A stretch of DNA of 64,000 bases from Sheuella amnicola (GTDB lineage Bacteria; Pseudomonadota; Gammaproteobacteria; Burkholderiales; Burkholderiaceae_B): contig NZ_JAAGRN010000006.1 in NCBI RefSeq assembly GCF_010499255.1, positions 62,001 to 126,000 of the forward strand, given 5' to 3'. Below are positions 1 through 64,000 of the stretch, piece by piece. Each line of letters starts with the position of its first letter. Positions within the stretch are counted from its first letter, which is position 1. Below the pieces are notes generated by a model. It was not told where the DNA came from and searched no databases. It worked only from the letters and a program-made list of their open reading frames with translations. Position numbers and translations under genes: made by a program.

Positions 1-20
1 ATGCCTTTGACGAGTCAGGT

Positions 21-1085
21 TCACTTCAGGCAGATAAACGTATGGACACGGTCATAGTCATCCATATATTGCTGCCAGCTTGAAACCTGCATGGGGCTAT
101 ACCCCCTGGGGCAACTGCACCACCCGGTCAAGGGGTTAATCATTGCCACCTCTGTGCCCGAGTTCATGCAACCGTACATACCGTGCAGGATATAAGCGCC
201 GCCGAAGCGTCCGCCCGGTGCGCTCCATCGCCCCTGGTTGCAGACGAGTAACTCTCCGTCCTCAGCCCGGGCGACCAATCCATCAGGCTGACATGCCGAA
301 AATTCGCTCGCCTGCCCTTGAATTTGCAAATATTCGCCCGCCGATAAACGCCCCTTGACCGTTACCGATGTATCCAACTCGGTATGTCGCTTTTCATTTC
401 GACGAACAAATTCGGTCGACACAGTTGAATCGTAAAAACTCTGCGTCACGATGCTCCCTGGCATTAAGGCAGGCATATCCGGCAAAGGCGGATTCGACAC
501 ATCGATCTGCGCCCCCTTGATTCGTGAAGGCACAAGAGGATGGACGCTTGCACCCTGACCGTCCATCGCCATCAGAATCTTGCCAATCCTATTGAGATCC
601 TGCGCATGCTCGGGCTTCATTCCGATCGGTTGCGCCAAAATCAAGGCTTCGAGTTTGCATCCATGGTCACGACACCCCTCTTGCGCCGGCAAGACGCGAA
701 TTCCGATTTCGAACTTTAATGGTGGTTGAAGCGTGAAATTTTTAGGTAAATGACCTGCTTCGATCAATTCGCCTACAGATGGTCGTCGCAAGTCTTGATA
801 ACGCGAACCGTCCGGACCGATATCGACAATGCCAGTCAACACATCAGCCTGTCCCTTCAGCATTTGATCCACAGCTTTTTTGACTGCATGGAGCCAAACG
901 CCTGTTGCCTGGGCTGCCGCCTCGTCGATTTGCCGCATCCAGGTCGATGCACCCCAAATACCAATTAATGTAGTGATCATGATGACCAGCACAAGTTCGA
1001 ATATGGCAAAACCACATTGCTGCTTAAATTGCTTCTTGCCCGACCTGTCGTGCAGCCTCTGAGGGCAACCCGGATTGTTTCGCAT
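21..1085 (-). CDS. pilV: PilV-like type IVb minor/tip pilin
   Basis: A 354-residue type IVb prepilin-like protein. The N terminus carries a class III prepilin signal: a basic leader ending in Gly25, then Phe26 and a hydrophobic helix with Glu five residues after the predicted cut (G25|FAIFE). The body matches the constant part of R64-type PilV in plan. The C-terminal 60 residues are Cys- and Gly-rich (GWCSCPRGY), like the adhesive tips that shufflons exchange. It starts 6 nt after pilS stops, so it is the last pilus gene in view. PilV is known as a minor, tip-located adhesin that fixes recipient specificity in R64 mating. A role in attachment is inferred here. The region left of the stop lies outside the window, so alternative C-terminal segments cannot be excluded. 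Confidence 0.75.
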   Translation of the reverse strand: MRNNPGCPQRLHDRSGKKQFKQQCGFAIFELVLVIMITTLIGIWGASTWMRQIDEAAAQATGVWLHAVKKAVDQMLKGQADVLTGIVDIGPDGSRYQDLRRPSVGELIEAGHLPKNFTLQPPLKFEIGIRVLPAQEGCRDHGCKLEALILAQPIGMKPEHAQDLNRIGKILMAMDGQGASVHPLVPSRIKGAQIDVSNPPLPDMPALMPGSIVTQSFYDSTVSTEFVRRNEKRHTELDTSVTVKGRLSAGEYLQIQGQASEFSACQPDGLVARAEDGELLVCNQGRWSAPGGRFGGAYILHGMYGCMNSGTEVAMINPLTGWCSCPRGYSPMQVSSWQQYMDDYDRVHTFICLK

Positions 1086-1091
1086 CCGATA

Positions 1092-1694
1092 TCAGCGAAT
1101 CGTAAAAACGAATGTATTGCGATCGCCCGAAGCACATTGCGCGTCAGCCAGAATCGAGTTGTAGGGCATAGGTGGTTCACTCGTTACGTTTTTGACTGTT
1201 GCCGGTCCAGACTGCCCCGATATCGTTACCGTTTCAGCGATACGTTGCAAGATGGAAGCCAATGCCGGACATGCGGCATGATTCACATCGTTGAAGGTCA
1301 GAGAAAAAGCAGATCCAATCGGTGCACCCAATGTTGATGAAGGTGAGGCTTCGATTACTCCGCGGCCATTTGTACCTATTCCTCCAAGCCCGTGAGCAAC
1401 GCTTGCATCAGCCCCCTTCCCCGTCACAGACACCACACTCGAAGATCTCAGCGTGTTCACCAAGGTCGACGAATCAATTCCCGCATAGGGCATGGATCCA
1501 AATCCGTGGGTACTGGCTTTCAGCCTTGCGACAACGCGCTGAATTTCTTCAGCCACGCGAGGAACTTTGCTTTCGATCACATAGCCCTGAATTGCCGGAA
1601 TTCCTACAATGGCTATCAACATCATGATAGTAGTAACGATTGATATTTCTATTAAAGAAAACCCGCGCTGGTTTGCGTACTGACATGCCTGCAT
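1092..1694 (-). CDS. pilS: PilS major type IVb prepilin
   Basis: A 200-residue pilin. It has a very short leader of 11 residues, cleavage site G11|FSLIE with Glu at +5, and a typical hydrophobic N-terminal helix that polymerises and anchors the subunit in the inner membrane. Two cysteines near the C terminus (CPALAS... and ...QCASGD) can form the disulfide loop usual for type IVb pilins. An AAGGAG ribosome site precedes the ATG. It should be processed by a prepilin peptidase (PilU in R64), not visible in this window, and assembled by PilQ and PilR encoded just upstream. Its position between the platform gene and pilV, and its size, favour major pilin over minor pilin. Confidence 0.85.
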   Translation of the reverse strand: MQACQYANQRGFSLIEISIVTTIMMLIAIVGIPAIQGYVIESKVPRVAEEIQRVVARLKASTHGFGSMPYAGIDSSTLVNTLRSSSVVSVTGKGADASVAHGLGGIGTNGRGVIEASPSSTLGAPIGSAFSLTFNDVNHAACPALASILQRIAETVTISGQSGPATVKNVTSEPPMPYNSILADAQCASGDRNTFVFTIR

Positions 1695-1710
1695 AACAAC
1701 TCCTTTGTGA

Positions 1711-2814
1711 TTAACCGGCGTAATAAAGACTTAATCCCTGCCTGAGCTCTTCAAATACTCGGTAATGCCAAAAAGCAATCCCGAGCACGATTGCGATCGA
1801 AATGAACAGCATGCTCCATTGCAAAATCTGTGCTTGAGCGGCAAGCTTCTTGACGGTATGCACGGCCACCCTTTCGGCAGTGCGTTGCAATCCCACATCC
1901 AGGCCCAGCGTGCTGACCATATCGGTGAAGTACCACCAGAGTTGCGCATCCACCAATCCGGTATCCAGCGATTCTGTGACCCCCAATCCGAGATCGATGC
2001 GTTCCATCATGCAAGAGATGTGGTCGTTCATCCAGGGCGTTGATCCCACTTGCTGGATCAATAACGCGTCACGCAACCGTGCAGTCACATTGCCTCGAGG
2101 CTGAAGCAGGATCGCCAGCAAAGATAAAAATCTGATCGACTGAACAATCCGATACAAGCGCCAAATTCCCCATGTATCCAACCAGTTTCGTAATGGCCCG
2201 ATCAGATTCGGCAATGACCAGAATCCGGACCAGGCAATGCCTGCCACCGCCGGCAACGCCATCCACCAAACATTTCGCAACACTGCAGCCGTCTTAAATA
2301 ACCACTGAGACATCGGACCGTAATAATCCGGCGGCAATGAGGAAAACGCGCGTGTCAGTTGGTCGGCAGTAAAAAAGGGAATCAATAAAATCGCAACCAG
2401 TGCCACAAGCAGGCTCAGACCACCGGTCAGAACAGTTCGTAAAAATGTCCGCTGCGCCAGATCGGTTGCCCGGACCACTGCGGATAACTGCCGAAGGGTC
2501 TGCACCAGTGCGCCTGCGCCGGCATACTGTGCTGCCTGAATCGCAACCAGATCTTCCGTGGGAATGGTGCCGAACCACGTCGCGAATAAATCTCCCCCGG
2601 TTTGAGGAAACCTTTGCGCCCAGTGCCTGGATAAAACGCCTCTATTGTTGCTCGCGCCATACCGATCGGCATCGTCCTGAAATATCTGCAATAAGGTCTT
2701 TGCGCCACCGGTCACTGCAATGAGATCGGCAAGATAATCATAAAAATCGGCCCGTTGCGCCTTGAATCCCCGTGCAGCGACTGTCAACCTGAATTGATCA
2801 AACACTCGCACCAC
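1711..2814 (-). CDS. pilR: PilR inner-membrane platform protein (GspF/T2SSF family)
   Basis: A 367-residue homologue of the GspF/PilC family, the polytopic inner-membrane platform that couples the assembly ATPase to pilin extraction. Three strongly hydrophobic stretches are visible: around residues 125-150 (LVALVAILLIPFF), around 175-200, and near the C terminus (FISIAIVLGIAFW). Cytoplasmic helical domains lie between them, as in R64 PilR and TCP TcpE. No ATG is available: the frame begins GTG-GTG-CGA-GTG inside the end of pilQ, with AAGGA just upstream, so the start is one of these GTG codons. Translation is probably coupled to pilQ, whose stop overlaps it. Confidence 0.8.
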   Translation of the reverse strand: MVRVFDQFRLTVAARGFKAQRADFYDYLADLIAVTGGAKTLLQIFQDDADRYGASNNRGVLSRHWAQRFPQTGGDLFATWFGTIPTEDLVAIQAAQYAGAGALVQTLRQLSAVVRATDLAQRTFLRTVLTGGLSLLVALVAILLIPFFTADQLTRAFSSLPPDYYGPMSQWLFKTAAVLRNVWWMALPAVAGIAWSGFWSLPNLIGPLRNWLDTWGIWRLYRIVQSIRFLSLLAILLQPRGNVTARLRDALLIQQVGSTPWMNDHISCMMERIDLGLGVTESLDTGLVDAQLWWYFTDMVSTLGLDVGLQRTAERVAVHTVKKLAAQAQILQWSMLFISIAIVLGIAFWHYRVFEELRQGLSLYYAG

Positions 2815-4558
2815 ATCCTTGTCCGGAATTCAAGAATGAGCCGAATCTAATTTCCAGCTCGCGAGGATCAATCTGACCAATCAGCATTTTATAAATTGCA
2901 GCCTGGTGAACGGATTTTCCAGTCATGAGGGGATGGGACAAGGCGGTGCATTGCCTGGTGTTGAACCACCTGAGCAATCCCAAACCATTGTGTTTTTTAA
3001 CGCCATCAAGGAATTCCATCTCCCGTTGCGGCTCGATCATTTCCGCCACCACCGTTCGACCGATTGTTCCGGGCAAAGCAAGCAATGATCGCGATTGACA
3101 TGTATTGCAACCACTTGGGGAACGAAACCTCAATACCTGACGATCCGTCTGTGTCAAGGATTCGATTGCATCAAGCCAGCGATCAAGCCAATCCGCATCG
3201 CGTGTAAACCCCTCGAAGTCCCTTAGCTGTTGATGTGATTTCAAGCCTGAATAATCGATAGAACACATCGAACACAAGCGGGGCAGCAACATTTGATAAA
3301 CCAGCAGCTTGAGAATGCCGGGCGTGGCGAGCAAATCGCGCGCGACTCCGATGAAGCTAGATGCCAGACGATCCGGAATCAACAAGACAGAACCAGCGTG
3401 CACCGTGGTGTACAAATTGACTCCGCATCCTGCAAGATCCATTAGCGCGCGTCCGCCCGCGGAGTCTCGGATTTCTCCAATCAGCAAATCATTCATTGCT
3501 GATCGCTTGATTGTCTTGAGCTTGATATCGAACGAGTTTCCGTCCCGATCGTCAAGCGTGCGACTAATCGTATTTTGCAACGCGTTGGGGATAGGATATT
3601 CGACCGGATCCTCGATCGTGATGACCTTACGGTCCGCTGGAATGTCGCGCATCAGCGTAGCGATTGTGGTTGACTTACCGGATCCGACCACCCCCGCCAA
3701 AATGACTGCACCACCTTGCAATGATCTTGCGCGATGCAAAGCATTTATCTGACAATCCAAATAACCTAGCGTGCGTAAATCGGGCGTCAACTCCAGTTGT
3801 TGGGACGCAAGCAAACGCAAACAAACAGAGGGTCCTGAATCAGTCGCCAATGAGGCCCAACGCAATGCTATCGATCGAGTGACGCCTGAAGATTCAACTA
3901 AATTCAGATTAAGCCTGCCCTGTTGCTCGATCATTGGATCGAAAACCGCCCCGTTACCACCTTGTACGCCCATCCAGGCAACGGATAACATTTCAAGCAT
4001 GGTCGCAGTCGGAATATATCGATAGCGTTCCGGACATAGGTAGCGACCGCCAATCGTGAAATAAACCGATGAGTCCTGCTTGAACTTGTCGACATTTAAA
4101 TGAACATCGCTTGCGGCATGCCGCACCGCCCAGGTGATCATTTCTTTAAACAATTCGCCAAGCGAGGAGCGTTGCGCAGGCGTATCCGACTGAACTGCGT
4201 ATGAAGCGCCCTGTCGCTCCACATGATCGGTTCGATCAATTGCAATCAGAAGAGCCGAAGCAAGTACAAAAATGCTTGGCTCAACCAGTCGAAATCCCTT
4301 TTGCTCCAAAAGCTTCAATACGGCCTGCGTTTGATCGTCCTGACAATATTCAGCCACAACAAACACGCCTGCTCGACCATCCTCGAACAGAACGGGACAA
4401 ACGCGTCCGGATAATGCCATCACGCCTAGCGAACGACTCAGGGTTCGGACAAAAGCAGGGTTCAAACGAGACAACTGCTCATGCGTATCGATCACTTGAT
4501 GTGCGCGGGCGCGCCAACTCTGGTCGAGCGGCATGCGTTCGTACGCTGTCAGCTTCAT
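2798..4558 (-). CDS. pilQ: PilQ pilus assembly ATPase (GspE/PulE family)
   Basis: Hexameric secretion ATPase that powers pilus extension at the inner membrane. Seen in the 586-residue product: Walker A near 289-297 (GVVGSGKST), Asp box (TIEDPVEYP, about 314-322), Walker B (LLIGEIRD, about 358-365), His box (TTVHAG, about 384-389) and a tetracysteine zinc site, Cys429/432 and Cys484/487, typical of GspE-type ATPases. I chose the ATG at 4558 because it forms an ATGA overlap with the pilP stop and has AGGT upstream. The frame is open a further 20 codons upstream. In R64 PilQ plays the same role. A separate retraction ATPase is not visible here. Confidence 0.88.
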   Translation of the reverse strand: MKLTAYERMPLDQSWRARAHQVIDTHEQLSRLNPAFVRTLSRSLGVMALSGRVCPVLFEDGRAGVFVVAEYCQDDQTQAVLKLLEQKGFRLVEPSIFVLASALLIAIDRTDHVERQGASYAVQSDTPAQRSSLGELFKEMITWAVRHAASDVHLNVDKFKQDSSVYFTIGGRYLCPERYRYIPTATMLEMLSVAWMGVQGGNGAVFDPMIEQQGRLNLNLVESSGVTRSIALRWASLATDSGPSVCLRLLASQQLELTPDLRTLGYLDCQINALHRARSLQGGAVILAGVVGSGKSTTIATLMRDIPADRKVITIEDPVEYPIPNALQNTISRTLDDRDGNSFDIKLKTIKRSAMNDLLIGEIRDSAGGRALMDLAGCGVNLYTTVHAGSVLLIPDRLASSFIGVARDLLATPGILKLLVYQMLLPRLCSMCSIDYSGLKSHQQLRDFEGFTRDADWLDRWLDAIESLTQTDRQVLRFRSPSGCNTCQSRSLLALPGTIGRTVVAEMIEPQREMEFLDGVKKHNGLGLLRWFNTRQCTALSHPLMTGKSVHQAAIYKMLIGQIDPRELEIRFGSFLNSGQGCGASV

Positions 4559-5037
4559 GGGCGCACCTGCTGCAAACACAGAATTTCTTTTTGTTGATCT
4601 CTCTTGATATGCACGCAAGGGGGATCGATACGTTCCAACGTCAACGAATCATTTCCGCCACCTGATACGCGATGGTTGCGCTGACCAAGAACATGGACTT
4701 CTTGACCAAGCTGAACTTCCGCAGTCAGTGCGCGCCCTATTCCATAAATAGCTTGAACGACAGGCTTTGCGGATTGAGCCGAGGAATTGCTTGACGACAT
4801 TTCGGCAGATGCACGAGAAGACATGCCTGGCGGGTTATCGAACTGATGCCGCCTGGCAAGACGTAATGCTGCCTGAGCGTCAAGCTGCATCAACTCCTCG
4901 ACAGTCACGAGTCTGGGGTCCTGTTTGGTCATTTCGTTCTTGAGTTCCGATCCCGTTGCGAAAGTCGTGCAAAAAAACAGAATCAGACCCGAGAGCGATC
5001 TTGCGAGAATGCATGCATCAAGGTTTGGACGTTTCAA
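4555..5037 (-). CDS. pilP: PilP, periplasmic type IVb pilus assembly protein
   Basis: A 160-residue exported protein with an N-terminal signal peptide (hydrophobic run LSGLILFFCTTFA). The rest is a small periplasmic part containing a GspC/PilP-like beta segment (GRALTAEVQLGQEV) that is expected to bridge the inner-membrane complex to the secretin. The frame begins with TTG, with a GGGAG ribosome site 5 nt upstream and no better ATG. It overlaps the end of pilO by 20 nt and its stop overlaps the pilQ ATG. Assignment rests on the R64 gene order pilN-O-P-Q as much as on sequence, since PilP proteins diverge quickly. Confidence 0.72.
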   Translation of the reverse strand: MKRPNLDACILARSLSGLILFFCTTFATGSELKNEMTKQDPRLVTVEELMQLDAQAALRLARRHQFDNPPGMSSRASAEMSSSNSSAQSAKPVVQAIYGIGRALTAEVQLGQEVHVLGQRNHRVSGGGNDSLTLERIDPPCVHIKRDQQKEILCLQQVRP

Positions 5038-6358
5038 AAAGCTCCCCCGTCAATTCAAGATTCAATGCGGAATGACTTGCCGGTCCCTGACCTGAAAACG
5101 ACCCGATCTCCAATCTGGCTCGTCGCCACCGAACAGGCACCTTTAACCCTTCAAGCATCACGACTGAACGCATAGGCCCTTTCACTGCAAAAGAGCGATA
5201 ACGCCAGATCGGCAACTCTGTAGGCATGGGAATAACTCGTCCCTGAGAGTCCAAGGGAGCTTGAACGCCGAGCACGGCTCCGGTGCCGATACGAATATGA
5301 TCAAAAGCCAAACTGATGCGCTGCAGATATGACATCCAGTCTTCTGGTTCGGATGCAACGACCCAATCATGAGGCGCTTGGCGATGCGGAACCTGCCAAA
5401 TCCAGGAGGCACTTTCCAATGGCGAGGCATGCATAATCCACTGCGCGGGCAGATGACGTTCAAGGTCGCTGTTTAGGGAAAATTTATGCTGTCTGTCGAA
5501 ATGGGCCGCACACTTCCAGCCCGGCATGGCCGCTTCGCATTCGATATTCCGAAGTTTCCAGCCTGCCGGATGCACCGGGACGTCATGCCATGTTCGAGTC
5601 AATTCAAGCAAACTTTGATAGTGATGGATCGGGATCTGTGAATCCAGTCGTCGCAAAGCTCTCTGCCACTCATGCCGAGCATCGGGCGCTTCCTGACGAG
5701 TCATGTCCGATGTATGGATTAAATATTTTTGCGAATAAATGCCTATGCATCCAAGTATCGAAAACAAAAAGATAGGGATAAAAAAATATTTTCGTAAGCG
5801 CTTGACCGGTTGCAATCGCGACAAAGGGGATAACTGTTCCAGCAACCAGGATGGCATCGCCTGATCTGTGAGAGTCGGCTCGGTTTGAATCTGTAGAAAT
5901 GGAAATCGAGTTTGGATAGGCTCAATTGCCTCGTAGGCTGCGTTCAAGTCCGAAAACCAGCGATCCGTATTGGATAAAACCGCACCCGCATGACTTGCCA
6001 CCATCCAGCATCCGTGACCTTCAAAAGGAATCAGACAGGCGAAAGCGCCTGCCGAATGCTTTTGCGCATAATGCGCAGCGGCTGAATGCATGCGCGACTT
6101 GCGCCCGGCCTGCTTCGATTTCAACCGAGTCATTCCCAGGGATCGCGCACCGACACCCGCAATGACGAAATGTGTCGCCCGCAACGCACGAGATTGTTTG
6201 ATGCCTTGCTTATGCGGATTGATCCCCACCAATGGCGTCCAATCCAAACCGAACACAAGTTGTTGGCCTCCCGGATGAGTCAAAATCATTGCCGTTCTTG
6301 AATGATCCGGATGCAAACTTTGTTTTTTAACCGTGCCCATCGCGCGCTCAGAATCCAT
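5018..6358 (-). CDS. pilO: PilO (PilO2-type) inner-membrane pilus assembly protein
   Basis: A 446-residue protein with a cytoplasmic N-terminal half that looks like an actin-like or PilM-like module. One membrane span lies around residues 188-212 (FFIPIFLFSILGCIGIY), followed by a periplasmic C-terminal half. This layout fits the R64 PilO/PilO2 family, which docks the secretin subcomplex to the ATPase-platform complex. R64 has a small separate pilM, which is absent here. It overlaps the end of pilN by 11 nt. An internal ATG six codons later is a possible alternative start. The identification is by synteny plus topology, and function is inferred from the R64 system. Confidence 0.72.
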   Translation of the reverse strand: MDSERAMGTVKKQSLHPDHSRTAMILTHPGGQQLVFGLDWTPLVGINPHKQGIKQSRALRATHFVIAGVGARSLGMTRLKSKQAGRKSRMHSAAAHYAQKHSAGAFACLIPFEGHGCWMVASHAGAVLSNTDRWFSDLNAAYEAIEPIQTRFPFLQIQTEPTLTDQAMPSWLLEQLSPLSRLQPVKRLRKYFFIPIFLFSILGCIGIYSQKYLIHTSDMTRQEAPDARHEWQRALRRLDSQIPIHHYQSLLELTRTWHDVPVHPAGWKLRNIECEAAMPGWKCAAHFDRQHKFSLNSDLERHLPAQWIMHASPLESASWIWQVPHRQAPHDWVVASEPEDWMSYLQRISLAFDHIRIGTGAVLGVQAPLDSQGRVIPMPTELPIWRYRSFAVKGPMRSVVMLEGLKVPVRWRRARLEIGSFSGQGPASHSALNLELTGELFETSKP

Positions 6359-7949
6359 CTTCAGCTTGGGCAGTAATCATGATTAGCGTCGCGAGACGTG
6401 ACTGGCCGGATTGATCCGATCCACCTAGCGCCAGAGGTAAATCAGGTGCCAGACGAGCTTTCCCCACTTCATCCTGTTTTCGTTCAAACCCCGAAATCAA
6501 CATGGGCTGTCCGGGCTTGAGCGCGACTTGCTGAACCGAGCCATTTCCGTCAATCGTGATCTGCTGGATCTGAACACGTTGTCCCTGATCACCGAGCGTA
6601 ATTGACTTGAGAGGCTGCGCAACTGTGTTGTCATACGCAATCGATAGCAAGATTTGTCCATCTTCTTGCGCATCCGGAACAAGAGTCAGAAAGGTTCCAA
6701 CCGTCTCCTCCTTCTGACTCACCGACGAGGAGGCGAGTGATGAATTTGCATGTTTGGTCGAACCCGGCTCAAGCGCAGTCTTGATTTGATCGATATAGGT
6801 AAAAGTCGTACGCACCGCATGCGTGACAGGCCTTCGATTCAACGTCATGACAGGAACACTTGTGTGGCGCAAAACCGTACCGTATTGGGAAAGCGCTTTA
6901 AGAACGGCCTGACTGCCTTGGACTGCGCCATGCGATCCCGTCAGATTGATTCGGGCTGCATCCACCCCGACCCCAATCGCCGGACTCGCCAGGGATGCGG
7001 CTAGCGCCCCTTGATTCAAGACCGTTTCCCAATTTAGTCCGAGCTCGAGATTTTCTTTTGTTGCGAGCGTGATTTCCTCAAAAAGCAAGCGTACTCGCCT
7101 GGACATGATTCGATTTTCCTGCGCCAGGTATTGCGCAATCGCATTAAGTGCCTCCGGTGTATCGGTCACGACAATAGAAGTTAAGGCACCCGGCTGTGCA
7201 GCCACAATTGCCGCACGAGTCAGAAAGGGTTCGAGCCTGGCGCGAATGGCTTCGATTGAATGTTGCTGCGTCGAACTAAGCGAGGTACGTGAAGCATGAT
7301 CGAATCCTCCCGCTTTATTTCCGGGAGATCTACCTAAATGCGCATCGGTCTGTGCCGTCAGCGTCAATACTTTGACATCGTAGATGCGAGTCTGCGTTCT
7401 GAAAAACTCGATGGCTTCATTGTGATAGCGCCAATAAATTCCCAGCCGTCTGGACAACGCATCAAGAACCTTGGACAAAGGTTGTGGTCCCTGAGCAAAT
7501 GCCGCGGTCTGAGGCATGCTCGCAACGACCGCTTGACTGGAAACTGTCAATCTGGGCATGAAATTTTCAGCCGGCAATAATGCCTCGGGTTTGATGACTA
7601 CCGGAATGCCTGTTGCCTGCGTAATGCGTTCAGCCAGAACAACAAGAGATTCCTTTGGTCCCCGGTACATCATTGTGGTGTCGACGTTTTTACGCAATGC
7701 CTGCGGCAATGTCGCCTCGCGCGCCAGCGGAACGGCGCGTCCTGCAAGCCACGGTTTGTTGACTCTTTGCGCATTACGTCTTACCTGGTCCCCGGTGATC
7801 GCTTGCCTGAAACCATGACGCGTGTCTTGAATGGCCTGATGTGTCCGCGATGCTTGATCCGACTGTTGCAACAAGCGGTCACGCAAGGAGCATCCATTCA
7901 GAAACGGCGCCGACAATGCCAGGAATAGGAACAAGACTCGCGACATCAC
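6348..7949 (-). CDS. pilN: PilN outer-membrane secretin lipoprotein
   Basis: The 533-residue outer-membrane channel subunit through which the pilus exits. The N terminus is a lipoprotein signal with lipobox LNGC (acylated Cys20). The middle carries N-domain ring-building repeats, including a TSIVVTDTPEAL segment typical of secretin N1/N3 domains. The C-terminal third is the secretin beta domain, ending in a GGSDQ segment. R64 PilN is a lipoprotein secretin of similar size. The start is GTG at 7949, directly followed by ATG at 7946. The latter forms TGATG with the stop of the preceding lipoprotein gene, and AGGAG sits 7-10 nt upstream. Confidence 0.88.
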   Translation of the reverse strand: MMSRVLFLFLALSAPFLNGCSLRDRLLQQSDQASRTHQAIQDTRHGFRQAITGDQVRRNAQRVNKPWLAGRAVPLAREATLPQALRKNVDTTMMYRGPKESLVVLAERITQATGIPVVIKPEALLPAENFMPRLTVSSQAVVASMPQTAAFAQGPQPLSKVLDALSRRLGIYWRYHNEAIEFFRTQTRIYDVKVLTLTAQTDAHLGRSPGNKAGGFDHASRTSLSSTQQHSIEAIRARLEPFLTRAAIVAAQPGALTSIVVTDTPEALNAIAQYLAQENRIMSRRVRLLFEEITLATKENLELGLNWETVLNQGALAASLASPAIGVGVDAARINLTGSHGAVQGSQAVLKALSQYGTVLRHTSVPVMTLNRRPVTHAVRTTFTYIDQIKTALEPGSTKHANSSLASSSVSQKEETVGTFLTLVPDAQEDGQILLSIAYDNTVAQPLKSITLGDQGQRVQIQQITIDGNGSVQQVALKPGQPMLISGFERKQDEVGKARLAPDLPLALGGSDQSGQSRLATLIMITAQAEDGF

Positions 7950-8752
7950 GCCGGTGCTCCTGCCACTGCAGGTGTTGTCGTTCGGTCACAAGGCTCTGAA
8001 AGGGCAATAACGCGCAAAACCTGGTTAGCATAAAAGCACGGTTGCAAGGGCCGATCGGACAACTCGGTCGAACCGACCAGGCTCTGGACCGAAGTAATGA
8101 AGTCATCTCCGAACTTGGCACCACCGGCCAAAGGAATATCGACATCCACACCCCAATGCTCAGTCTGGAAATGCCAACCACTGATGCCTGCCCAACGCAC
8201 CAATGTCTGACGTAAATTCTGATCTTCAGGCGTCACCGAGAATGTCACTGAACCGGATGTAAGACTGGCAGAATTCGCTTGATCAGTTTTCGGATTTTGA
8301 TCAGCTGTCAATGTTGCAGCAATGGACTTTGAGTTCTGTGAAGCTGATGATGCTTTCACGCTTTCTTGCCCGGAGTCTTGTGTAGACTGGATATGTCGCG
8401 CCTGCGCTTTGAGCTGACCATGTCGAAAGGTCAGTCTGGGCCAGTGCCCGGCAATGATTGTGTATGGATTCTGTTGCGTGTAAGGCAGGACATGTTCACC
8501 TTCTTCATCTGTCGCCAGAATGATCGGTATAGTCTGCTGAGGTGACCATTGCAACCAAATCCGTGATGCGTCCGAAAACATCTGAACTGGTCCGATCGAA
8601 CGTGCGCCGGATAGTTTCCAGCCGAAATCAAGCTTGCCGCTTGGACTCAATACGTTCGATTCATGCTCTCCGATTTTGGGGCGGCTCGATCCCGCGCATC
8701 CCTGAATCATCAGTCCACACAAAAGCAACCACGACACCCGTACGATCAACAT
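7946..8752 (-). CDS. TcpQ-domain lipoprotein heading the pilus operon (PilL-like)
   Basis: A 268-residue lipoprotein with lipobox IQGC (Cys19). The C-terminal 80 residues match the TcpQ/PilL C-terminal domain pattern (QTLVRWAGISGWHFQTEHWG ... CFYANQVLRVIALS). This domain helps the secretin reach the outer membrane in TCP, and it occurs in R64 PilL. The central part is low-complexity, rich in Ser, Gln and Lys. It is the first gene of the pil operon and is translationally coupled to pilN. In R64, pilM lies between pilL and pilN. Here no such gene is present, so the locus is a shortened version. PilL-like is my best label, and the symbol is left open because the N-terminal two thirds are not recognisable. 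Confidence 0.7.
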   Translation of the reverse strand: MLIVRVSWLLLCGLMIQGCAGSSRPKIGEHESNVLSPSGKLDFGWKLSGARSIGPVQMFSDASRIWLQWSPQQTIPIILATDEEGEHVLPYTQQNPYTIIAGHWPRLTFRHGQLKAQARHIQSTQDSGQESVKASSASQNSKSIAATLTADQNPKTDQANSASLTSGSVTFSVTPEDQNLRQTLVRWAGISGWHFQTEHWGVDVDIPLAGGAKFGDDFITSVQSLVGSTELSDRPLQPCFYANQVLRVIALSEPCDRTTTPAVAGAPA

Positions 8753-8843
8753 AGATCATCAACCAAAAATCAAACGGCGATCATGTTGACGCGTGATCGT
8801 AGAGCAAACAATTGTGCCTACCACGCATGGATAAATCGGAAGC

Positions 8844-8872
8844 AAAAAAAACGGAGCCCGCTTGGGCTCCGT
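8844..8872 (-). terminator. Rho-independent terminator after the UgpB-like gene
   Basis: A 9-bp perfect GC-rich stem (ACGGAGCCC with GGGCTCCGT, 4-nt loop) at 8851-8872. Read on the minus strand it is followed by eight T (8844-8851), a textbook intrinsic terminator. It separates the 12642-8931 operon from the pilus operon that starts at 8752, whose promoter must lie in the remaining 90 bp. Confidence 0.9.
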
Positions 8873-8930
8873 TATGTACTACGATCAAACTTCAATTCGA
8901 TGCTTTGTCATTCGCATCGGATAATGAAAA

Positions 8931-10313
8931 CTACTTCTTTCTGGCTGCGGGTGCGCTTTTTGCAGGAGCAGGATTCACCGGTGCCTTCGGATCTGTCATC
9001 AATGGCTTGGACTCTTCCATCGAAATGTTGAGTGCGGCAACCGGAGGCGTATTACCCTTGAGCGCAGAATTCAATTCACGATCCAGAATCGCCTCGACCT
9101 TCGGATAATTATTGATGCGGAAGCCTCGGCTATTTTTTTCAGTACCCGTGCTGAGGTCCTGGACAAGCTTGCGTGCCCCCGGAACACGATCATAGAAAGC
9201 CACATCGGCCGTGCGGAATGCCGCATCCGTCAAAGGTAGAAATCCTGTCTTCTGATGCCAGGCTGAAGCGATGACAGGCTTGGCAAGATAAGCCAGGAAT
9301 GCAACCGTAGCTTTATTTTGCTCTTTGGAATGACCAGAGGCTGCCCACAAAGCCGAACCACTGACAAAAGGCTTACCCGGAACGCGGCTGACCTGCTCAT
9401 AATGCGGCAGGCTTGCTACGGCAAATTTCAGGTCCCTTGTATTGAGCAACTGCCCGATCGAACCGGAGCCGGTGGTCAAAACAGCGCATTTTTTCTTGGC
9501 AAACATATCGTCGGCCGCATTGTCATTGGTATGGAATGTCAGCAGGTTCGATCGTGTCCAGCTCACCATGATCGACAAGTGGCGCATGTAGGTCGAATCA
9601 AAGTTCAACATAGGCTGCCTGACACTCACAAGGCCATTATCGGGCGTGACATATTGCGTGTCGTTCAGGGGAGCCAGGTTTTCGAGGTGAATCGTCACTT
9701 GCTGGCTAGTGGCATAAGGACAATCGAAAAAATCGGCCTTGTCGCGCACAGCGATCAGATCACCCTGAAGCGCAATCCACGTCACCGGGGGCTTGGCAGG
9801 ATCAAGGCCTGCTTTTTTATATGCATCGGTGTTGTAAACCATCACCGGGATTTCGGCCATGAAGGGAAACGCCAAAAGACGCTGATTGCTGTCGCGCACG
9901 AAACCGGTTGCTGAAGGAAGGAACCACTTCTGGTCTGCGATCGGATATTGCTTCAACAGTTCATGCATTGGCATGAGCTCTTTATGTTGAGCCGTGTGTT
10001 CGGGTGAGCGGTTATCTTGCAACTGAATCAAATTAGGCTTGCGCGAGGCGGCTTGCGCACGGCCTTTCGGACCCGTCATGGCCTCTTGATTTTCGAATCG
10101 CTTCAAAACGACCCTGGTTTCATTTTGCTCATTGTTGAATTGTTTGGCGATCGATTCGAATTCTTTTGTATTCGAATCGTTCAATGTGTGCCAAACCTCG
10201 ATTTCGACGGGATTGGCATGCGCCATGCCGGCCGCCATCAACGTTGAGGCCAATGCTGCGGAAATGCGATTGAAGTGTGACAAGCTGGCAGTCCTTTTAA
10301 AAATAGACATCAT
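8931..10313 (-). CDS. UgpB-like ABC extracellular solute-binding protein (family 1)
   Basis: A 460-residue periplasmic binding protein. It has a signal peptide (ending ...AAGMAHA, about residue 33), then the start of a family 1 binding fold (VEIEVWHTLNDSNTKEF), closely resembling UgpB, the glycerol-3-phosphate or glycerophosphodiester receptor. The C terminus carries an Ala/Pro/Lys tail not usual for the family. No permease or ATPase genes are nearby, so it is an orphan receptor that must use a transporter encoded elsewhere, or has another role. Its ATG overlaps the stop of the upstream dehydrogenase gene (ATGA), so the two are co-translated. The ligand is not determined by sequence. Confidence 0.8.
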   Translation of the reverse strand: MMSIFKRTASLSHFNRISAALASTLMAAGMAHANPVEIEVWHTLNDSNTKEFESIAKQFNNEQNETRVVLKRFENQEAMTGPKGRAQAASRKPNLIQLQDNRSPEHTAQHKELMPMHELLKQYPIADQKWFLPSATGFVRDSNQRLLAFPFMAEIPVMVYNTDAYKKAGLDPAKPPVTWIALQGDLIAVRDKADFFDCPYATSQQVTIHLENLAPLNDTQYVTPDNGLVSVRQPMLNFDSTYMRHLSIMVSWTRSNLLTFHTNDNAADDMFAKKKCAVLTTGSGSIGQLLNTRDLKFAVASLPHYEQVSRVPGKPFVSGSALWAASGHSKEQNKATVAFLAYLAKPVIASAWHQKTGFLPLTDAAFRTADVAFYDRVPGARKLVQDLSTGTEKNSRGFRINNYPKVEAILDRELNSALKGNTPPVAALNISMEESKPLMTDPKAPVNPAPAKSAPAARKK

Positions 10314-11575
10314 GAATTTTTTTGACCAAGAAAGGGAAATTCGGGCTCGGGTCGCACGCCGGAAATCAGGTCAGCCAGTGCTCTGGAAGAGCCGACTCCC
10401 ATCGTCCAGCCAAGAGTGCCGTGACCGCTATTGAGATACAAATTCGAAATGGATGTTTGTCCGATCAGAGGAACGTTTGATGGCGTCGATGGGCGCAGCC
10501 CGGACCAGTACTGAACATTGTCAAAATCGAGGATATTGCCAAAAAGTTCACGTGCCTGCATCGTCATTGCTTCGCAGCGCGTGCGATTCAAGTCTCTGGA
10601 ATATCCGGATAGCTCGGCAGTGCCCGCCATGCGAAGTACATTGCCAAGGCGAGTGTAAACAACCTTATGTCCACTGTCGGTGAGACTAACCGTTGGCGCG
10701 TCATCGGGATGCAAAATAGGGAAAGAAGCCGAATACCCTTTGGTCGGATAGATCAGGCAAGAAACACCCAGAGGATTCAGCAGCTTTGGAGAAAAACTTC
10801 CAAGTGCGACCACCACCGCATCGGCACGCATATTTCTATAGGCACCAGTCGGATCAATGACCTCCACACCCTTAGCCCGACCGGATTCAGTCAAGATCCT
10901 TGTAGCTTGACTTGAATACCTGAACTCGACGCCCGAAGATGCGGCCAACTTGGCAAGCTCGACGGTAAAGACATGTGCGTCACCGCTTTCGTCGTCAACA
11001 GTGTAGTCGCCTCCAACGATCGAAGATCGATGTGCGGCCAAAGCAGGTTCGATCGCGATGACTTCATCTGCCGAAACAATGCGACGATCAACACCAAAAT
11101 CCCTCATCACATCAGCCGAGACCTGGGATGAGTCAAACTCTGCGTGATCGCGATAAAAATTCAAAATGCCGCGCTCGAGATGGTTATATTGAATGCCCAA
11201 ATCCCGCCGCATCTGACGCAAAGTCGAATGGCTGTACTGCGCCATTCTGACCATCGCGCGAATGTTAGTCGTTAAGCGACCGGGCAAACATTCGCGCAGA
11301 AAAGCCGCGCCCCAGATCCATTGCCTCCAATCGAGCTGAGGCCTGAAGAGCAAAGGCGCGTCATCCTTGAACAACCATTTGAGAAGCTTGAGCGGGGCTT
11401 GCGGGTTGGCCCACGGCTCGGCGTAAGATACGGAAATCTGTCCACCATTGGCGAAACTGGTTTCCTGCGCCGGTCCGGTTGAGCGCTCGATCACAATCAC
11501 CTCGTGCCCGGCCTGACTCAACCACCAAGCTGTCGAGACACCAATGACTCCTGCGCCGAGAACAATGATCTTCAT
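10310..11575 (-). CDS. dadA: DadA-like D-amino acid dehydrogenase (FAD)
   Basis: A 421-residue flavoprotein of the DAO family. An N-terminal FAD-binding Rossmann motif is visible (VLGAGVIGVSTAWW, then EVIVIERS), along with the TSFANGGQISVSYAEPWANP block typical of DadA. The C-terminal FAD contact (NSGHGTLGWTMG) is intact. DadA oxidises D-amino acids to 2-oxo acids at the cytoplasmic face of the membrane and passes electrons to the respiratory chain. E. coli DadA is 432 aa, so the length is normal. No alanine racemase (dadX) is adjacent. Instead the gene lies between an Fe-S flavoreductase 20 nt upstream and a UgpB-like receptor overlapping downstream, so DadA-family is safer than a fixed D-alanine role. 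Confidence 0.82.
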   Translation of the reverse strand: MKIIVLGAGVIGVSTAWWLSQAGHEVIVIERSTGPAQETSFANGGQISVSYAEPWANPQAPLKLLKWLFKDDAPLLFRPQLDWRQWIWGAAFLRECLPGRLTTNIRAMVRMAQYSHSTLRQMRRDLGIQYNHLERGILNFYRDHAEFDSSQVSADVMRDFGVDRRIVSADEVIAIEPALAAHRSSIVGGDYTVDDESGDAHVFTVELAKLAASSGVEFRYSSQATRILTESGRAKGVEVIDPTGAYRNMRADAVVVALGSFSPKLLNPLGVSCLIYPTKGYSASFPILHPDDAPTVSLTDSGHKVVYTRLGNVLRMAGTAELSGYSRDLNRTRCEAMTMQARELFGNILDFDNVQYWSGLRPSTPSNVPLIGQTSISNLYLNSGHGTLGWTMGVGSSRALADLISGVRPEPEFPFLGQKNS

Positions 11576-11595
11576 GGTTAGGAAGTCCTATTCCA

Positions 11596-12642
11596 TTATC
11601 CTTTGACCGCCACCGCATCTGCTTCGGATGTAAAGGAATCCGCAAAAAAAGCATCCGCAGGCAACTTGCATGATGCCGTGAATTCACGACGAGCGGAGTC
11701 GACCACAATCGGAGCTCCACATGCATAAACCTGATAACCGCTCAGGTCGCCATGATCTTGCATCACCGCTTTATGAACAAAGCCTGTTCGACCGGACCAA
11801 CCATCCTCCGGTAACGCATCCGATATGACAGGTATGTATTTAAATCCGGACACAGTTTGCGACCATGACTGCGCCAGCTCGTGCATGTATAAATCCGCTG
11901 GCCTACGTCCGCCCCAGTAAAGCGTCACAGGGCGCTGGATACCCTGATGAATCATATGCTCAACGATTGACTTGATGGGAGCAAAACCGGTTCCGCTTGC
12001 CAGCATGATGATTGGCAAATCGCTGTCTTCCCTTAGATAGAAAGAGCCGTGTGGACCTTCGAGGCGAAGAATTTCCCGCTCTTTCATTTGCGTTGCACCG
12101 ACCCCAAACACATGATCAGTGAACAAACCACCCGGTAAATGGCGAATATGCAATTCGAGCGCTTCGGCTGCGTGAGGCGGATTGGCCATCGAATAACTGC
12201 GGCGCTTGCCATCCTTCAGAAGAAGCTCGACGTACTGTCCGGCGTAAAAACGAAACGTTTCGGTGGCGGGCAATTGCAGTTTGAGCACGGCCACATCCGA
12301 CGAAGGGCGTGTAATAGAGGTCACTCTTGAAGGCAGTTTCCGGATTTGGATGTCAGTAGCCAATCGCACGTCACGCGACTCAATCACCAGATCGGATGCC
12401 GCGTGCGCCTGGCAAAGAAGAGCGTAGCCCTGCTCGATTTCTTCAGGTGACAAGATTTGGGATGGCGCAGCACCTTCCTCAAGCTGACCCGATACGACTT
12501 TTGCCTTGCAAGTCGAGCAAGCTCCACTGCGGCAACTGTATGGCAACACGATTCCTGCTGCCAAAGCCGCATCCAGAACCGATTGATCCGGATTAGCCTG
12601 AAATTGATGCTGACTGGGTAAAACCGTGACCTGAAAAGACAT
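11596..12642 (-). CDS. 2Fe-2S ferredoxin-FAD/NAD(P)H reductase (AscD/CDP-6-deoxyglucoseen reductase-like)
   Basis: A 348-residue three-domain electron-transfer flavoprotein. The N-terminal plant-type 2Fe-2S ferredoxin domain has C-x4-C-x2-C (CRSGACSTC) and a fourth Cys (ALLCQ). The FAD-binding barrel has RSYSMANPP, and the NAD(P) domain has ASGTGFAPIKS. Betaproteobacterial members are usually named after CDP-6-deoxy-delta-3,4-glucoseen reductase, but the physiological acceptor is generally unknown. The start is ATG at 12642 with an AGG-type ribosome site. A TTG ten codons upstream is weaker. It heads an operon with dadA, so it might feed or drain electrons for an oxygenase or dehydrogenase. 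That link is inference. Confidence 0.8.
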   Translation of the reverse strand: MSFQVTVLPSQHQFQANPDQSVLDAALAAGIVLPYSCRSGACSTCKAKVVSGQLEEGAAPSQILSPEEIEQGYALLCQAHAASDLVIESRDVRLATDIQIRKLPSRVTSITRPSSDVAVLKLQLPATETFRFYAGQYVELLLKDGKRRSYSMANPPHAAEALELHIRHLPGGLFTDHVFGVGATQMKEREILRLEGPHGSFYLREDSDLPIIMLASGTGFAPIKSIVEHMIHQGIQRPVTLYWGGRRPADLYMHELAQSWSQTVSGFKYIPVISDALPEDGWSGRTGFVHKAVMQDHGDLSGYQVYACGAPIVVDSARREFTASCKLPADAFFADSFTSEADAVAVKG

Positions 12643-12692
12643 GAAAACTGCCTGAAAAGAGTTAAAAATCAAGTAACTTCAACATTTTAACG

Positions 12693-15002
12693 TCAAAGTA
12701 CGGGAGATAGAACGGGTTGTTTGGAGCGAACCGAAAGTTGTTTACCCTTGCGCGCGCGCTTGGAGATATAACCGGCCAGTTCGGAGCCGAACAAAATGTC
12801 TTCCACTTGCTTGTTGCGATAAGTTCCAGTCACACGCAGCCCTGCAACGGTAACCGGAACAGTCTGGGCCAGAACATCCGGAGGATCAATGCCCATCAGA
12901 ATGGTGCCTCGTCCACCACCGGCCAGACTCTTGATCTCTTCGACCGGAATCACAAGAATGCGCTCTTTCGTTGTCAGGAAAGCAACATGTTTGGCATGAT
13001 CGAACAAGGGTACCGGCCTGAGCAATCCGTCTTTATCTTCGATGGTTACAAACTGTTTACCAGCACGCTGACGGCTAGTCATATCGGAAATGCGGGCGGA
13101 GAAGCCGAATCCCTGACGCGTCGAAAGTAACCAGCGCGACGCCGGCGCCGCTGCAATCATGTGCTCGATACGCGAGCCCGGAGTCAGATCGATCATGGAA
13201 GTAATCGGTGCGCCATCCCCACGCGCAGAGGGCAATGAGGAAACCGCCACGGAGTAGACGCGACCGTTATCCCCGAATGCAATCAGGGTATCCGTGCTGC
13301 GGCATTCGAAAACGCCATAGCAGCCATCGCCCGCCTTGAACGAAAACTGGGTGGCATCATGTCCATGACCCTGTCTGGCACGCAGCCAACCCTTTTCCGA
13401 AACGATGACTGTCACAGGCTCATCAACTACGCGGACCTCCAGAACTGCGCGCTCTGCAGACTTGATCAACGTACGGCGATCATCGCCATATTGCTTGGCA
13501 TCCGCTTCGATTTCCTTGACGATCAGGCGCTTGAGGGCGGCCGGCTGGTCGATCAGCTCTTGCAACTTGATCTGCTCTTGACGCTTGTCCGACAATTCCT
13601 GCTCGATTTTGATTCCTTCGAGTCGAGCCAGCTGGCGCAAACGCATTTCGAGGATATCGTCTGCCTGGCGCTCTGTCAGTTTGAAACGCTGCATTAAAGC
13701 TGCACGCGGTTCATCCGATTCGCGAATGGTGCGGATGACTTCGTCCACATTCAGATAGACCAGCATCCGGCCTTCGAGCACATGAATCCGGTCCGAAACC
13801 TTTTCGTGGCGATAGCGCGTACGACGCAACACCGTATCGGCCCTGAAACCGATCCACTCGATCAGGACATCGCGCAATCCTTTCTGACGCGGACGACTAT
13901 CGGTTCCGATACACACCAGATTGATCGGAACACTGGTTTCCATGCTTGTTTGGGCCAACAGTGTGTTGACGAACTCATCACGGTCGATCTTGGATGTTTT
14001 CGGCTCGAACACCAATCGAACAGCAGCGTCCTTGCCCGACTCGTCCCGCACTGCATCAAGCAAAGCCAGCATCTGCGCTTTGGTTTGCTGCTGTTCGGGT
14101 GACAAACTTTTTTTGCCCGTCTTGATTTTGGGATTGGTCAAATCCTCGATTTCTTCAAGTACTTTTTGACAGGATGCTCCCGGGGGCAGCTCGTGCACCA
14201 CCAGTTGCCACTGGCCTCGGGCCAACTCTTCGAATTGCCAGCGCGCGCGCGCTTTGAGTGAACCGCGACCTGACTGGTAAATATTCGCGATCTCTTCAGA
14301 TGGGGTGATGATCTGGCCGCCACCGGCAAAATCCGGGCCCGGCACCATTGCATACAACTCTTCATCAGCCAAATTGGGCTGCTTGATCAGTGCGACACAC
14401 GCGGCGGCAACTTCCCTGAGATTATGCGCGGGGATTTCAGTTGCCATGCCGACCGCGATTCCCGATGCACCATTGAGCAACATGACAGGCAGGCGCGCCG
14501 GCAGCATAGATGGCTCTTGGTGGCTGCCATCGTAATTAGGAATGAAATCGACCGTACCTTCATCCAGCTCATCAAGCAACAGACGCGCAAACGGTGTCAG
14601 GCGCGCTTCGGTGTAACGCATTGCAGCCGCATTATCGCCATCCCTGGATCCGAAGTTGCCTTGTCCGTCTATCAAGGGATAACGCAAACTAAACTGCTGA
14701 GCCATGCGAACCAATGCATCGTAGGCTGCCTGGTCTCCGTGAGGGTGATATTTACCGAGAACATCGCCGACCACCCGGGCCGACTTGACTGGTTTGGCCC
14801 CCGACTGCAGGCCCATCGCCTGCATCGCATAAAGAATGCGTCGTTGAACGGGTTTTTGACCATCGCCTACATCGGGAAGCGCACGACCACGCACCACCGA
14901 AACGGCATAATCAAGATAAGCCTGCTCGGCATAAAGCCCCAAAGTCAGCGAGGCATCACCGTCGCCTTGATCGAAAAGTCCCGGTTGTGAACTGTCAGAC
15001 AT
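12693..15002 (-). CDS. parC: DNA topoisomerase IV subunit A
   Basis: The 769-residue ParC breaks and rejoins DNA to decatenate daughter chromosomes, as a ParC2ParE2 complex. The catalytic Tyr is Tyr130 in [11 protein letters not shown]. The upstream winged-helix region contains [13 protein letters not shown], the quinolone-interaction segment. At the positions matching E. coli Ser80 and Glu84 this protein has Gln91 and Asp95. The C-terminal beta-pinwheel repeats follow a long helical arm. It lies 22 nt after parE on the same strand, which separates it from GyrA. Length is normal for the family. Confidence 0.95.
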
Positions 15003-15024
15003 ATACTTTCACTTAAAAAATTAT

Positions 15025-16986
15025 TTAGATATCGACTTCGGCAAGATTGCCCTTTTCTTCAAGCCATGTGCGACGCTGTCCGGACTCACCCTTACCCATC
15101 AGCATGTCGAACATTCGATTCGTCTGATCGGGATCCAGTTCTCCATACCCGACCGGCAACATCCTGCGCGTATCCGGATTCATGGTGGTTTCCCACAACT
15201 GCTCTGGACTCATTTCACCCAGACCTTTGAAACGGCTAATGTCCCACGATCCCTCCCGCACGCCTTCCTTGCGCAACTTATCCTGAATGACTTCAAGCTC
15301 CGCAGCATCCAGGCAGTAGATCTTGCGGGCAGGACGCTTGCCCAACGCAGGCACATCCACCCTGAATAAAGGTGGACGCGCGATATAAACATGACCGGAT
15401 TCGACCAGCTTGGGGAAATGGCGGTAAAACAAGGTCAGCAATAGAACCTGGATGTGCGAGCCGTCCACATCCGCATCGGACAGGATACAGATTCGGCCAT
15501 ATCGCAGATTGGATAGGTCGGGTGCGTCATTCGGGCCATGTGGATCGACACCGATAGCGACCGAAATATCGTGAATCTCGTTATTGGCGAAAAGGCGGTC
15601 GCGATCGACTTCCCAAGAGTTGAGCACCTTGCCCCGCAAGGGTAAAACAGCCTGAAACTCTTTATCGCGCCCCATTTTGGCCGAACCACCGGCCGAATCG
15701 CCCTCAACCAGAAACACCTCGGTTCTGGCAGCGTCCGAAGACTCGCAATCGGTCAATTTGCCCGGCAAAACGGCGACGCCTGAGCTTTTACGCTTTTCGA
15801 CCTTCTGGGCCGACCTTGCGCGCGCCTGAGCTTGCCGAATCGCAAGCTCGGCAAGTTTTTTACCGTACTCGACATGGGAGTTAAGCCAAAGATCAAGGGC
15901 CGACTTTACAAAACCACCCACCAAACGCACTGCATCGCGACTATTCAAACGCTCTTTGATCTGTCCCTGAAATTGGGGATCGAGCACTTTTGCCGAGAGT
16001 ACAAAGCTGGTGCGCGCAAAAACGTCCTCGGGCAACAGCTTGACCCCTTTAGGCAGCAAACTGTGCATTTCGGCGAAACCTTTAACCGCGTTGAACAGTC
16101 CGTCACGTAATCCTGATTCGTGGGTGCCTCCCGCAGGCGTAGGAATCAGATTGACGTAGGATTCGCGTACGACATTACCTTCATCGTGCCATGCAACAAC
16201 CCACTGGGCGCCTTCACCATCGGCAAAGCTTTCGTTGTCGGCGTTGGCAAATTGTTCACCCTCGAAAAGCGGGACCCGCAACTCTATGCCTTGCAGGGCT
16301 TCATTCAGATATCCCGCCAAGCCATCTTGATACTGCCAGGTGCGTGTATCGCCCGTTTTTTCATTGATTAGCGTCACCTTGACGCCCGCCATCAATACGG
16401 CCTTGCTACGCAGCAAGTGCATCAATTCGGCCTGAGGAATGACAGCCGAATCAAAGAACGAATGATCAGGCCATACACGAACCCGTGTTCCGGATTTTTT
16501 GCGGGATAACTCAGGGGCCTGGGCGAGCGGCTCGATCACATCCCCGTTGGCGAAAACCATTCGATGCGTGGCGCCTTCGCGCCAGACCACGAGTTCGAGC
16601 TTCTTGGCCAACGCATTGGTGACTGATACGCCGACACCATGCAGCCCCCCGGAAAATGCGTAGGCGCCACCGCCCTTTTTGTCGAACTTGCCTCCGGCGT
16701 GCAACCGCGTAAAAACCAGTTCGGCAACAGGCGCCTTTTCTTCGGGATGCATTCCGACCGGAATACCTCTGCCATCGTCTTCGACGGTGACACTGCCATC
16801 CGTGTTCAACGTCACCTGAATATGCTTGCCGAAGCCGGCAAGCGCCTCATCGGCTGCGTTGTCAATCACTTCCTGGATGATATGAAGCGGGTTTTCGGTT
16901 CGGGTATACATGCCCGGACGTTGTCTGACGGGCTCCAAGCCCTTCAGGACTCGGATGGAAGATTCGTTGTATGACTTAGTACTCAA
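15025..16986 (-). CDS. parE: DNA topoisomerase IV subunit B
   Basis: The 653-residue ATPase subunit of topoisomerase IV. It has a GHKL ATP fold at the N terminus (RPGMYT, DNAADEALAG, GRGIPVG, GGLHGVGVSVTNAL) and a TOPRIM domain (EGDSAGGSA; DADVDGSHI). No ATG fits the beginning. I place the start at TTG 16986, because TGGGGA lies 6 nt upstream and the product then begins MSTKSYNESS, matching the usual ParE N terminus. The frame stays open 17 codons further upstream to another TTG. It is followed by parC in one operon and diverges from trxA across about 190 bp. Confidence 0.94.
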   Translation of the reverse strand: MSTKSYNESSIRVLKGLEPVRQRPGMYTRTENPLHIIQEVIDNAADEALAGFGKHIQVTLNTDGSVTVEDDGRGIPVGMHPEEKAPVAELVFTRLHAGGKFDKKGGGAYAFSGGLHGVGVSVTNALAKKLELVVWREGATHRMVFANGDVIEPLAQAPELSRKKSGTRVRVWPDHSFFDSAVIPQAELMHLLRSKAVLMAGVKVTLINEKTGDTRTWQYQDGLAGYLNEALQGIELRVPLFEGEQFANADNESFADGEGAQWVVAWHDEGNVVRESYVNLIPTPAGGTHESGLRDGLFNAVKGFAEMHSLLPKGVKLLPEDVFARTSFVLSAKVLDPQFQGQIKERLNSRDAVRLVGGFVKSALDLWLNSHVEYGKKLAELAIRQAQARARSAQKVEKRKSSGVAVLPGKLTDCESSDAARTEVFLVEGDSAGGSAKMGRDKEFQAVLPLRGKVLNSWEVDRDRLFANNEIHDISVAIGVDPHGPNDAPDLSNLRYGRICILSDADVDGSHIQVLLLTLFYRHFPKLVESGHVYIARPPLFRVDVPALGKRPARKIYCLDAAELEVIQDKLRKEGVREGSWDISRFKGLGEMSPEQLWETTMNPDTRRMLPVGYGELDPDQTNRMFDMLMGKGESGQRRTWLEEKGNLAEVDI

Positions 16987-17173
16987 GTTATCCCCAGCGG
17001 CTGTGGAAAAGATGGGCCATTTTACGGAAAATGCCAATATTGGCGCGGCAAGAGGTGCAAAGCGCAGAAATTGCGCATTCTACCTCCCCCCTAGCCCATG
17101 TATTGATGTTATGCTTTAATTCACTCAAGTGATCTCGCCCAAGGGGCCTGACACAATAACTACCGAGAAAAAA

Positions 17174-17500
17174 ATGAGCGAACACATTAAAAACGTGAGC
17201 GATAGTAGCTTTGACGCGGACGTCATCAACTCGTCCACGCCTGTACTGGTTGATTACTGGGCCGCCTGGTGCGGTCCGTGCAAGCAGATTGCTCCCATGC
17301 TGGAAGAAGTTGCTGCCGAATATGCAGGCAAGGTCACAATCGCCAAGATGAACGTCGACGAAAACCAGGACATCCCTGTCAAGTACGGCATTCGCGGCAT
17401 TCCTACCTTGATGCTTTTCAAAGACGGCAAAATCGCCGCGACCAAAGTGGGCGCGCTGTCTAAGGCACAGTTAACCTCTTTTCTCGATAGCGCAATCTGA
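17174..17500 (+). CDS. trxA: Thioredoxin 1
   Basis: A 108-residue cytosolic thiol-disulfide reductant with the active site W-C33-G-P-C36 and the cis-Pro segment GIPTLMLF, full length and E. coli-like. It supplies electrons to ribonucleotide reductase, PAPS reductase, methionine sulfoxide reductases and others. The ATG at 17174 is preceded by GAGAAAAA. It is followed 125 nt later by rho on the same strand, the usual trxA-rho order in proteobacteria. Confidence 0.96.
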
Positions 17501-17513
17501 CCCGTTTCCACGC

Positions 17514-17534
17514 GCGGGCCCGTCCGTGGCCCGC
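17514..17534 (+). promoter_or_regulatory. GC-rich hairpin in the trxA-rho leader
   Basis: A perfect 7-bp stem (GCGGGCC/GGCCCGC) with a 7-nt loop lies 13 nt after the trxA stop and about 90 nt before rho. No T-run follows, so it is not an intrinsic terminator. Rho expression is known to be autoregulated through its leader in E. coli. A role in trxA mRNA 3' end formation or in rho leader folding is inference. Confidence 0.4.
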
Positions 17535-17625
17535 CACTGGCACCTCTAGGCGCTAACGCTGCACAACCAGCAAAATTGCATAAATATCCCCTCCCTCCTG
17601 AAGTCACTTTTCTTTACAGACATCA

Positions 17626-18882
17626 ATGCACCTGAACGAACTTAAGGCACTGCACGTTTCGCAGTTGCTCGAGATGGCCGCCGGCCTCGAAATAGAAAAC
17701 GCCAACCGCTTACGCAAACAGGAACTGATGTTTGCGATCATGAAACGACGCGCCAAACAAGGCGAGCAGATTTTCGGGGATGGTGTACTCGAAGTATTAC
17801 CCGATGGCTTCGGATTTTTGCGCTCTCCCGATACGTCCTATCTGGCCAGCACAGACGACATTTACATCTCGCCATCCCAGATCCGTCGCTTCAACTTGCA
17901 CACCGGCGACTCCATCGAAGGCGAAGTACGTACACCTAAAGATGGCGAGCGCTATTTCGCTCTGGTGAAAGTGGACAAGGTCAATGGTTTTGCGCCTGAG
18001 GCGATCAAGCATCGCATCATGTTCGACAACCTGACCCCGTTGCATCCGGACAAAGTGATGCAGCTTGAGCGAGACATCAAAAGCGAAGAAAACCTGACCG
18101 GCAGAATCCTGGACATTTTCGCTCCGATCGGCAAAGGACAGCGCGGCCTGATCGTCGCCAGCCCCAAATCGGGTAAAACGGTGATGATGCAGCACATTGC
18201 CCATGCCATCACGACCAACTTTCCTGATGCGGTCATGATTGTGATGCTGGTGGACGAGCGTCCGGAAGAAGTGACCGAAATGCAACGCACCGTGCGCGGT
18301 GAGGTCGTGGCCTCGACATTTGATGAACCCGCCACACGTCACGTGCAGGTTGCCGAAATGGTGATCGAACGCGCGAAACGTCTGGTTGAAATGAAAAAAG
18401 ATGTTGTCATTCTGCTCGACTCGATCACCCGGCTTGCGCGTGCCTACAACACGGTTGTTCCAACATCTGGCAAAGTGCTGACCGGTGGCGTGGATGCCAA
18501 CGCATTGCAACGCCCGAAGCGATTCTTCGGCGCTGCCCGCAACCTTGAAGAAGGCGGCTCGCTCACCATCATCGGTACCGCCTTGATCGAAACCGGCAGT
18601 CGCATGGACGAGGTGATCTATGAAGAATTCAAGGGCACGGGCAACTCCGAAGTGCACCTCGAGCGCCGCCTGGCCGAAAAACGCGTCTATCCGGCCATCA
18701 ATCTGAACAAGTCAGGCACACGTCGCGAAGAGCTTCTGATCAAGCCTGATGTATTACAAAAAGTCTGGGTGCTTCGCAAGTTCATCCACGACATGGATGA
18801 GATCGAATCGATGGAATTTATTCTGGACAAGATGCGTGCCACCAAGAATAACCACGAATTCTTCGACATGATGAAGAAGTAA
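17626..18882 (+). CDS. rho: Transcription termination factor Rho
   Basis: The 418-residue hexameric RNA helicase that ends transcription at Rho-dependent sites. The N-terminal helical domain ([16 protein letters not shown]) and RNA-binding cold-shock-like OB fold ([14 protein letters not shown]) are followed by the RecA-type ATPase, with Walker A SPKSGKT and Walker [11 protein letters not shown]. The secondary RNA loop region and the arginine finger region appear complete. Length matches E. coli Rho (419 aa). There is no insertion domain of the kind found in Actinobacteria or Bacteroidota. Confidence 0.97.
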
Positions 18883-18890
18883 TATCTGCA

Positions 18891-18915
18891 GGTGATCGCC
18901 TAACTGGCGATCACC
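18891..18915. terminator. Hairpin between convergent rho and yhdP
   Basis: A perfect 10-bp inverted repeat (GGTGATCGCC and GGCGATCACC, 5-nt loop) sits in the 37-bp space between the two convergent stop codons, so it can serve both strands. The flanks are only moderately T-rich (AATTTC), so termination may be imprecise. Confidence 0.65.
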
Positions 18916-18919
18916 AATT

Positions 18920-21900
18920 TCAATTACCTCCGTTGGAAAACAGGCTTCCTTCTGGTGGGGCCGCTTTAGGTGCCTCAATAGGCTCAAGCGTAGGATCATC
19001 CCAAGGACCGCGCACCTGATATTTAACCGTCATCGCACGCTCGATCGGATTTCTCAATAGAAACTGCGTCACCAGAGCGCTCACACCGACAATGGGATTC
19101 ACGACAAAGCCTGTCGCCACTGCTGTGCCACTCATATCAAAACGTGGCTTGACATCGGCATCCATGTTCCACGTTTTGTGATTAAGATCAGAGCTACCAA
19201 CCATCGAAATCGTAGCCACAGGACTTGCAACAACCAGATTCGACGTACTGGCCACCCCTTCCTCGATTTCGAAAGACCCCGAAATTTCATTCCAGGGATA
19301 ACCGTCTTTAAACGCATTGCCCGGACTGAAATTAAAGCTCAAGATGCGTTGTAAAGACTGCAAAGACAACAATTCGAGCAGGCGGGCACTGCGCGAATTG
19401 ACATGCTCGAATACACCTTTCTCAAGATCAATCGTCGCCTTGCCATTCATCCCCTCATAGGAAAATACCCAAGGGAAATTGATCCAGTTGATTTGAGCCT
19501 TGATCGTACCTTTGCCGTCCCTCACTCGATCGACATGACCCATAAGCTCGGATAACTTGCCCAGGTCGGAGATGGCCAGATCGGCATCCAGATGAATGCC
19601 CCGATTGCCGCCCTTTAGTCTCCATTGCCCTTTAGCGTTCAGTTTTGCGAACGGATTTTTAATCTCCAGACTTTCAATGTTCCACGACTGTCCGCGCTGG
19701 ATGTTGTCTCCGCGCAAATAAAGGCTACCTAAACGGCTGCCGTAAAGTTTGAAATCATCGATGATCAAATCAATGGCGGGGATGTCGGACCATTGGCTTT
19801 CGTTCATGTTTTGAATTTTGGGAGGCACTTCAGCCGATGTCGAAGGGGCGCCCAGTTCAAGCTTCGAAAATTTGGCCCTGACACGACCAGCCAATGCGCC
19901 GGAGGCGAGTTGCCAGCTAAATGAACCCTCAGTTTCTTCAGAGCGCAACAACACCTGCCACTGCCCGATGTCCGGTTGACTTCCCGATACGGTCAAATCG
20001 GAAAAAACCAACTCATCAAACACCAAACGCGGTGATTTGAGTGAAAAGCGATCAATTGGCGGAAAAATCGGAATGTTTGTAACACCGGATTTAGATTTTT
20101 TATCAGCCGAGACTCGATCAATCAAGTCGCTCCAGTCACTCCACTCTATAGGGCCCAAAGCCAGGTCGACCTTCATCCCCTTTGATGGTAATTCAGCCTG
20201 AGTCCCCATCGCGATGACTGCCTGGGAAAAATATGATTTACCCCGAAAACCGGCCGCCCTTTCAAGTCGGCCATTGATTAAATCACCTAAGGAGAAATAA
20301 ATGGAGTGTCTGTAATCATTTTTCTGCTTTTGCGAAGACCAGCGGAAGGTCAGAGGCGCTTTGTCCGTCGCACCTTTACCCAAAGGTGCCGGCAAAGCAA
20401 CAGCAAGCCCCTCTAACGACGTGGTGAGCGAAACATCGACACCTTCTTTATTGTTTTGCGCGATTTGAGCCCGGTATTTTGTTCGCCCTTTCAGAACACT
20501 TAAAGCCGGTAAGTTGGCATATTCGCGCATGCCATCAACAATCGCATTGCCTTCAATGATGATTTTCCCTCCGGGTTCACCAACGGCGCCGTCAATCACG
20601 ATATCACCGCCAAGAAAGCGAGCGGCAATGTTGTTGGCCCGAAACACCGCATTCGAAAAATCCAATGTTCCTTGAATATTTTCTAGTTTGGGCAAGTCTT
20701 CACCGAAATTTACCGAGCTGCCGGCAAAAACAATCTGGCCTTTAGCTTTAGTTTCATCAGGCTTGTCTAGATCGATTTCAAGTTCGAGTGGAACCTTCCA
20801 CAAGCCTGTAGCGCCCAACTTATCGAAAATATCGCCAATTGCGGCGTTCAGAGGCGTGTGACGCAGCACACCAAGATAATCCTCGGCTTGTCCCTCTGTC
20901 TGCGTGCTGATCGACAACACCGGCTTGAGCATCAGATCCGGAATTTTGGCCTGGATCGATTTGGCATACACTCTTTCGCCTTTCGTTCCGAGTAGCGTAG
21001 CCGAGTCGATATCCAGAGACAAGGCAAGCTTATTCAGGGCAATTCGTCCCGTTGCCTCGATCAAGGGCGGCCAACCAAGCTCTTTTGCCTGAGGTGGGCC
21101 GTAATCGATCGATAAATCCTGAAATCGACCTTGTATATCGAACACACCTGTTTGATCCGGTTGATTGAAAGGTACCTGACTTAATCCACCGTTCATAGTG
21201 AAAGTCAGTTGTTCGAACTGGCCCTTAGTCAACGCGTCCCTGAGCCAATGACGCGTTTCAATATCTATCACCGGGGTCAGATACTGATGCAAAGACTGGG
21301 CCGACAGCTTTGGAAATGAGGCCTTCAAATCAATCATCCCCAGATGATCCTGCGATGAGGCTTTCCAGGATCCGGCCAGGTTTAATTGCAGATCAGTTTG
21401 ATCAATTTGCAATGAGTCGATTTTCAGATAGTCGATCGCATCACTCGATCTGAAAAGCTGCAAAGTGCTCTTAACACTGCCAAGCGCAAGTTTGGAGGGC
21501 TCAAAAAACGAACTTTCAATATTCAAGTCATTGAAAGAAACGGTAGTCTTGATCGGTTGCCCGCTCTGGCCGATCAATAAGTAGTCGCTGTTCGACTGCG
21601 GTAAAAAATCGGACAGCAAACCAGTCATTCGCAAATCGAATTTAGTGGCATCGAATCCTGTGAGCGATCCTGAAGTATCGTCCGGCATCAGGAATCCCGG
21701 CTTATTGCCTGACAGCTCGAATATGGTTTGACCGAGTTTGCCATCCGCCACATCGATCCATGTTCGCGCGGCAAAGCGCCCTTTTACTGCCGGTACATCC
21801 AGCCAGGGTGCAAGCGCCAAAGGCTCAAGATCCTGTATTTCTGCGTAGATTTCCGCTTCCCGTTTGTTTTTTGACGCAATCTGATTAAACAAATGATTAG

Positions 21901-22567
21901 TCTGAACAATCAGCTCGAACCGATTACCGACGTTGTCAGGTAATTTGGCATTCATCAGGAAACGATGAGTGAATAATCCATTGTTCAATGCAAAATCAAC
22001 TTTGGTCAGAACGAATTCGGGTGCATTGCGCTGAGCGTCCGACCAACGGATGATCGCATCACTCACCTGAACCTTGCCTTGACTGAGTAACCAGTGAACT
22101 AAAGGTGTATCGGCATCGAATTTAATTTTGCTATTCGGATGCGACTCGATCTTGATTCCGGCTACCGAAAGAGCGCCCTGTGCATCCCTGGAAACAGACA
22201 AATCGATTCCATTGATTTCGAGACGTTGTAATCTCAAGTCCCAATTCATTAAGCTTTGCCATGATACGGAGGCAAAAGCATGAGGCACTCTGAGCAGGTC
22301 GGCGTCTTGCTCGTCGCGCATAGTCAGATCTTGGACAGTAAGCGTGGGGGATAACCCCGCCCACCCCGCAGCAAGGCTTCCGATTTTGACTTGCATGCCC
22401 AAGTCTGACGAAAGATGGTGCTCGATTGCCGGACGCCACTCGTCGATGCGAGGAATCACCCAAAAACGTACCGTAAGCATCACCACTGCCGCGGCGAAAT
22501 ACACCAACAGCAAGGTAGCCAACACCCAACGAAGCAATTTCTTGAAAAAACTCAAAGTCTTCAACAA
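18920..22567 (-). CDS. yhdP: YhdP-family AsmA-like envelope protein (TIGR02099 type)
   Basis: A 1215-residue bitopic protein with one N-terminal membrane span (about residues 13-35, WVLATLLLVYFAAAVVML) and a very long periplasmic region of repeating beta-rich AsmA/Mce-like segments, ending near PIVGVSALVTQFLL. E. coli YhdP (1266 aa) works with TamB and YdbH to carry phospholipid from inner to outer membrane, and the same role is expected here. No ATG is available near the start: the frame opens with TTG-TTG-AAG at 22567, so the exact first codon is uncertain. It diverges from glnE. Confidence 0.85.
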   Translation of the reverse strand: MLKTLSFFKKLLRWVLATLLLVYFAAAVVMLTVRFWVIPRIDEWRPAIEHHLSSDLGMQVKIGSLAAGWAGLSPTLTVQDLTMRDEQDADLLRVPHAFASVSWQSLMNWDLRLQRLEINGIDLSVSRDAQGALSVAGIKIESHPNSKIKFDADTPLVHWLLSQGKVQVSDAIIRWSDAQRNAPEFVLTKVDFALNNGLFTHRFLMNAKLPDNVGNRFELIVQTNHLFNQIASKNKREAEIYAEIQDLEPLALAPWLDVPAVKGRFAARTWIDVADGKLGQTIFELSGNKPGFLMPDDTSGSLTGFDATKFDLRMTGLLSDFLPQSNSDYLLIGQSGQPIKTTVSFNDLNIESSFFEPSKLALGSVKSTLQLFRSSDAIDYLKIDSLQIDQTDLQLNLAGSWKASSQDHLGMIDLKASFPKLSAQSLHQYLTPVIDIETRHWLRDALTKGQFEQLTFTMNGGLSQVPFNQPDQTGVFDIQGRFQDLSIDYGPPQAKELGWPPLIEATGRIALNKLALSLDIDSATLLGTKGERVYAKSIQAKIPDLMLKPVLSISTQTEGQAEDYLGVLRHTPLNAAIGDIFDKLGATGLWKVPLELEIDLDKPDETKAKGQIVFAGSSVNFGEDLPKLENIQGTLDFSNAVFRANNIAARFLGGDIVIDGAVGEPGGKIIIEGNAIVDGMREYANLPALSVLKGRTKYRAQIAQNNKEGVDVSLTTSLEGLAVALPAPLGKGATDKAPLTFRWSSQKQKNDYRHSIYFSLGDLINGRLERAAGFRGKSYFSQAVIAMGTQAELPSKGMKVDLALGPIEWSDWSDLIDRVSADKKSKSGVTNIPIFPPIDRFSLKSPRLVFDELVFSDLTVSGSQPDIGQWQVLLRSEETEGSFSWQLASGALAGRVRAKFSKLELGAPSTSAEVPPKIQNMNESQWSDIPAIDLIIDDFKLYGSRLGSLYLRGDNIQRGQSWNIESLEIKNPFAKLNAKGQWRLKGGNRGIHLDADLAISDLGKLSELMGHVDRVRDGKGTIKAQINWINFPWVFSYEGMNGKATIDLEKGVFEHVNSRSARLLELLSLQSLQRILSFNFSPGNAFKDGYPWNEISGSFEIEEGVASTSNLVVASPVATISMVGSSDLNHKTWNMDADVKPRFDMSGTAVATGFVVNPIVGVSALVTQFLLRNPIERAMTVKYQVRGPWDDPTLEPIEAPKAAPPEGSLFSNGGN

Positions 22568-22643
22568 ACTAATCTAGTAATCTTGAATTATCGTTCAAAA
22601 ATCGATCATCCTAACCTGTCACGTTACTCAGGCCGCGATTTAA

Positions 22644-25427
22644 ATGTCCCAATCCTACCTCACTCATGCTCGTGAATGGTCATCAGCACTCCAACGCACC
22701 TTGAATGCCTCCGCAGCATTTGGCGAGTGGCTGGATAATGAAAGTCACCAGCCAATCACCTTAGAGCGTATAACCAAATGGTTCGAAGAATTGGCTGGGC
22801 AACCTAGAAGTCAAGCGCGCCTGGACTTGGCCACTTGTAAAAAAGTGCTCAGGACACTTCGGAAAAGAGTTTTCTATCTTGCGATGGTGAGGGATTTGGC
22901 GGGAATTGCGCCTCTGCTGGAGGTGGTGCAAGCCATGTCCGATCTGGCTGATCTTGCCGTGGAACAAGCCTATCGCACCATCATGGCGGAACTGGTCGAA
23001 GTACATGGAATTCCCCGAAACAGCGCCGGAATGCCTCAAGAAATGATTGTTATCGGCATGGGCAAACTGGGGGGACGTGAATTGAATGTCTCTTCCGATA
23101 TAGATCTGGTGATGCTGTATGACGAGGAAGGTGAGACCGATGGGGGCAGGTGCATTTCCAATCACGAGTTCTACGCCAAACTGACTCAACGGATGATGCC
23201 CGTCATCTCGGAACAAAATGGCGATGGTCAAGTATTCAGAACCGATTTAAGGCTCAGACCCGACGGCGATTCGGGTCCTTTGGCCTGGAGCCTGGAGGCC
23301 TTCGAGAAGTATCTCTTCACCCAGGGAAGGGAGTGGGAGAGATATGCCTGGCTCAAGGGACGGGTTATGCCGACTAAAGCTTTTGAAGACAGCAATTCGA
23401 CCGACACGATTCGTCATATCGAAAGCATGCGCCTGCCATTCGTATATCGTAAATATTTCGACTTTGACGCGTTGGATGCATTGCGAGTGCTGCGTGAACG
23501 CATCCGCCAGGACTGGCAACGCAAAGTTTTGGCTCGACGAGGACAAGAAAGTCAGAACAACATCAAACTGGGTGAAGGCGGTATACGCGAAATCGAATTT
23601 GTCGTCCAACTTTCCCAATTGATCAGGGGGGGCAGAATGCCCGCCTTGCAGCAACGCGGACTGCTGGATGCACTATCCGCGCAGCAGCGCGCCGGAATTA
23701 TTGAACATCACACAGCGGAAAGACTCGCGGACGCATACTGTTTTTTAAGGCAAACCGAGCATGCTTTGCAATATTACGATGATGCGCAAACGCATATGCT
23801 GCCCAACGAGCCCCTTCGCAGACAAGCATTGGCGCAAGCAATGCGCTTAAGTCCGGAAGCGTTCGAACAAACACTCCGGGATCACAGGACTTTTGTGGCC
23901 GAGACATTTCGCAATGCTTTCAGAATGGCTGGTTTGCTGGACGATGCTTCGACACATGACGCAAAACAACCTGGAGAAACGTCGGATGAGAACGATGGCG
24001 AGGCATTGACCGAACTCGAAAAAACAATTTCTTCCTTCGGGCAACAGGCGCCGGAACTGACGCGCCGTGTCGAATCATTCTTAGAAAGCCACAGGATCAG
24101 GAGCCTTGCGACAGTCAGCCGCAATCGTGTCGATGCCGTATTGCCCAATGCGTTGCGCGCCGCATTGAAAACACCCGTTCCCATGGTTGCCGCGATCAAA
24201 CTCATGGACTTGGTCGAGAGCATTGCCCAGCGCAGTGCCTATCTTGCGCTGCTTGCCGAATATCCCGAAACATTGGCGCGTGTCGCGAGAATGCTAGCGG
24301 CCAGTCCGACTGCCGCACAATACCTGATTCAACATCCTGTCGTACTTGATAGTTTGATTGCCTGGCGAACCTTGATGGAGCCGGTCGATTTCGAAAAGAT
24401 TGCCCAAAGCTTGAGAGCCGATCTGGATGGTTGTGTTTTGCCGGACGGCACGCCGGATGTCGAACAGCAAATGAATCTGATGCGTGACTTGCAACGACAG
24501 ATCAGTTTCCAATTGCTCGCGCAGGATATTGAAGGTCGATTGACTGTCGAAGCACTAGCGGATCAGTTATCCGCCTTGGCAGACATGATGCTCAACGAGA
24601 CAATCCATCGCGTCTGGCCACTGGTTGCAAAACCTGAAAAAGATGCGCCGCTCAGACCGCCACTTTTTGCGGTGATTGCTTATGGACGGTTAGGCGGCAA
24701 AGAGTTGGGTTATGCCTCCGATCTTGATGTGGTCTATTTGTACGATGACCCATCGGAGGATGCGGCCGAACTTTACGCTAAGCTCGGCCGTCGCATGACC
24801 TCCTGGCTATCAACGATGACCTCATCCGGTCGACTCTATGAAATCGATTTGCGTCTGCGACCCAATGGCGATGCAGGTTTGTTGGCAGTGTCCGTCCAGG
24901 CGTTCGAAACCTATCAACTTGAGCATGCCTGGCCCTGGGAACACCAAGCCCTGACTCGCGCCCGCTTTGCTGCCGGCGACCCCGCTGTAGGCGTTGCATT
25001 CGAAAATGTACGCCGCAAGGTGTTGACTAAGCATCGCGACCAGATCGCGTTCAAAGCCGAAGTTTGTGCGATGCGCGACAAAATGTCCGCTGGCCATCCC
25101 AACAAAACGGAATTGTTCGACATCAAGCATGACAAAGGCGGCATGGTTGATCTGGAGTTCGTCACGCAATATCTTGTTCTCACGCACGCCGACAAATATC
25201 CTCAATTGATCGGAAATTTGGGCAACATCGCCCTTTTACGCATTGCAGGCGAAGTCGGATTAATAGACAAGGATCTTTCGGTACGCGCCGGTGATGCCTA
25301 TCGAAACCTGCGCCGTCGGCAACATGCCGTAAGACTTCAAGGAGCCGAGCACGCCAGAGTCGAGCAAAGTGAGCTGATCCCTGAACGCGATACGGTTAAA
25401 ACGCTATGGGCTCAAGTTCTTGGCTAA
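22644..25427 (+). CDS. glnE: Glutamine synthetase adenylyltransferase / deadenylyltransferase
   Basis: The 927-residue bifunctional GlnE controls glutamine synthetase by adding or removing AMP on a Tyr in response to PII and glutamine. Two nucleotidyltransferase domains are visible. The N-terminal adenylyl-removing domain has [11 protein letters not shown] and SDIDLVMLY (near 140-165). The C-terminal adenylylating domain has [19 protein letters not shown] (near 680-700). A GlnD-type helical linker lies between them. Length is close to E. coli GlnE (946 aa). All metal-binding Asp residues in both D-x-D motifs are present, so both activities should be intact. Confidence 0.95.
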
Positions 25428-25436
25428 AATAAGGCC

Positions 25437-26180
25437 ATGAAAGATCCCCTACGCCCCAGCCTCTCGCTTCCCGAAGGAAGCTCGAAAGTTCTCATGCACT
25501 CTTGCTGTGCGCCGTGCTCCGGCGAAGTGATGGAGGCAATGCTTGCATCCGGAATCAACTATTCGATTTTCTTCTACAACCCGAATATTCATCCCGTCAA
25601 AGAGTATGAAATTCGTAAAAACGAAAACATCCGTTTTGCCGAGGCCAATGGAATTGAATTCATCGATGCCGATTACGACGTCGACAACTGGTTCGATCGG
25701 GTAAAAGGTCTCGAAAACTCACCGGAACGCGGCGAGCGCTGCACAAAATGCTTCGATATGCGTTTTGAGCGCACCGCACTCTATGCACACGAGCATGGCT
25801 TCGACACGATTACGAGCTCCCTGGGCATATCACGCTGGAAAGATATGAATCAGATCAATGGCTGTGGCGAGCGCGCGGCGGCTCGCTACGATGATCTGAC
25901 TTACTGGACTTACAACTGGCGCAAACATGGCGGATCGGCCAGGATGATCGAGATCAGTAAACGCGAAGAGTTTTATCAGCAAGAATATTGCGGGTGCGTT
26001 TACTCGTTAAGGGACACCAATAGGCATCGTCGAGACCAAGGGCGCGACCGCATCAAAATCGGAATCAAGTATTACGGTCGCGATAATGTGATCGAAGAAA
26101 TCAGGCGTCCGGTTACCGACCCCACAGAGCCGATCGAAAATTCGCCAACAAGTACTGCAGGGTCAGACACAAAGTTCTAA
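25437..26180 (+). CDS. queH: Epoxyqueuosine reductase QueH
   Basis: A 247-residue member of the QueH (DUF208) family, which performs the last step of queuosine synthesis by reducing epoxyqueuosine in tRNA without cobalamin, replacing QueG. The characteristic vicinal cysteines are present: Cys23-Cys24 (HSCCAPC), ERCTKC, and the later EYCGC. These ligate an Fe-S cluster and a second metal in characterised QueH. It starts 9 nt after glnE and is probably co-transcribed. queF, an earlier enzyme of the pathway, lies at 55049 in this window. Confidence 0.9.
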
Positions 26181-26188
26181 CCTGCGCA

Positions 26189-27016
26189 TCAATCCATCTC
26201 GGACATCCGTTTAATCACGAGCTGATGCTGATCCAGCAATAGCGTAAATAGCTCGCTGGACAGCACCCGGAATTCTTCGACCCGATCCTGGCCGAACGCA
26301 TCCCCCTGGCTAACATACTTTGCCGGATGCGCCATGATTAATGTCCCGTGTTGAGCCTTGGAAAACCAGGCATCCAGCATGGTCGCATACATGGGGTGTG
26401 GCTTGGTGAAATCATATGCACCCATGAAATCACGATTAAAGCGCATACCGCTCTGCTCTGCCATACGCGTAAATGCACGCGCACCCAGAACACCAATCAC
26501 GCCTGCCTTGAATCTCTGCATAAAAGGTAACGCAGTAGACAGCGCTCCGGGCCATGTATTACGTACCCATGGCCGACGATGGCTATACCGCAGAGTCAGC
26601 TGTTTGATCAAAGCGCCTCGAATCACCGGAAACTGATGCACGTGCAAATGTCCATCGATAAAATCCGGAGCACGTCCAAGTTGATTTTCGAATGCATCGA
26701 GCTGACGACCTATTTGTGCCTCCACTTCTTCAGAGTCAAGTTGCTGCAAATAGGATTTCAGAATCAACCTGGGTAAAGGAAGGTAAATACCGGGAGATCC
26801 GAGAAATTCGGTGAAATTCAGGTGAACACCCAGATCGACCTGCAAAGTCTTAAGCCCTTGGGCACGGTCGGTAAATCCATTTGCTGTTGTCAGGCAACTG
26901 GTGGCGCTTAAGCGCCCTTTTTGAGACAACTCGATAATTGCCTCGTCGACACCCGGTTCGATTCCGAAATCATCGGCACAGATCGAAATGGGGATCAGTG
27001 GCGTACCTTGCCCCAT
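26189..27016 (-). CDS. YdjC/ChbG-family deacetylase, NaxD-like
   Basis: A 275-residue carbohydrate deacetylase of the YdjC/ChbG/HpnK fold. The metal and catalytic motifs are visible: ADDFG near the N terminus, GVHLNFTE, DGHLHVHQFP and the late MAHPAKY. Its ATG overlaps the stop of an upstream polyprenyl-phosphate glycosyltransferase gene (TGATG). In Francisella, and by report in Bordetella, NaxD-type enzymes deacetylate undecaprenyl-phosphate-linked N-acetylhexosamine so that ArnT-like transferases can add the amino sugar to lipid A. The gene pairing makes that the best hypothesis. HpnK (hopanoid) and ChbG (chitooligosaccharide) are alternatives, but no hpn or chb genes are nearby. Confidence 0.78.
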   Translation of the reverse strand: MGQGTPLIPISICADDFGIEPGVDEAIIELSQKGRLSATSCLTTANGFTDRAQGLKTLQVDLGVHLNFTEFLGSPGIYLPLPRLILKSYLQQLDSEEVEAQIGRQLDAFENQLGRAPDFIDGHLHVHQFPVIRGALIKQLTLRYSHRRPWVRNTWPGALSTALPFMQRFKAGVIGVLGARAFTRMAEQSGMRFNRDFMGAYDFTKPHPMYATMLDAWFSKAQHGTLIMAHPAKYVSQGDAFGQDRVEEFRVLSSELFTLLLDQHQLVIKRMSEMD

Positions 27017-28068
27017 CAGTCCGAACGCTCTGTAATGGAAGGCATGCCCGTTGCAACAGGCTGGTGCGAATGGCCGGTCGACTGCCTGACAATATAAAGG
27101 GGGCGCCCTTTGACTTCATCGAAAATGCGAGCAATGTACTCGCCGACAATACCGAGTGAAATCAAATTAATTCCGGAGAAAAACAGCAAAATCGTGACTA
27201 TGGTGGGCCACCCGTCAACGGGGTTTCGGAACAACAAATATTCGATCACGATGTAAATACCGTAACTGAATGAACATAAAGAAACCAGAAATCCGACCAG
27301 ACTCACCGCACGCAATGGCCAAGTCGTAAAAGCGGTCAGTCCGGCAAAAGCCAGACGCAGCAACTTCAGCGCGCTGAAATGACTTTGTCCGAAAGGCCTG
27401 CTGTCGGGGGTATATTGAATCGCCTCGGAACTGAATCCCACCCAGGCATACAGCCCCTTCATGAAACGATTTCTTTCCGGCATCTGCAGCAACGCATTCA
27501 CCACGGCACGATCCATCAGGCGGAAGTCTCCTGCATGTGCAGGCACTTCAACTCCACGCGTACCGCATAAAAGCGAATAAAACAATTTAGTGCCCAGGCG
27601 CTTGCCAAAACTTTCATCATCGCGATTTTCACGAACGGCATAAACCATATCGACACCGGCCTGCCACCTGGCGATCATCTGAGGTAGAAAATCAGGTGGG
27701 TGTTGCAGATCAGCATCCATGATGATGACTGCATCGCCTCGAGCGGCCTCAAGTCCGGCGGTAATCGCGGGTTCTTTTCCAAAGTTGCGCGAAAGTTGAA
27801 CATACCTAAAACCCGGAATTTGCGTCCAGGTCGACATCAGAACCGATGTAGGATCCCGACTGCCATCATCCACAACCACGACTTCCCAATTCTGACAGGC
27901 TTGCGTCAATACTGCTTGCAAGCGCGGCAGCAACAAACCGAGATTTTCATGTTCATTGAACGCCGGAACCACGCATGAAATCATGGCTTGAGGTGCACAA
28001 CGGGCATCAGGCCGGAGCGGAATCGAAGCGGATGGGTAACTTTGGTCTAAAGTCGTCATGCGTAACAT
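27016..28068 (-). CDS. Polyprenyl-phosphate glycosyltransferase, GT2 family (ArnC/FlmF2-like)
   Basis: A 350-residue family 2 glycosyltransferase. The nucleotide-sugar domain begins ISCVVPAFNEHENLG, with DDGSRDPT and the metal-binding DADLQHPP motif. Two membrane spans follow near residues 240-300 (AVSLVGFLVSLCSFSYGIY; ILLFFSGINLISLGIVGEY). This is the DPM1/ArnC/GtrB layout, which loads a sugar from a nucleotide donor onto undecaprenyl phosphate at the inner face of the inner membrane. The overlapping NaxD-like deacetylase points to N-acetylhexosamine as the sugar (FlmF2 in Francisella). The exact sugar is inference. Confidence 0.82.
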   Translation of the reverse strand: MLRMTTLDQSYPSASIPLRPDARCAPQAMISCVVPAFNEHENLGLLLPRLQAVLTQACQNWEVVVVDDGSRDPTSVLMSTWTQIPGFRYVQLSRNFGKEPAITAGLEAARGDAVIIMDADLQHPPDFLPQMIARWQAGVDMVYAVRENRDDESFGKRLGTKLFYSLLCGTRGVEVPAHAGDFRLMDRAVVNALLQMPERNRFMKGLYAWVGFSSEAIQYTPDSRPFGQSHFSALKLLRLAFAGLTAFTTWPLRAVSLVGFLVSLCSFSYGIYIVIEYLLFRNPVDGWPTIVTILLFFSGINLISLGIVGEYIARIFDEVKGRPLYIVRQSTGHSHQPVATGMPSITERSD

Positions 28069-28138
28069 ACAACCAATTGGAATTACGACATCATAACTTT
28101 GCTTAAAGGGAGAAGCATGTATTTAATTGATACGATTG

Positions 28139-29020
28139 TTAATTCTGTTTCCGCACTGCAAAACTGGCACTGATAATAGCCAGAATCATGATGGTTCCAC
28201 CTGCAATTGTTCTCAAACCCGGGACTTGAGAAAATAAAATCCAAGCAAAAACAATGGCATAGACCGGTTCAAGGGCAACGACCAAACCAGCCGTCCTGGC
28301 ATGCAAATGCCGCAATCCTGATACAAACAGGAGATGAGCCAATCCGGTACAGACAACGCCCAGCAATAAAATCCAGAACCAACTCTGTACGCTCACAGCC
28401 CCCAGATGGGGAATCGCCCATGGACTGAGCAAGAAAAACACGATCAAATTCTGCAACCCTGCCACTTGAAACGCATCAATCGAGGCAAGATATCGGCGAT
28501 TCAGCACTGCCAAAACACCGAAACTTGCCCCTGACAATACTCCCCAAATCAACCCCTCTGTCACGGAATCCGTCAGGTCTATTGAGGGCGTAACCAGCAC
28601 CAGACCGAATGTGACACAAATCAATCTGATCCATTCGGCCCTGGCCACACGCTCACGTAGCACACTCCACTCGATCAGAGTAATGAAAGCCGGAAATGTT
28701 GCAAAACCAAGCGTAGCAACTGCAATGCCCCCTACTTTGACCGAGACGAAAAACGTTACCCAATGAATCGAAAGCATGGCTCCGGAAAAAAGCAAGGCAA
28801 GCCAGCGCCCATGTTGAAACATTCCGGAAAAGCTCATTGATTGCGGTGTTGACCGACCCGCGACCCAAAATCCTCCGATGGTTAGGGCGATGACCGCAAA
28901 CATCGCGCGCCCCCAGGTAATCACATCGGCTCCGGCCTGAATCAATTCGCCAAGAATTCCGCAGGTGCCGAACAGGACTGCAACAAGATGAACAGAGAAT
29001 AAGGCCTGCTTTCTGGTCAT
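28139..29020 (-). CDS. EamA/DMT-family transporter
   Basis: A 293-residue inner-membrane protein with ten hydrophobic segments in two EamA repeats, the drug/metabolite transporter layout. Such proteins often export amino acids or other small metabolites. The start is ATG 29020, which makes an ATGA overlap with the upstream racemase stop. A TTG four codons earlier is less likely. Co-translation with an Asp/Glu/hydantoin-type racemase hints at an amino acid or hydantoin-like substrate, but nothing in the sequence fixes it. Confidence 0.8.
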   Translation of the reverse strand: MTRKQALFSVHLVAVLFGTCGILGELIQAGADVITWGRAMFAVIALTIGGFWVAGRSTPQSMSFSGMFQHGRWLALLFSGAMLSIHWVTFFVSVKVGGIAVATLGFATFPAFITLIEWSVLRERVARAEWIRLICVTFGLVLVTPSIDLTDSVTEGLIWGVLSGASFGVLAVLNRRYLASIDAFQVAGLQNLIVFFLLSPWAIPHLGAVSVQSWFWILLLGVVCTGLAHLLFVSGLRHLHARTAGLVVALEPVYAIVFAWILFSQVPGLRTIAGGTIMILAIISASFAVRKQN

Positions 29021-29760
29021 GCTCCGGGCCAACCCAGCGGTGCGGCCCAGCCTGTATAGACTTTAGGCAATGGTTCGGCATAGTCACCATGTTTGCTGGT
29101 GCCCAACCCCAGATAAGCAAGCGTTTCGGCAAACTTGACTGCAACCGCGACACCATCGATAACCGGTACACCAAGACGCTGGGTCAAGGTATTGCATAAA
29201 CCCGTCATTCCGGCGCAACCCAGCACAATTGCCGAGCTTCGATCCCTGCTAAGCGCCTGGCGCGCGGTGTCTTCGATCTGGTCGGCGATGTGTGTACCTG
29301 TTTCCTCCAGCGCTAAAACCGGAATGTCAGTTCCATGCACGCCGCGGCATTGATGTTCAAAGCCGTAACGCTGGACAAGCCTTTCGGCAATGATGCATGT
29401 ACGCGTCATGGTCGTCACGACCGAAAAACCCGTAGAAATCATCGAAGCTGCGTGAAAGGCCGCCTCCGCAATGCCCAAAACCGGTGCACGGGTCGCTTCG
29501 CGGGCCGCTTCCAACCCAGGGTCGCCGAAGCAGGCAATCACGACTGCACTTGGATTCAAGCTTGAGGACAGCTTGACCTGCTCAGCCACCCCCGCTGCCG
29601 CGAACGCTTCGTCATAATGTCCTTCTATCGATAATGGTCCAAAACTGGGCTGGACTGGCACAATTTCGGTGCCTGCGGCCGCAACCAAACGAGCCCCTTT
29701 CGCGATCGCCTGGGTCATGGAAGTCGATGTATTAGGGTTTATGAGAAGTAGTTTCATCAT
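29017..29760 (-). CDS. Asp/Glu/hydantoin racemase family protein
   Basis: A 247-residue cofactor-independent racemase. The two catalytic cysteine contexts are both present: ACFGDPGLEAAREA in the N-terminal half and GCAGMTGLCN in the C-terminal half. This pattern matches hydantoin racemase and related enzymes that invert the alpha carbon through two Cys acid/base residues. ATG at 29760 or the adjacent ATG at 29757 is the start. An upstream TTG is weak. It is co-translated with the EamA permease and diverges from a peptide-type ABC operon, so the cluster may take up and interconvert a D/L amino acid derivative. No hydantoinase or carbamoylase is in view. Confidence 0.8.
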   Translation of the reverse strand: MMKLLLINPNTSTSMTQAIAKGARLVAAAGTEIVPVQPSFGPLSIEGHYDEAFAAAGVAEQVKLSSSLNPSAVVIACFGDPGLEAAREATRAPVLGIAEAAFHAASMISTGFSVVTTMTRTCIIAERLVQRYGFEHQCRGVHGTDIPVLALEETGTHIADQIEDTARQALSRDRSSAIVLGCAGMTGLCNTLTQRLGVPVIDGVAVAVKFAETLAYLGLGTSKHGDYAEPLPKVYTGWAAPLGWPGA

Positions 29761-29816
29761 GGTGGATTGGTTTAGATTGTGGGGACACAAGTTTTATAAA
29801 TATTAAAAAACACTAC

Positions 29817-29832
29817 TGGCACAATTTTTGCT
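29817..29832 (+). promoter_or_regulatory. Sigma-54 (RpoN) promoter
   Basis: TGGCAC-N5-TTGCT, matching the -24/-12 consensus with GG and GC exactly 10 nt apart. It is on the plus strand, about 130 nt before the ABC substrate-binding gene at 29964. It implies that the operon needs an enhancer-binding activator such as NtrC. I could not recognise the activator site upstream. Confidence 0.7.
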
Positions 29833-29963
29833 TAGGTGTTGAGACAGCGCAATGACTCGGTTTTTGTTTTTAAGCGTTACAACTGCTTTCAGACATGACA
29901 GATCATTATTGATAAATTTGATACGCTTAGTATTGCATCCAAACCTTTTTTGTTGGAGAACTC

Positions 29964-31640
29964 ATGAAACAGCATAAGTCGTTTACCCGTCTGATGTCCA
30001 AACCATTGGCACTATCGCTCGTTTATACCGCAATCGCCTTAGGTAGCGCCACACCTGCCGCTGCCCAGGAAAAAGTTCTTCGAATCGGCATGACGGCTGC
30101 TGACATTCCTCGCACGCTCGGTCAACCGGACCAGGGCTTTGAAGGGAATCGATTCACCGGGATCCCAATGTATGACTCACTGACCCAGTGGGATTTGTCC
30201 AAGGCTGATGTACCCAGTGTGGTCATTCCGGGACTGGCCACGTCATGGTCAATCAATCCAGATGACAAGACAAAATGGATTTTCAAGCTACGCCCCGGCG
30301 TCAAATTCCATGATGGTTCGGATGTCAATGCTGATGCAATCGTTTGGAACGTGCAGAAAGTACTCGATAAGGATGCCCCTCATTTCGACCCATCCCAGGT
30401 TGGCGTGACCGCTTCGCGTATGCCCACATTGCGCAGCGCTAAGAAAATCGACGATATGACGGTTGAACTGACCACCAGCGAACCCGATGCCTTCCTTCCG
30501 ATCAACCTGACCAATCTCTTCATCGCCTCGCCCAAGCACTGGGAAGCCAAATTGGCTGCCGTTCCCGCCTCTGTTACTGCACCTGCTGAACGCGCAAAAG
30601 CAGCTTGGACGGCTTTTGCTGCCGATGCCTCAGGCAGCGGCCCATTCAAGATGGCGCGATTTGTTCCGCGCGAACGCCTCGAAATGGTCGCAAACAAGTC
30701 TTACTGGGATCCGAAACGGATGGCCAAAATTGACCGAGTTGTTTTGCTGCCCATTCCTGAGGCCAATGCACGCACCGCTGCCTTGCTTTCGGGCCAGGTC
30801 GACTGGATTGAAGCACCTGCCCCGGACTCCCTGCCCCAAATCAAACAACGTGGCTTCACCCTCTACAGCAACCCTCAGCCCCACGTCTGGCCATGGCAAC
30901 TCTCATTTGCCGAGGGCTCACCCTGGCTGGACAAGCGGGTGCGCCATGCTGCCAACCTCTGCGTGGACCGTGCCGGCCTAAAAACACTGCTCGGCGACCT
31001 GATGGGTATTCCAAAGGGTACGATGGCGGCGGACCATCCCTGGTTCGGCAAACCAACCTTCGACATCAAATACGATGTGGATAGCGCCAAGAAACTCATG
31101 ACCGAAGCCGGCTATTCCGCAGCCAAACCACTGAAGACGAAGGTACAGATTTCTGCGTCAGGTTCGGGCCAGATGATGCCATTACCCATGAACGAATTCG
31201 TTCAGCAGTCGTTAAAACAGTGTTTCTTCGATATTGACTTTGACGTGATCGAATGGAACACCCTGTTCAACAACTGGCGCAAAGGAGCAAAGGATCCTTC
31301 TGCCAACGGCGCGACAGCGACCAACGTCAGCTTCTCGTCCATGGATCCGTTCTTTGGTCTGGTTCGATTTACCAGCACCAAGACCTTCCCGCCCGTTTCG
31401 AATAACTGGGGTTTGTTCGGCAATCCCGAGTTCGATCAGTTGATTCAGAATGCCCGTACGACATTTGATGATAAGCCTCGCGATGAAGCGCTTGCAAAAC
31501 TGCATACCCGCATTGTCGAAGAAGCTCCATTCATCTGGGTGGCACATGACGTGGGTCCCCGCGCGATGAGCCCTAAGGTCAAGGGCGTAGTTCAGCCCAA
31601 GAACTGGTTCATCGATATCGCACCGATGTCAATTCAGTAA
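29964..31640 (+). CDS. Peptide-type ABC transporter substrate-binding protein (SBP_bac_5)
   Basis: A 558-residue periplasmic receptor with a signal peptide (about 34 residues, ending ATPAAA). It has the family 5 hallmark near residue 100 (WIFKLRPGVKFHDGSDVN), as in DppA/OppA. These receptors bind di- or oligopeptides, nickel complexes, opines or other amides. It is the first gene of an ABC operon (two permeases, two ATPases). A 106-nt gap with a hairpin separates it from the permeases, which would favour higher receptor expression. The ligand cannot be read from sequence. The divergent racemase gene suggests an amino acid-derived substrate. Confidence 0.88.
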   Translation: MKQHKSFTRLMSKPLALSLVYTAIALGSATPAAAQEKVLRIGMTAADIPRTLGQPDQGFEGNRFTGIPMYDSLTQWDLSKADVPSVVIPGLATSWSINPDDKTKWIFKLRPGVKFHDGSDVNADAIVWNVQKVLDKDAPHFDPSQVGVTASRMPTLRSAKKIDDMTVELTTSEPDAFLPINLTNLFIASPKHWEAKLAAVPASVTAPAERAKAAWTAFAADASGSGPFKMARFVPRERLEMVANKSYWDPKRMAKIDRVVLLPIPEANARTAALLSGQVDWIEAPAPDSLPQIKQRGFTLYSNPQPHVWPWQLSFAEGSPWLDKRVRHAANLCVDRAGLKTLLGDLMGIPKGTMAADHPWFGKPTFDIKYDVDSAKKLMTEAGYSAAKPLKTKVQISASGSGQMMPLPMNEFVQQSLKQCFFDIDFDVIEWNTLFNNWRKGAKDPSANGATATNVSFSSMDPFFGLVRFTSTKTFPPVSNNWGLFGNPEFDQLIQNARTTFDDKPRDEALAKLHTRIVEEAPFIWVAHDVGPRAMSPKVKGVVQPKNWFIDIAPMSIQ

Positions 31641-31651
31641 TGTTGTATCAG

Positions 31652-31679
31652 CAGGCTGCGTCCTCTCGGGCGCAGCCTG
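31652..31679 (+). terminator. Attenuator-like hairpin between receptor and permease genes
   Basis: A perfect 9-bp stem (CAGGCTGCG/CGCAGCCTG) with a 10-nt loop, followed after a few bases by CATTTT. It lies 11 nt after the receptor stop. It probably causes partial termination or protects the 3' end of the receptor mRNA, giving excess receptor over permease. This is common in binding-protein operons. Confidence 0.6.
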
Positions 31680-31746
31680 TCTCATTTTGTGCATCGCACT
31701 TCAATGCGGTTGATGCGCTATTCAATAATTTGCGAGATTTGATTGC

Positions 31747-32700
31747 ATGCTGAGTTTTTTGCTGCGACGTTTGATTTATACCTTGCCCATCATGCTGGGC
31801 GTGGCTCTGGTGTGTTTTGCTTTAGTGCATCTTGCCCCGGGCGATCCACTTGTCTCCATCCTCCCTCCGGATGCATCCCAAGAGTTGCAGAAACAACTCA
31901 TGGAGCTTTATGGCTTTAACCGCTCATACCCAGAGCAGTTTGTCAGCTGGGTCTGGCGTGCGCTTCATGGCGACCTGGGCACTTCGATCGCAACCGGTCG
32001 ACCTGTCACTGAAGAAGTATTCAAAGCAGTTGGAAATACCTTGCGTCTTTCTGTTTTTGCGACGTTGATCGGTTTTATTTTCGGATGCCTATTCGGCTTT
32101 GTCGCAGGCTACTTCCAAAACTCATGGGTGGATAAGGCGGCATCGCTTACCTCGGTTTTAGGCGTAAGCGTTCCGCATTACTGGCTGGGCATGGTTTTGG
32201 TCATCATATTCAGCTCGACGCTAATGTGGTTGCCACCTAGCGGCGCCGGTCCCGGTGGCTCGAGTGAATGGGCCTGGGACTGGGAACACGTCAAACACCT
32301 GATTCTTCCGGCAGTCACAATGAGCGTGATACCAATGGGGATCATTTCGCGCACAGTACGCGCGCTGGTTGCCGACATTCTTGCCCAAGAGTTTATCGTC
32401 GGGCTACGTGCAAAAGGAATGACTAATCTGGGAATTTTCCTGCATGTCGTCAAAAATGCCGCACCAACCGCATTGGCTGTCATGGGTCTTCAACTTGGTT
32501 ATCTGCTTGGCGGATCCATTTTGATCGAAACCGTCTTCTCCTGGCCCGGTACAGGATTTCTGTTGAACGCGGCGATTTTCCAGCGCGACTTACCCTTGCT
32601 CCAAGGAACCATACTAGTGCTTGCCATGTTCTTTGTGATTCTGAACATGATCGTAGACGTCATCCAGACGCTGCTTGATCCACGAATCGCACGTAGCTGA
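31747..32700 (+). CDS. ABC transporter permease (DppB-type)
   Basis: A 317-residue inner-membrane permease. The first span at the extreme N terminus (MLSFLLRRLIYTLPIMLGVA) and the LAPGDPL segment are hallmarks of DppB/OppB. The cytoplasmic EAA loop that contacts the ATPase appears near residue 220 (GLRAKGMTNLGIFLHVVKNA). It should pair with the DppC-type permease 11 nt downstream. Confidence 0.9.
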   Translation: MLSFLLRRLIYTLPIMLGVALVCFALVHLAPGDPLVSILPPDASQELQKQLMELYGFNRSYPEQFVSWVWRALHGDLGTSIATGRPVTEEVFKAVGNTLRLSVFATLIGFIFGCLFGFVAGYFQNSWVDKAASLTSVLGVSVPHYWLGMVLVIIFSSTLMWLPPSGAGPGGSSEWAWDWEHVKHLILPAVTMSVIPMGIISRTVRALVADILAQEFIVGLRAKGMTNLGIFLHVVKNAAPTALAVMGLQLGYLLGGSILIETVFSWPGTGFLLNAAIFQRDLPLLQGTILVLAMFFVILNMIVDVIQTLLDPRIARS

Positions 32701-32711
32701 GGAACATATCC

Positions 32712-33605
32712 ATGTTGAATGTTGCTGTTAATCCGGCCAAAGTGCCTACCCTTCCGGTGGAAAAATCCACTGGCTACTGGAAGAACGTTGGTCAGCGCTT
32801 TATGCGCGATCGAGTCGCCGTCTTTGCCGCCATAGTCATTCTGCTATTGTTGGCGATGGCTGTTTTTGGTTCATATATCGCACCTTATGATCCATTTGCC
32901 TCATCGATCATGAAACGCCTCAAACCAATCGGCTTTACCGGCCATATTTTAGGCACGGACGAACTTGGTCGAGACATGCTTTCACGCCTGATTGTCGGCA
33001 CAAAGCTATCGTTGTTCATGGGGATCACTCCTGTTGTTTGCGCCTTTGTGATTGGCTCGGTGATCGGCATCGTGGCAGGTTACGCAGGCGGTGCGGTGAA
33101 TACAGTGATCATGCGCACGATCGACGTTTTCTACGCCTTCCCTTCTGTCCTGCTCGCCATTGCACTATCGGGGGTCCTGGGAGCCGGCATTACCAACTCC
33201 CTGATATCGCTCACGATAGTGTTCATTCCACCGATTGCCCGTGTCGCCGAAAGTGTGACCACGCAAATTCGTAGCCGAGATTATGTGGATGCGGCAAGGG
33301 CTTCTGGCGCGGATGCCTTTACGATCGTTCGCGTACATGTATTGGGTAACGTGCTTGGCCCAATTTTCGTCTACGCAACAAGCCTCATCGCCGTGTCGAT
33401 GATTTTGGCTTCGGGACTGAGCTTTCTCGGACTTGGCGTCAAACCACCTGAACCCGAGTGGGGTTTGATGCTCAACACCTTGCGCACGGCAATCTATGTT
33501 CAGCCTTGGATTGCGGCATTGCCGGGCGTAATGATTTTTGTGACCTCGATCGCGTTCAATCTGCTTTCGGATGGCCTGCGTACTGCGATGGAAATCAAGA
33601 ACTGA
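32712..33605 (+). CDS. ABC transporter permease (DppC-type)
   Basis: A 297-residue permease with an N-terminal cytoplasmic stretch and a first span near residues 35-60. The family motif GTDELGRDMLSRLIVG is followed by further spans and the EAA loop (AARASGADAFTIVRVHVLGN). It is the DppC/OppC partner of the preceding permease. Its stop overlaps the next gene's ATG (TGATG), so expression of permease and ATPase is coupled. Confidence 0.9.
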   Translation: MLNVAVNPAKVPTLPVEKSTGYWKNVGQRFMRDRVAVFAAIVILLLLAMAVFGSYIAPYDPFASSIMKRLKPIGFTGHILGTDELGRDMLSRLIVGTKLSLFMGITPVVCAFVIGSVIGIVAGYAGGAVNTVIMRTIDVFYAFPSVLLAIALSGVLGAGITNSLISLTIVFIPPIARVAESVTTQIRSRDYVDAARASGADAFTIVRVHVLGNVLGPIFVYATSLIAVSMILASGLSFLGLGVKPPEPEWGLMLNTLRTAIYVQPWIAALPGVMIFVTSIAFNLLSDGLRTAMEIKN

Positions 33606-34672
33606 TGGATAAGTTAAACACTCAAAATAGTCATGACGTAGGGGGGACAGCTCAACCCCTGCTCATGGTCAAGAATCTGATCAAGCACTTTGCGCTGAAA
33701 AAAGACTTATGGGGTCGCGGTGGTGGAGTGGTTCGCGCTGTCGATGGCATCGACTTCATGGTTCGTAAGGGAGAAACGCTGGGTGTAGTCGGTGAATCCG
33801 GTTGCGGCAAATCCACTACCGCGCGTTTATTGATGAACCTGACCACGCCGGACAATGGCGATATTATTTTCGACGGTCAGTCCGTCGGATCACGCGAACT
33901 CACTTTGAAGGAGTTTCGACGTCAAGCCCAAATGGTGTTTCAGGATAGCTATGCTTCCCTCAATCCCAGATTAACGATTGAAGATTCAATCGCGTTCGCC
34001 CCACAAGTGCATGGAGTAAAAAAAGACGAAGCGATCGAGCGTGCAAGGGATTTGCTTGCCAAGGTCGGTTTGGATCCAAGGCGTTTTGCAGAACGTTATC
34101 CGCATGAGCTATCCGGGGGGCAGCGCCAACGCGTCAATATCGCACGTGCGCTTGCATTGCAGCCACGCCTGATCATTCTGGATGAAGCCGTGTCGGCACT
34201 GGATAAATCGGTCGAAGCGCAAGTACTGAATTTGCTTCTGGATTTAAAACAGGAATTCGGACTGACATATGTTTTCATCAGTCACGACTTGAATGTTGTC
34301 CGATATATTTCTGATCGTGTAATGGTGATGTATCTGGGTGAGGTCGTAGAAATCGGAGACTGCGAAAAACTGTTCAGCGATCCGAAACATCCCTATACCC
34401 GCGCCCTGCTATCCTCGGTTCCATCAATGGATCCGGATCATCGTACCGAAAAACCACCGCTGACAGGTGATCCGCCCAATCCGATCAATCCGCCCACCGG
34501 ATGCCGTTTTCATACGAGATGCTCGCATGTTCAGGCTGTTTGCAAAACCACTGCCCCTGCTTTGGTGACAAACCGTGAAGGCGATGGCGTAGCATGTCTA
34601 ATGCATGTGGCCGGCAGCGGTCACACTGAGGCACCTATCTCCTTGCCAAAATCAACCAAGGAGGCCGCATGA
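33605..34672 (+). CDS. ABC transporter ATPase (DppF/OppF-type)
   Basis: A 355-residue ATP-binding subunit with Walker A GESGCGKST, Q-loop VFQDSYASLNPR, signature LSGGQRQRVNIARAL and Walker B RLIILDEAVSALD. It also has a C-terminal oligopeptide-transporter extension with Cys residues (TGCRFHTRCSHVQAVC) that binds an Fe-S cluster in some family members. The ATG at 33605 overlaps the permease stop. The frame is open further upstream, but that stretch lies inside the permease gene and is not the start. Confidence 0.92.
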   Translation: MDKLNTQNSHDVGGTAQPLLMVKNLIKHFALKKDLWGRGGGVVRAVDGIDFMVRKGETLGVVGESGCGKSTTARLLMNLTTPDNGDIIFDGQSVGSRELTLKEFRRQAQMVFQDSYASLNPRLTIEDSIAFAPQVHGVKKDEAIERARDLLAKVGLDPRRFAERYPHELSGGQRQRVNIARALALQPRLIILDEAVSALDKSVEAQVLNLLLDLKQEFGLTYVFISHDLNVVRYISDRVMVMYLGEVVEIGDCEKLFSDPKHPYTRALLSSVPSMDPDHRTEKPPLTGDPPNPINPPTGCRFHTRCSHVQAVCKTTAPALVTNREGDGVACLMHVAGSGHTEAPISLPKSTKEAA

Positions 34673-35667
34673 GCACTCTGCATAACGACGCATTTCTGGA
34701 CATTCAGAATTTGAATGTCACCTTTACCGGTGGTCGTAAGCCCGTACGAGCTGTGTCGGGGGTGAATCTTCGCGTCAAGAAAGGTGAAGTGGTCGCTCTC
34801 ATTGGCGAATCTGGTTCCGGCAAAAGCGTAACCTTGCGTTCAATTTTGCGTCTACACCCGCCAGGCCGATCAAAGATCGAAGGCAAGATTCTTGTTGATG
34901 GGCGTGATGTTGTATCCATGCCAAACGCCGAACTTACAAACTTTAGGGGCAAAGTTGCTTCGATGATTTTCCAGGAGCCATTGTTGGCTCTGGATCCGGT
35001 TTATACCGTTGGCGAGCAAATAATCGAGGCGATCAGACGACACGAGAACATCAGCAAAGATGAGGCCCGAAAACGCGCCCTATCGCTATTTGAACGTGTC
35101 CGCATTCCTAGTCCCGAGCGTAGGCTGGATGCCTATCCTCATGAAATGTCAGGCGGTATGCGTCAGCGCGCCATGATTTCATTGGCACTTGCCAGCGAGC
35201 CAAAACTGCTGTTGGCTGACGAACCTACAACGGCATTGGATGCTACGGTACAAATTCAGATCTTGTTGCTGCTACGTGAATTACAGCGTGAGTTGGGACT
35301 GTCTGTTGTATTCGTCACCCATGATCTGGGCGCAGCCGTTGAAGTTGCCGACAGGATTGCGGTGATGTATGCAGGACGCATCGTAGAAGAAGGCAGCACA
35401 CGCACTTTGATGAGGTCGCCTCGCCACCCTTATACCCGTGCCCTTCTCAAGAGCCTGGCACATGGATCGGTATCGAAGGGAACCCGGCTTGAAACTATTC
35501 CGGGTTCGCCGCCGGATCTCAGTGCCTTGCCCCCGGGATGTACATTTGCAGATAGATGTTCACTGGCGCAAGATGCTTGCCGGGAATCCATACCCGAAAT
35601 ATCTCAAATCAATCCTGAACATAGCGCACGTTGTTTCAGGCTGGAGCAAACGACCGAGGCAATCTGA
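34669..35667 (+). CDS. ABC transporter ATPase (DppD/OppD-type)
   Basis: A 332-residue second ATPase. It has Walker A GESGSGKSV, Q-loop IFQEPLLALDP, signature MSGGMRQRAMISLAL and Walker B LLLADEPTTALD. The C-terminal Cys-containing extension (PPGCTFADRCSLAQDACRE) is typical of DppD/OppD. It is the last gene of the operon and overlaps the preceding one by ATGA. In most dpp/opp operons D precedes F, and the order is reversed here. A strong terminator follows. Confidence 0.92.
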   Translation: MSTLHNDAFLDIQNLNVTFTGGRKPVRAVSGVNLRVKKGEVVALIGESGSGKSVTLRSILRLHPPGRSKIEGKILVDGRDVVSMPNAELTNFRGKVASMIFQEPLLALDPVYTVGEQIIEAIRRHENISKDEARKRALSLFERVRIPSPERRLDAYPHEMSGGMRQRAMISLALASEPKLLLADEPTTALDATVQIQILLLLRELQRELGLSVVFVTHDLGAAVEVADRIAVMYAGRIVEEGSTRTLMRSPRHPYTRALLKSLAHGSVSKGTRLETIPGSPPDLSALPPGCTFADRCSLAQDACRESIPEISQINPEHSARCFRLEQTTEAI

Positions 35668-35673
35668 CATACA

Positions 35674-35707
35674 AAAGCCCTTGCCGTAACAAGGCGGCAA
35701 GGGCTTT
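35674..35707. terminator. Bidirectional terminator between the ABC operon and clpB
   Basis: A perfect 13-bp stem (AAAGCCCTTGCCG with CGGCAAGGGCTTT) and 8-nt loop, flanked by A on the left and T on the right, sits between two convergent stop codons (35667 and 35723). It can terminate transcription in both directions. Confidence 0.92.
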
Positions 35708-35722
35708 AAATGTCAAAAGCTA

Positions 35723-38311
35723 TTACTGCAGAACCCTTTCGAACACGAATTGACCATCTCGGTAATCGACAGGTACAACATCTCTGGGACCGAATTTGCC
35801 TTCGAGAATCAGCTTGGCGATCGGGTTTTCGAGCAACTGCTGAATAGACCGCTTAAGTGGTCTCGCCCCGAATACCGGATCAAAACCGGTGCGAGCCAGT
35901 TCAGCCAATGCTGCATCCGAAACTTCCAGAACCATTTCCTGCTGTGCCATACGCTTGGCAAGGCGCTTGATCTGCACGCCGGCAATCTTTTCGATATGAG
36001 CGTTCTGCAAGGCGTGGAACACAACCACTTCATCGATTCGGTTCAAAAACTCGGGACGGAAATGAGTCTTGAGTTCATCCCACACCACTTCCTTGATCGC
36101 CTCATAGGGTTTACCGACCATGGCCTGTATGTGCTGCGACCCCAGGTTTGAAGTCATGACAATCACAGTATTACGGAAATCAACCGTGCGACCCTGACCG
36201 TCCGTCAAGCGCCCATCATCAAGCACCTGCAACAACACGTTGAAAACATCCGGATGCGCCTTTTCGACTTCATCAAGCAGTACGACGCTGTAAGGCTTGC
36301 GACGAACCGCCTCGGTGAGATAACCACCCTCTTCATAACCGACATATCCAGGAGGCGCACCAATGAGGCGTGCAACGGAATGCTTCTCCATGAATTCGCT
36401 CATGTCGATACGAATCAGATGCTCATCCGAGTCGAACAGGAAATCAGCCAGCGCTTTGGTTAACTCGGTCTTACCCACACCGGTTGGTCCAAGGAACAGG
36501 AACGACCCGTATGGGCGCGATTCATCGGACAAGCCTGCACGCGAACGACGTATTGCATCTGCAACCAGACCGACCGCTTCATCCTGTCCGACCACACGTT
36601 GATGCAGACGATCTTCCATGTGCAACAGTTTGTCGCGCTCGCCTTGCATCATCTTGGATACCGGAATGCCGGTCGCACGCGAAACCACCTCTGCAATCTC
36701 TTCGGCACCGACTTGAGTGCGCAACAAGCGAGGCTTTTCTGTCGTCTTGTCACCCGCGCCTTCAGCGGCTTTCAAACGAGACTCGAGCTCAGGTAGCTTG
36801 CCGTACTGAAGTTCGGCAAGCTTATCGAACTGACCTTTACGCTGCAATTCGGCCATCTCGGCGCGCGCACGCTCGATCTCTTCCTTGATCGATTGCGTAC
36901 CCTGCACGGCGGCTTTCTCGCTTTTCCAGATCACCTCGAAATCGTTGTACTCGCGCTGAAGCTTCTCGAGCTCTTCTTCAATAATCTGCAAGCGACGTTT
37001 CGAAGCTTCGTCATTTTCTTTCTTGACCGCTTCACGCTCGATTTTGAGCTGGATGATGCGTCTGTCTAGCTTGTCCATGACTTCAGGCTTGGAGTCGATC
37101 TCCATCCGGATGCGGGCAGCCGCTTCGTCAATCAGATCAATAGCCTTGTCCGGTAAAAAACGATCCGTAATATAGCGATTCGATAATTCAGCAGCAGCAA
37201 CAATCGCAGGATCGGTAATTTCAACCCCATGATGAAGCTCATAACGCTCTTGCAAACCGCGCAAGATTGCAATGGTCGACTCGACATCGGGCTCATCGAC
37301 CATGACTTTCTGGAAACGACGCTCCAAGGCGGCATCTTTCTCGATGTACTTACGGTATTCATCCAGCGTAGTTGCGCCGATGCAATGCAACTCGCCACGC
37401 GCAAGCGCGGGCTTGAGCATATTGCCCGCATCCATGGCACCTTCGGCTTTACCTGCACCGACCATCGTGTGAATTTCGTCGATGAAGAGAATGATGCCAC
37501 CATCATCCTGAGCGAGCTCCTTAAGGACAGCCTTCAGGCGCTCCTCGAACTCGCCGCGAAACTTTGCACCGGCCAATAAGCTTGCCAAATCAAGGGATAA
37601 GACCTTTTTGCCGCGCAAAGTTTCAGGCACCTCGTCATTGACGATTCGCTGCGCCAAGCCTTCTACGATCGCAGTCTTGCCCACGCCGGGCTCACCGATC
37701 AATACCGGATTATTTTTTGTGCGTCGCTGCAAGATCTGAATCGCACGACGGATTTCGTCATCACGACCGATGACTGGGTCAAGTTTGCCCGAGCGCGCAC
37801 GCTCAGTCAGATCCAGCGTATATTTACTTAACGCTTCGCGATTGGACTCGCCTTCCTGATCGTTCACAGTTGAACCTCCGCGCACCGCATCAATCGCGGC
37901 TTCAAGAGCCTGACGCTGCAAGCCGGCCTCCTTGAGGGCACGACCGGCATCGCCTTTGTCTTCAGCCAAAGCCAGCAAAAAAAGCTCACTCGGGATGTAT
38001 GTGTCGCCGCGCTTGGCAGCCTCTTTGTCCGTACGATTGAAGACGGACTGCAAGTCACGACTGACCTGAATGTTGTCTTCCGCGCCTTGCACCTGAGGCA
38101 GTCCCTTCAGGATTGTCTGCAAAGAGGCTTGAAGTTTGTTAACCGCAACACCCGCACGCGAAAGTAAGCTACCGGAGCCACTTTCGGCATCGGCCAATAA
38201 AGCCGACAAAACGTGTACGGGTTCTATATAGGGATTGTCATTACGCGCCGCCAGACTTTGGGCGTCGGCAATCGCTTGCTGAAACTTGGTCGTCAGTTTG
38301 TCAAAACGCAT
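35723..38311 (-). CDS. clpB: ClpB disaggregase
   Basis: An 862-residue Hsp100 chaperone that extracts polypeptides from aggregates together with DnaK. Seen in order: the double Clp_N repeat (1-145), NBD1 with Walker A GEPGVGKT and Walker [10 protein letters not shown], the long coiled-coil M-domain (about 410-525, rich in Glu/Lys/Arg), NBD2 with Walker [10 protein letters not shown], and the C-terminal domain. The coiled-coil M-domain distinguishes it from ClpA. A sigma-32-like promoter lies upstream. Confidence 0.96.
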
Positions 38312-38363
38312 GGTGTGGTTCCTGATAGGTTGGCGTGGCCGCCTAAATTTTGATAGCTACTAA

Positions 38364-38388
38364 ATGTGGGCACTTAGTGACTTTTCAA
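38364..38388 (-). promoter_or_regulatory. Sigma-32-like heat-shock promoter of clpB
   Basis: On the minus strand TTGAAA (38388-38383) is followed after 12 nt by CCCACAT (38370-38364). This is close to the RpoH consensus CTTGAAA-N11-16-CCCCATNT and lies about 55 nt before the clpB ATG. Confidence 0.65.
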
Positions 38389-38500
38389 TACCTGAAACCC
38401 GAAATTAATTCAGCTTGCCGTCAGAATGGGACGTTTTGAGCCTCCGCAAGTTCATCTTCGCATTTTTTGTTGTAACACGTTGTTTTTAAATCTCTTTTAT

Positions 38501-38514
38501 TTGATTTGCATCAA
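38501..38514 (+). promoter_or_regulatory. Perfect Fnr box upstream of fnr
   Basis: TTGAT-TTGC-ATCAA matches the Fnr consensus at all ten defined positions. It lies 82 nt before the fnr ATG. A candidate -10 element TACAAT is at 38542-38547. It suggests autoregulation of the adjacent Fnr gene. Confidence 0.85.
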
Positions 38515-38595
38515 ATCAGACCATATTAGGGTTAATAGGGATACAATTAGAGGCTGATGTACTAGTGAATTCTTAGCAAAGGTAGCTGAATAAAC

Positions 38596-39324
38596 ATGCA
38601 AAAAAGAGTTCCGGTCGGAATCGAGTCGGCGCATTGCTCAAACTGCATGATGGGCCACGTATGTTTACCAGTGGGCATGCCTAGTCACGAAGTCGAACAA
38701 CTGGATACGCTGGTCAAAGAGCGCATTCGTGTCGAAAAAGGCGATGCCCTTTATCGGCACGGCGATAAATTGGATGCGCTATATGGACTTCGCCTGGGAT
38801 CGATGAAATCCCTGCTCGAAGACGAAAATGGTCAGCATCAGATTACCGGTTTCTATTTACCCGGCGAAATCATCGGACTAGACGGTATGGTTGAAGGCTT
38901 ACACAGCTCGACAGCTATCGCGATGGAAGACACCGAAGTATGCGTCGTTCGCCTACAAGATATCGACGAAATCAGCCGGTATGTTCCGTCTCTTCAGCAC
39001 CAGGTTCGACGTCTGATGAGTAAGGAAATAGCGCGATCGCACCAGGTGCTTCTCGCGCTGGGGTCGATGCGATCAGAACAGCGCCTTGCTTCTTTTTTGA
39101 TCAATATGTCGCAACGCCTGTCAGCACTGGGATATTCGCCAACCGACTTCATTATGCGCATGGGGCGCGAAGAGATCGGCAACTATCTGGGCCTGACGAT
39201 CGAAACTGTCAGCAGGCTATTTTCGAGATTCGCGCGTGAGGGGCTCATCAGAGTCAGCCAGCGCGAGGTCAAAATCCTCGATCTGGCTGCCTTGCACGAA
39301 CTAGTTGACAAGCCCTGCGGCTAA
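38596..39324 (+). CDS. fnr: Fnr-type oxygen-sensing transcription regulator
   Basis: A 242-residue Crp/Fnr family regulator. The N-terminal cluster Cys14-x2-Cys17-x5-Cys23 plus Cys116 reproduces the four ligands of the oxygen-labile 4Fe-4S cluster of E. coli FNR. The DNA recognition helix contains ETVSR, the residues that read TTGAT half-sites. A cNMP-like beta-roll and dimer helix lie between. Perfect or near-perfect Fnr boxes occur upstream of this gene, of ccoN and of ccoI. The protein therefore probably activates the cbb3 oxidase genes of this window when oxygen is low. Confidence 0.93.
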   Translation: MQKRVPVGIESAHCSNCMMGHVCLPVGMPSHEVEQLDTLVKERIRVEKGDALYRHGDKLDALYGLRLGSMKSLLEDENGQHQITGFYLPGEIIGLDGMVEGLHSSTAIAMEDTEVCVVRLQDIDEISRYVPSLQHQVRRLMSKEIARSHQVLLALGSMRSEQRLASFLINMSQRLSALGYSPTDFIMRMGREEIGNYLGLTIETVSRLFSRFAREGLIRVSQREVKILDLAALHELVDKPCG

Positions 39325-39333
39325 CCCGCATGT

Positions 39334-40350
39334 TCAAACGCTTGATTCGGCAAAAAGCCCGGTTCGTATAAAGTCGACGGAAGATTTGCCTGAATCAAGA
39401 GCATTTCTACCCAAAACACCAGCCCAGTACTGGCTGCCTCCTCCGGCACGGGCCCACTCTTGCAAACGACGAGTGTAAAGGTGCAGATCGAACTCATAAG
39501 TCACCCCGATCGCGCCGTGCACGGCGTGCGCAACAGATGTCACGCGGGCAACAACAGCACTGGTTTGTGACTTCGCCAAAGCGCACAGCATCGCCTGTGG
39601 TTGCCAACCACTACTTTGACATGACATTTCCGCAGCCATGCGAGCTCCGAAAACCAGCTCAGCCACTTCGCTGATCTGCTGCTGAAGAGCCTGAAACTTG
39701 CCGATTGGCTTACCAAACTGCGAACGCTGGTTAGCATAATCAAGCGTCATCTCGAATACGCGATCCAGGCCACCGGCGATCAAGATGCTCAGAGACAACG
39801 CCAGCAAGTCTTTTAATGGTGTGGAGGCAGGCGTGGCAACAAATGAAGATTGCGCAACGCTTGCAGGCCAAGTCAAATCGGCATCCAGAGACCCATAGCC
39901 GCCGGATCCCTGCACATGCGCTAACTTTGTGTCCAACAACCAAACGCGATCCTCGGATTGGGCAAGCACCCAGGATGCCGTCCTGCCGAAGTTGACCGCA
40001 CGGGCCGTCAACCCTTGGGCATCGCTTGTCACCTGAAATGATGCAATCGTAATCGGCCCTTCAGGCAACGCTTGACCAGCCTGATGCAGCCAGGCACGGG
40101 CAAGCAAGGTATGGGCATAAGGCACAGGCAGGGCGTGGCGTCCCATACAAAACAAAATGGGCCAGACATCGGAAAGCGTCAAACCTGCGCCATCAGCGTC
40201 CTCGGGAAGCAAAGCATCGGAAAATCCGGCCTCAACCAGGGTCTTCCACATAGCGTCACGATCACGCCCTTGCTCAACCTGACGAATCAATGCAGGCGTA
40301 CATTCTTGCGCAAACAATTTATCGGCTGAATCATATAAAGAATTTTGCAT
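39334..40350 (-). CDS. Acyl-CoA dehydrogenase family protein, short type
   Basis: A 338-residue ACAD-fold protein. It has an N-terminal helical domain, a shortened central beta domain and a C-terminal helical domain with the FAD-contact segment RSQFGKPIGKFQALQQQ. It follows a longer ACAD gene by 7 nt. Paired ACADs of unequal length often form alpha2beta2 heterotetramers in which only some residues of the active site come from each chain. That arrangement is inferred here. The substrate is an acyl-CoA of unknown structure. Confidence 0.82.
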   Translation of the reverse strand: MQNSLYDSADKLFAQECTPALIRQVEQGRDRDAMWKTLVEAGFSDALLPEDADGAGLTLSDVWPILFCMGRHALPVPYAHTLLARAWLHQAGQALPEGPITIASFQVTSDAQGLTARAVNFGRTASWVLAQSEDRVWLLDTKLAHVQGSGGYGSLDADLTWPASVAQSSFVATPASTPLKDLLALSLSILIAGGLDRVFEMTLDYANQRSQFGKPIGKFQALQQQISEVAELVFGARMAAEMSCQSSGWQPQAMLCALAKSQTSAVVARVTSVAHAVHGAIGVTYEFDLHLYTRRLQEWARAGGGSQYWAGVLGRNALDSGKSSVDFIRTGLFAESSV

Positions 40351-40357
40351 CTCAATC

Positions 40358-41509
40358 TCACCTTAATCCCAGACCGCGGGCAATTATGCCTCGCAAGATT
40401 TCACGGGTACCGCCCCTCAGTGTGAACGTTGCGCACATTTGCTCCAGATAGGCGAGCGTTTGCAACATATCAGCAGGAATCACAACATCCGGGCGCGAAC
40501 CAATCCATGCGCCGATTTGTCTGATCAACTTTTGCTCATAATCAGTGCCGTAATCCTTCACGACCGAAGCATCGGTTGCGGGACTTTCACCATCCACCAG
40601 TTTTTGTGTCACCGCCAAAGACAAGGCGCGAAGAACTGCCATCTCGGCAATCAGACTTCCAAGCAGAGCCAGGGAAGCTTCGTCCTGAATGGACTGATCG
40701 CGCAACAACTTGATCCAGCATTCGAGCAACGCGATGCTGGAGTAAATCCGTTCAGGACCGCTGCGCTCAAACGCCAGTTCGGCGTTGACTTGCTCCCAGC
40801 CCTGCCCTTCAGATCCGACCAGGGCATCAGAAGACAGTTGAACATTATCGAAAAAGACTTCATTAAAGTGGGCATCGCCAGCCATATCGACGATCGGCCT
40901 GACTGTCACACCAGGCAAACTCAGGTCGACAATGAGTTGCGACAATCCTTTTTGCCGATCGGAGGATTCGCCCGAAGTGCGCACCAGAGCGATCATGTAC
41001 TGACAGTGCTGGGCATTGGTTGTCCATATTTTGCTGCCATTGAGCAACCAGCCTTGATCGTTTCGGGTAGCGCGCGTGCGGATACTGGCTAAATCAGAAC
41101 CCGAATTGGGTTCGCTCATGCCTATGCAAAAGAAAGCTTCGCCGCGACAGATGCGAGGGATATAAAAATTGCGCTGCGCATCCGTGCCATAGCGCAAAAT
41201 CAACGGCCCGCTTTGACGGTCGGCAATCCAATGCGCCGCAACCGGCGCACCCGATGCAAGAAGCTCTTCGGATAAAACGAAACGAGGGAAAAAACCCTTT
41301 CCCGAACCACCATACTCTTTAGGTATCGTGAGTCCAAGCCACCCTCGGGCAGCAAGTTTACGACTGAAGGATTCGTCAGATCCCATCCAGGATCGCGCCC
41401 GGACATGAGAAGGAACATCCTTAAGCGCCTCGTTCAGAAAAGCCCGAATTTCAAGGCGAAACGAATGCTCATCGGCCGGGACTTGCGTATATTCAAGTGC
41501 TGTCAACAT
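40358..41509 (-). CDS. Acyl-CoA dehydrogenase
   Basis: A 383-residue flavoprotein that introduces a double bond alpha-beta to an acyl-CoA thioester and passes electrons to ETF. The FAD/substrate motif is visible (FFCIGMSEPNSGSDLASIRT), followed by KIWTTNAQ. It ends with a typical C-terminal segment (RGGTREILRGIIARGLG). The start is ATG 41509 with AGGA 10 nt upstream. An in-frame ATG 15 codons earlier has no ribosome site. It forms an operon with the short ACAD and diverges from a CoA-transferase gene over 148 bp. Confidence 0.88.
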   Translation of the reverse strand: MLTALEYTQVPADEHSFRLEIRAFLNEALKDVPSHVRARSWMGSDESFSRKLAARGWLGLTIPKEYGGSGKGFFPRFVLSEELLASGAPVAAHWIADRQSGPLILRYGTDAQRNFYIPRICRGEAFFCIGMSEPNSGSDLASIRTRATRNDQGWLLNGSKIWTTNAQHCQYMIALVRTSGESSDRQKGLSQLIVDLSLPGVTVRPIVDMAGDAHFNEVFFDNVQLSSDALVGSEGQGWEQVNAELAFERSGPERIYSSIALLECWIKLLRDQSIQDEASLALLGSLIAEMAVLRALSLAVTQKLVDGESPATDASVVKDYGTDYEQKLIRQIGAWIGSRPDVVIPADMLQTLAYLEQMCATFTLRGGTREILRGIIARGLGLR

Positions 41510-41657
41510 ATTGATTGTTTCCTGACGTTCGCAGTCAAGCAATGCCCCCGACATGGTAACGTCTTGTTAGTTATTGGTCTTATTGATTCATATCCATTGA
41601 ATACTTTACCAGTCTTAGTACAACTTTTCTTTTTGCCATTTAAACATTCAAAAATCC

Positions 41658-42905
41658 ATGCAAACCAGTACAAAGCCCACCAGCCAGCCCCAGACATCCT
41701 CCGCCTTGGAAGGCATCAAAATACTGGACCTGACTTCAGTGGTGTTCGGGCCCTACGCCAGTCAGATTCTGGCCGATTATGGTGCCGAGGTCATCAAGGT
41801 TGAATCTCCCGAGGGGGATTCAACGCGTAACACCGGCCCACGCCTAGAAGAAGGCTTATCCGCAATATTTCTGGGGGTTAATCGAAATAAAAAAAGCATC
41901 TGCTTAAATCTGAAAGATCCACAAGCCCGTGATGCTTTGCTCAAACTAGCCGATACAGCCGATGTGCTTATGCATAGCGTGAGGCCGCAAAAAATGGCTG
42001 CGCTCGGGCTGGATCACGAAACCCTGCTTGCCCGCAATCCGAAGTTAATCTACGCGGGCTTGCATGGATTCGGCAATGGCGGAGCCTATGCAGGCCGACC
42101 CGCATACGATGACATTATCCAGGGACTGTCAGGCATTGCCGACATCATGACGATCCAATCCGGCACACCACGCTATCTGCCGACCATTGCGGCGGATAAA
42201 ACCTGTGGCGTCGCGGCCGCCCACGCTATTTTGGCGGCCTTGTTTCAACGCGAAAGAACCGGACGCGGGCAATTCATAGAAATTCCGATGTTCGAAACGA
42301 TGACATCCTATGTGCTAGTCGAACACCTGTATGGACACCACCTGCCGGGCCACTCGGATGAAATAGGCTATCCGCGGGTGTTGACCGAATGGCGCAAACC
42401 CTACCGCACCTCCGATGGGTTTGTCTGCATGATGCCTTACACGGATAAACATTGGAGAACTTTTTTCAGCCAAAGCGGGTATCCGCAACACGCTGCCGAT
42501 GAGCGATTTACCTCGATCAGCATGCGCACGCGCCATATCGCCGAACTTTACGAACTGGCAGGTCAAATTGTCTCAAAGCACCCCACTGCTCACTGGCTGG
42601 ATTTTTGCGATACGCATGAAATTCCTGCAGCTGCCGCAAACAAGCTGGCCGACCTTGAGTCCGACCCACATTTGAAAAGTGTCGATTTCTTTACCGATAT
42701 CCAAAATGATGCCGGACACCGCTATCGCTTCACCCGAAGTCCGATTCGCATGGAGCACTCGCGCGTCGATCCGGTCATGGCGCCTCGACTCGGGGAGCAC
42801 ACCAGGGCTGAACTGATCCGCGCAGGCCTATCGGTGGAGATCGTGGATAAAATGCTGTCAAGCGGGGCCGCAAAACAGCATGCGGGATCTTCAGATAAAA
42901 ATTAA
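41658..42905 (+). CDS. CaiB/BaiF class III CoA-transferase
   Basis: A 415-residue family III CoA-transferase, which moves CoA between carboxylic acids through an aspartyl-CoA intermediate. It has the N-terminal block GIKILDLTSVVFGPYASQIL, the CoA-binding ADYGAEVIKVESPEGD and the catalytic Asp region RPAYDDIIQG. Such enzymes activate many acids (formyl/oxalate, carnitine, succinyl/mesaconate types). Here it presumably activates the acid later oxidised by the divergent ACAD pair. A MaoC-like gene follows 21 nt later. Confidence 0.88.
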   Translation: MQTSTKPTSQPQTSSALEGIKILDLTSVVFGPYASQILADYGAEVIKVESPEGDSTRNTGPRLEEGLSAIFLGVNRNKKSICLNLKDPQARDALLKLADTADVLMHSVRPQKMAALGLDHETLLARNPKLIYAGLHGFGNGGAYAGRPAYDDIIQGLSGIADIMTIQSGTPRYLPTIAADKTCGVAAAHAILAALFQRERTGRGQFIEIPMFETMTSYVLVEHLYGHHLPGHSDEIGYPRVLTEWRKPYRTSDGFVCMMPYTDKHWRTFFSQSGYPQHAADERFTSISMRTRHIAELYELAGQIVSKHPTAHWLDFCDTHEIPAAAANKLADLESDPHLKSVDFFTDIQNDAGHRYRFTRSPIRMEHSRVDPVMAPRLGEHTRAELIRAGLSVEIVDKMLSSGAAKQHAGSSDKN

Positions 42906-42926
42906 TTTCTTTTCAGGAGGCAGTCC

Positions 42927-43388
42927 ATGTCGCAAGCCAAACTTCTCGGCCAAGGCTACATCTGGCAAGAGTTGTCGGTCGGCGATCGTTTTCAGACGTT
43001 TCGCCGCACAATCACCGAAACAGATTTAGTTAACTTTGTTAGTGTCACAGGCATGCTGGAAGCGATCTTCATCGACAAGACCTTTTCGCACGGCGCTATG
43101 AAAGGACGCCCCGTTCCAGGTGCATTGACCTATACAATCATCGAAGGTTTTGTGTTGCAGGGCATGGCGCAAAATACCGGGCTGGCATTACTTGAAGTAC
43201 ATCAAAAGATTTTGGCTCCCGTTGTGACGGGGGACACGATCTGGGCCGAAGTCGAAATCACCGCGATACGTCCGACGTCCAAGAATAATCGTGCCATTGT
43301 CACATCGCGCATTGATGTCAAAAATCAGGACAATGTGGATGTCATGACGTACACCGCAGTGCGTATGCTTGCTGGCGATCGACACTAA
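42927..43388 (+). CDS. MaoC/hot-dog-fold enoyl-CoA hydratase-like protein
   Basis: A 153-residue hot-dog fold protein of the MaoC dehydratase group. It has the N-terminal TETDLVNFVSVTGM segment and a later TGDTIWAEVEITAIRPTSK segment. The usual catalytic Asp/His pair is not obvious at the expected D-x(4)-H position (IDKTFSHG may supply it). It may hydrate the enoyl-CoA made by the neighbouring dehydrogenases. A near-perfect AGGAGG ribosome site at 42915-42920 suggests strong translation. Confidence 0.75.
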   Translation: MSQAKLLGQGYIWQELSVGDRFQTFRRTITETDLVNFVSVTGMLEAIFIDKTFSHGAMKGRPVPGALTYTIIEGFVLQGMAQNTGLALLEVHQKILAPVVTGDTIWAEVEITAIRPTSKNNRAIVTSRIDVKNQDNVDVMTYTAVRMLAGDRH

Positions 43389-43415
43389 TATCATTCAATC
43401 TGACTATTTGAACCT

Positions 43416-44426
43416 ATGAAAAATAAAATATTCTTGTCTCTGCGCATTGCCTCTGTGGCTTTGCTCGCCTGCGTTGCAACGCATCAAGCCTTAGCGCAAA
43501 AAGCACCTCAGAATGCCGAAAAAACAATTGACTGGCCTACTCGTCCCGTGACGCTAGTCGTTCCGTTTCCTCCGGGTGGTCCAACAGATCTGATCGCTCG
43601 GGTACTGGCAAAACAATTGACCGAACAACTTGGACAATCTTTTCTGATCGACAACAAAGGTGGCGCCAATGGAAACATCGGGGGGCAATTTGTTGCGCAA
43701 GCCAAGCCCGACGGATACACCGCGCTTTACAACACCTCCTCGCTTGCCTTGAGTCCCAGCCTCTACAAAGACATGTCGTTTAATCCCCAAAAGGATTTCA
43801 CGCCGGTGACCACGACTGCTGTCGTGCCTCTTGTTTTGCTTGTCAATCCAAAGCTGCCAGTTAAAAGCATTCAGGAATTCATCGATTACGCCAAAAAGAA
43901 TCCCGGCAAATTATCCTATGCCTCTTCCGGAAACGGAAACATCACACATCTTGGGGCGTTTCTGCTAAATCAGGCAACCGGCATCGATGCCGTTCACGTT
44001 CCCTACCGCGGCAGCGCACCAGCCATGACTGACCTGGTTGGGGGGCAGGTTCATTACGACACCAACACATTGAATGATTCTGTTCAATATGTGAAAGACA
44101 ATCGCCTGCGTGCGCTGGCCGTGACCAGCGCCAAGCGCAGCCCCGTTCTACCCGATGTACCAACCGTTGCAGAGACGGTGGTCCCCGGATTTGATATGGG
44201 TGCATGGCAGGGCATCGTCATGCCGGCCAAAACCAATCCGGCGATCGTTAAAAAATTCAATGCCGAGGTTTTGAAAGCGCTTCAATCGCCGGAAGTTCTT
44301 AAGCAACTCGAAGCACAAGGTGCTCAGGTGCTGGGTTCATCGCCCGAAGAATACAAAGCCTATCTTGATAGCGAAATCAAGCGATTTGCAAAAATCGTCA
44401 AAGATGCCGGCGTCACGCTGAACTGA
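43416..44426 (+). CDS. Bug-type (TctC) tripartite tricarboxylate transporter receptor
   Basis: A 336-residue periplasmic receptor with a signal peptide of about 27 residues (ending HQALA). The Bug signatures are present: WPTRPVTLVVPFPPGGPTD, GQSFLIDNKGGANGNIG and the YDTNTL region. Bug receptors bind carboxylates or amides and are greatly expanded in Alcaligenaceae. Many, like this one, are not next to the TctAB membrane genes. It closes the CoA-transferase/MaoC operon, so its ligand may be the acid catabolised by this cluster. Confidence 0.9.
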   Translation: MKNKIFLSLRIASVALLACVATHQALAQKAPQNAEKTIDWPTRPVTLVVPFPPGGPTDLIARVLAKQLTEQLGQSFLIDNKGGANGNIGGQFVAQAKPDGYTALYNTSSLALSPSLYKDMSFNPQKDFTPVTTTAVVPLVLLVNPKLPVKSIQEFIDYAKKNPGKLSYASSGNGNITHLGAFLLNQATGIDAVHVPYRGSAPAMTDLVGGQVHYDTNTLNDSVQYVKDNRLRALAVTSAKRSPVLPDVPTVAETVVPGFDMGAWQGIVMPAKTNPAIVKKFNAEVLKALQSPEVLKQLEAQGAQVLGSSPEEYKAYLDSEIKRFAKIVKDAGVTLN

Positions 44427-44444
44427 CCTCAAAAAACGACGTAT

Positions 44445-44485
44445 GGCCTGATCCGCTGGGGTCAGGCCTCAATGGGCACTGCCCA
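44445..44485 (+). terminator. Tandem hairpins after the Bug receptor gene
   Basis: Two adjacent stems: GGCCTGA/TCAGGCC (44445-44468) and TGGGC/GCCCA (44473-44485). Neither is followed by a strong T-run. They probably mark the operon end but could be Rho-assisted. Confidence 0.45.
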
Positions 44486-44541
44486 ATCATCCTCTCAAAT
44501 TAAAAAAGATTGACAACGCATTTCACTTGATATTAAATAAT

Positions 44542-44561
44542 AATATATAATTTTATATATT
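44542..44561. promoter_or_regulatory. A/T-only inverted repeat before the sulfur cassette
   Basis: AATATATAA-TT-TTATATATT, a 9-bp perfect inverted repeat in a 50-bp stretch almost free of G and C, 28 nt before the YeeE ATG. ArsR-type sulfur regulators of the BigR/SqrR/YgaV group bind A/T-rich palindromes before such genes. An operator or overlapping promoter is inferred. Confidence 0.5.
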
Positions 44562-44589
44562 ATCTATAAATATACTAAGGTGGTGCGAA

Positions 44590-45132
44590 ATGAATCAATC
44601 AGTCCATCCTCTCTCCCCGAAACCATTTTGGCCCCCTCTGATTTCAGGTCTGTTGCTCGGTGCGGTATTGCTGGCAACTTTTGTCATCACAGGGCATGGG
44701 CTGGGTGCGACTGGTTTCACCACCAGACTAACCGCGTGGATCGGCATGGAAATCGCGCCGGTGGCGACCTCCGCCAATGATTACCTGGGTGGTCTGATTG
44801 AAGACGGTCAACCGTTGAGTTCATGGATCACTTGGCAAGTCATCGGGGTAGCAATTGGTGCCCTGATATCTGCTTGGTTGGCACACCGTATCCGCTTCCA
44901 AATGGACGGTCGACACATTCTGGGAGGCAGCCAACGACCAATCACTGCCTTGACTGGGGGGATTCTGGCTGGATTCGGGGCACGCGTCGCAGCCGGATGT
45001 ACAAGCGGAATGGGGCTGTCGGGTGCAGCTACGCTCAGTTTGGCGGGATTTGTTTTTCTAATCACATTTTTTAGTGCCGGACTTATCGCAAGTCGCCTAT
45101 TCAAAAATCAAAAAGGGAATTCATCATGCTGA
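44590..45132 (+). CDS. YeeE/YedE-family sulfur transporter, N-terminal half-protein
   Basis: A 180-residue inner-membrane protein with about four to five hydrophobic segments. It has the family signature GFGARVAAGCTSGMGLSG, whose Cys (about residue 137) is one of the conserved cysteines that relay thiosulfate or another sulfur species through TsuA/YeeE. It corresponds to one half of full-length YeeE. The other half is encoded by the next gene, which overlaps it by 7 nt. A good AAGGTGG ribosome site precedes the ATG. Split pairs like this (PmpA/PmpB type) are known near rhodaneses and sulfur regulators. Confidence 0.85.
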   Translation: MNQSVHPLSPKPFWPPLISGLLLGAVLLATFVITGHGLGATGFTTRLTAWIGMEIAPVATSANDYLGGLIEDGQPLSSWITWQVIGVAIGALISAWLAHRIRFQMDGRHILGGSQRPITALTGGILAGFGARVAAGCTSGMGLSGAATLSLAGFVFLITFFSAGLIASRLFKNQKGNSSC

Positions 45133-45716
45133 ACACAATACTTTCCGGACTTTTGTTGGGAGCCGGTTTCGGGTTTGTTCTCGAGCGTGCGGGTTTTGGC
45201 AGTCCCTGCAAGCTGACTGCTCAATTTCGTTTATCTGATTGGTCCGTATTCAAAGTGATGTTTACAGCAATTGTCTTCACAGCTGTAGGTCTCATGATTC
45301 TGGAAAAAACCGGTGTCATTCAAGCGGAAAATCTTTTCGTGCCACCCGCCTTTCTGGGAGCTGCCGCTTTGGGTGGGGCACTGGTTGGAATCGGATTTGC
45401 GGTTGGAGGCTACTGTCCGGGCACCTCAGTCGTCGGCTTTGTCTCAGGTCGGCTTGATGCGGGGATATTTTTAATCGGCCTTTTGATCGGTACATGGATT
45501 TTTGCCGGGTTATTCGATCAGACAGAGTTCCTCACCACTATGGGCGAATACGTCAAAGCCGAAACGCTACCCGAGGCTTTCAATGCATCGGATTTAACTA
45601 TAAACACTGTGATGATTCTTGCAGCAGTTGGCGTTTTCTTGCTGGGTTCCTATATGGAAAAACACTCACGAGGCCCTGTTACCGCAGAAGAAGCCGTTAA
45701 CGGTCCCAAAAGCTAA
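45126..45716 (+). CDS. YeeE/YedE-family (DUF6691-like) sulfur transporter, C-terminal half-protein
   Basis: A 196-residue membrane protein, the second half of the split YeeE transporter. Conserved cysteine motifs are present: RAGFGSPCKLTAQF near residue 27 and VGGYCPGTSVVG near residue 98. There are about five spans and a short hydrophilic C-terminal tail. With the preceding gene it should form one pore for a sulfur anion. The pair heads a cassette with a periplasmic rhodanese, so imported or exported sulfane sulfur is the likely substrate. Confidence 0.85.
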   Translation: MLNTILSGLLLGAGFGFVLERAGFGSPCKLTAQFRLSDWSVFKVMFTAIVFTAVGLMILEKTGVIQAENLFVPPAFLGAAALGGALVGIGFAVGGYCPGTSVVGFVSGRLDAGIFLIGLLIGTWIFAGLFDQTEFLTTMGEYVKAETLPEAFNASDLTINTVMILAAVGVFLLGSYMEKHSRGPVTAEEAVNGPKS

Positions 45717-45760
45717 CCTGATCTATTCATTGAAAATCAATTCAATTACTGGAGATTGAA

Positions 45761-46042
45761 ATGTCCAAAAAATCGACTATTGCAGCCTTTGCTCTTGCCA
45801 TGTCAACTATCGCAGGCGCACCATCGGCGCAGCCTGCCGATACAACTGCGACCCAACAAAGTGGCTCTGGCTCGAACCAAATGGCCCCCTCTTCAAACGC
45901 AAACGCCGCGTCCAAAACTCCGGGGGATGCCGGCAAACAACAACCCGCAAATCCATGCGGCCCTTCAAAGAAAAAGAAGGCCAGCAATCCATGCGGTCCT
46001 TCCAATCCCTGCGGCCCAAAGAAGCGTGGATCCGCGGATTAA
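45761..46042 (+). CDS. Secreted NPCGP-repeat peptide
   Basis: A 93-residue precursor: signal peptide (about residues 1-20/26), a 35-residue low-complexity Ser/Gln/Asn/Ala linker, and a basic C-terminal tail with three NPCGP units (residues 64-68, 76-80, 82-86; Cys66, Cys78, Cys84) separated by Lys/Ser runs. No other cysteines exist. A strong GGAGA ribosome site precedes the ATG. I do not recognise a characterised family. Free thiols flanked by Pro and Lys suggest binding of metal, sulfane sulfur or a membrane/anionic surface. It sits between the sulfur transporter and a His-rich protein plus rhodanese, so a sulfur or metal carrier role is plausible but unproven. Confidence 0.75.
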   Translation: MSKKSTIAAFALAMSTIAGAPSAQPADTTATQQSGSGSNQMAPSSNANAASKTPGDAGKQQPANPCGPSKKKKASNPCGPSNPCGPKKRGSAD

Positions 46043-46075
46043 CCTGAACACCTAAAGATCCGGTGAATATCGACC

Positions 46076-46729
46076 ATGAAAGCAACTCTTGCAGATCAGA
46101 TTGAATACGCATCCAGCGTTTTGATGCAAATTCAAACCGAATACGCCAGCAAGGGATTTACCCTTTGCCAGGCAGCGTTAGGCGGATCTCGAGAGTTCAT
46201 TGCATGGAAACACTACCCGGAACAAGACTATGTTGATTCTGTATCCGGATATGAATTTTATTATCACGCTCATGATGGATTTGAAATGCCTGAAGGCGAG
46301 CATGGACACTTCCATCTGTTCAAGCGTAGTGACAGGCATCCAAAAAAATTCATGCATCTGATCGGCGTTGCACTTGATTCAAAAGGGTTGCCTGTGCGTC
46401 TTTTCACCACAAACCAGTGGGTGACGGGTGAAACCATGGCTCAAGGTAAACATGTCATCCGCGAGTTGACCGGATTCACCATTCGTGCCAGGGGTCGATT
46501 GGCCCCCATCGCTAAATGGCTTAAAGCGTTGCTAATCATCTATGCGGATGAAATAGCTTCACTTATAGCCAGACGCGATCAGTGGATTAGCCGAAATATT
46601 GATCTCGGGACACACAAATCGATTTTGTTGCAAGACCGGAATCATCATGTTCTGAGCGAATGTCCGATCAATCTGATAGAAAAACTCTCATTTATTTCAA
46701 TAAATAACCGCAAGGGAACGTCATCATGA
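46076..46729 (+). CDS. Conserved protein of unknown function, His-rich (possibly DUF6969)
   Basis: A 217-residue cytosolic protein without signal peptide or clear membrane span. It contains a striking aromatic/His segment (YEFYYHAHDG, EGEHGHFHLF) in residues 60-90 that could hold a metal, a Trp/Thr-rich middle (TTNQWVTGETM) and a helical C-terminal part. I think it belongs to the family catalogued as DUF6969, but I am not certain. Its stop overlaps the rhodanese ATG (ATGA), and it follows the NPCGP peptide by 33 nt, so the three are very likely one functional unit. It might modify or load the peptide. No catalytic signature confirms this. Confidence 0.65.
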   Translation: MKATLADQIEYASSVLMQIQTEYASKGFTLCQAALGGSREFIAWKHYPEQDYVDSVSGYEFYYHAHDGFEMPEGEHGHFHLFKRSDRHPKKFMHLIGVALDSKGLPVRLFTTNQWVTGETMAQGKHVIRELTGFTIRARGRLAPIAKWLKALLIIYADEIASLIARRDQWISRNIDLGTHKSILLQDRNHHVLSECPINLIEKLSFISINNRKGTSS

Positions 46730-47700
46730 AATTCAAGCAAGTCGCAGTCGCAATTTCTCTGAGCGCACTCGCTACGCTGGCGCAAGCGATCACCTTACCC
46801 GGATCTGTTGTCAATGCCGATTGGCTGTCGAAACATCAATCCGAAGTACAAGTCATAGAGGTGACCAGTGACGTTGCCTCTTTCACGCGACAGCCTGAGA
46901 TTGAAACAAACGCTAAAACAGGCAAAAAAGTTTTAACCGAAATAGGTGGTCATATTGAGGGATCTGGCTTGATTGACTTCACCAAAGTTCGAGCTGAGCG
47001 AATGATTGATGGAAAAAAAGTTAAATACCTGATTCCTGAAAAGGTCGACTTCGAAAAACTGGTTCAAGCTGCGGGAGTCAAGCGCGATCAACCGATTGTT
47101 CTGGTGCCGATTGGCCTGGACATCGCGGATGTCGATGAAGCTTTAAGAGTATTGTGGCAATTCAAGGTTTATGGAGAGTCCAATATTGCGGTTCTGGACG
47201 GAGGATTGGCAGGATGGATCATGGATGGAAAAACATTTTCCACAGCTAAAGCCGAAAAGCCTATCGGCAATTGGATTGCCAAAGGAGAACGCAAAGATCT
47301 GATCGCCTCCTCTAGTGATGTCGAGCAGGCATCGAAATCTGGTAAGACGACATTGATAGATTCACGCCCTCCCTCACAGTATTTCGGAATTTCCAAGCGA
47401 GATTATGTCGGTGACTACGGACATATTGCCGGTGCCAAAAATTTTGCTCCAGAATTATTAACTCGATCGCAAAACGGGGCGCTCTACTTTCTGAGCAAAA
47501 AGTCTTATGAAGAATTGTTGACACAAAACGGCATCATGCCCGCAACACCCGCAATCAGCTATTGCAACAGCGGACACTTCGCAGCAGGCTCGTGGTTTGT
47601 CGCTTCGGAAATAGTCGGCAACCCTGCGGTAAAGCTATATGATGGCTCATTGCATCTGTGGACGATAGAAGGACGCCCGCTTGTAAGCGTTACCCGTTAA
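46726..47700 (+). CDS. Periplasmic tandem-rhodanese sulfurtransferase
   Basis: A 324-residue exported sulfurtransferase with a signal peptide (about 21 residues, ending TLAQA). Two rhodanese domains follow. The first (about 25-170) keeps the fold marker VLDGGLAGW but has no active-site Cys. The second (about 190-320) has the active loop SYCNSGHFA with the sulfur-carrying Cys near 285. This is the usual layout of TST/SseA-type enzymes. Being periplasmic, it would move sulfane sulfur between thiosulfate-like donors and thiols such as the NPCGP peptide. It is translationally coupled to the gene before it. Confidence 0.88.
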   Translation: MKFKQVAVAISLSALATLAQAITLPGSVVNADWLSKHQSEVQVIEVTSDVASFTRQPEIETNAKTGKKVLTEIGGHIEGSGLIDFTKVRAERMIDGKKVKYLIPEKVDFEKLVQAAGVKRDQPIVLVPIGLDIADVDEALRVLWQFKVYGESNIAVLDGGLAGWIMDGKTFSTAKAEKPIGNWIAKGERKDLIASSSDVEQASKSGKTTLIDSRPPSQYFGISKRDYVGDYGHIAGAKNFAPELLTRSQNGALYFLSKKSYEELLTQNGIMPATPAISYCNSGHFAAGSWFVASEIVGNPAVKLYDGSLHLWTIEGRPLVSVTR

Positions 47701-47724
47701 TTCGACACTTGGGGATTGGCTCTG

Positions 47725-48342
47725 ATGGATGGTAAAAAATCCCACTGGGAAAACGTATATGAGACCAAACCGGCAGACTCGGTCAGCTGGTTTCAGCCTC
47801 ATGCGGACCAATCGCTCAAAATCATCGAATCTTCCGGGCTTGGAAAAAAGGTAAGTTTGATTGATGTGGGAGGCGGGGCATCTACGCTTGTGGATGATTT
47901 GCTTGACCGCGGTTACGATGATGTATCAGTTCTCGATCTATCTGCATCGGCGTTGAAGGTCGCGCAAACACGACTCGGCACCAAAGCGGATAAAGTAAAG
48001 TGGTTAGTCGGCGATATAACAAGTATCGAATTACCGGCCAACGCTTATGACATCTGGCATGATCGAGCAGTATTTCACTTCTTAACGGATGAAAAAGATC
48101 GTCATGCCTACGTTGAACAAGTCATGCGAAGCGTACGGCCCAATGGTCTGGTTATCGTTGCCACCTTTGCTGAAGATGGACCCGAAAAATGCAGTGGTTT
48201 GCCTGTCATGCGTTACAACGCCGAAACTTTGCATCATGAATTCGGCGATGAGTTCGAGTTATTAGGAAAAGAAAAAGAAGTCCATCACACCCCGTTTGGA
48301 ACCGATCAGCAATTTATTTATTGTTATTGCCGTAAACCCTGA
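47725..48342 (+). CDS. Class I SAM-dependent methyltransferase
   Basis: A 205-residue Rossmann-fold methyltransferase. The SAM motif is VSLIDVGGGAST (motif I), with VLDLSASAL (acidic end of strand 2) and GDITSIELP (motif II region) following. The N-terminal WENVYETKPADSVSWFQP and the DIWHDRAVFHFL segment mark a subfamily often seen beside sulfurtransferases and thiol-handling genes. The substrate is unknown, and methylation of a thiol or sulfide is a reasonable guess from context. The start is ATG 47725 with GGGGA upstream. A TTG three codons earlier is less likely. It is the last gene of the cassette. Confidence 0.8.
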   Translation: MDGKKSHWENVYETKPADSVSWFQPHADQSLKIIESSGLGKKVSLIDVGGGASTLVDDLLDRGYDDVSVLDLSASALKVAQTRLGTKADKVKWLVGDITSIELPANAYDIWHDRAVFHFLTDEKDRHAYVEQVMRSVRPNGLVIVATFAEDGPEKCSGLPVMRYNAETLHHEFGDEFELLGKEKEVHHTPFGTDQQFIYCYCRKP

Positions 48343-48349
48343 CGGGGAC

Positions 48350-48595
48350 TTAAAACCCGATATCGTTGCGATCATCGCCCGGCTGCGGAACGATGTATAA
48401 CGACAGCAAGCTGGACAAAGCGCAAATAAACCAGAAAAAGAAAAAGCCCGCAGCGTAGAGAACTTCGCGTTGCGGACGCAGGTAACCGAAAATCGCAACA
48501 TCCAGCGGGTCGATTAAGGCGAACACCACTGCGCTTGCCATACCGGCCATCAAAAAAGATGGCCATAAAATCCACATCAATGAACGCCATTTCAT
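48350..48595 (-). CDS. Small membrane protein at the end of the cbb3 operon
   Basis: An 81-residue protein with two hydrophobic segments (about 8-28 and 44-68, the latter FFFFWFICALSSLLSLYIV), ending in a short polar tail. It follows fixH by 13 nt on the same strand and is the last gene of the oxidase block. Small two-span proteins at this position occur in other betaproteobacterial cco clusters, but I know no function for them. The AGGGG before the ATG supports translation. Confidence 0.65.
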   Translation of the reverse strand: MKWRSLMWILWPSFLMAGMASAVVFALIDPLDVAIFGYLRPQREVLYAAGFFFFWFICALSSLLSLYIVPQPGDDRNDIGF

Positions 48596-48608
48596 GTGGC
48601 TGCCCCTT

Positions 48609-48842
48609 TTATCGCGTGACGGATTCAGAAGTTGGCTTGGTTAGATTCTTTTCAACCACAAGTCCACGCTTCATGCCGCCATCCAACAAGGGTTGATCGG
48701 AAAAATTCTTGAATGCGAATGAAATTGTAATGGCACAGCCAATGATGGCAATCACCGGTCCCGCCATCAATATCCAAGGCCAAGGCTGGCGATACCATGG
48801 GCCGTTATCAAGTTGCGACTCCGTTTTCAATTGTTTGTCCAC
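48609..48842 (-). CDS. fixH: Short FixH-like cbb3 assembly protein
   Basis: A 77-residue protein with one membrane span (about 22-45, PWILMAGPVIAIIGCAITIS) preceded by the FixH-typical WYRQPWPW, and a short periplasmic KNFSDQPLLDGGMKRGLVV segment. Typical FixH/CcoH proteins are about 150-180 aa, with a beta-sandwich periplasmic domain that is missing here. FixH/CcoH helps assemble cbb3 oxidase and copper delivery. The start is GTG 48842 with a strong AAGGAG site. It lies 9 nt after ccoG. It may be naturally short in this lineage. No downstream continuation of the domain is seen before the next gene. Confidence 0.75.
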   Translation of the reverse strand: MDKQLKTESQLDNGPWYRQPWPWILMAGPVIAIIGCAITISFAFKNFSDQPLLDGGMKRGLVVEKNLTKPTSESVTR

Positions 48843-48851
48843 AGTGTCTCC

Positions 48852-50399
48852 TTAATTGGGAAAGATAAAACTGGATGCTTCCTGCACGACCGATTCGATC
48901 GTGCCATCCGGTTTGATGGAAGTCGTAACGATACGAATCGGTTGGGATCCGGGCTTACCGGATTCGACAGGTGCGCGAACAACGACAGGCAACATTCTAT
49001 TCGAGGCGGCGGGGACTTCTATCCGCGATGAATCCCAAGGCGTTGAATGAGCAGACTGAGCCTGATCTTGCTGACGAATGCCTAATTGATCCGCAACCTT
49101 CATCGTGATGCCAGGCAGTCCTTCAGCCTTGAACGACAGGGTCAAAGGATGTTCGGATGCATTCATAATCTGCAACCGATAAACGTTTTCTATCATGCCG
49201 CCTGCAACCTCGCGACTCAACACGCCTCGATCCCGGATGACATCGACGCGCAAGGTTTCCCTTGTTGCGAGCGCACCAATGAAAATGGAAACCAGAATCA
49301 GCATGATCAAGCTGTATATCAAGACACGAGGCCTGAACAAATGCCTACGCACTTGCGAAACCGAAAGTCGCTCGAGCATGCCACGCTCGGATGTATAACG
49401 AATCAAACCACGCGGATAAGATACCTTATCCATGACCTCGTTACAGGCATCGACACAGGCTCCGCAGCCAATGCACATGTACTGCAATCCCTGTCGGATA
49501 TCAATACCGGTCGGACAAACCTGAACGCAAATGCTGCAATCGATGCAATCCCCCAATCCGGCGGCTTTATGATCGATTTTGCGTGAGCGTCCGCCACGCG
49601 GCTCTCCGCGCACGGTATCGTATGTCACGATCAAGGTGTCGCGATCGACCATCACGCTTTGAAAGCGTGCGTAGGGGCACATGTATTTGCAAACCTGCTC
49701 GCGCAAGAAGCCGGCATTACCCCAAGTTGCAAAACTGTAAAAAATTAACCAGAACCACTGCCACGGGCCAAGCGTTAACGCAATCAGATCCGCGCCAAGA
49801 CTACGTATTGGGGAGAAAAATCCCACGAACGTAAAACCTGTCCAGCAGGCAACAATCAACCACAAAACGTGCTTAGTGGTCTTAATGCGCAACTTGCGAA
49901 ATGAGAATGGAGACTCGTCCAGACGAATCCGCGCCACTCGATCACCTTCCACACGGCGCTCGATCCACATGAAGATTTCGGTATAGACGGTCTGAGGACA
50001 TGCATAACCGCAAAACAAACGACCAGCGACTGCGGTAAACAGAAAAAGTCCCAGCGCGGAGATGATTAGCAACAGGGTCAGATAAATCACATCCTGTGGC
50101 CAAAGCACCATGCCGAAAATATAAAACTTACGCGCCCCAAGATCGAACAGAACTGCCTGGCGATCGTTCCAATTCAACCAGGGCAAGCCGTAAAACAATA
50201 ACTGCGTCAGAGCAACAAAAACAATACGCCAGCTGGCGAACCATCCTTTGACTGATCTCGAATAGATTTTTTGCCTAACATCGACAATCTGTTCTTCGAT
50301 CGTTTCGGCGCCGGCAGGCACAACTTTCGCCCCGGCCGGTCGCCATGCTGGAGGTTCCGATGAAGAACCTCCCTGATCAGACTTTGAATGAATCGCCAT
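48852..50399 (-). CDS. ccoG: CcoG polyferredoxin, cbb3 oxidase accessory protein
   Basis: A 515-residue membrane-bound Fe-S protein. It has several spans in the N-terminal half, the CGYACPQTVYTE motif, and two 4Fe-4S ferredoxin clusters around residue 265 onward (CIDCSICVQVCPTGID and CIGCGACVDACNE). A further span precedes a C-terminal immunoglobulin-like periplasmic domain. CcoG is reported to reduce Cu(II) to Cu(I) during cbb3 assembly. Full length and intact, in contrast to the reduced CcoI and FixH of the same block. Confidence 0.94.
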   Translation of the reverse strand: MAIHSKSDQGGSSSEPPAWRPAGAKVVPAGAETIEEQIVDVRQKIYSRSVKGWFASWRIVFVALTQLLFYGLPWLNWNDRQAVLFDLGARKFYIFGMVLWPQDVIYLTLLLIISALGLFLFTAVAGRLFCGYACPQTVYTEIFMWIERRVEGDRVARIRLDESPFSFRKLRIKTTKHVLWLIVACWTGFTFVGFFSPIRSLGADLIALTLGPWQWFWLIFYSFATWGNAGFLREQVCKYMCPYARFQSVMVDRDTLIVTYDTVRGEPRGGRSRKIDHKAAGLGDCIDCSICVQVCPTGIDIRQGLQYMCIGCGACVDACNEVMDKVSYPRGLIRYTSERGMLERLSVSQVRRHLFRPRVLIYSLIMLILVSIFIGALATRETLRVDVIRDRGVLSREVAGGMIENVYRLQIMNASEHPLTLSFKAEGLPGITMKVADQLGIRQQDQAQSAHSTPWDSSRIEVPAASNRMLPVVVRAPVESGKPGSQPIRIVTTSIKPDGTIESVVQEASSFIFPN

Positions 50400-50412
50400 T
50401 CAGATTACTCGC

Positions 50413-51351
50413 TTACTTTGCTACATTCGTAGTTGAAGACGCCACATCTTTACCGCCGGTCAGACCCCACACCCAAGCCGTCAACATTCTGATCTGCTCG
50501 GGAGTCAATTTCTGGGCCTGCGCGGGCATACGGTTATTACGGCCGTTCAGAATGCCATTGACGATCTCGTTTTCTGAACTACCGTACAACCAAACGTCAT
50601 CGGTCAGGTTTGGCGCGCCAAGCGCCTTGTTACCCTTGCCTTCTGCGCCGTGACAAGCCACACAGAAGTTCTGATATTCGCGTTTGCCGCGGATCGCTCT
50701 AATCGAATCGCTGGCAAGACCTGACATCGAACGAACATACTGGGCGATATCACCGGCAACCTGAGGAGACATGGACTCCTTGAATCCGGGCATCACACCG
50801 TTACGGCCATTCGTGATGGTTTCTTGAATAACAGCGGGTTCGCGTCCATACATCGAGTCACCTTCGACCAGATTGGGAAACGATTTGCTGCCCCTGGCAT
50901 CCGAACCATGGCACTGTGCGCAGTTGTTCAAAAACAGACGCTGGCCGATCACTTGTGCATCCTTGTCCGCTGCGATGGCTGGGATGTCCATGGCAGCATA
51001 CTTTGCAAACACAGGCTTGACTGCGGCATCATGGGCCGACTGATCCTGCTGGATTTCCTGCTGGGTCGTATAGCCAAGCTTGCCGGCGTAAAAGCCAAGT
51101 CCCGGATAAAGAATCAGGTAGCCCAGACCGAAGATACACATACCCACATACATGATGGTCCACCAACGCGGAACTGGATTGTTCAACTCGCGCAGATTGC
51201 CATCCCATACGTGGCCAGTATCCTCAACTTTAACCGTGCGGGATCCCAGCCACTTGCGCTGCGAAAAAATCAGCCACAAGCACCAGATAATGCCAAGCAC
51301 CGCAATGCTGCCAACGTAATAGCCCCAAAAGCCGTCAACGAAATCGCTCAT
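50413..51351 (-). CDS. ccoP: cbb3 cytochrome oxidase subunit III, dihaem CcoP
   Basis: A 312-residue subunit with two N-terminal membrane spans (about 10-28 and 62-82), followed by two periplasmic c-type haem domains with CAQCH and CVACH. CcoP accepts electrons from soluble or membrane cytochromes and passes them to CcoO. Its ATG overlaps the ccoQ stop (ATGA). Confidence 0.96.
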   Translation of the reverse strand: MSDFVDGFWGYYVGSIAVLGIIWCLWLIFSQRKWLGSRTVKVEDTGHVWDGNLRELNNPVPRWWTIMYVGMCIFGLGYLILYPGLGFYAGKLGYTTQQEIQQDQSAHDAAVKPVFAKYAAMDIPAIAADKDAQVIGQRLFLNNCAQCHGSDARGSKSFPNLVEGDSMYGREPAVIQETITNGRNGVMPGFKESMSPQVAGDIAQYVRSMSGLASDSIRAIRGKREYQNFCVACHGAEGKGNKALGAPNLTDDVWLYGSSENEIVNGILNGRNNRMPAQAQKLTPEQIRMLTAWVWGLTGGKDVASSTTNVAK

Positions 51352-51527
51352 GGCTGTATGTCCTTTTTAATTTGCGAATATTCAATCCCTTCATCAGGCA
51401 AAGCGAAGGGCAGCATGGCTGCTTCTTTGTTCGCCTGCTTGCGGCCACTGGAGAATGCCCACCAGATGATGCCGAAAAAAGTGATCATCGCTAAAACTGT
51501 CGAAAACGCGTTCAGATAGGCCAACAT
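51348..51527 (-). CDS. ccoQ: CcoQ, small cbb3 oxidase subunit
   Basis: A 59-residue single-span protein I translated from the minus strand. It starts [14 protein letters not shown], with a hydrophobic core ITFFGIIWWAFS, and then basic and acidic residues to a stop overlapping the ccoP ATG. The start shares one base with the ccoO stop (TAATG). CcoQ stabilises the association of CcoP with the complex. Size, topology and position between ccoO and ccoP identify it. Confidence 0.92.
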   Translation of the reverse strand: MLAYLNAFSTVLAMITFFGIIWWAFSSGRKQANKEAAMLPFALPDEGIEYSQIKKDIQP

Positions 51528-52204
51528 TATTTTTTGCCTCCAGCTGCAGCGGCTGCGTCTTTCGCATCCTTGATCTGAGCCTTGCGTGCGGCCGAAACCA
51601 AGCTCTGCAAATAAGCAACCAGAGCATCTTCTTCGGTCTTGCCCTTCAGGAGTGCAGGTGCTGCGGCGATCTCGTCATCCTTGTACGGCACGCCGACAAC
51701 ACGCAAAGCACGCATGCGGTCACCAATGTCGTTGGTTTGAACCGGAGTTTTTTCAAGCCATGGATAGCCAGGCATATTGGATTCAGGAACAACCGTGCGA
51801 GGATTACGCAAATGGATGCGATGCCAGTCGTCTGAATAACGCTCACCCACGCGTGCCAGATCAGGACCTGTACGCTTTGAGCCCCACTGGAACGGGTGGT
51901 CATACACCGACTCGCCGGCGATGGAGTAATCGCCGTAACGTTGAACCTCGGCGCGCAGCATGCGAACTTGCTGGGAATGGCAGTTGTAGCAACCTTCGCG
52001 GATATAAATATCGCGCCCGATCAGTTGCAGGGCACCATAAGGTTCAACGCCTTTAGGTGCCTCGGTCGTCGAGTGTTGGAAGAACAACGGAACGATCTGA
52101 ACCAGGCCGGCGAACAGCACGACCAGGATACTGCAGATGATCATCAAACCGATATTCTTCTCAAGGGTTTGATGCGAGAAGAAAGAATGCTTTTCATTTG
52201 CCAT
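51527..52204 (-). CDS. ccoO: cbb3 cytochrome oxidase subunit II, monohaem CcoO
   Basis: A 225-residue membrane-anchored cytochrome c. It has one N-terminal span (about 18-42) and a haem site Cys72-x2-Cys75-His76 (CYNCH), followed by the family segment [11 protein letters not shown] and a distal Met region ([10 protein letters not shown]). The start is ATG 52204, because GAGGAGAT lies just upstream and the gap to ccoN is then 10 nt. The open frame upstream lies within ccoN. Confidence 0.96.
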
Positions 52205-52214
52205 GACGATCTCC

Positions 52215-53675
52215 TCAGGCGTGTGCCGACGTGGCGGTTGATGACTGGACAACAGCGGGAATCTCTGGATTCACCACTTTATTGCCCACCACGGTCTTGA
52301 ACACGTTGTATCCCATCAGCACTATTCCGCCGAGGTACAAGGTGCCGCCCAACAAGCGAATCGCGTAGAACGGATAGGTCGACTTCACGGATTCAACGAA
52401 GCTATACACCAACGAACCGTCAGCTTCGGTTGCGCGCCACATCAAGCCTTGCATGACACCCGCAATCCACATCGAAGCGATGTAGAGTACGACGCCGATC
52501 GTCGCGACCCAGAAATGCACTTCAACCAAACGGGTGCTGTACATTTTGTCGCGTCCCCACAAACGAGGGATCAGGTAGTACAGCATACCGAATGTGATCA
52601 TCGCGACCCAACCAAGGGCGCCAGAATGCACGTGTCCAACCGTCCAGTCGGTATAGTGCGACAAGGCGTTCACAGTACGGATCGACATCATCGACCCTTC
52701 GAAAGTCGACATACCGTAGAAGGAAAGCGATACGACCATGAACTTCAGGATCGGATCGGTGCGAAGCTTGTTCCATGCTCCGGACAAGGTCATGATGCCG
52801 TTGATCATGCCACCCCATGAAGGCGCCAGCAAAATCAGCGAAAACACCATACCGAGCGACTGAGTCCAGTCAGGCAGGGAGGTATACAGGAGATGGTGCG
52901 GACCAGCCCACATATAGGTGAAAGCCAAAGCCCAGAAGTGAACGATCGACAGGCGATACGAGTAAATGGGGCGATCGGCCTGTTTAGGAATGAAGTAATA
53001 CATCATGCCCAAAAAGCTGGTAGTCAGGAAAAAACCGACAGCGTTGTGGCCATACCACCACTGAACCATCGCATCCTGGACGCCGGCGTAAGCCGAGTAT
53101 GACTTGAAAGGTCCCCAGGGAATTTCGATGTTATTTACGATATGCAAAACGGCGATCGTCAAAATGTACGAACCGAAAAACCAATTGGCGACGTAAATAT
53201 GCTTGACGCGACGCTTGACGATGGTCCCGAAGAACACGATGGCGTAGGCAACCCAGACCAGTGTAATCAGAATGTCGATGGGCCATTCAAGTTCTGCGTA
53301 TTCTTTACCGGAGGTAAACCCCAGCGGCAATGAAACGGCGGCACCGACAATGATCAGTTGCCACCCCCAGAATGTAAACGCAGCCAACCAACCGGCAAAT
53401 AAACGTGCCTGACAAGTACGCTGCACCACGTAGTAGGAAGCAGCAAACAAGGCGCTACCGCCAAAAGCAAAAATCACCGCATTGGTATGCAATGGACGCA
53501 GGCGACCATATGTCAGCCATGGAATATCAAAATTCAATTGCGGCCACAGCAATTGCGCTGCGATCACAACACCGACGAGCATGCCAACGATTCCCCATAC
53601 GACCGTCATGATGGCGAATTGCCTCACAACGGTGTAGTTGAAAGTATCGGCTTTTGCAACAGGCGAACTAGCCAT
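52215..53675 (-). CDS. ccoN: cbb3 cytochrome oxidase catalytic subunit I, CcoN
   Basis: The 486-residue haem-copper oxidase core with about twelve membrane spans. Haem b, haem b3 and CuB ligand histidines are visible in [27 protein letters not shown] and [13 protein letters not shown]. It reduces oxygen to water with high affinity while pumping protons. The start is ATG 53675 with AGGA 9 nt upstream. A TTG seven codons earlier is worse. A class II Fnr promoter precedes it. Confidence 0.97.
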
Positions 53676-53714
53676 GATGTGCGTTCCTTTTTTCAAACGT
53701 TTTTCTATAGGCGT

Positions 53715-53756
53715 ATCATGCCGTCATAGTGGAAAACCCCACTTGATCTGGATCAA
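53715..53756 (-). promoter_or_regulatory. Class II Fnr-dependent promoter of ccoNOQP
   Basis: A perfect Fnr box TTGAT-N4-ATCAA spans 53756-53743. On the minus strand a -10 element CATGAT (53720-53715) sits so that the box centre falls at -41.5 from a start near 53708. This is the classical activating geometry. The ccoN ATG is about 33 nt further. Confidence 0.85.
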
Positions 53757-53814
53757 GTGGCGAGCGGATGGTTGGAACTTTTAGTACTTAACACGGGAAT
53801 GTTGCAAAATCGCT

Positions 53815-53955
53815 CTAATCGTCGTCTTCGAGAATCGATCTGGCAGCCTGGTCCGGATCATCGTACTGACCGGAAAATACGGCCCACCACAAGACAGCGC
53901 CGATTCCGGCCACGACGACCAGACTTAGCGGTAGAAGCAGGTAAAGGATTTCCAC
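53815..53955 (-). CDS. ccoS: CcoS, small cbb3 maturation protein
   Basis: A 46-residue single-span protein read from the minus strand with a GTG start. The N-terminal hydrophobic segment is LYLLLPLSLVVVAGIGAVL, then WWAVFSGQYDDPDQAA, the conserved CcoS tail (SGQFDDLDGP-type), ending in Glu/Asp. CcoS is needed for insertion of haem or CuB into CcoN. It lies 17 nt after ccoI. No convincing ribosome site is seen, so it may be translated by coupling to ccoI. Confidence 0.88.
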   Translation of the reverse strand: MEILYLLLPLSLVVVAGIGAVLWWAVFSGQYDDPDQAARSILEDDD

Positions 53956-53972
53956 GGATTAGGTTTAACGGC

Positions 53973-54950
53973 TTAAACGGGTTCACCCGCACGCACAGGT
54001 GCGGAGCAAGCTGACCCATCGTCCCGAACGTCATGCGGAATCCGATATAAGCGCCAGGCATTGAAAACCACGGCCGCGGAGGACAGAAACATCGCTAGCG
54101 CAGCAACCCAGGGGGTCACAAGGCCGACCGCGGCAACGGGCATGGTCAAAACATGCCAGATCAGTGAACCATACAGATTCTGGCGGGTAACCTTGCGCGT
54201 CTGCTCAAACAATGCAAGCCTTTGCCCCCCGGTCATGGAAGGATAAGCTGCAATAGTGGCGTGAGCGGCGGCGAGCGAAATCGGAGCGGCTAGGGACAAT
54301 GCGCAAGGGCAACTCATCACCAGCATGGAAACAAGAACAGTCAGGGCATGATCAGGACTCAATTTGAACCAAACCATTCCAATCATCAGGGAAAAAGCCA
54401 ATTGAACAAGAATGAACAGGGTCGCAACACGATCGGATCGATTCAGCAACGGATCGCATAGTTGGGATTGCATTTGGCCGGACTCTATCAGGTCGACGGA
54501 CTGGCGGGCACGTGTCTCGAAATAGCGCGCGGTCAGCAAGAAGGCCACAAACATGGTGACGGAATCGAAATAAACCTCGCCGGATCCGGTCATGGTCGCG
54601 ATCGCGCTAGGGACAAAGGCTGCGATGATACTAATGGTGACAGGCACATCCATATTGATGCGGCGCTGGGATATTGCCTTGGCCAAGCCCCGCCACATCG
54701 GCCACGCCGCATACAGCACTACCGGCACTGTCATGACGAAACTGGCCCAATTCATCAGGAAAATCGCCCAATCGAGGACTTCGAGACTGTCATTTGGACC
54801 GGCATCGACACGCAAATAACCCGGCAAGGCAAACATCATGACTTGCATCATGGCCAGCCAAGCCAGCCCCAACCGCACTAGCGTGCGACGCCTTTCGACC
54901 AATTCCTGGGGCGTGAGGGGTCGATTGAGCGCAAAGATGGATTTAGCCAT
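53973..54950 (-). CDS. ccoI: Miniature CcoI-like protein: membrane part of a P1B copper ATPase without its soluble domains
   Basis: A 325-residue protein aligned by eye to CcoI/FixI (normally about 720-830 aa). Kept: the first helices (residues 24-90, TVPVVLYAAWPMWRG), the MDVPVTISI and GSGEVYFDSVTMFV helix pair (100-145), the CPC helix (Cys214 and Cys216 in SCPCALSLAAP), and the last two helices (255-302, including VTPWVAAL and the MxxSS-type MFLSS). Missing: the N-terminal Cys-containing metal domain, the actuator domain with TGES (only about 20 residues join 150 to 172), and the whole P and N domains with DKTGT and GDGIND (gap near 236). The YN motif of the penultimate helix reads WH. The frame is uninterrupted and sits in the normal ccoI position. 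It cannot hydrolyse ATP in the usual way. It may be a passive copper channel, a scaffold for maturation, or decaying. Confidence 0.85.
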   Translation of the reverse strand: MAKSIFALNRPLTPQELVERRRTLVRLGLAWLAMMQVMMFALPGYLRVDAGPNDSLEVLDWAIFLMNWASFVMTVPVVLYAAWPMWRGLAKAISQRRINMDVPVTISIIAAFVPSAIATMTGSGEVYFDSVTMFVAFLLTARYFETRARQSVDLIESGQMQSQLCDPLLNRSDRVATLFILVQLAFSLMIGMVWFKLSPDHALTVLVSMLVMSCPCALSLAAPISLAAAHATIAAYPSMTGGQRLALFEQTRKVTRQNLYGSLIWHVLTMPVAAVGLVTPWVAALAMFLSSAAVVFNAWRLYRIPHDVRDDGSACSAPVRAGEPV

Positions 54951-54960
54951 AATGAGGCAA

Positions 54961-55002
54961 ATGATATGTCAATAACGAAAAATCGGACTTGATAAAAGTC
55001 AA
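54961..55002 (-). promoter_or_regulatory. Near-perfect Fnr site and -10 element before ccoI
   Basis: TTGAT-AAAA-GTCAA (54989-55002, nine of ten consensus bases) is followed on the minus strand by TATCAT (54966-54961). This reproduces the class II Fnr spacing, with a start about 54954, only some 4 nt before the ccoI ATG. No ribosome site is visible. The site also lies 47-60 nt before queF on the other strand. Confidence 0.6.
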
Positions 55003-55048
55003 TTTTGCAGGGATTCGATAAAATTTGTCATCATTCTCGGATCGACTC

Positions 55049-55897
55049 ATGACAGACTTCCTGCAACATGCCCCTCTTGGGCAGACAGTACTTTATCCAT
55101 CTCAATACGATGCTGGTCTGCTGTTTCCGATCCCGCGTGCCGAGGCGCGAAGCCAGATAGGGATCGCGGACTCGGCCCTGCCCTTTACGGGATGGGATTT
55201 GTGGAATGCCTATGAAATGTCGTGGCTAAACGCAAAAGGACTGCCCCAGGTAGGTATCCTTCGTGCACGCGTGCCGCTCGACAGCGCCAATATTATCGAA
55301 TCCAAGTCATTCAAGCTTTATCTAAACAGTTTTAATCAAACCCGGTTCGATCACCCACAAGCTGTTATCGATCTTCTAACAAAAGATTTATCAGATGCCG
55401 CTGCCGGCACGGTCGAAATCGACTTGATTGGACCCGAACGGTTTGGCCTTGAAATTTTTGGCGAGTTCGATGGTATCAATCTGGATTTGCAGGACGTCGA
55501 AATCGATCAATATCAAACCGATCCGACCCTGCTTGAGCTAGATAGGCATCCCAAGTCGAATGAGGCAGGCCACGTCACGGAACAATTATTTTCCAGACTA
55601 CTGAAATCGAACTGTCCCGTAACCGGCCAACCCGACTGGGCTTGTGTGCAAATTATTTACTCGGGCAAACCGATCGATCACGCCGGCTTATTGAAGTACA
55701 TCGTCTCTTTCAGGATGCACAGCGGATTTCATGAAAATTGTGTTGAAAGAATTTTTTCAGACATCATGAACCGATGCGCGCCTGCCACTCTGTCGGTTTT
55801 CGCTCGCTACACCCGTCGAGGCGGTCTGGACATCAATCCATGGCGTGCCACCCCCGGAATGCCGGCTCCACAGTGGCGCCGTAGCGCCCGCCAGTAG
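55049..55897 (+). CDS. queF: NADPH-dependent 7-cyano-7-deazaguanine (preQ0) reductase
   Basis: A 282-residue long-form (YqcD-type) QueF, which reduces preQ0 nitrile to preQ1 amine in queuosine synthesis. With the ATG at 55049 the numbering equals E. coli QueF: catalytic Cys190 and Asp197 fall in SNCPVTGQPDW. The QueF motif ESKSFKLYLNSFNQTRF is present near 84-100. GGA lies 7 nt before this ATG, and an upstream TTG is less likely. It diverges from ccoI and converges with pgsA. Confidence 0.95.
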   Translation: MTDFLQHAPLGQTVLYPSQYDAGLLFPIPRAEARSQIGIADSALPFTGWDLWNAYEMSWLNAKGLPQVGILRARVPLDSANIIESKSFKLYLNSFNQTRFDHPQAVIDLLTKDLSDAAAGTVEIDLIGPERFGLEIFGEFDGINLDLQDVEIDQYQTDPTLLELDRHPKSNEAGHVTEQLFSRLLKSNCPVTGQPDWACVQIIYSGKPIDHAGLLKYIVSFRMHSGFHENCVERIFSDIMNRCAPATLSVFARYTRRGGLDINPWRATPGMPAPQWRRSARQ

Positions 55898-55908
55898 TGA
55901 TTCACGCA

Positions 55909-56481
55909 TCAAATCGCTTTTTCGCGAATGATCGGCCAGGCTTTGCGAAGGTAATACAACATCGACCATACTGTCAGGACGGCGGCGATCAGGATCAGCA
56001 ACTGACCAATCGGCTTAAGATTAATGCCAAAGAGGCTTTGGCTGTATAGCAGACAAGGGATCGCGACCATTTGAGCCGCTGTTTTGACTTTACCCAGGGA
56101 ATGAACAGCGACGCTTGCGCTTGCGCCCAGCTTGGCCATCCATTCACGCAAGGCCGAAATGGTGATCTCCCGACCGATAATGATCAAGGCAATAGCGGCA
56201 TCCACCCTGCCGAGCTCAAGCAAGATCAACAGGGCGGCGGACACCATCAATTTGTCCGCGACCGGATCCAGAAACGCACCAAAAGAGGAAGTCTGATTCA
56301 AGCGACGCGCCAACCAGCCATCAAACCAGTCGGTCAGGGCGGCGATGATGAAGGCAAGCGCAGCCCAGAGATCACGGCTAGAGGTCGAAAGCCAGGAGTC
56401 CGGCAAATAAAACAGCCCGACAACGAGCGGGATCATGGCTATGCGCAGCCAAGTCAGGAAGATGGGAAGATTAAATGGCAT
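55909..56481 (-). CDS. pgsA: CDP-diacylglycerol-glycerol-3-phosphate 3-phosphatidyltransferase
   Basis: The 190-residue inner-membrane enzyme that makes phosphatidylglycerophosphate, the precursor of PG and cardiolipin. The CDP-alcohol phosphotransferase motif D-G-x2-A-R-x8-G-x3-D-x3-D is complete in DWFDGWLARRLNQTSSFGAF followed by LDPVADK. About five spans are visible. It follows uvrC with an 84-nt gap. Confidence 0.95.
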   Translation of the reverse strand: MPFNLPIFLTWLRIAMIPLVVGLFYLPDSWLSTSSRDLWAALAFIIAALTDWFDGWLARRLNQTSSFGAFLDPVADKLMVSAALLILLELGRVDAAIALIIIGREITISALREWMAKLGASASVAVHSLGKVKTAAQMVAIPCLLYSQSLFGINLKPIGQLLILIAAVLTVWSMLYYLRKAWPIIREKAI

Positions 56482-56565
56482 ACCCGTATGCTAACTCAGA
56501 TCAAGCGAAATATTTCTGTCATGAAACACGCTGGAATTCGAAACAAACCGATCGAATCGTACGCG

Positions 56566-58401
56566 CTACCGTAAAGCAAAATAAATCCGCTCGGCCAGCT
56601 CGGGAGAAATACCCTCTACGGACGCAAGATCTTCTATGCCTGCGTTAGCAACACCGGAAAACCCTCCAAAGCGTGCCAGCAGGCGCTGACGCCGTTTCGC
56701 CCCCACTCCGTCGATGTCTTCGAGCCTGGAGACGTTTCGCGTTTTGGCACGCTTGGCGCGCATTCCGGTAATTGCAAACCGGTGGGCTTCATCGCGGATT
56801 TGGGCAATCAGCATCAACGCTGCGGACTCCTGCCCTAAAACCAGCGGTTTGCGCTCGTCGGCAAAAATCAGGGTTTCTAGTCCGACTTTGCGGTTTTCGC
56901 CCTTAGCCACCCCCACCAAAACGGCGATATCCAAGCCTAGCTCGGAGAATACCTGGCGGGCAATCTCGACTTGCCCTTTCCCGCCATCAATCAGCACCAA
57001 TCCGGGCAAAGTCGCCTGACCATCGGCCACTTTGCCAAAGCGACGCGTCAATACCTGTCTCATGGCGGCATAGTCGTCGCCCGGAGTGATTCCGGCTATG
57101 TTGTAGCGGCGATAAAGTGAAGGTTGCATCGCATGGTGGGAATACACCACACAGGAAGCCTGAGTCGCCTCGCCGGCTGTGTGGCTAATGTCGAAACACT
57201 CGATCTGCAGCGCCTCGAGCGCCAGCGGGTCGCAATCCAGGTCAAGCACCTCGGCCAAAGCCAACGTGCGTGCACTTCGGGCCCCTGATTCGGACAAAGC
57301 GTTAGCCAATGCCATCTCGGCGTTACGAACCGCTTGCTCAAGCCACGCCCTGCGCATGCCTTGAGGCCGACTGACGTAGTTTGCCTTGGCACCACGTGAT
57401 TCGCTCAGCAATGAAATCAACTCATCATCGGGCAAAGGATGCGAGCCAATAATCGAGGCCGGCAGAGGATTGTCGAGATAGTGCTGGGCAATGAACACCT
57501 CAAGTACCTCGGCTGGGGAGTCTCCATCGGTGTGGGTTGGAAAAAAGGCGCGATCCCCTAAATGGCGACCACCACGCACCATTGCAAGATTGACACACAC
57601 TTTGCCTCCTGATGAAGCGACGGCGATGATGTCTGTGTCCCGACTATCTGCATCCTCCATGGTCTGCTGATGCAGTACTTTGGCAAGCGCACCCATCTGA
57701 TCCCTCAAGGCGGCCGCCTGTTCGAACTCGAGCGCCTCGGATGCAGCCAGCATGCGTGATTCGATATCACCCATGATTTCCTGCGTTTCGCCATTCAGAA
57801 AACGAGCTGCACGTTGCGCATCTTCGGCGTAATCCTCAAGAGCAATTTCCTTGACGCACGGTGCCGAGCAACGACCGATCTGAAACAACAGACAGGGGCG
57901 AGAGCGATTTGCATACACTGTATCTTCGCAGGTGCGAAGCCGAAAAACTTTTTGCAGAATCTGAATGGTTTCCCGTACCGCCCAGGCACTCGGGTAGGGT
58001 CCGAAAAATTGTCCTTTTTTCTGAGTCGAGCCCCTGTAGTATGCAATGCGAGGTGCGGCATGCGCCGACAACATCAAATACGGATAAGACTTGTCATCGC
58101 GAAACAGAATGTTGTAGCGCGGACGCAGACTTTTAATGAGATTATTTTCAAGAATCAGCGCTTCGGCTTCGGAGCGCGTGACAGTCACTTCGATTTTGAC
58201 AACCCGGGCCACCATGTGTCCGATGCGCGGACTGGAAATGGTCTTCTGAAAATACGAGGAGACACGCTTTTTAAGGTCGCGCGCTTTGCCAACATAGAGA
58301 ACCTCACCATCGGCATCGATGTGGCGGTACACACCCGGCAAATGGGGCAGCCGGGCCAGGTACGATTTAATATCGAATATCGGTGATTCAGGGTCGTTCA
58401 T
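56566..58401 (-). CDS. uvrC: Excinuclease ABC subunit C
   Basis: The 611-residue nucleotide-excision repair nuclease that makes both incisions around lesions marked by UvrAB. It has the N-terminal GIY-YIG domain ([19 protein letters not shown]), a central UvrB-binding UVR motif (around 205-240, [16 protein letters not shown]), the C-terminal RNase H-like domain and a helix-hairpin-helix pair ([16 protein letters not shown]). It overlaps the nagZ stop by 14 nt, so it belongs to the pdxJ-acpS-nagZ-uvrC(-pgsA) operon. Confidence 0.96.
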
Positions 58402-59452
58402 TGAGCTCGCGCACCGACTTGAGCGCTTGCCGATAAGCCAGCGAGGCTTGCAAGGCCTTCCATCTCAACGGTTTGTTTTTTGGCATCAAGCGCTCTATTC
58501 GCGCAGCAGAAACCGGGTCAGCTTTGTGTTGCAAGCGACCCAGCAGGTCGTCAGCCAAATCCGAACGATTGCACACCAGCGCCATATCGCAGCCTGCACC
58601 GAGCGCAGCTTTGGCTCGGGCCAGAATGTCACCGGCAACCGAGGCGCCTTCCATCGTGAGGTCATCGGAGAACACCACGCCGTCGTAGGACAGTTTCGTG
58701 CGTAGGATTTCCTGTATCCACTTTTCCGAAAAACCAGCCGGCTTGCTATCGACTTTCGGGTAAATCACATGCGCAGGCATGACCGATGCAATCACCTGGT
58801 CGCCCAACCATTCATATGGTGCGGCATCTTCACGCAAAATTCGTGTCAGTGTGCGCGGGTCGCGGGGAATTTCATGATGCGAATCGGCTGCAACTGCACC
58901 ATGGCCCGGAAAATGCTTGCCACAAGACGACATGCCGGCGAGTGACAAGCCTTGCGATAACGCTCTGGCCAACATGGCTACAACTCGCGGATCACGGTGA
59001 AAAGATCGATCACCTATGACGCGGCTCACGCCATAGTCCAAGTCGAGAACAGGCGTGAAACTGAGATCGACACCACATGCCCTGAGCTCGGAACCAAGCA
59101 CATAACCTACATCTGTTGCCATCCGCATCGCAAGCATCGGATCATTCATCCAGGCTTCGCCAATTTTGCGCATAGATGGCAGGACGGTAAAACCATCAGT
59201 GCGAAAACGTTGCACCCGCCCGCCTTCGTGGTCCACCGCGATCAACAATCTGGGGCTGCGTAACTTATGAATTTTGCGCGTCAAATCGACCAACTGCTCG
59301 CGGCTCTCGAAGTTTCGGGCAAACAGAATAACTGCTCCGACCAAAGGGTGACGCAGCCGTTGTTTTTCATCATCAGTCAACGTACACCCAGCCACATCAA
59401 CCATCAAAGGACCACGAGTGACGATTTCATTTTTTTTGCTAGACACGATCAA
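58388..59452 (-). CDS. nagZ: Beta-N-acetylhexosaminidase
   Basis: A family 3 glycosidase of up to 354 residues that removes N-acetylglucosamine from anhydromuropeptides during cytosolic cell-wall recycling. The catalytic motif KHFPGHG with the Asp/His dyad region (AADSHHEIP) and the nucleophile segment [14 protein letters not shown] are present. The frame opens at TTG 59452, overlapping the acpS stop, with GTG at 59446 close behind and AAGGAG upstream. A later ATG at 59404 would give the E. coli-like N terminus. The start is therefore uncertain. Confidence 0.92.
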
Positions 59453-59856
59453 CGCGCTCCTTGAGATTCCACTACAACATAGGCGGCACCGTATTCCAAC
59501 TCATCCGTTATCGATACGTGCGCCGCTCCAAAACGATTTTCATACCACTCGGCCAGCGGGGAAGACAACACAACGCGAGGCCGCCCACCGGGCGCATTTA
59601 AAGTTTGCATGCGGGTCCACCACATAGGCGCGTGCATGCCAAGTCCGATCGCCTTCGAAAAAGCCTCTTTGGCGGCAAAACGCGTCGCCAGGTAACGCAC
59701 CCCGCGCAAGCGATCCCGTGCCGCACGTGCGCGAAACACCTTAAGCTCGTCCTGTCCGAGTATTTTTTCGGGAAATCTTTCGGGATGGCGTTGCCAGGCG
59801 CGATCTATACGATCCATCTTGATCAGGTCGATGCCTATTCCCGCTATCGCATCCAT
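59449..59856 (-). CDS. acpS: Holo-[acyl-carrier-protein] synthase
   Basis: A 135-residue enzyme that transfers 4'-phosphopantetheine from CoA to ACP. Magnesium-binding residues are visible in [12 protein letters not shown] and [12 protein letters not shown]. The start is ATG 59856 with GAGG 8 nt upstream. A TTG just before it is less suited. It lies directly after pdxJ and overlaps nagZ, as in many proteobacterial pdxJ-acpS operons. Confidence 0.94.
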
Positions 59857-59866
59857 CAAAGCAACC

Positions 59867-60628
59867 TCAATCTTGTCGCGGCGAAAGCAATGCGCCCCGG
59901 TCTGCCTGCAATGAGGCTTGAACCATGCGGGCCTTCATATTACGGATCGTCTGCTCCCAACCATCGAAAACAGCCTGAGCGACCAATGCATGTCCGATAT
60001 TGAGCTCGGAAATTCCCTCCATGGCGGCAATCGGGTCAACATTATCGAAATGCAGCCCATGGCCGGCATTGACTCGCAGTCCTTGGCCCACTGCAAAAGC
60101 CGTCGCGCGACGCAAACGCATGAGCTCGTGCTCGACTTGATCTGCAGGCGCTTCGGCGTAAGCACCAGTATGCAGTTCGATCACCCGCGCACCGCAATCG
60201 ACCGCGGCACGAATCTGTGACTCTTCGGGATCGATGAAGAGAGAGACGCGGATTGCGTTCGATTCGAGTTGACGAACCGCAGCTTGAACCGCTGCAAATC
60301 CACCAATGACATCCAAGCCACCCTCGGTAGTCAATTCGGTGCGCTTTTCCGGCACCAGGCACACATCCTGAGGCTGCACTTTGCATGCAATATCCAGCAT
60401 TTCAGCGGTGACGGCGCACTCTAGATTCATGCGGGTACGCAACAACGGCCTCAACTTGAACACATCGGCATCCTGGATGTGACGTCGATCTTCACGCAGA
60501 TGCAAAGTGATCAGGTCCGCCCCCGCGTCCTCGGCGCGCAATGCAGCGACGATCGGATCGGGATAGGTTGTATGGCGCTGCTGACGCAAGGTCGCAACGT
60601 GATCGATATTAACGCCGAGATCTATCAT
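59867..60628 (-). CDS. pdxJ: Pyridoxine 5'-phosphate synthase
   Basis: A 253-residue TIM barrel that condenses 1-deoxyxylulose 5-phosphate with 3-amino-2-oxopropyl phosphate in vitamin B6 synthesis. Family signatures are present: [15 protein letters not shown] at the N terminus, [10 protein letters not shown] and [11 protein letters not shown]. The start is ATG 60628, the second codon-aligned Met, since the product then begins [10 protein letters not shown] like other PdxJ. The extra upstream frame is not family-like. Confidence 0.95.
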
Positions 60629-60719
60629 GTATTCACACCGCAGTTGACTTCGAAACTTTGCCCGCTGAAACTTTGATTCAATCGCGCATATCCAGCAGAT
60701 TATCACGGCCTCGCGATCG

Positions 60720-61712
60720 TTAACGGAGGATTTCCCCCGCGCTTTTGATTAATGCATCTGAAACCACAACTCCCTGCTTTTGCGCAGCGTTCAGGTTAAG
60801 CATCAAAAGAGGTCTGGCGATCTCCGGCTTGATATTGACCGGAGTTGTTCCGCGCAAAATTCTTGTCAGCATTTTGCCCGCCTGAACACCCAGATCCCTA
60901 TCCGTGACGACAATCGCCGCCGTGGCACCTTGACGCACACCATTCACGTTGGAGGCGATCAAGGGCAGCTTCGCATCATTCGCAACCTTGACCAAAGCGG
61001 CGTAGGACTTTGTCACGTTGACGTCATCAAACGAATAAAAGGCATCCACCCGGCTAATCAGGCTTCGTGCGGCTGCGCCGACATCCCCCGGACGAGCTGC
61101 GGAAGCGTCCAATAGCGCCAAACCGAGTTTAGCCATTTGCTCCTGCAACTCTTTGATTTTAGATACTGAAGCTGGATCGTTGGGGTTGTAAACCACTCCA
61201 ACTTTACGTGCACCGGGAACCAATTGCTTGATGACCGCAATCTGACGGGCGATCGGAACATTACTTGTTAATCCGGTGACATTGGAAGCATTTGTATCCT
61301 CGGGACTGAATGTAATCGCATCAACTGAATCGGCAACATTTATGTATACAACGGGATAGTGACGTGTAGTCGACACCGCAGCCTGAATTGCCGAAGGCGC
61401 GATCGCAACAATTGCGTCGGGTTTTGACGTTATGGCCTTGCTCATGATCATTTTCAGACGCTCGGGTTCGGCTTCTTCAAAGGTTAACTTGAATGCCTTG
61501 CCTTCAAAGAAGCCCCCCCATTTGAGCCCTTCGCGCAATCCATCCCGGATGTCGTCATTCGCAGCGACATCCTGCACGCCTAGAACAAAAACACTTTTTT
61601 GCTGCGCAAATGCCGTAGATTGGGACAACGCAATCCAAACAAGCAAAAACCCGGACAGCGCATATCCGGCGATCGATATCAAATAGCGCGACAGGCGCTG
61701 AATCCAATTCAC
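60720..61712 (-). CDS. ABC_sub_bind-family (TrpX-type) periplasmic receptor
   Basis: A receptor of about 330 residues with a signal peptide (hydrophobic [15 protein letters not shown], cleavage near AFA). The ABC_sub_bind fold follows: [40 protein letters not shown] and [17 protein letters not shown]. Members of this family bind aromatic amino acids or other small molecules and normally sit beside permease and ATPase genes. None is visible here. The start is probably GTG 61712 with GGA upstream. The frame opens with a TTG 12 codons earlier. It lies upstream of pdxJ on the same strand. Confidence 0.82.
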
Positions 61713-61793
61713 GTGCTTGATTCCACAAACTTGATGATTTTTAGTCAAACGATTCGATTACGCTTAAGTGGCGAGATCGCATAGCATCCCATT

Positions 61794-62585
61794 TTAGATG
61801 GACAGCACTCCATTGGTTGCGCGCCCTGCAAATGAGCGTACCCAGCGTCTGGCCGGCAAGCGATATATCGACTCGACCTGTTCGGCCCGTTCAAGAAGCT
61901 GGTTCAAGGAAACCTCGATCGCCGGACCTTTGAAGGCGAGCACCACCTGGTTGCCGGCATCAATTTGCGGCAAACACAGGATGCGCCCATCGAAAGCCTT
62001 GCCCAAATTTCTGATGTTGCGCGCAAAACTTTCATGAGCTCCGAACAAATTGACAGTCAAGACCCCCACCTCTTCGAGTGCGTTGCGGCAACCCTCATAA
62101 AAAGCCAACGAGTCTCGCACAGGGCCCTGCGCTTGAGCATCGTAGAGATCAACCATCAATATGGACTGGGTTGCATGATTTCCGGGATCTTGGACCCACA
62201 GGCCGGCATCTTCATGCGTGACGCTCAGTCTGGCCGGGCTTGGCAACTTGAAATACATCCGGCACGCGGCAGTCACCTGAGGATTCCACTCGACAACTTG
62301 CAAGAAATTCTGAGTATTTTTCAGGCAAAATCTGGCCAGTGATCCGGCACCAAGGCCCAGCATCCCGATCGACTTACTGCGTGAAGGCTCCAGAAACAGC
62401 AGCCAAGCCATCATCTGGGCGGTGTATTCAATCACGAGATCCGCCGGACGCTTCACGCTCATCGCCCCCTGTACCCACTCGGTGCCGAAGTGAAGGTAGC
62501 GCACACCCGAAAACTCCGAAATCGTCGGGCAGTCCTCCACTGATGGGGCATGGCCCGATTTTCGCGACTTTGAGGGTTTGGACAA
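61794..62585 (-). CDS. Spermidine synthase-like (SpeE-fold) protein
   Basis: A 263-residue protein with the polyamine synthase-type nucleotide fold: the GMLGLGAGSLARF motif, VVEWNPQVTAACR and a late SILMVDLYDAQ (catalytic Asp region). True spermidine synthases keep a GGGDG motif, which here reads GLGAG, and the N-terminal beta domain is short. An uncharacterised SpeE-like methyltransferase or aminopropyltransferase relative is therefore more likely than SpeE. Translation starts at TTG 62585 with GGAG 7 nt upstream. It diverges from rpmE2. Confidence 0.72.
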   Translation of the reverse strand: MSKPSKSRKSGHAPSVEDCPTISEFSGVRYLHFGTEWVQGAMSVKRPADLVIEYTAQMMAWLLFLEPSRSKSIGMLGLGAGSLARFCLKNTQNFLQVVEWNPQVTAACRMYFKLPSPARLSVTHEDAGLWVQDPGNHATQSILMVDLYDAQAQGPVRDSLAFYEGCRNALEEVGVLTVNLFGAHESFARNIRNLGKAFDGRILCLPQIDAGNQVVLAFKGPAIEVSLNQLLERAEQVESIYRLPARRWVRSFAGRATNGVLSI

Positions 62586-62762
62586 GAATATTCTCCATTT
62601 GAAGGGGGAATTATCGCCGGTATTGCGGTAAACCCATAGTCACTGTAGAATAACGGGTTGATCTGGATACGTGGCAGATGTCTAAACCAATACTGCTCTA
62701 ATTGGTATTGGGCGTTAACTAACCTACGCTGCTGGCGACCCGAGTAACCTAAAGGATAAATG

Positions 62763-63023
62763 ATGAAAGAAGGCATTCACCCCGAATATCGCGATGTTGT
62801 ATTCGTTGACCTGCAAACCGGCAACAAATTCATTACTCGCTCCACCCTGAACAGCCGCGAAACGATTGAAATGGATGGCAAGACCTATCCTTTGTTCAAG
62901 TGTGACGTTACTTCGGAATCACACCCCTTCTATACCGGCGCTCAGACACGTATCGTCGAGACTGGTCGCGTCGAAAAGTTCCGCGCCCGTTTTGCCCGTA
63001 CGACCGGTACCAAAAAGGCTTAA
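62763..63023 (+). CDS. rpmE2: 50S ribosomal protein L31, type B
   Basis: An 86-residue type B L31 (RpmE2/YkgM-like), beginning [16 protein letters not shown]. It contains HPFYTG, typical of the zinc-free C-minus form: only one Cys (in KCDVTSES), so the CxxC zinc site of type A L31 is absent. The second of two adjacent ATG codons (62763) is at the better distance from AAAGGA. A strong terminator follows. Whether it is the sole L31 of the genome cannot be told from this window. Confidence 0.93.
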
Positions 63024-63068
63024 CGCACACTATTCATACCGAATCGCTTTCCAATTCGGATATGATCC

Positions 63069-63093
63069 AAGGCAGCCTTTGGCTGCCTTTTTT
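63069..63093 (+). terminator. Rho-independent terminator after rpmE2
   Basis: A perfect 9-bp stem (AAGGCAGCC/GGCTGCCTT, 3-nt loop) with a run of six T after the stem, 46 nt beyond the rpmE2 stop. Confidence 0.93.
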
Positions 63094-63140
63094 GTGCCTT
63101 TTTTTGTACCTGTTTCATCTTTGATGGTCGCCTGCGAAAC

Positions 63141-64000
63141 GTGTCTCCCAACTCTCAGTCCACCCCCGCCCGCCTGACAGCTCCGGCCACGGTCAAATTG
63201 CCGCGCCTGATGTTGTTCGTGTTGGCCTTTGCCTACATTGTGGCCGGACTTTTTGGACGCGATCCATGGAAGACTGATGACGTGGTCGGACTGGCAACCA
63301 TGCTGACCGCATTCAATGCGCAGGGGCATTCCTGGTTACTCCCCCATATCGGTTCCTTCGAATTAACTCAGGACGGACCTTTGGTGATGTGGGTCGGTGC
63401 GGCCATGATCAGGATATTCGGCCCCATGATTGGCGTCATCCACGCAGCTCAATTGGCAACGACACTCTGGTTCGCCATGACACTGGGATTTGTCTGGTAC
63501 GGCACCTACCTGCTTGGTCGGCGTGCGGAAGCGCAACCGCTCGCGCTTCCCTTTGGCGGCGAGCCCACCGTCAAGGATTACGGTCGTCTGATTGCTGATG
63601 CGGCGAGCCTGCTGTTGATCGCAACTGCAGGCGTTTTGCTGCGTCTGCATGAAACTTCTTTCGTGCCTGCCCTAATTGCCTGCTACTCCCTTGGTTTTTA
63701 TGCCATGGCGCGCATGTTGGACAAGCCTCTTGTCGGATCGACCATGCTCGGAATCGCGCTGGCTGGCGCATTTCTGACTCGTGCCTGGCCAGGCGTACTG
63801 GCGCTGTTGTTCGCCATTCCAATCGCTTTTCTTCCCCGCGGTGCGCTTTGGGTCAGGCGATTCTGGCTGATCTGGACTTTGCTGCTTGCAATTGGTCTTG
63901 GAATGGGATGGTGGCTAGCAGGCATGCATATCGATCCCGACTGGATGAGCGAATGGATGCACTGGAATCGTCAGGCATTCGGCTTGCCGGACTCGAGTGT
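63141..64000 (+). CDS. ArnT-like/PMT-family glycosyltransferase (N-terminal part, runs off the window)
   Basis: An open frame of 286 codons without stop to the window end, beginning at GTG 63141 (MSPNSQS...). An ATG 23 codons later is an alternative. The product has a first span (LMLFVLAFAYIVAGLFG), then the GT-C hallmark GRDPWKTDD, where an acidic pair on the first periplasmic loop binds the polyprenyl-phosphate donor. Further spans follow (LLLIATAGVLL, TMLGIALAGAFLT, IWTLLLAIGLGMGWWL). ArnT/FlmK proteins attach aminoarabinose, galactosamine or glucosamine from undecaprenyl phosphate to lipid A. With the FlmF2/NaxD-like pair at 26189-28068 this could complete an amino-sugar lipid A pathway. 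Confidence 0.8.
   Translation, partial: MSPNSQSTPARLTAPATVKLPRLMLFVLAFAYIVAGLFGRDPWKTDDVVGLATMLTAFNAQGHSWLLPHIGSFELTQDGPLVMWVGAAMIRIFGPMIGVIHAAQLATTLWFAMTLGFVWYGTYLLGRRAEAQPLALPFGGEPTVKDYGRLIADAASLLLIATAGVLLRLHETSFVPALIACYSLGFYAMARMLDKPLVGSTMLGIALAGAFLTRAWPGVLALLFAIPIAFLPRGALWVRRFWLIWTLLLAIGLGMGWWLAGMHIDPDWMSEWMHWNRQAFGLPDSS

Follow-up and report, generated by a model that had tools for sequence, protein, structure and literature searches.

The closest described relative of the protein reported here is CcoI, also called FixI, a copper P1B-ATPase of the CopA2 type that belongs to the assembly genes of cbb3. In the relevant passages on R. capsulatus CcoI (PMC8475189), the CPC motif is essential even with added copper, the N-terminal sites are helpful and non-essential, and Cu(I) is moved only with hydrolysable ATP. 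Passages of PMC12617631 report that Caulobacter cbb3 requires FixI even with added copper. Because CPC and FixI are needed despite added copper in these two organisms, CcoI may, by analogy, do more than raise the periplasmic copper supply. For a 2020 review (PMC7558416), in the part concerned with this question, cbb3 poses a puzzle: its copper enters from the periplasmic side, but insertion depends on the exporter CcoI and on copper from a cytosolic pool.

A short or ATPase-less CcoI was not found among the open-licence papers searched by title and beginning of the abstract, nor in passages of PMC6769254, PMC12914433, PMC7794356, PMC13038864, PMC11257404, PMC5829832, PMC7558416, PMC13367067 and PMC12617631, nor in the abstract and passages of PMC8475189. 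The locus BP2167, whose number we deduced from those of genes nearby, is named in two papers on B. pertussis. This agrees, for that open-licence literature, with the initial annotation, which knew of no described protein of this form, and we provisionally regard the protein as undescribed so far.

A CcoI homolog reduced to its membrane core

The window, that is, the whole stretch of 64,000 nt of Sheuella amnicola DNA analysed here, carries on its minus strand a gene (53973..54950) for a protein of 325 amino acids with an ATG start. From its open reading frame and its alignment it represents the membrane core of CcoI without the ATPase domains, in the following called short CcoI. In the search of the own genome, the gene was found as an open frame of 331 amino acids, free of internal stops. 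The profile TIGR01511 for copper P1B-ATPases matched the protein with E = 1.6e-22 in three stretches comprising membrane parts only, and its score of 80 bits lies below the curated family cut-off of 397. The sole family profile that passed was Pfam E1-E2_ATPase (37.7 vs 28.1), in a match confined to profile positions 87-179 of 181. The matching PDB sequences were metal P1B-ATPases, nearly all of them copper pumps, and these matches fell into separate pieces that skipped the cytosolic domains.

Aligned with full-length CcoI, the short protein keeps eight helices, the motifs MMQVMM, MDVPV, YFD and CPC, and the M..SS motif of the last helix. It lacks the N-terminal metal domains, the actuator domain (M2-M3 loop) and the P and N domains (M4-M5 loop). 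For comparison we used 76 distinct short rows, obtained from 89 short loci (L001, L006-L093) after removal of L049, which is situated at a contig end, and of identical copies. The lengths are 309-363 amino acids in these rows versus frames of about 750-920 amino acids for full CcoI. DKTG, GDGxND and CxxC are absent from all 76 short rows; among 31 full-length rows they occur in 31, 30 and 29, respectively. The string TGE appears in 5 of the 76 short rows, always beside the loop GEVYFDS and outside any actuator domain, and in 27 full-length rows, the remaining four having SGE instead. The alignment thus bears out the initial annotation in its claim that the CcoI helices, CPC and the M..SS motif were kept and, together with the motif counts, in its claim that the N-terminal metal domain and the actuator, P and N domains were lost. 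One sub-clade (L046, L048, L050) comprises short forms of 356-363 amino acids with a filler of roughly 25 to 45 residues at the place of the lost actuator domain, and with Asn for Asp at the start of the next helix.

An AlphaFold2 model, based on a 45-row alignment of short forms, reached a mean pLDDT of 86.4 and a pTM of 0.81, with helix M4 broken at CPC. Foldseek returned copper ATPases as the eight best PDB folds, with TM-scores by query of 0.37-0.52 and E-values of 3.1e-4 to 2.1e-2, two of them at E≤0.001. The type of fold is thereby evident for the predicted structure, which superposes only loosely on copper ATPases.

Catalytic domains and copper ATPases elsewhere in the genome

We searched 66 short loci for N-terminal, A and P/N domains and found none encoded nearby, some of these loci being cut by contig ends. 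The same search in 34 loci with a full-length P1B-ATPase detected the N-terminal domain in 30 and the A and P/N domains in all 34. A split ATPase with its catalytic parts encoded nearby was ruled out by the lack of any domain match in the 66 short loci. In the own genome, PF00122 matched four full-length P-type ATPases and short CcoI. A codon scan gave six runs for DKTGT: four belong to those ATPases, and the other two lie in frames of 34 and 221 amino acids, the latter not ATPase-like. On these two scans we rejected orphan catalytic parts in this genome. ATP-driven transport by short CcoI itself is excluded by its anatomy. The earlier claim that the protein cannot run a Post-Albers cycle is supported: A, P and N domains are missing from the protein, none turned up beside the gene in the 66 loci, and the scans of the own genome gave no orphan A or P domain.

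Among the matches listed, with up to 14 candidates per genome, so that one could be missed where there are more, only two of the 104 genomes with the short form (see below) had two CcoI matches at E≤1e-10. One (G014) has as its second match an HMA-type copper ATPase of 718 amino acids, and the two matches in the other (G092) are pieces of a split gene; a second, full CcoI beside the short form was rejected on these grounds. Other copper ATPases are common. A match to TIGR01511 at E≤1e-60 is present in 104/104 short-form genomes and in 143 of 151 genomes of the family overall. The own genome encodes at least two copper ATPases over the family cut-off, which answers the suggested check for a second full-length copper ATPase, and two Sco-type proteins. 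On its contig C1, around 190500-193650 (L129, L136 of G000), a Sco1/SenC-type gene adjoins a CopA-like copper ATPase gene, and the encoded Sco1/SenC-type protein is a possible periplasmic acceptor of exported copper.

The short ccoI gene belongs to a cco cluster

The minus-strand gene order is short ccoI, ccoS, ccoN, ccoO, ccoP, ccoG and a short ccoH-like gene. The adjoining ccoS (53815..53955, minus strand) is intact and encodes 46 amino acids from a GTG start (Pfam FixS, 6.2e-19; TIGR00847, 1.9e-12). It is followed on the same strand by ccoN (52215..53696; TIGR00780, 788.5 bits over a cut-off of 583), ccoO (51527..52252; TIGR00781), ccoP (50413..51351; TIGR00782) and ccoG (48852..50399; TIGR02745), the last three also over their cut-offs. 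The ccoH-like gene (48609..48842, minus strand; 77 amino acids) has a weak FixH match of 21.6 bits, below the cut-off of 23, which covers just profile positions 1-36 of 150. A second membrane assembly factor may therefore be shortened too, judging from this partial match. Following ccoH, there is a membrane-like ORF of 81 amino acids (48350-48595, minus strand) without a Pfam or NCBIfam match; L115, L131 and L133 carry related ORFs at the corresponding position.

Fnr-like boxes were found before short ccoI (54989..55002, plus strand, one mismatch) and before ccoN (53743..53756, plus strand, perfect). Window-wide, there are 10 such sites with at most one mismatch versus 4.0 expected by chance, and it is therefore the position that counts and not the match alone. 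Upstream of the short gene the best TTGATNNNNATCAA was perfect in 60 of the 76 rows, had one mismatch in 13 and three or four mismatches in 3, placing an Fnr-like box there in 73/76 rows; the same TTGATNNNNATCAA scan inside the short gene gave none with one mismatch or fewer. The gene queF (55025-55897, plus strand) is divergent from short ccoI and shares with it the intergenic stretch containing the Fnr-like box. Sequence and profiles hence agree with the initial annotation in placing the gene in the ccoI position of a cbb3 block, with an Fnr-like box upstream and an intact ccoS adjoining.

Besides its place in the cco cluster, short ccoI shows co-occurrence with ccoN, which was detected (E≤1e-100) in 102 of the 104 short-form genomes; in the remaining two (G060, G098) the short gene is close to the end of its contig. 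Conversely, ccoN without a CcoI match was seen in three genomes (G069, G106, G142), in two of which (G069, G142) it is located at a contig start. FixS scored over its cut-off in 119/151 family genomes, some of these being weak matches inside longer frames.

In G092, a single contig of 4.04 Mb, short ccoI is in two pieces with a 316-aa transposase-like gene between them (L116, 6053-7003), and ccoN carries an in-frame stop. A broken ccoN is mentioned for B. pertussis in passages of PMC13038864 and PMC11257404; G092 is thus probably a B. pertussis genome, and its insert probably IS481. The joint loss of short ccoI and ccoN in this genome fits a role in cbb3 only. In G102, ccoN has a stop and short ccoI is still open; here short ccoI does not yet follow the loss of ccoN.

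Distribution and origin of the short form

Matches to the short protein at E≤1e-10 were obtained in 116/151 genomes of the same family, of which we classed 104 as short form and 12 as full-length. By record name the short form occurs in Achromobacter, Bordetella, Pusillimonas, Pollutimonas, Paenalcaligenes, Candidimonas, Zwartia and others, that is, in the Alcaligenaceae. Except for a contig-edge fragment (G060) and the split gene of G092, the short forms are open frames of 312-413 amino acids (102 genomes). The full-length class consists of eleven genomes with frames of 672-858 amino acids plus G079, whose 367-aa frame matches only residues 21-159 and which was grouped as full-length with its genus-mate G011. 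The form seen in the window is thus widespread in one bacterial family and not specific to this strain.

In an order-wide sample, 133 of 200 genomes matched the short query at E≤1e-20. Four family genomes in this sample matched along the short query, versus 0/129 genomes of other families. The best match lay in a frame of at least 738 amino acids in 127 of these 129, the exceptions being G251 (476) and G316 (404). As for independent short forms, we searched 369 genomes of the class with the short profile; at E≤1e-50 the matches listed, with up to six candidates per genome, came from the own genome only, and a more diverged short form would escape this search.

We then mapped the form of ccoI on a tree of ccoN with 92 rows, from which loci without both genes or with ccoN below 500 bits were left out. 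All 63 short-form rows fell on one side of a branch with an SH-aLRT of 95, and the tree, a quick search without bootstrap, needs one change of form, compared with a mean of 24.9 in shuffles. The initial annotation had proposed at least three separate losses. Three segments are indeed absent; no intermediate was seen, the tree needs a single change of form, and separate losses are not demonstrated.

A genome of the same genus (G026, locus L115) has a full CcoI of 834 amino acids in the same place. The ccoN of G026 belongs to another part of the tree, beside G073 and Cupriavidus (SH-aLRT 89, on a long end branch), and its cco operon has therefore probably been exchanged as a whole, within one genus. 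Two metagenome bins (L039, L046) are recorded as Bordetella parapertussis, but their ccoN genes cluster with Zwartia-like and unnamed freshwater bins and not with Bordetella; these record names look wrong.

Selection on the short gene

For pairs among the 76 rows with dS of 0.05-1.2 we calculated dN/dS by the Nei-Gojobori method with our own script. The median for short ccoI was 0.30 (range 0.04-0.58; 528 pairs), with 12 pairs above 0.5, compared with medians of 0.16 for ccoN (282 of the same pairs) and 0.23 for full CcoI (120 pairs). Short ccoI is less constrained than ccoN, yet clearly under selection. Apart from the broken copy in G092, the relaxed selection and disabling changes of a pseudogene were not observed, and the window copy is without any disabling change. 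Of the three outcomes named beforehand as speaking for decay or artefact, none was encountered: relatives share the same deletions instead of being full-length with frameshift remnants left here, dN/dS is 0.04-0.58 and not near 1, and many separate assemblies agree on the gene.

Changes in the metal site

Throughout the 76 distinct short rows, M100, D101, C214, P215, C216, M287 and S290 are invariant, and S291 of the last helix is kept in 74. The codons for the metal-site motif C214-P215-C216 (54303..54311, minus strand) specify CPC in all 76 short and all 31 full rows. At the Asn position of the YN pair of helix M5 stands His266 (codon 54153..54155, minus strand), assigned from sequence and alignment: position 266 is His in 76/76 short rows versus Asn in 30/31 full rows, with one gap. 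At the preceding position 265, 70 short rows carry Trp and 6 carry Phe, versus Tyr in 29/31 full rows. The YN pair is therefore missing from short CcoI, which has Trp or Phe followed by His; in the window this reads WH, as noted in the initial annotation.

In Caulobacter FixI, site I consists of C398, C400 and Y681 and site II of N682, M703 and S706, according to the part of PMC12617631 dealing with them. By alignment, the Tyr of site I is gone from short CcoI, and in site II His stands in place of Asn. His is a better ligand for Cu(I) than Asn. On the exit side, D129 is Asp in 74 and Glu in 2 of the 76 short rows. As judged from the aligned sequences, the copper path is not fully preserved in short CcoI, because the Tyr of site I is lost, E145 is kept in 71/76 rows, and at D173 25 rows have Asn, with Asp in the other 51.

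There are 14 columns fixed in at least 95% of the short rows but shared by no more than 15% of the full rows, including W31, N67, W86, P114 and Q183; a short insertion between the first two helices is among these specifically fixed columns. At position 261, where 30/31 full rows have Trp, 72 short rows have Gly and 4 have Ala. Relaxed constraint on the cytosolic helix halves, which were assigned by hand from the helix limits of the predicted model, was not significant (Mann-Whitney p = 0.15), and on average the short rows show higher conservation than the full rows in both halves. Short CcoI is a remodelled protein and no wreck.

Proposed role and alternative explanations

We are highly confident that the gene encodes a conserved, functional CcoI without ATPase. 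As to its role, we propose, with a probability of roughly 0.5, that it acts without ATP as a relay for Cu(I) inside the membrane, or as a factor inserting it at CuB of CcoN. Short CcoI takes the place of the full pump that one would expect in Alcaligenaceae, and a membrane site near apo-CcoN that receives Cu(I) and passes it on would be the part of the CcoI job that was retained. The donor could be on the cytosolic side, where Cu(I) would be reduced by CcoG or held by a chaperone, or alternatively a Sco-type chaperone on the periplasmic side; with ccoG, two Sco-type proteins and at least two copper ATPases in the own genome, donors exist on both sides. Cu(I) would be held at a site of CPC, His266 and the Met and Ser of the last helix, and then passed to the CuB site of CcoN by ligand exchange during cbb3 assembly. 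We infer copper binding, donor, acceptor, direction and a requirement of the protein for cbb3 activity alike. In favour of such a relay we counted the fixation of the short form through a family, the genomic link, the Fnr-like box upstream, the invariant site, the single change of form, the purifying selection, the joint breakage in G092, the break of M4 at CPC in the model, and the need for CPC in R. capsulatus and for FixI in Caulobacter despite added copper. Against it we counted the ATP requirement of R. capsulatus CcoI, the incompletely preserved copper path, the copper P1B-ATPase matches in all short-form genomes, the dN/dS of 0.30 compared with 0.16 for ccoN, the non-significant test of the helix halves, and G102 with its open short ccoI beside a stopped ccoN.

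A passive Cu(I) conduit or uniporter, which could follow the membrane potential inward and so bring in periplasmic copper, would make use of the path positions kept at the entry (M100, D101), the centre (CPC, H266, M287, S290) and the exit (D129). However, passive export of Cu+ opposes the inside-negative potential, an open copper path would be a hazard, and D173 and E145 vary on the cytosolic side; we consider such a conduit unlikely. The strict link with the cco cluster would suit a purely structural role without metal, in which the protein holds CcoN, CcoS or CcoG during assembly and uses its membrane part for contacts only; the 14 columns that set the short form apart from full CcoI could be contact surfaces. 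The invariance of CPC, M287 and S290 in 76/76 rows, next to which a new His, itself a metal ligand, became fixed, argues against a metal-free scaffold and makes it decidedly improbable.

Since a copper P1B-ATPase match exists in all 104 short-form genomes, energy could also come from elsewhere, with CopA-type ATPases pumping or pairing and short CcoI only guiding copper to cbb3. The Sco-type gene beside a copper ATPase gene on contig C1 would be in line with this. However, copper ATPases are near-universal in the family with or without the short form (143/151), and to our knowledge no P1B-ATPase acts as such a hybrid, so that we judge energy in trans to be very improbable. Three large segments are absent compared with CcoI, as might be expected of a relic, be it a pseudogene or an assembly or annotation error. 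With the same architecture in 104/151 genomes, dN/dS of 0.04-0.58, an invariant site and a conserved upstream box, this has next to no probability, and conservation and selection led us to reject pseudogene and assembly error for the family as a whole.

A relay of the kind preferred here would be a P-type ATPase fold working without ATP, if true. A natural CcoI without ATPase separates pumping from insertion and provides a natural test of the roles that CcoI has besides pumping. It is conceivable, and we put this forward tentatively, that in one bacterial family a P-type ATPase was turned, once and lastingly, into a copper carrier of the membrane that needs no ATP and whose intramembrane site is rebuilt (CPC plus the new His). 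This would show that what cbb3 assembly cannot do without is the insertion of copper at the membrane by CcoI and not its pumping.

Relationship to known copper transport systems

With CcoI/FixI, short CcoI shares homologous helices, CPC, the M..SS motif of the last helix and the place before ccoS and ccoN. Unlike CcoI/FixI, it has no N-terminal metal sites and no actuator, P or N domain, has Trp/Phe-His in place of YN, carries a short insertion between the first two helices and is smaller. It descends from CcoI and holds its place; by function it is not a P-type ATPase, because each catalytic feature that we tested is missing. With CopA, the CopA1-type exporter (PDB 3rfu, 4bbj, 7r0g), it has the fold of the membrane part (Foldseek) and path residues (alignment) in common, but CopA is an ATP-driven detoxifying pump with cytosolic domains, whereas short CcoI is without the ATPase domains. 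PCH1, the N-terminal fragment of E. coli CopA, and CupA, named in a passage of PMC5829832, are examples of ATP-free copper handling by a part or relative of a pump, as is proposed here. They keep a soluble or anchored metal-binding domain, whereas short CcoI keeps the intramembrane site only.
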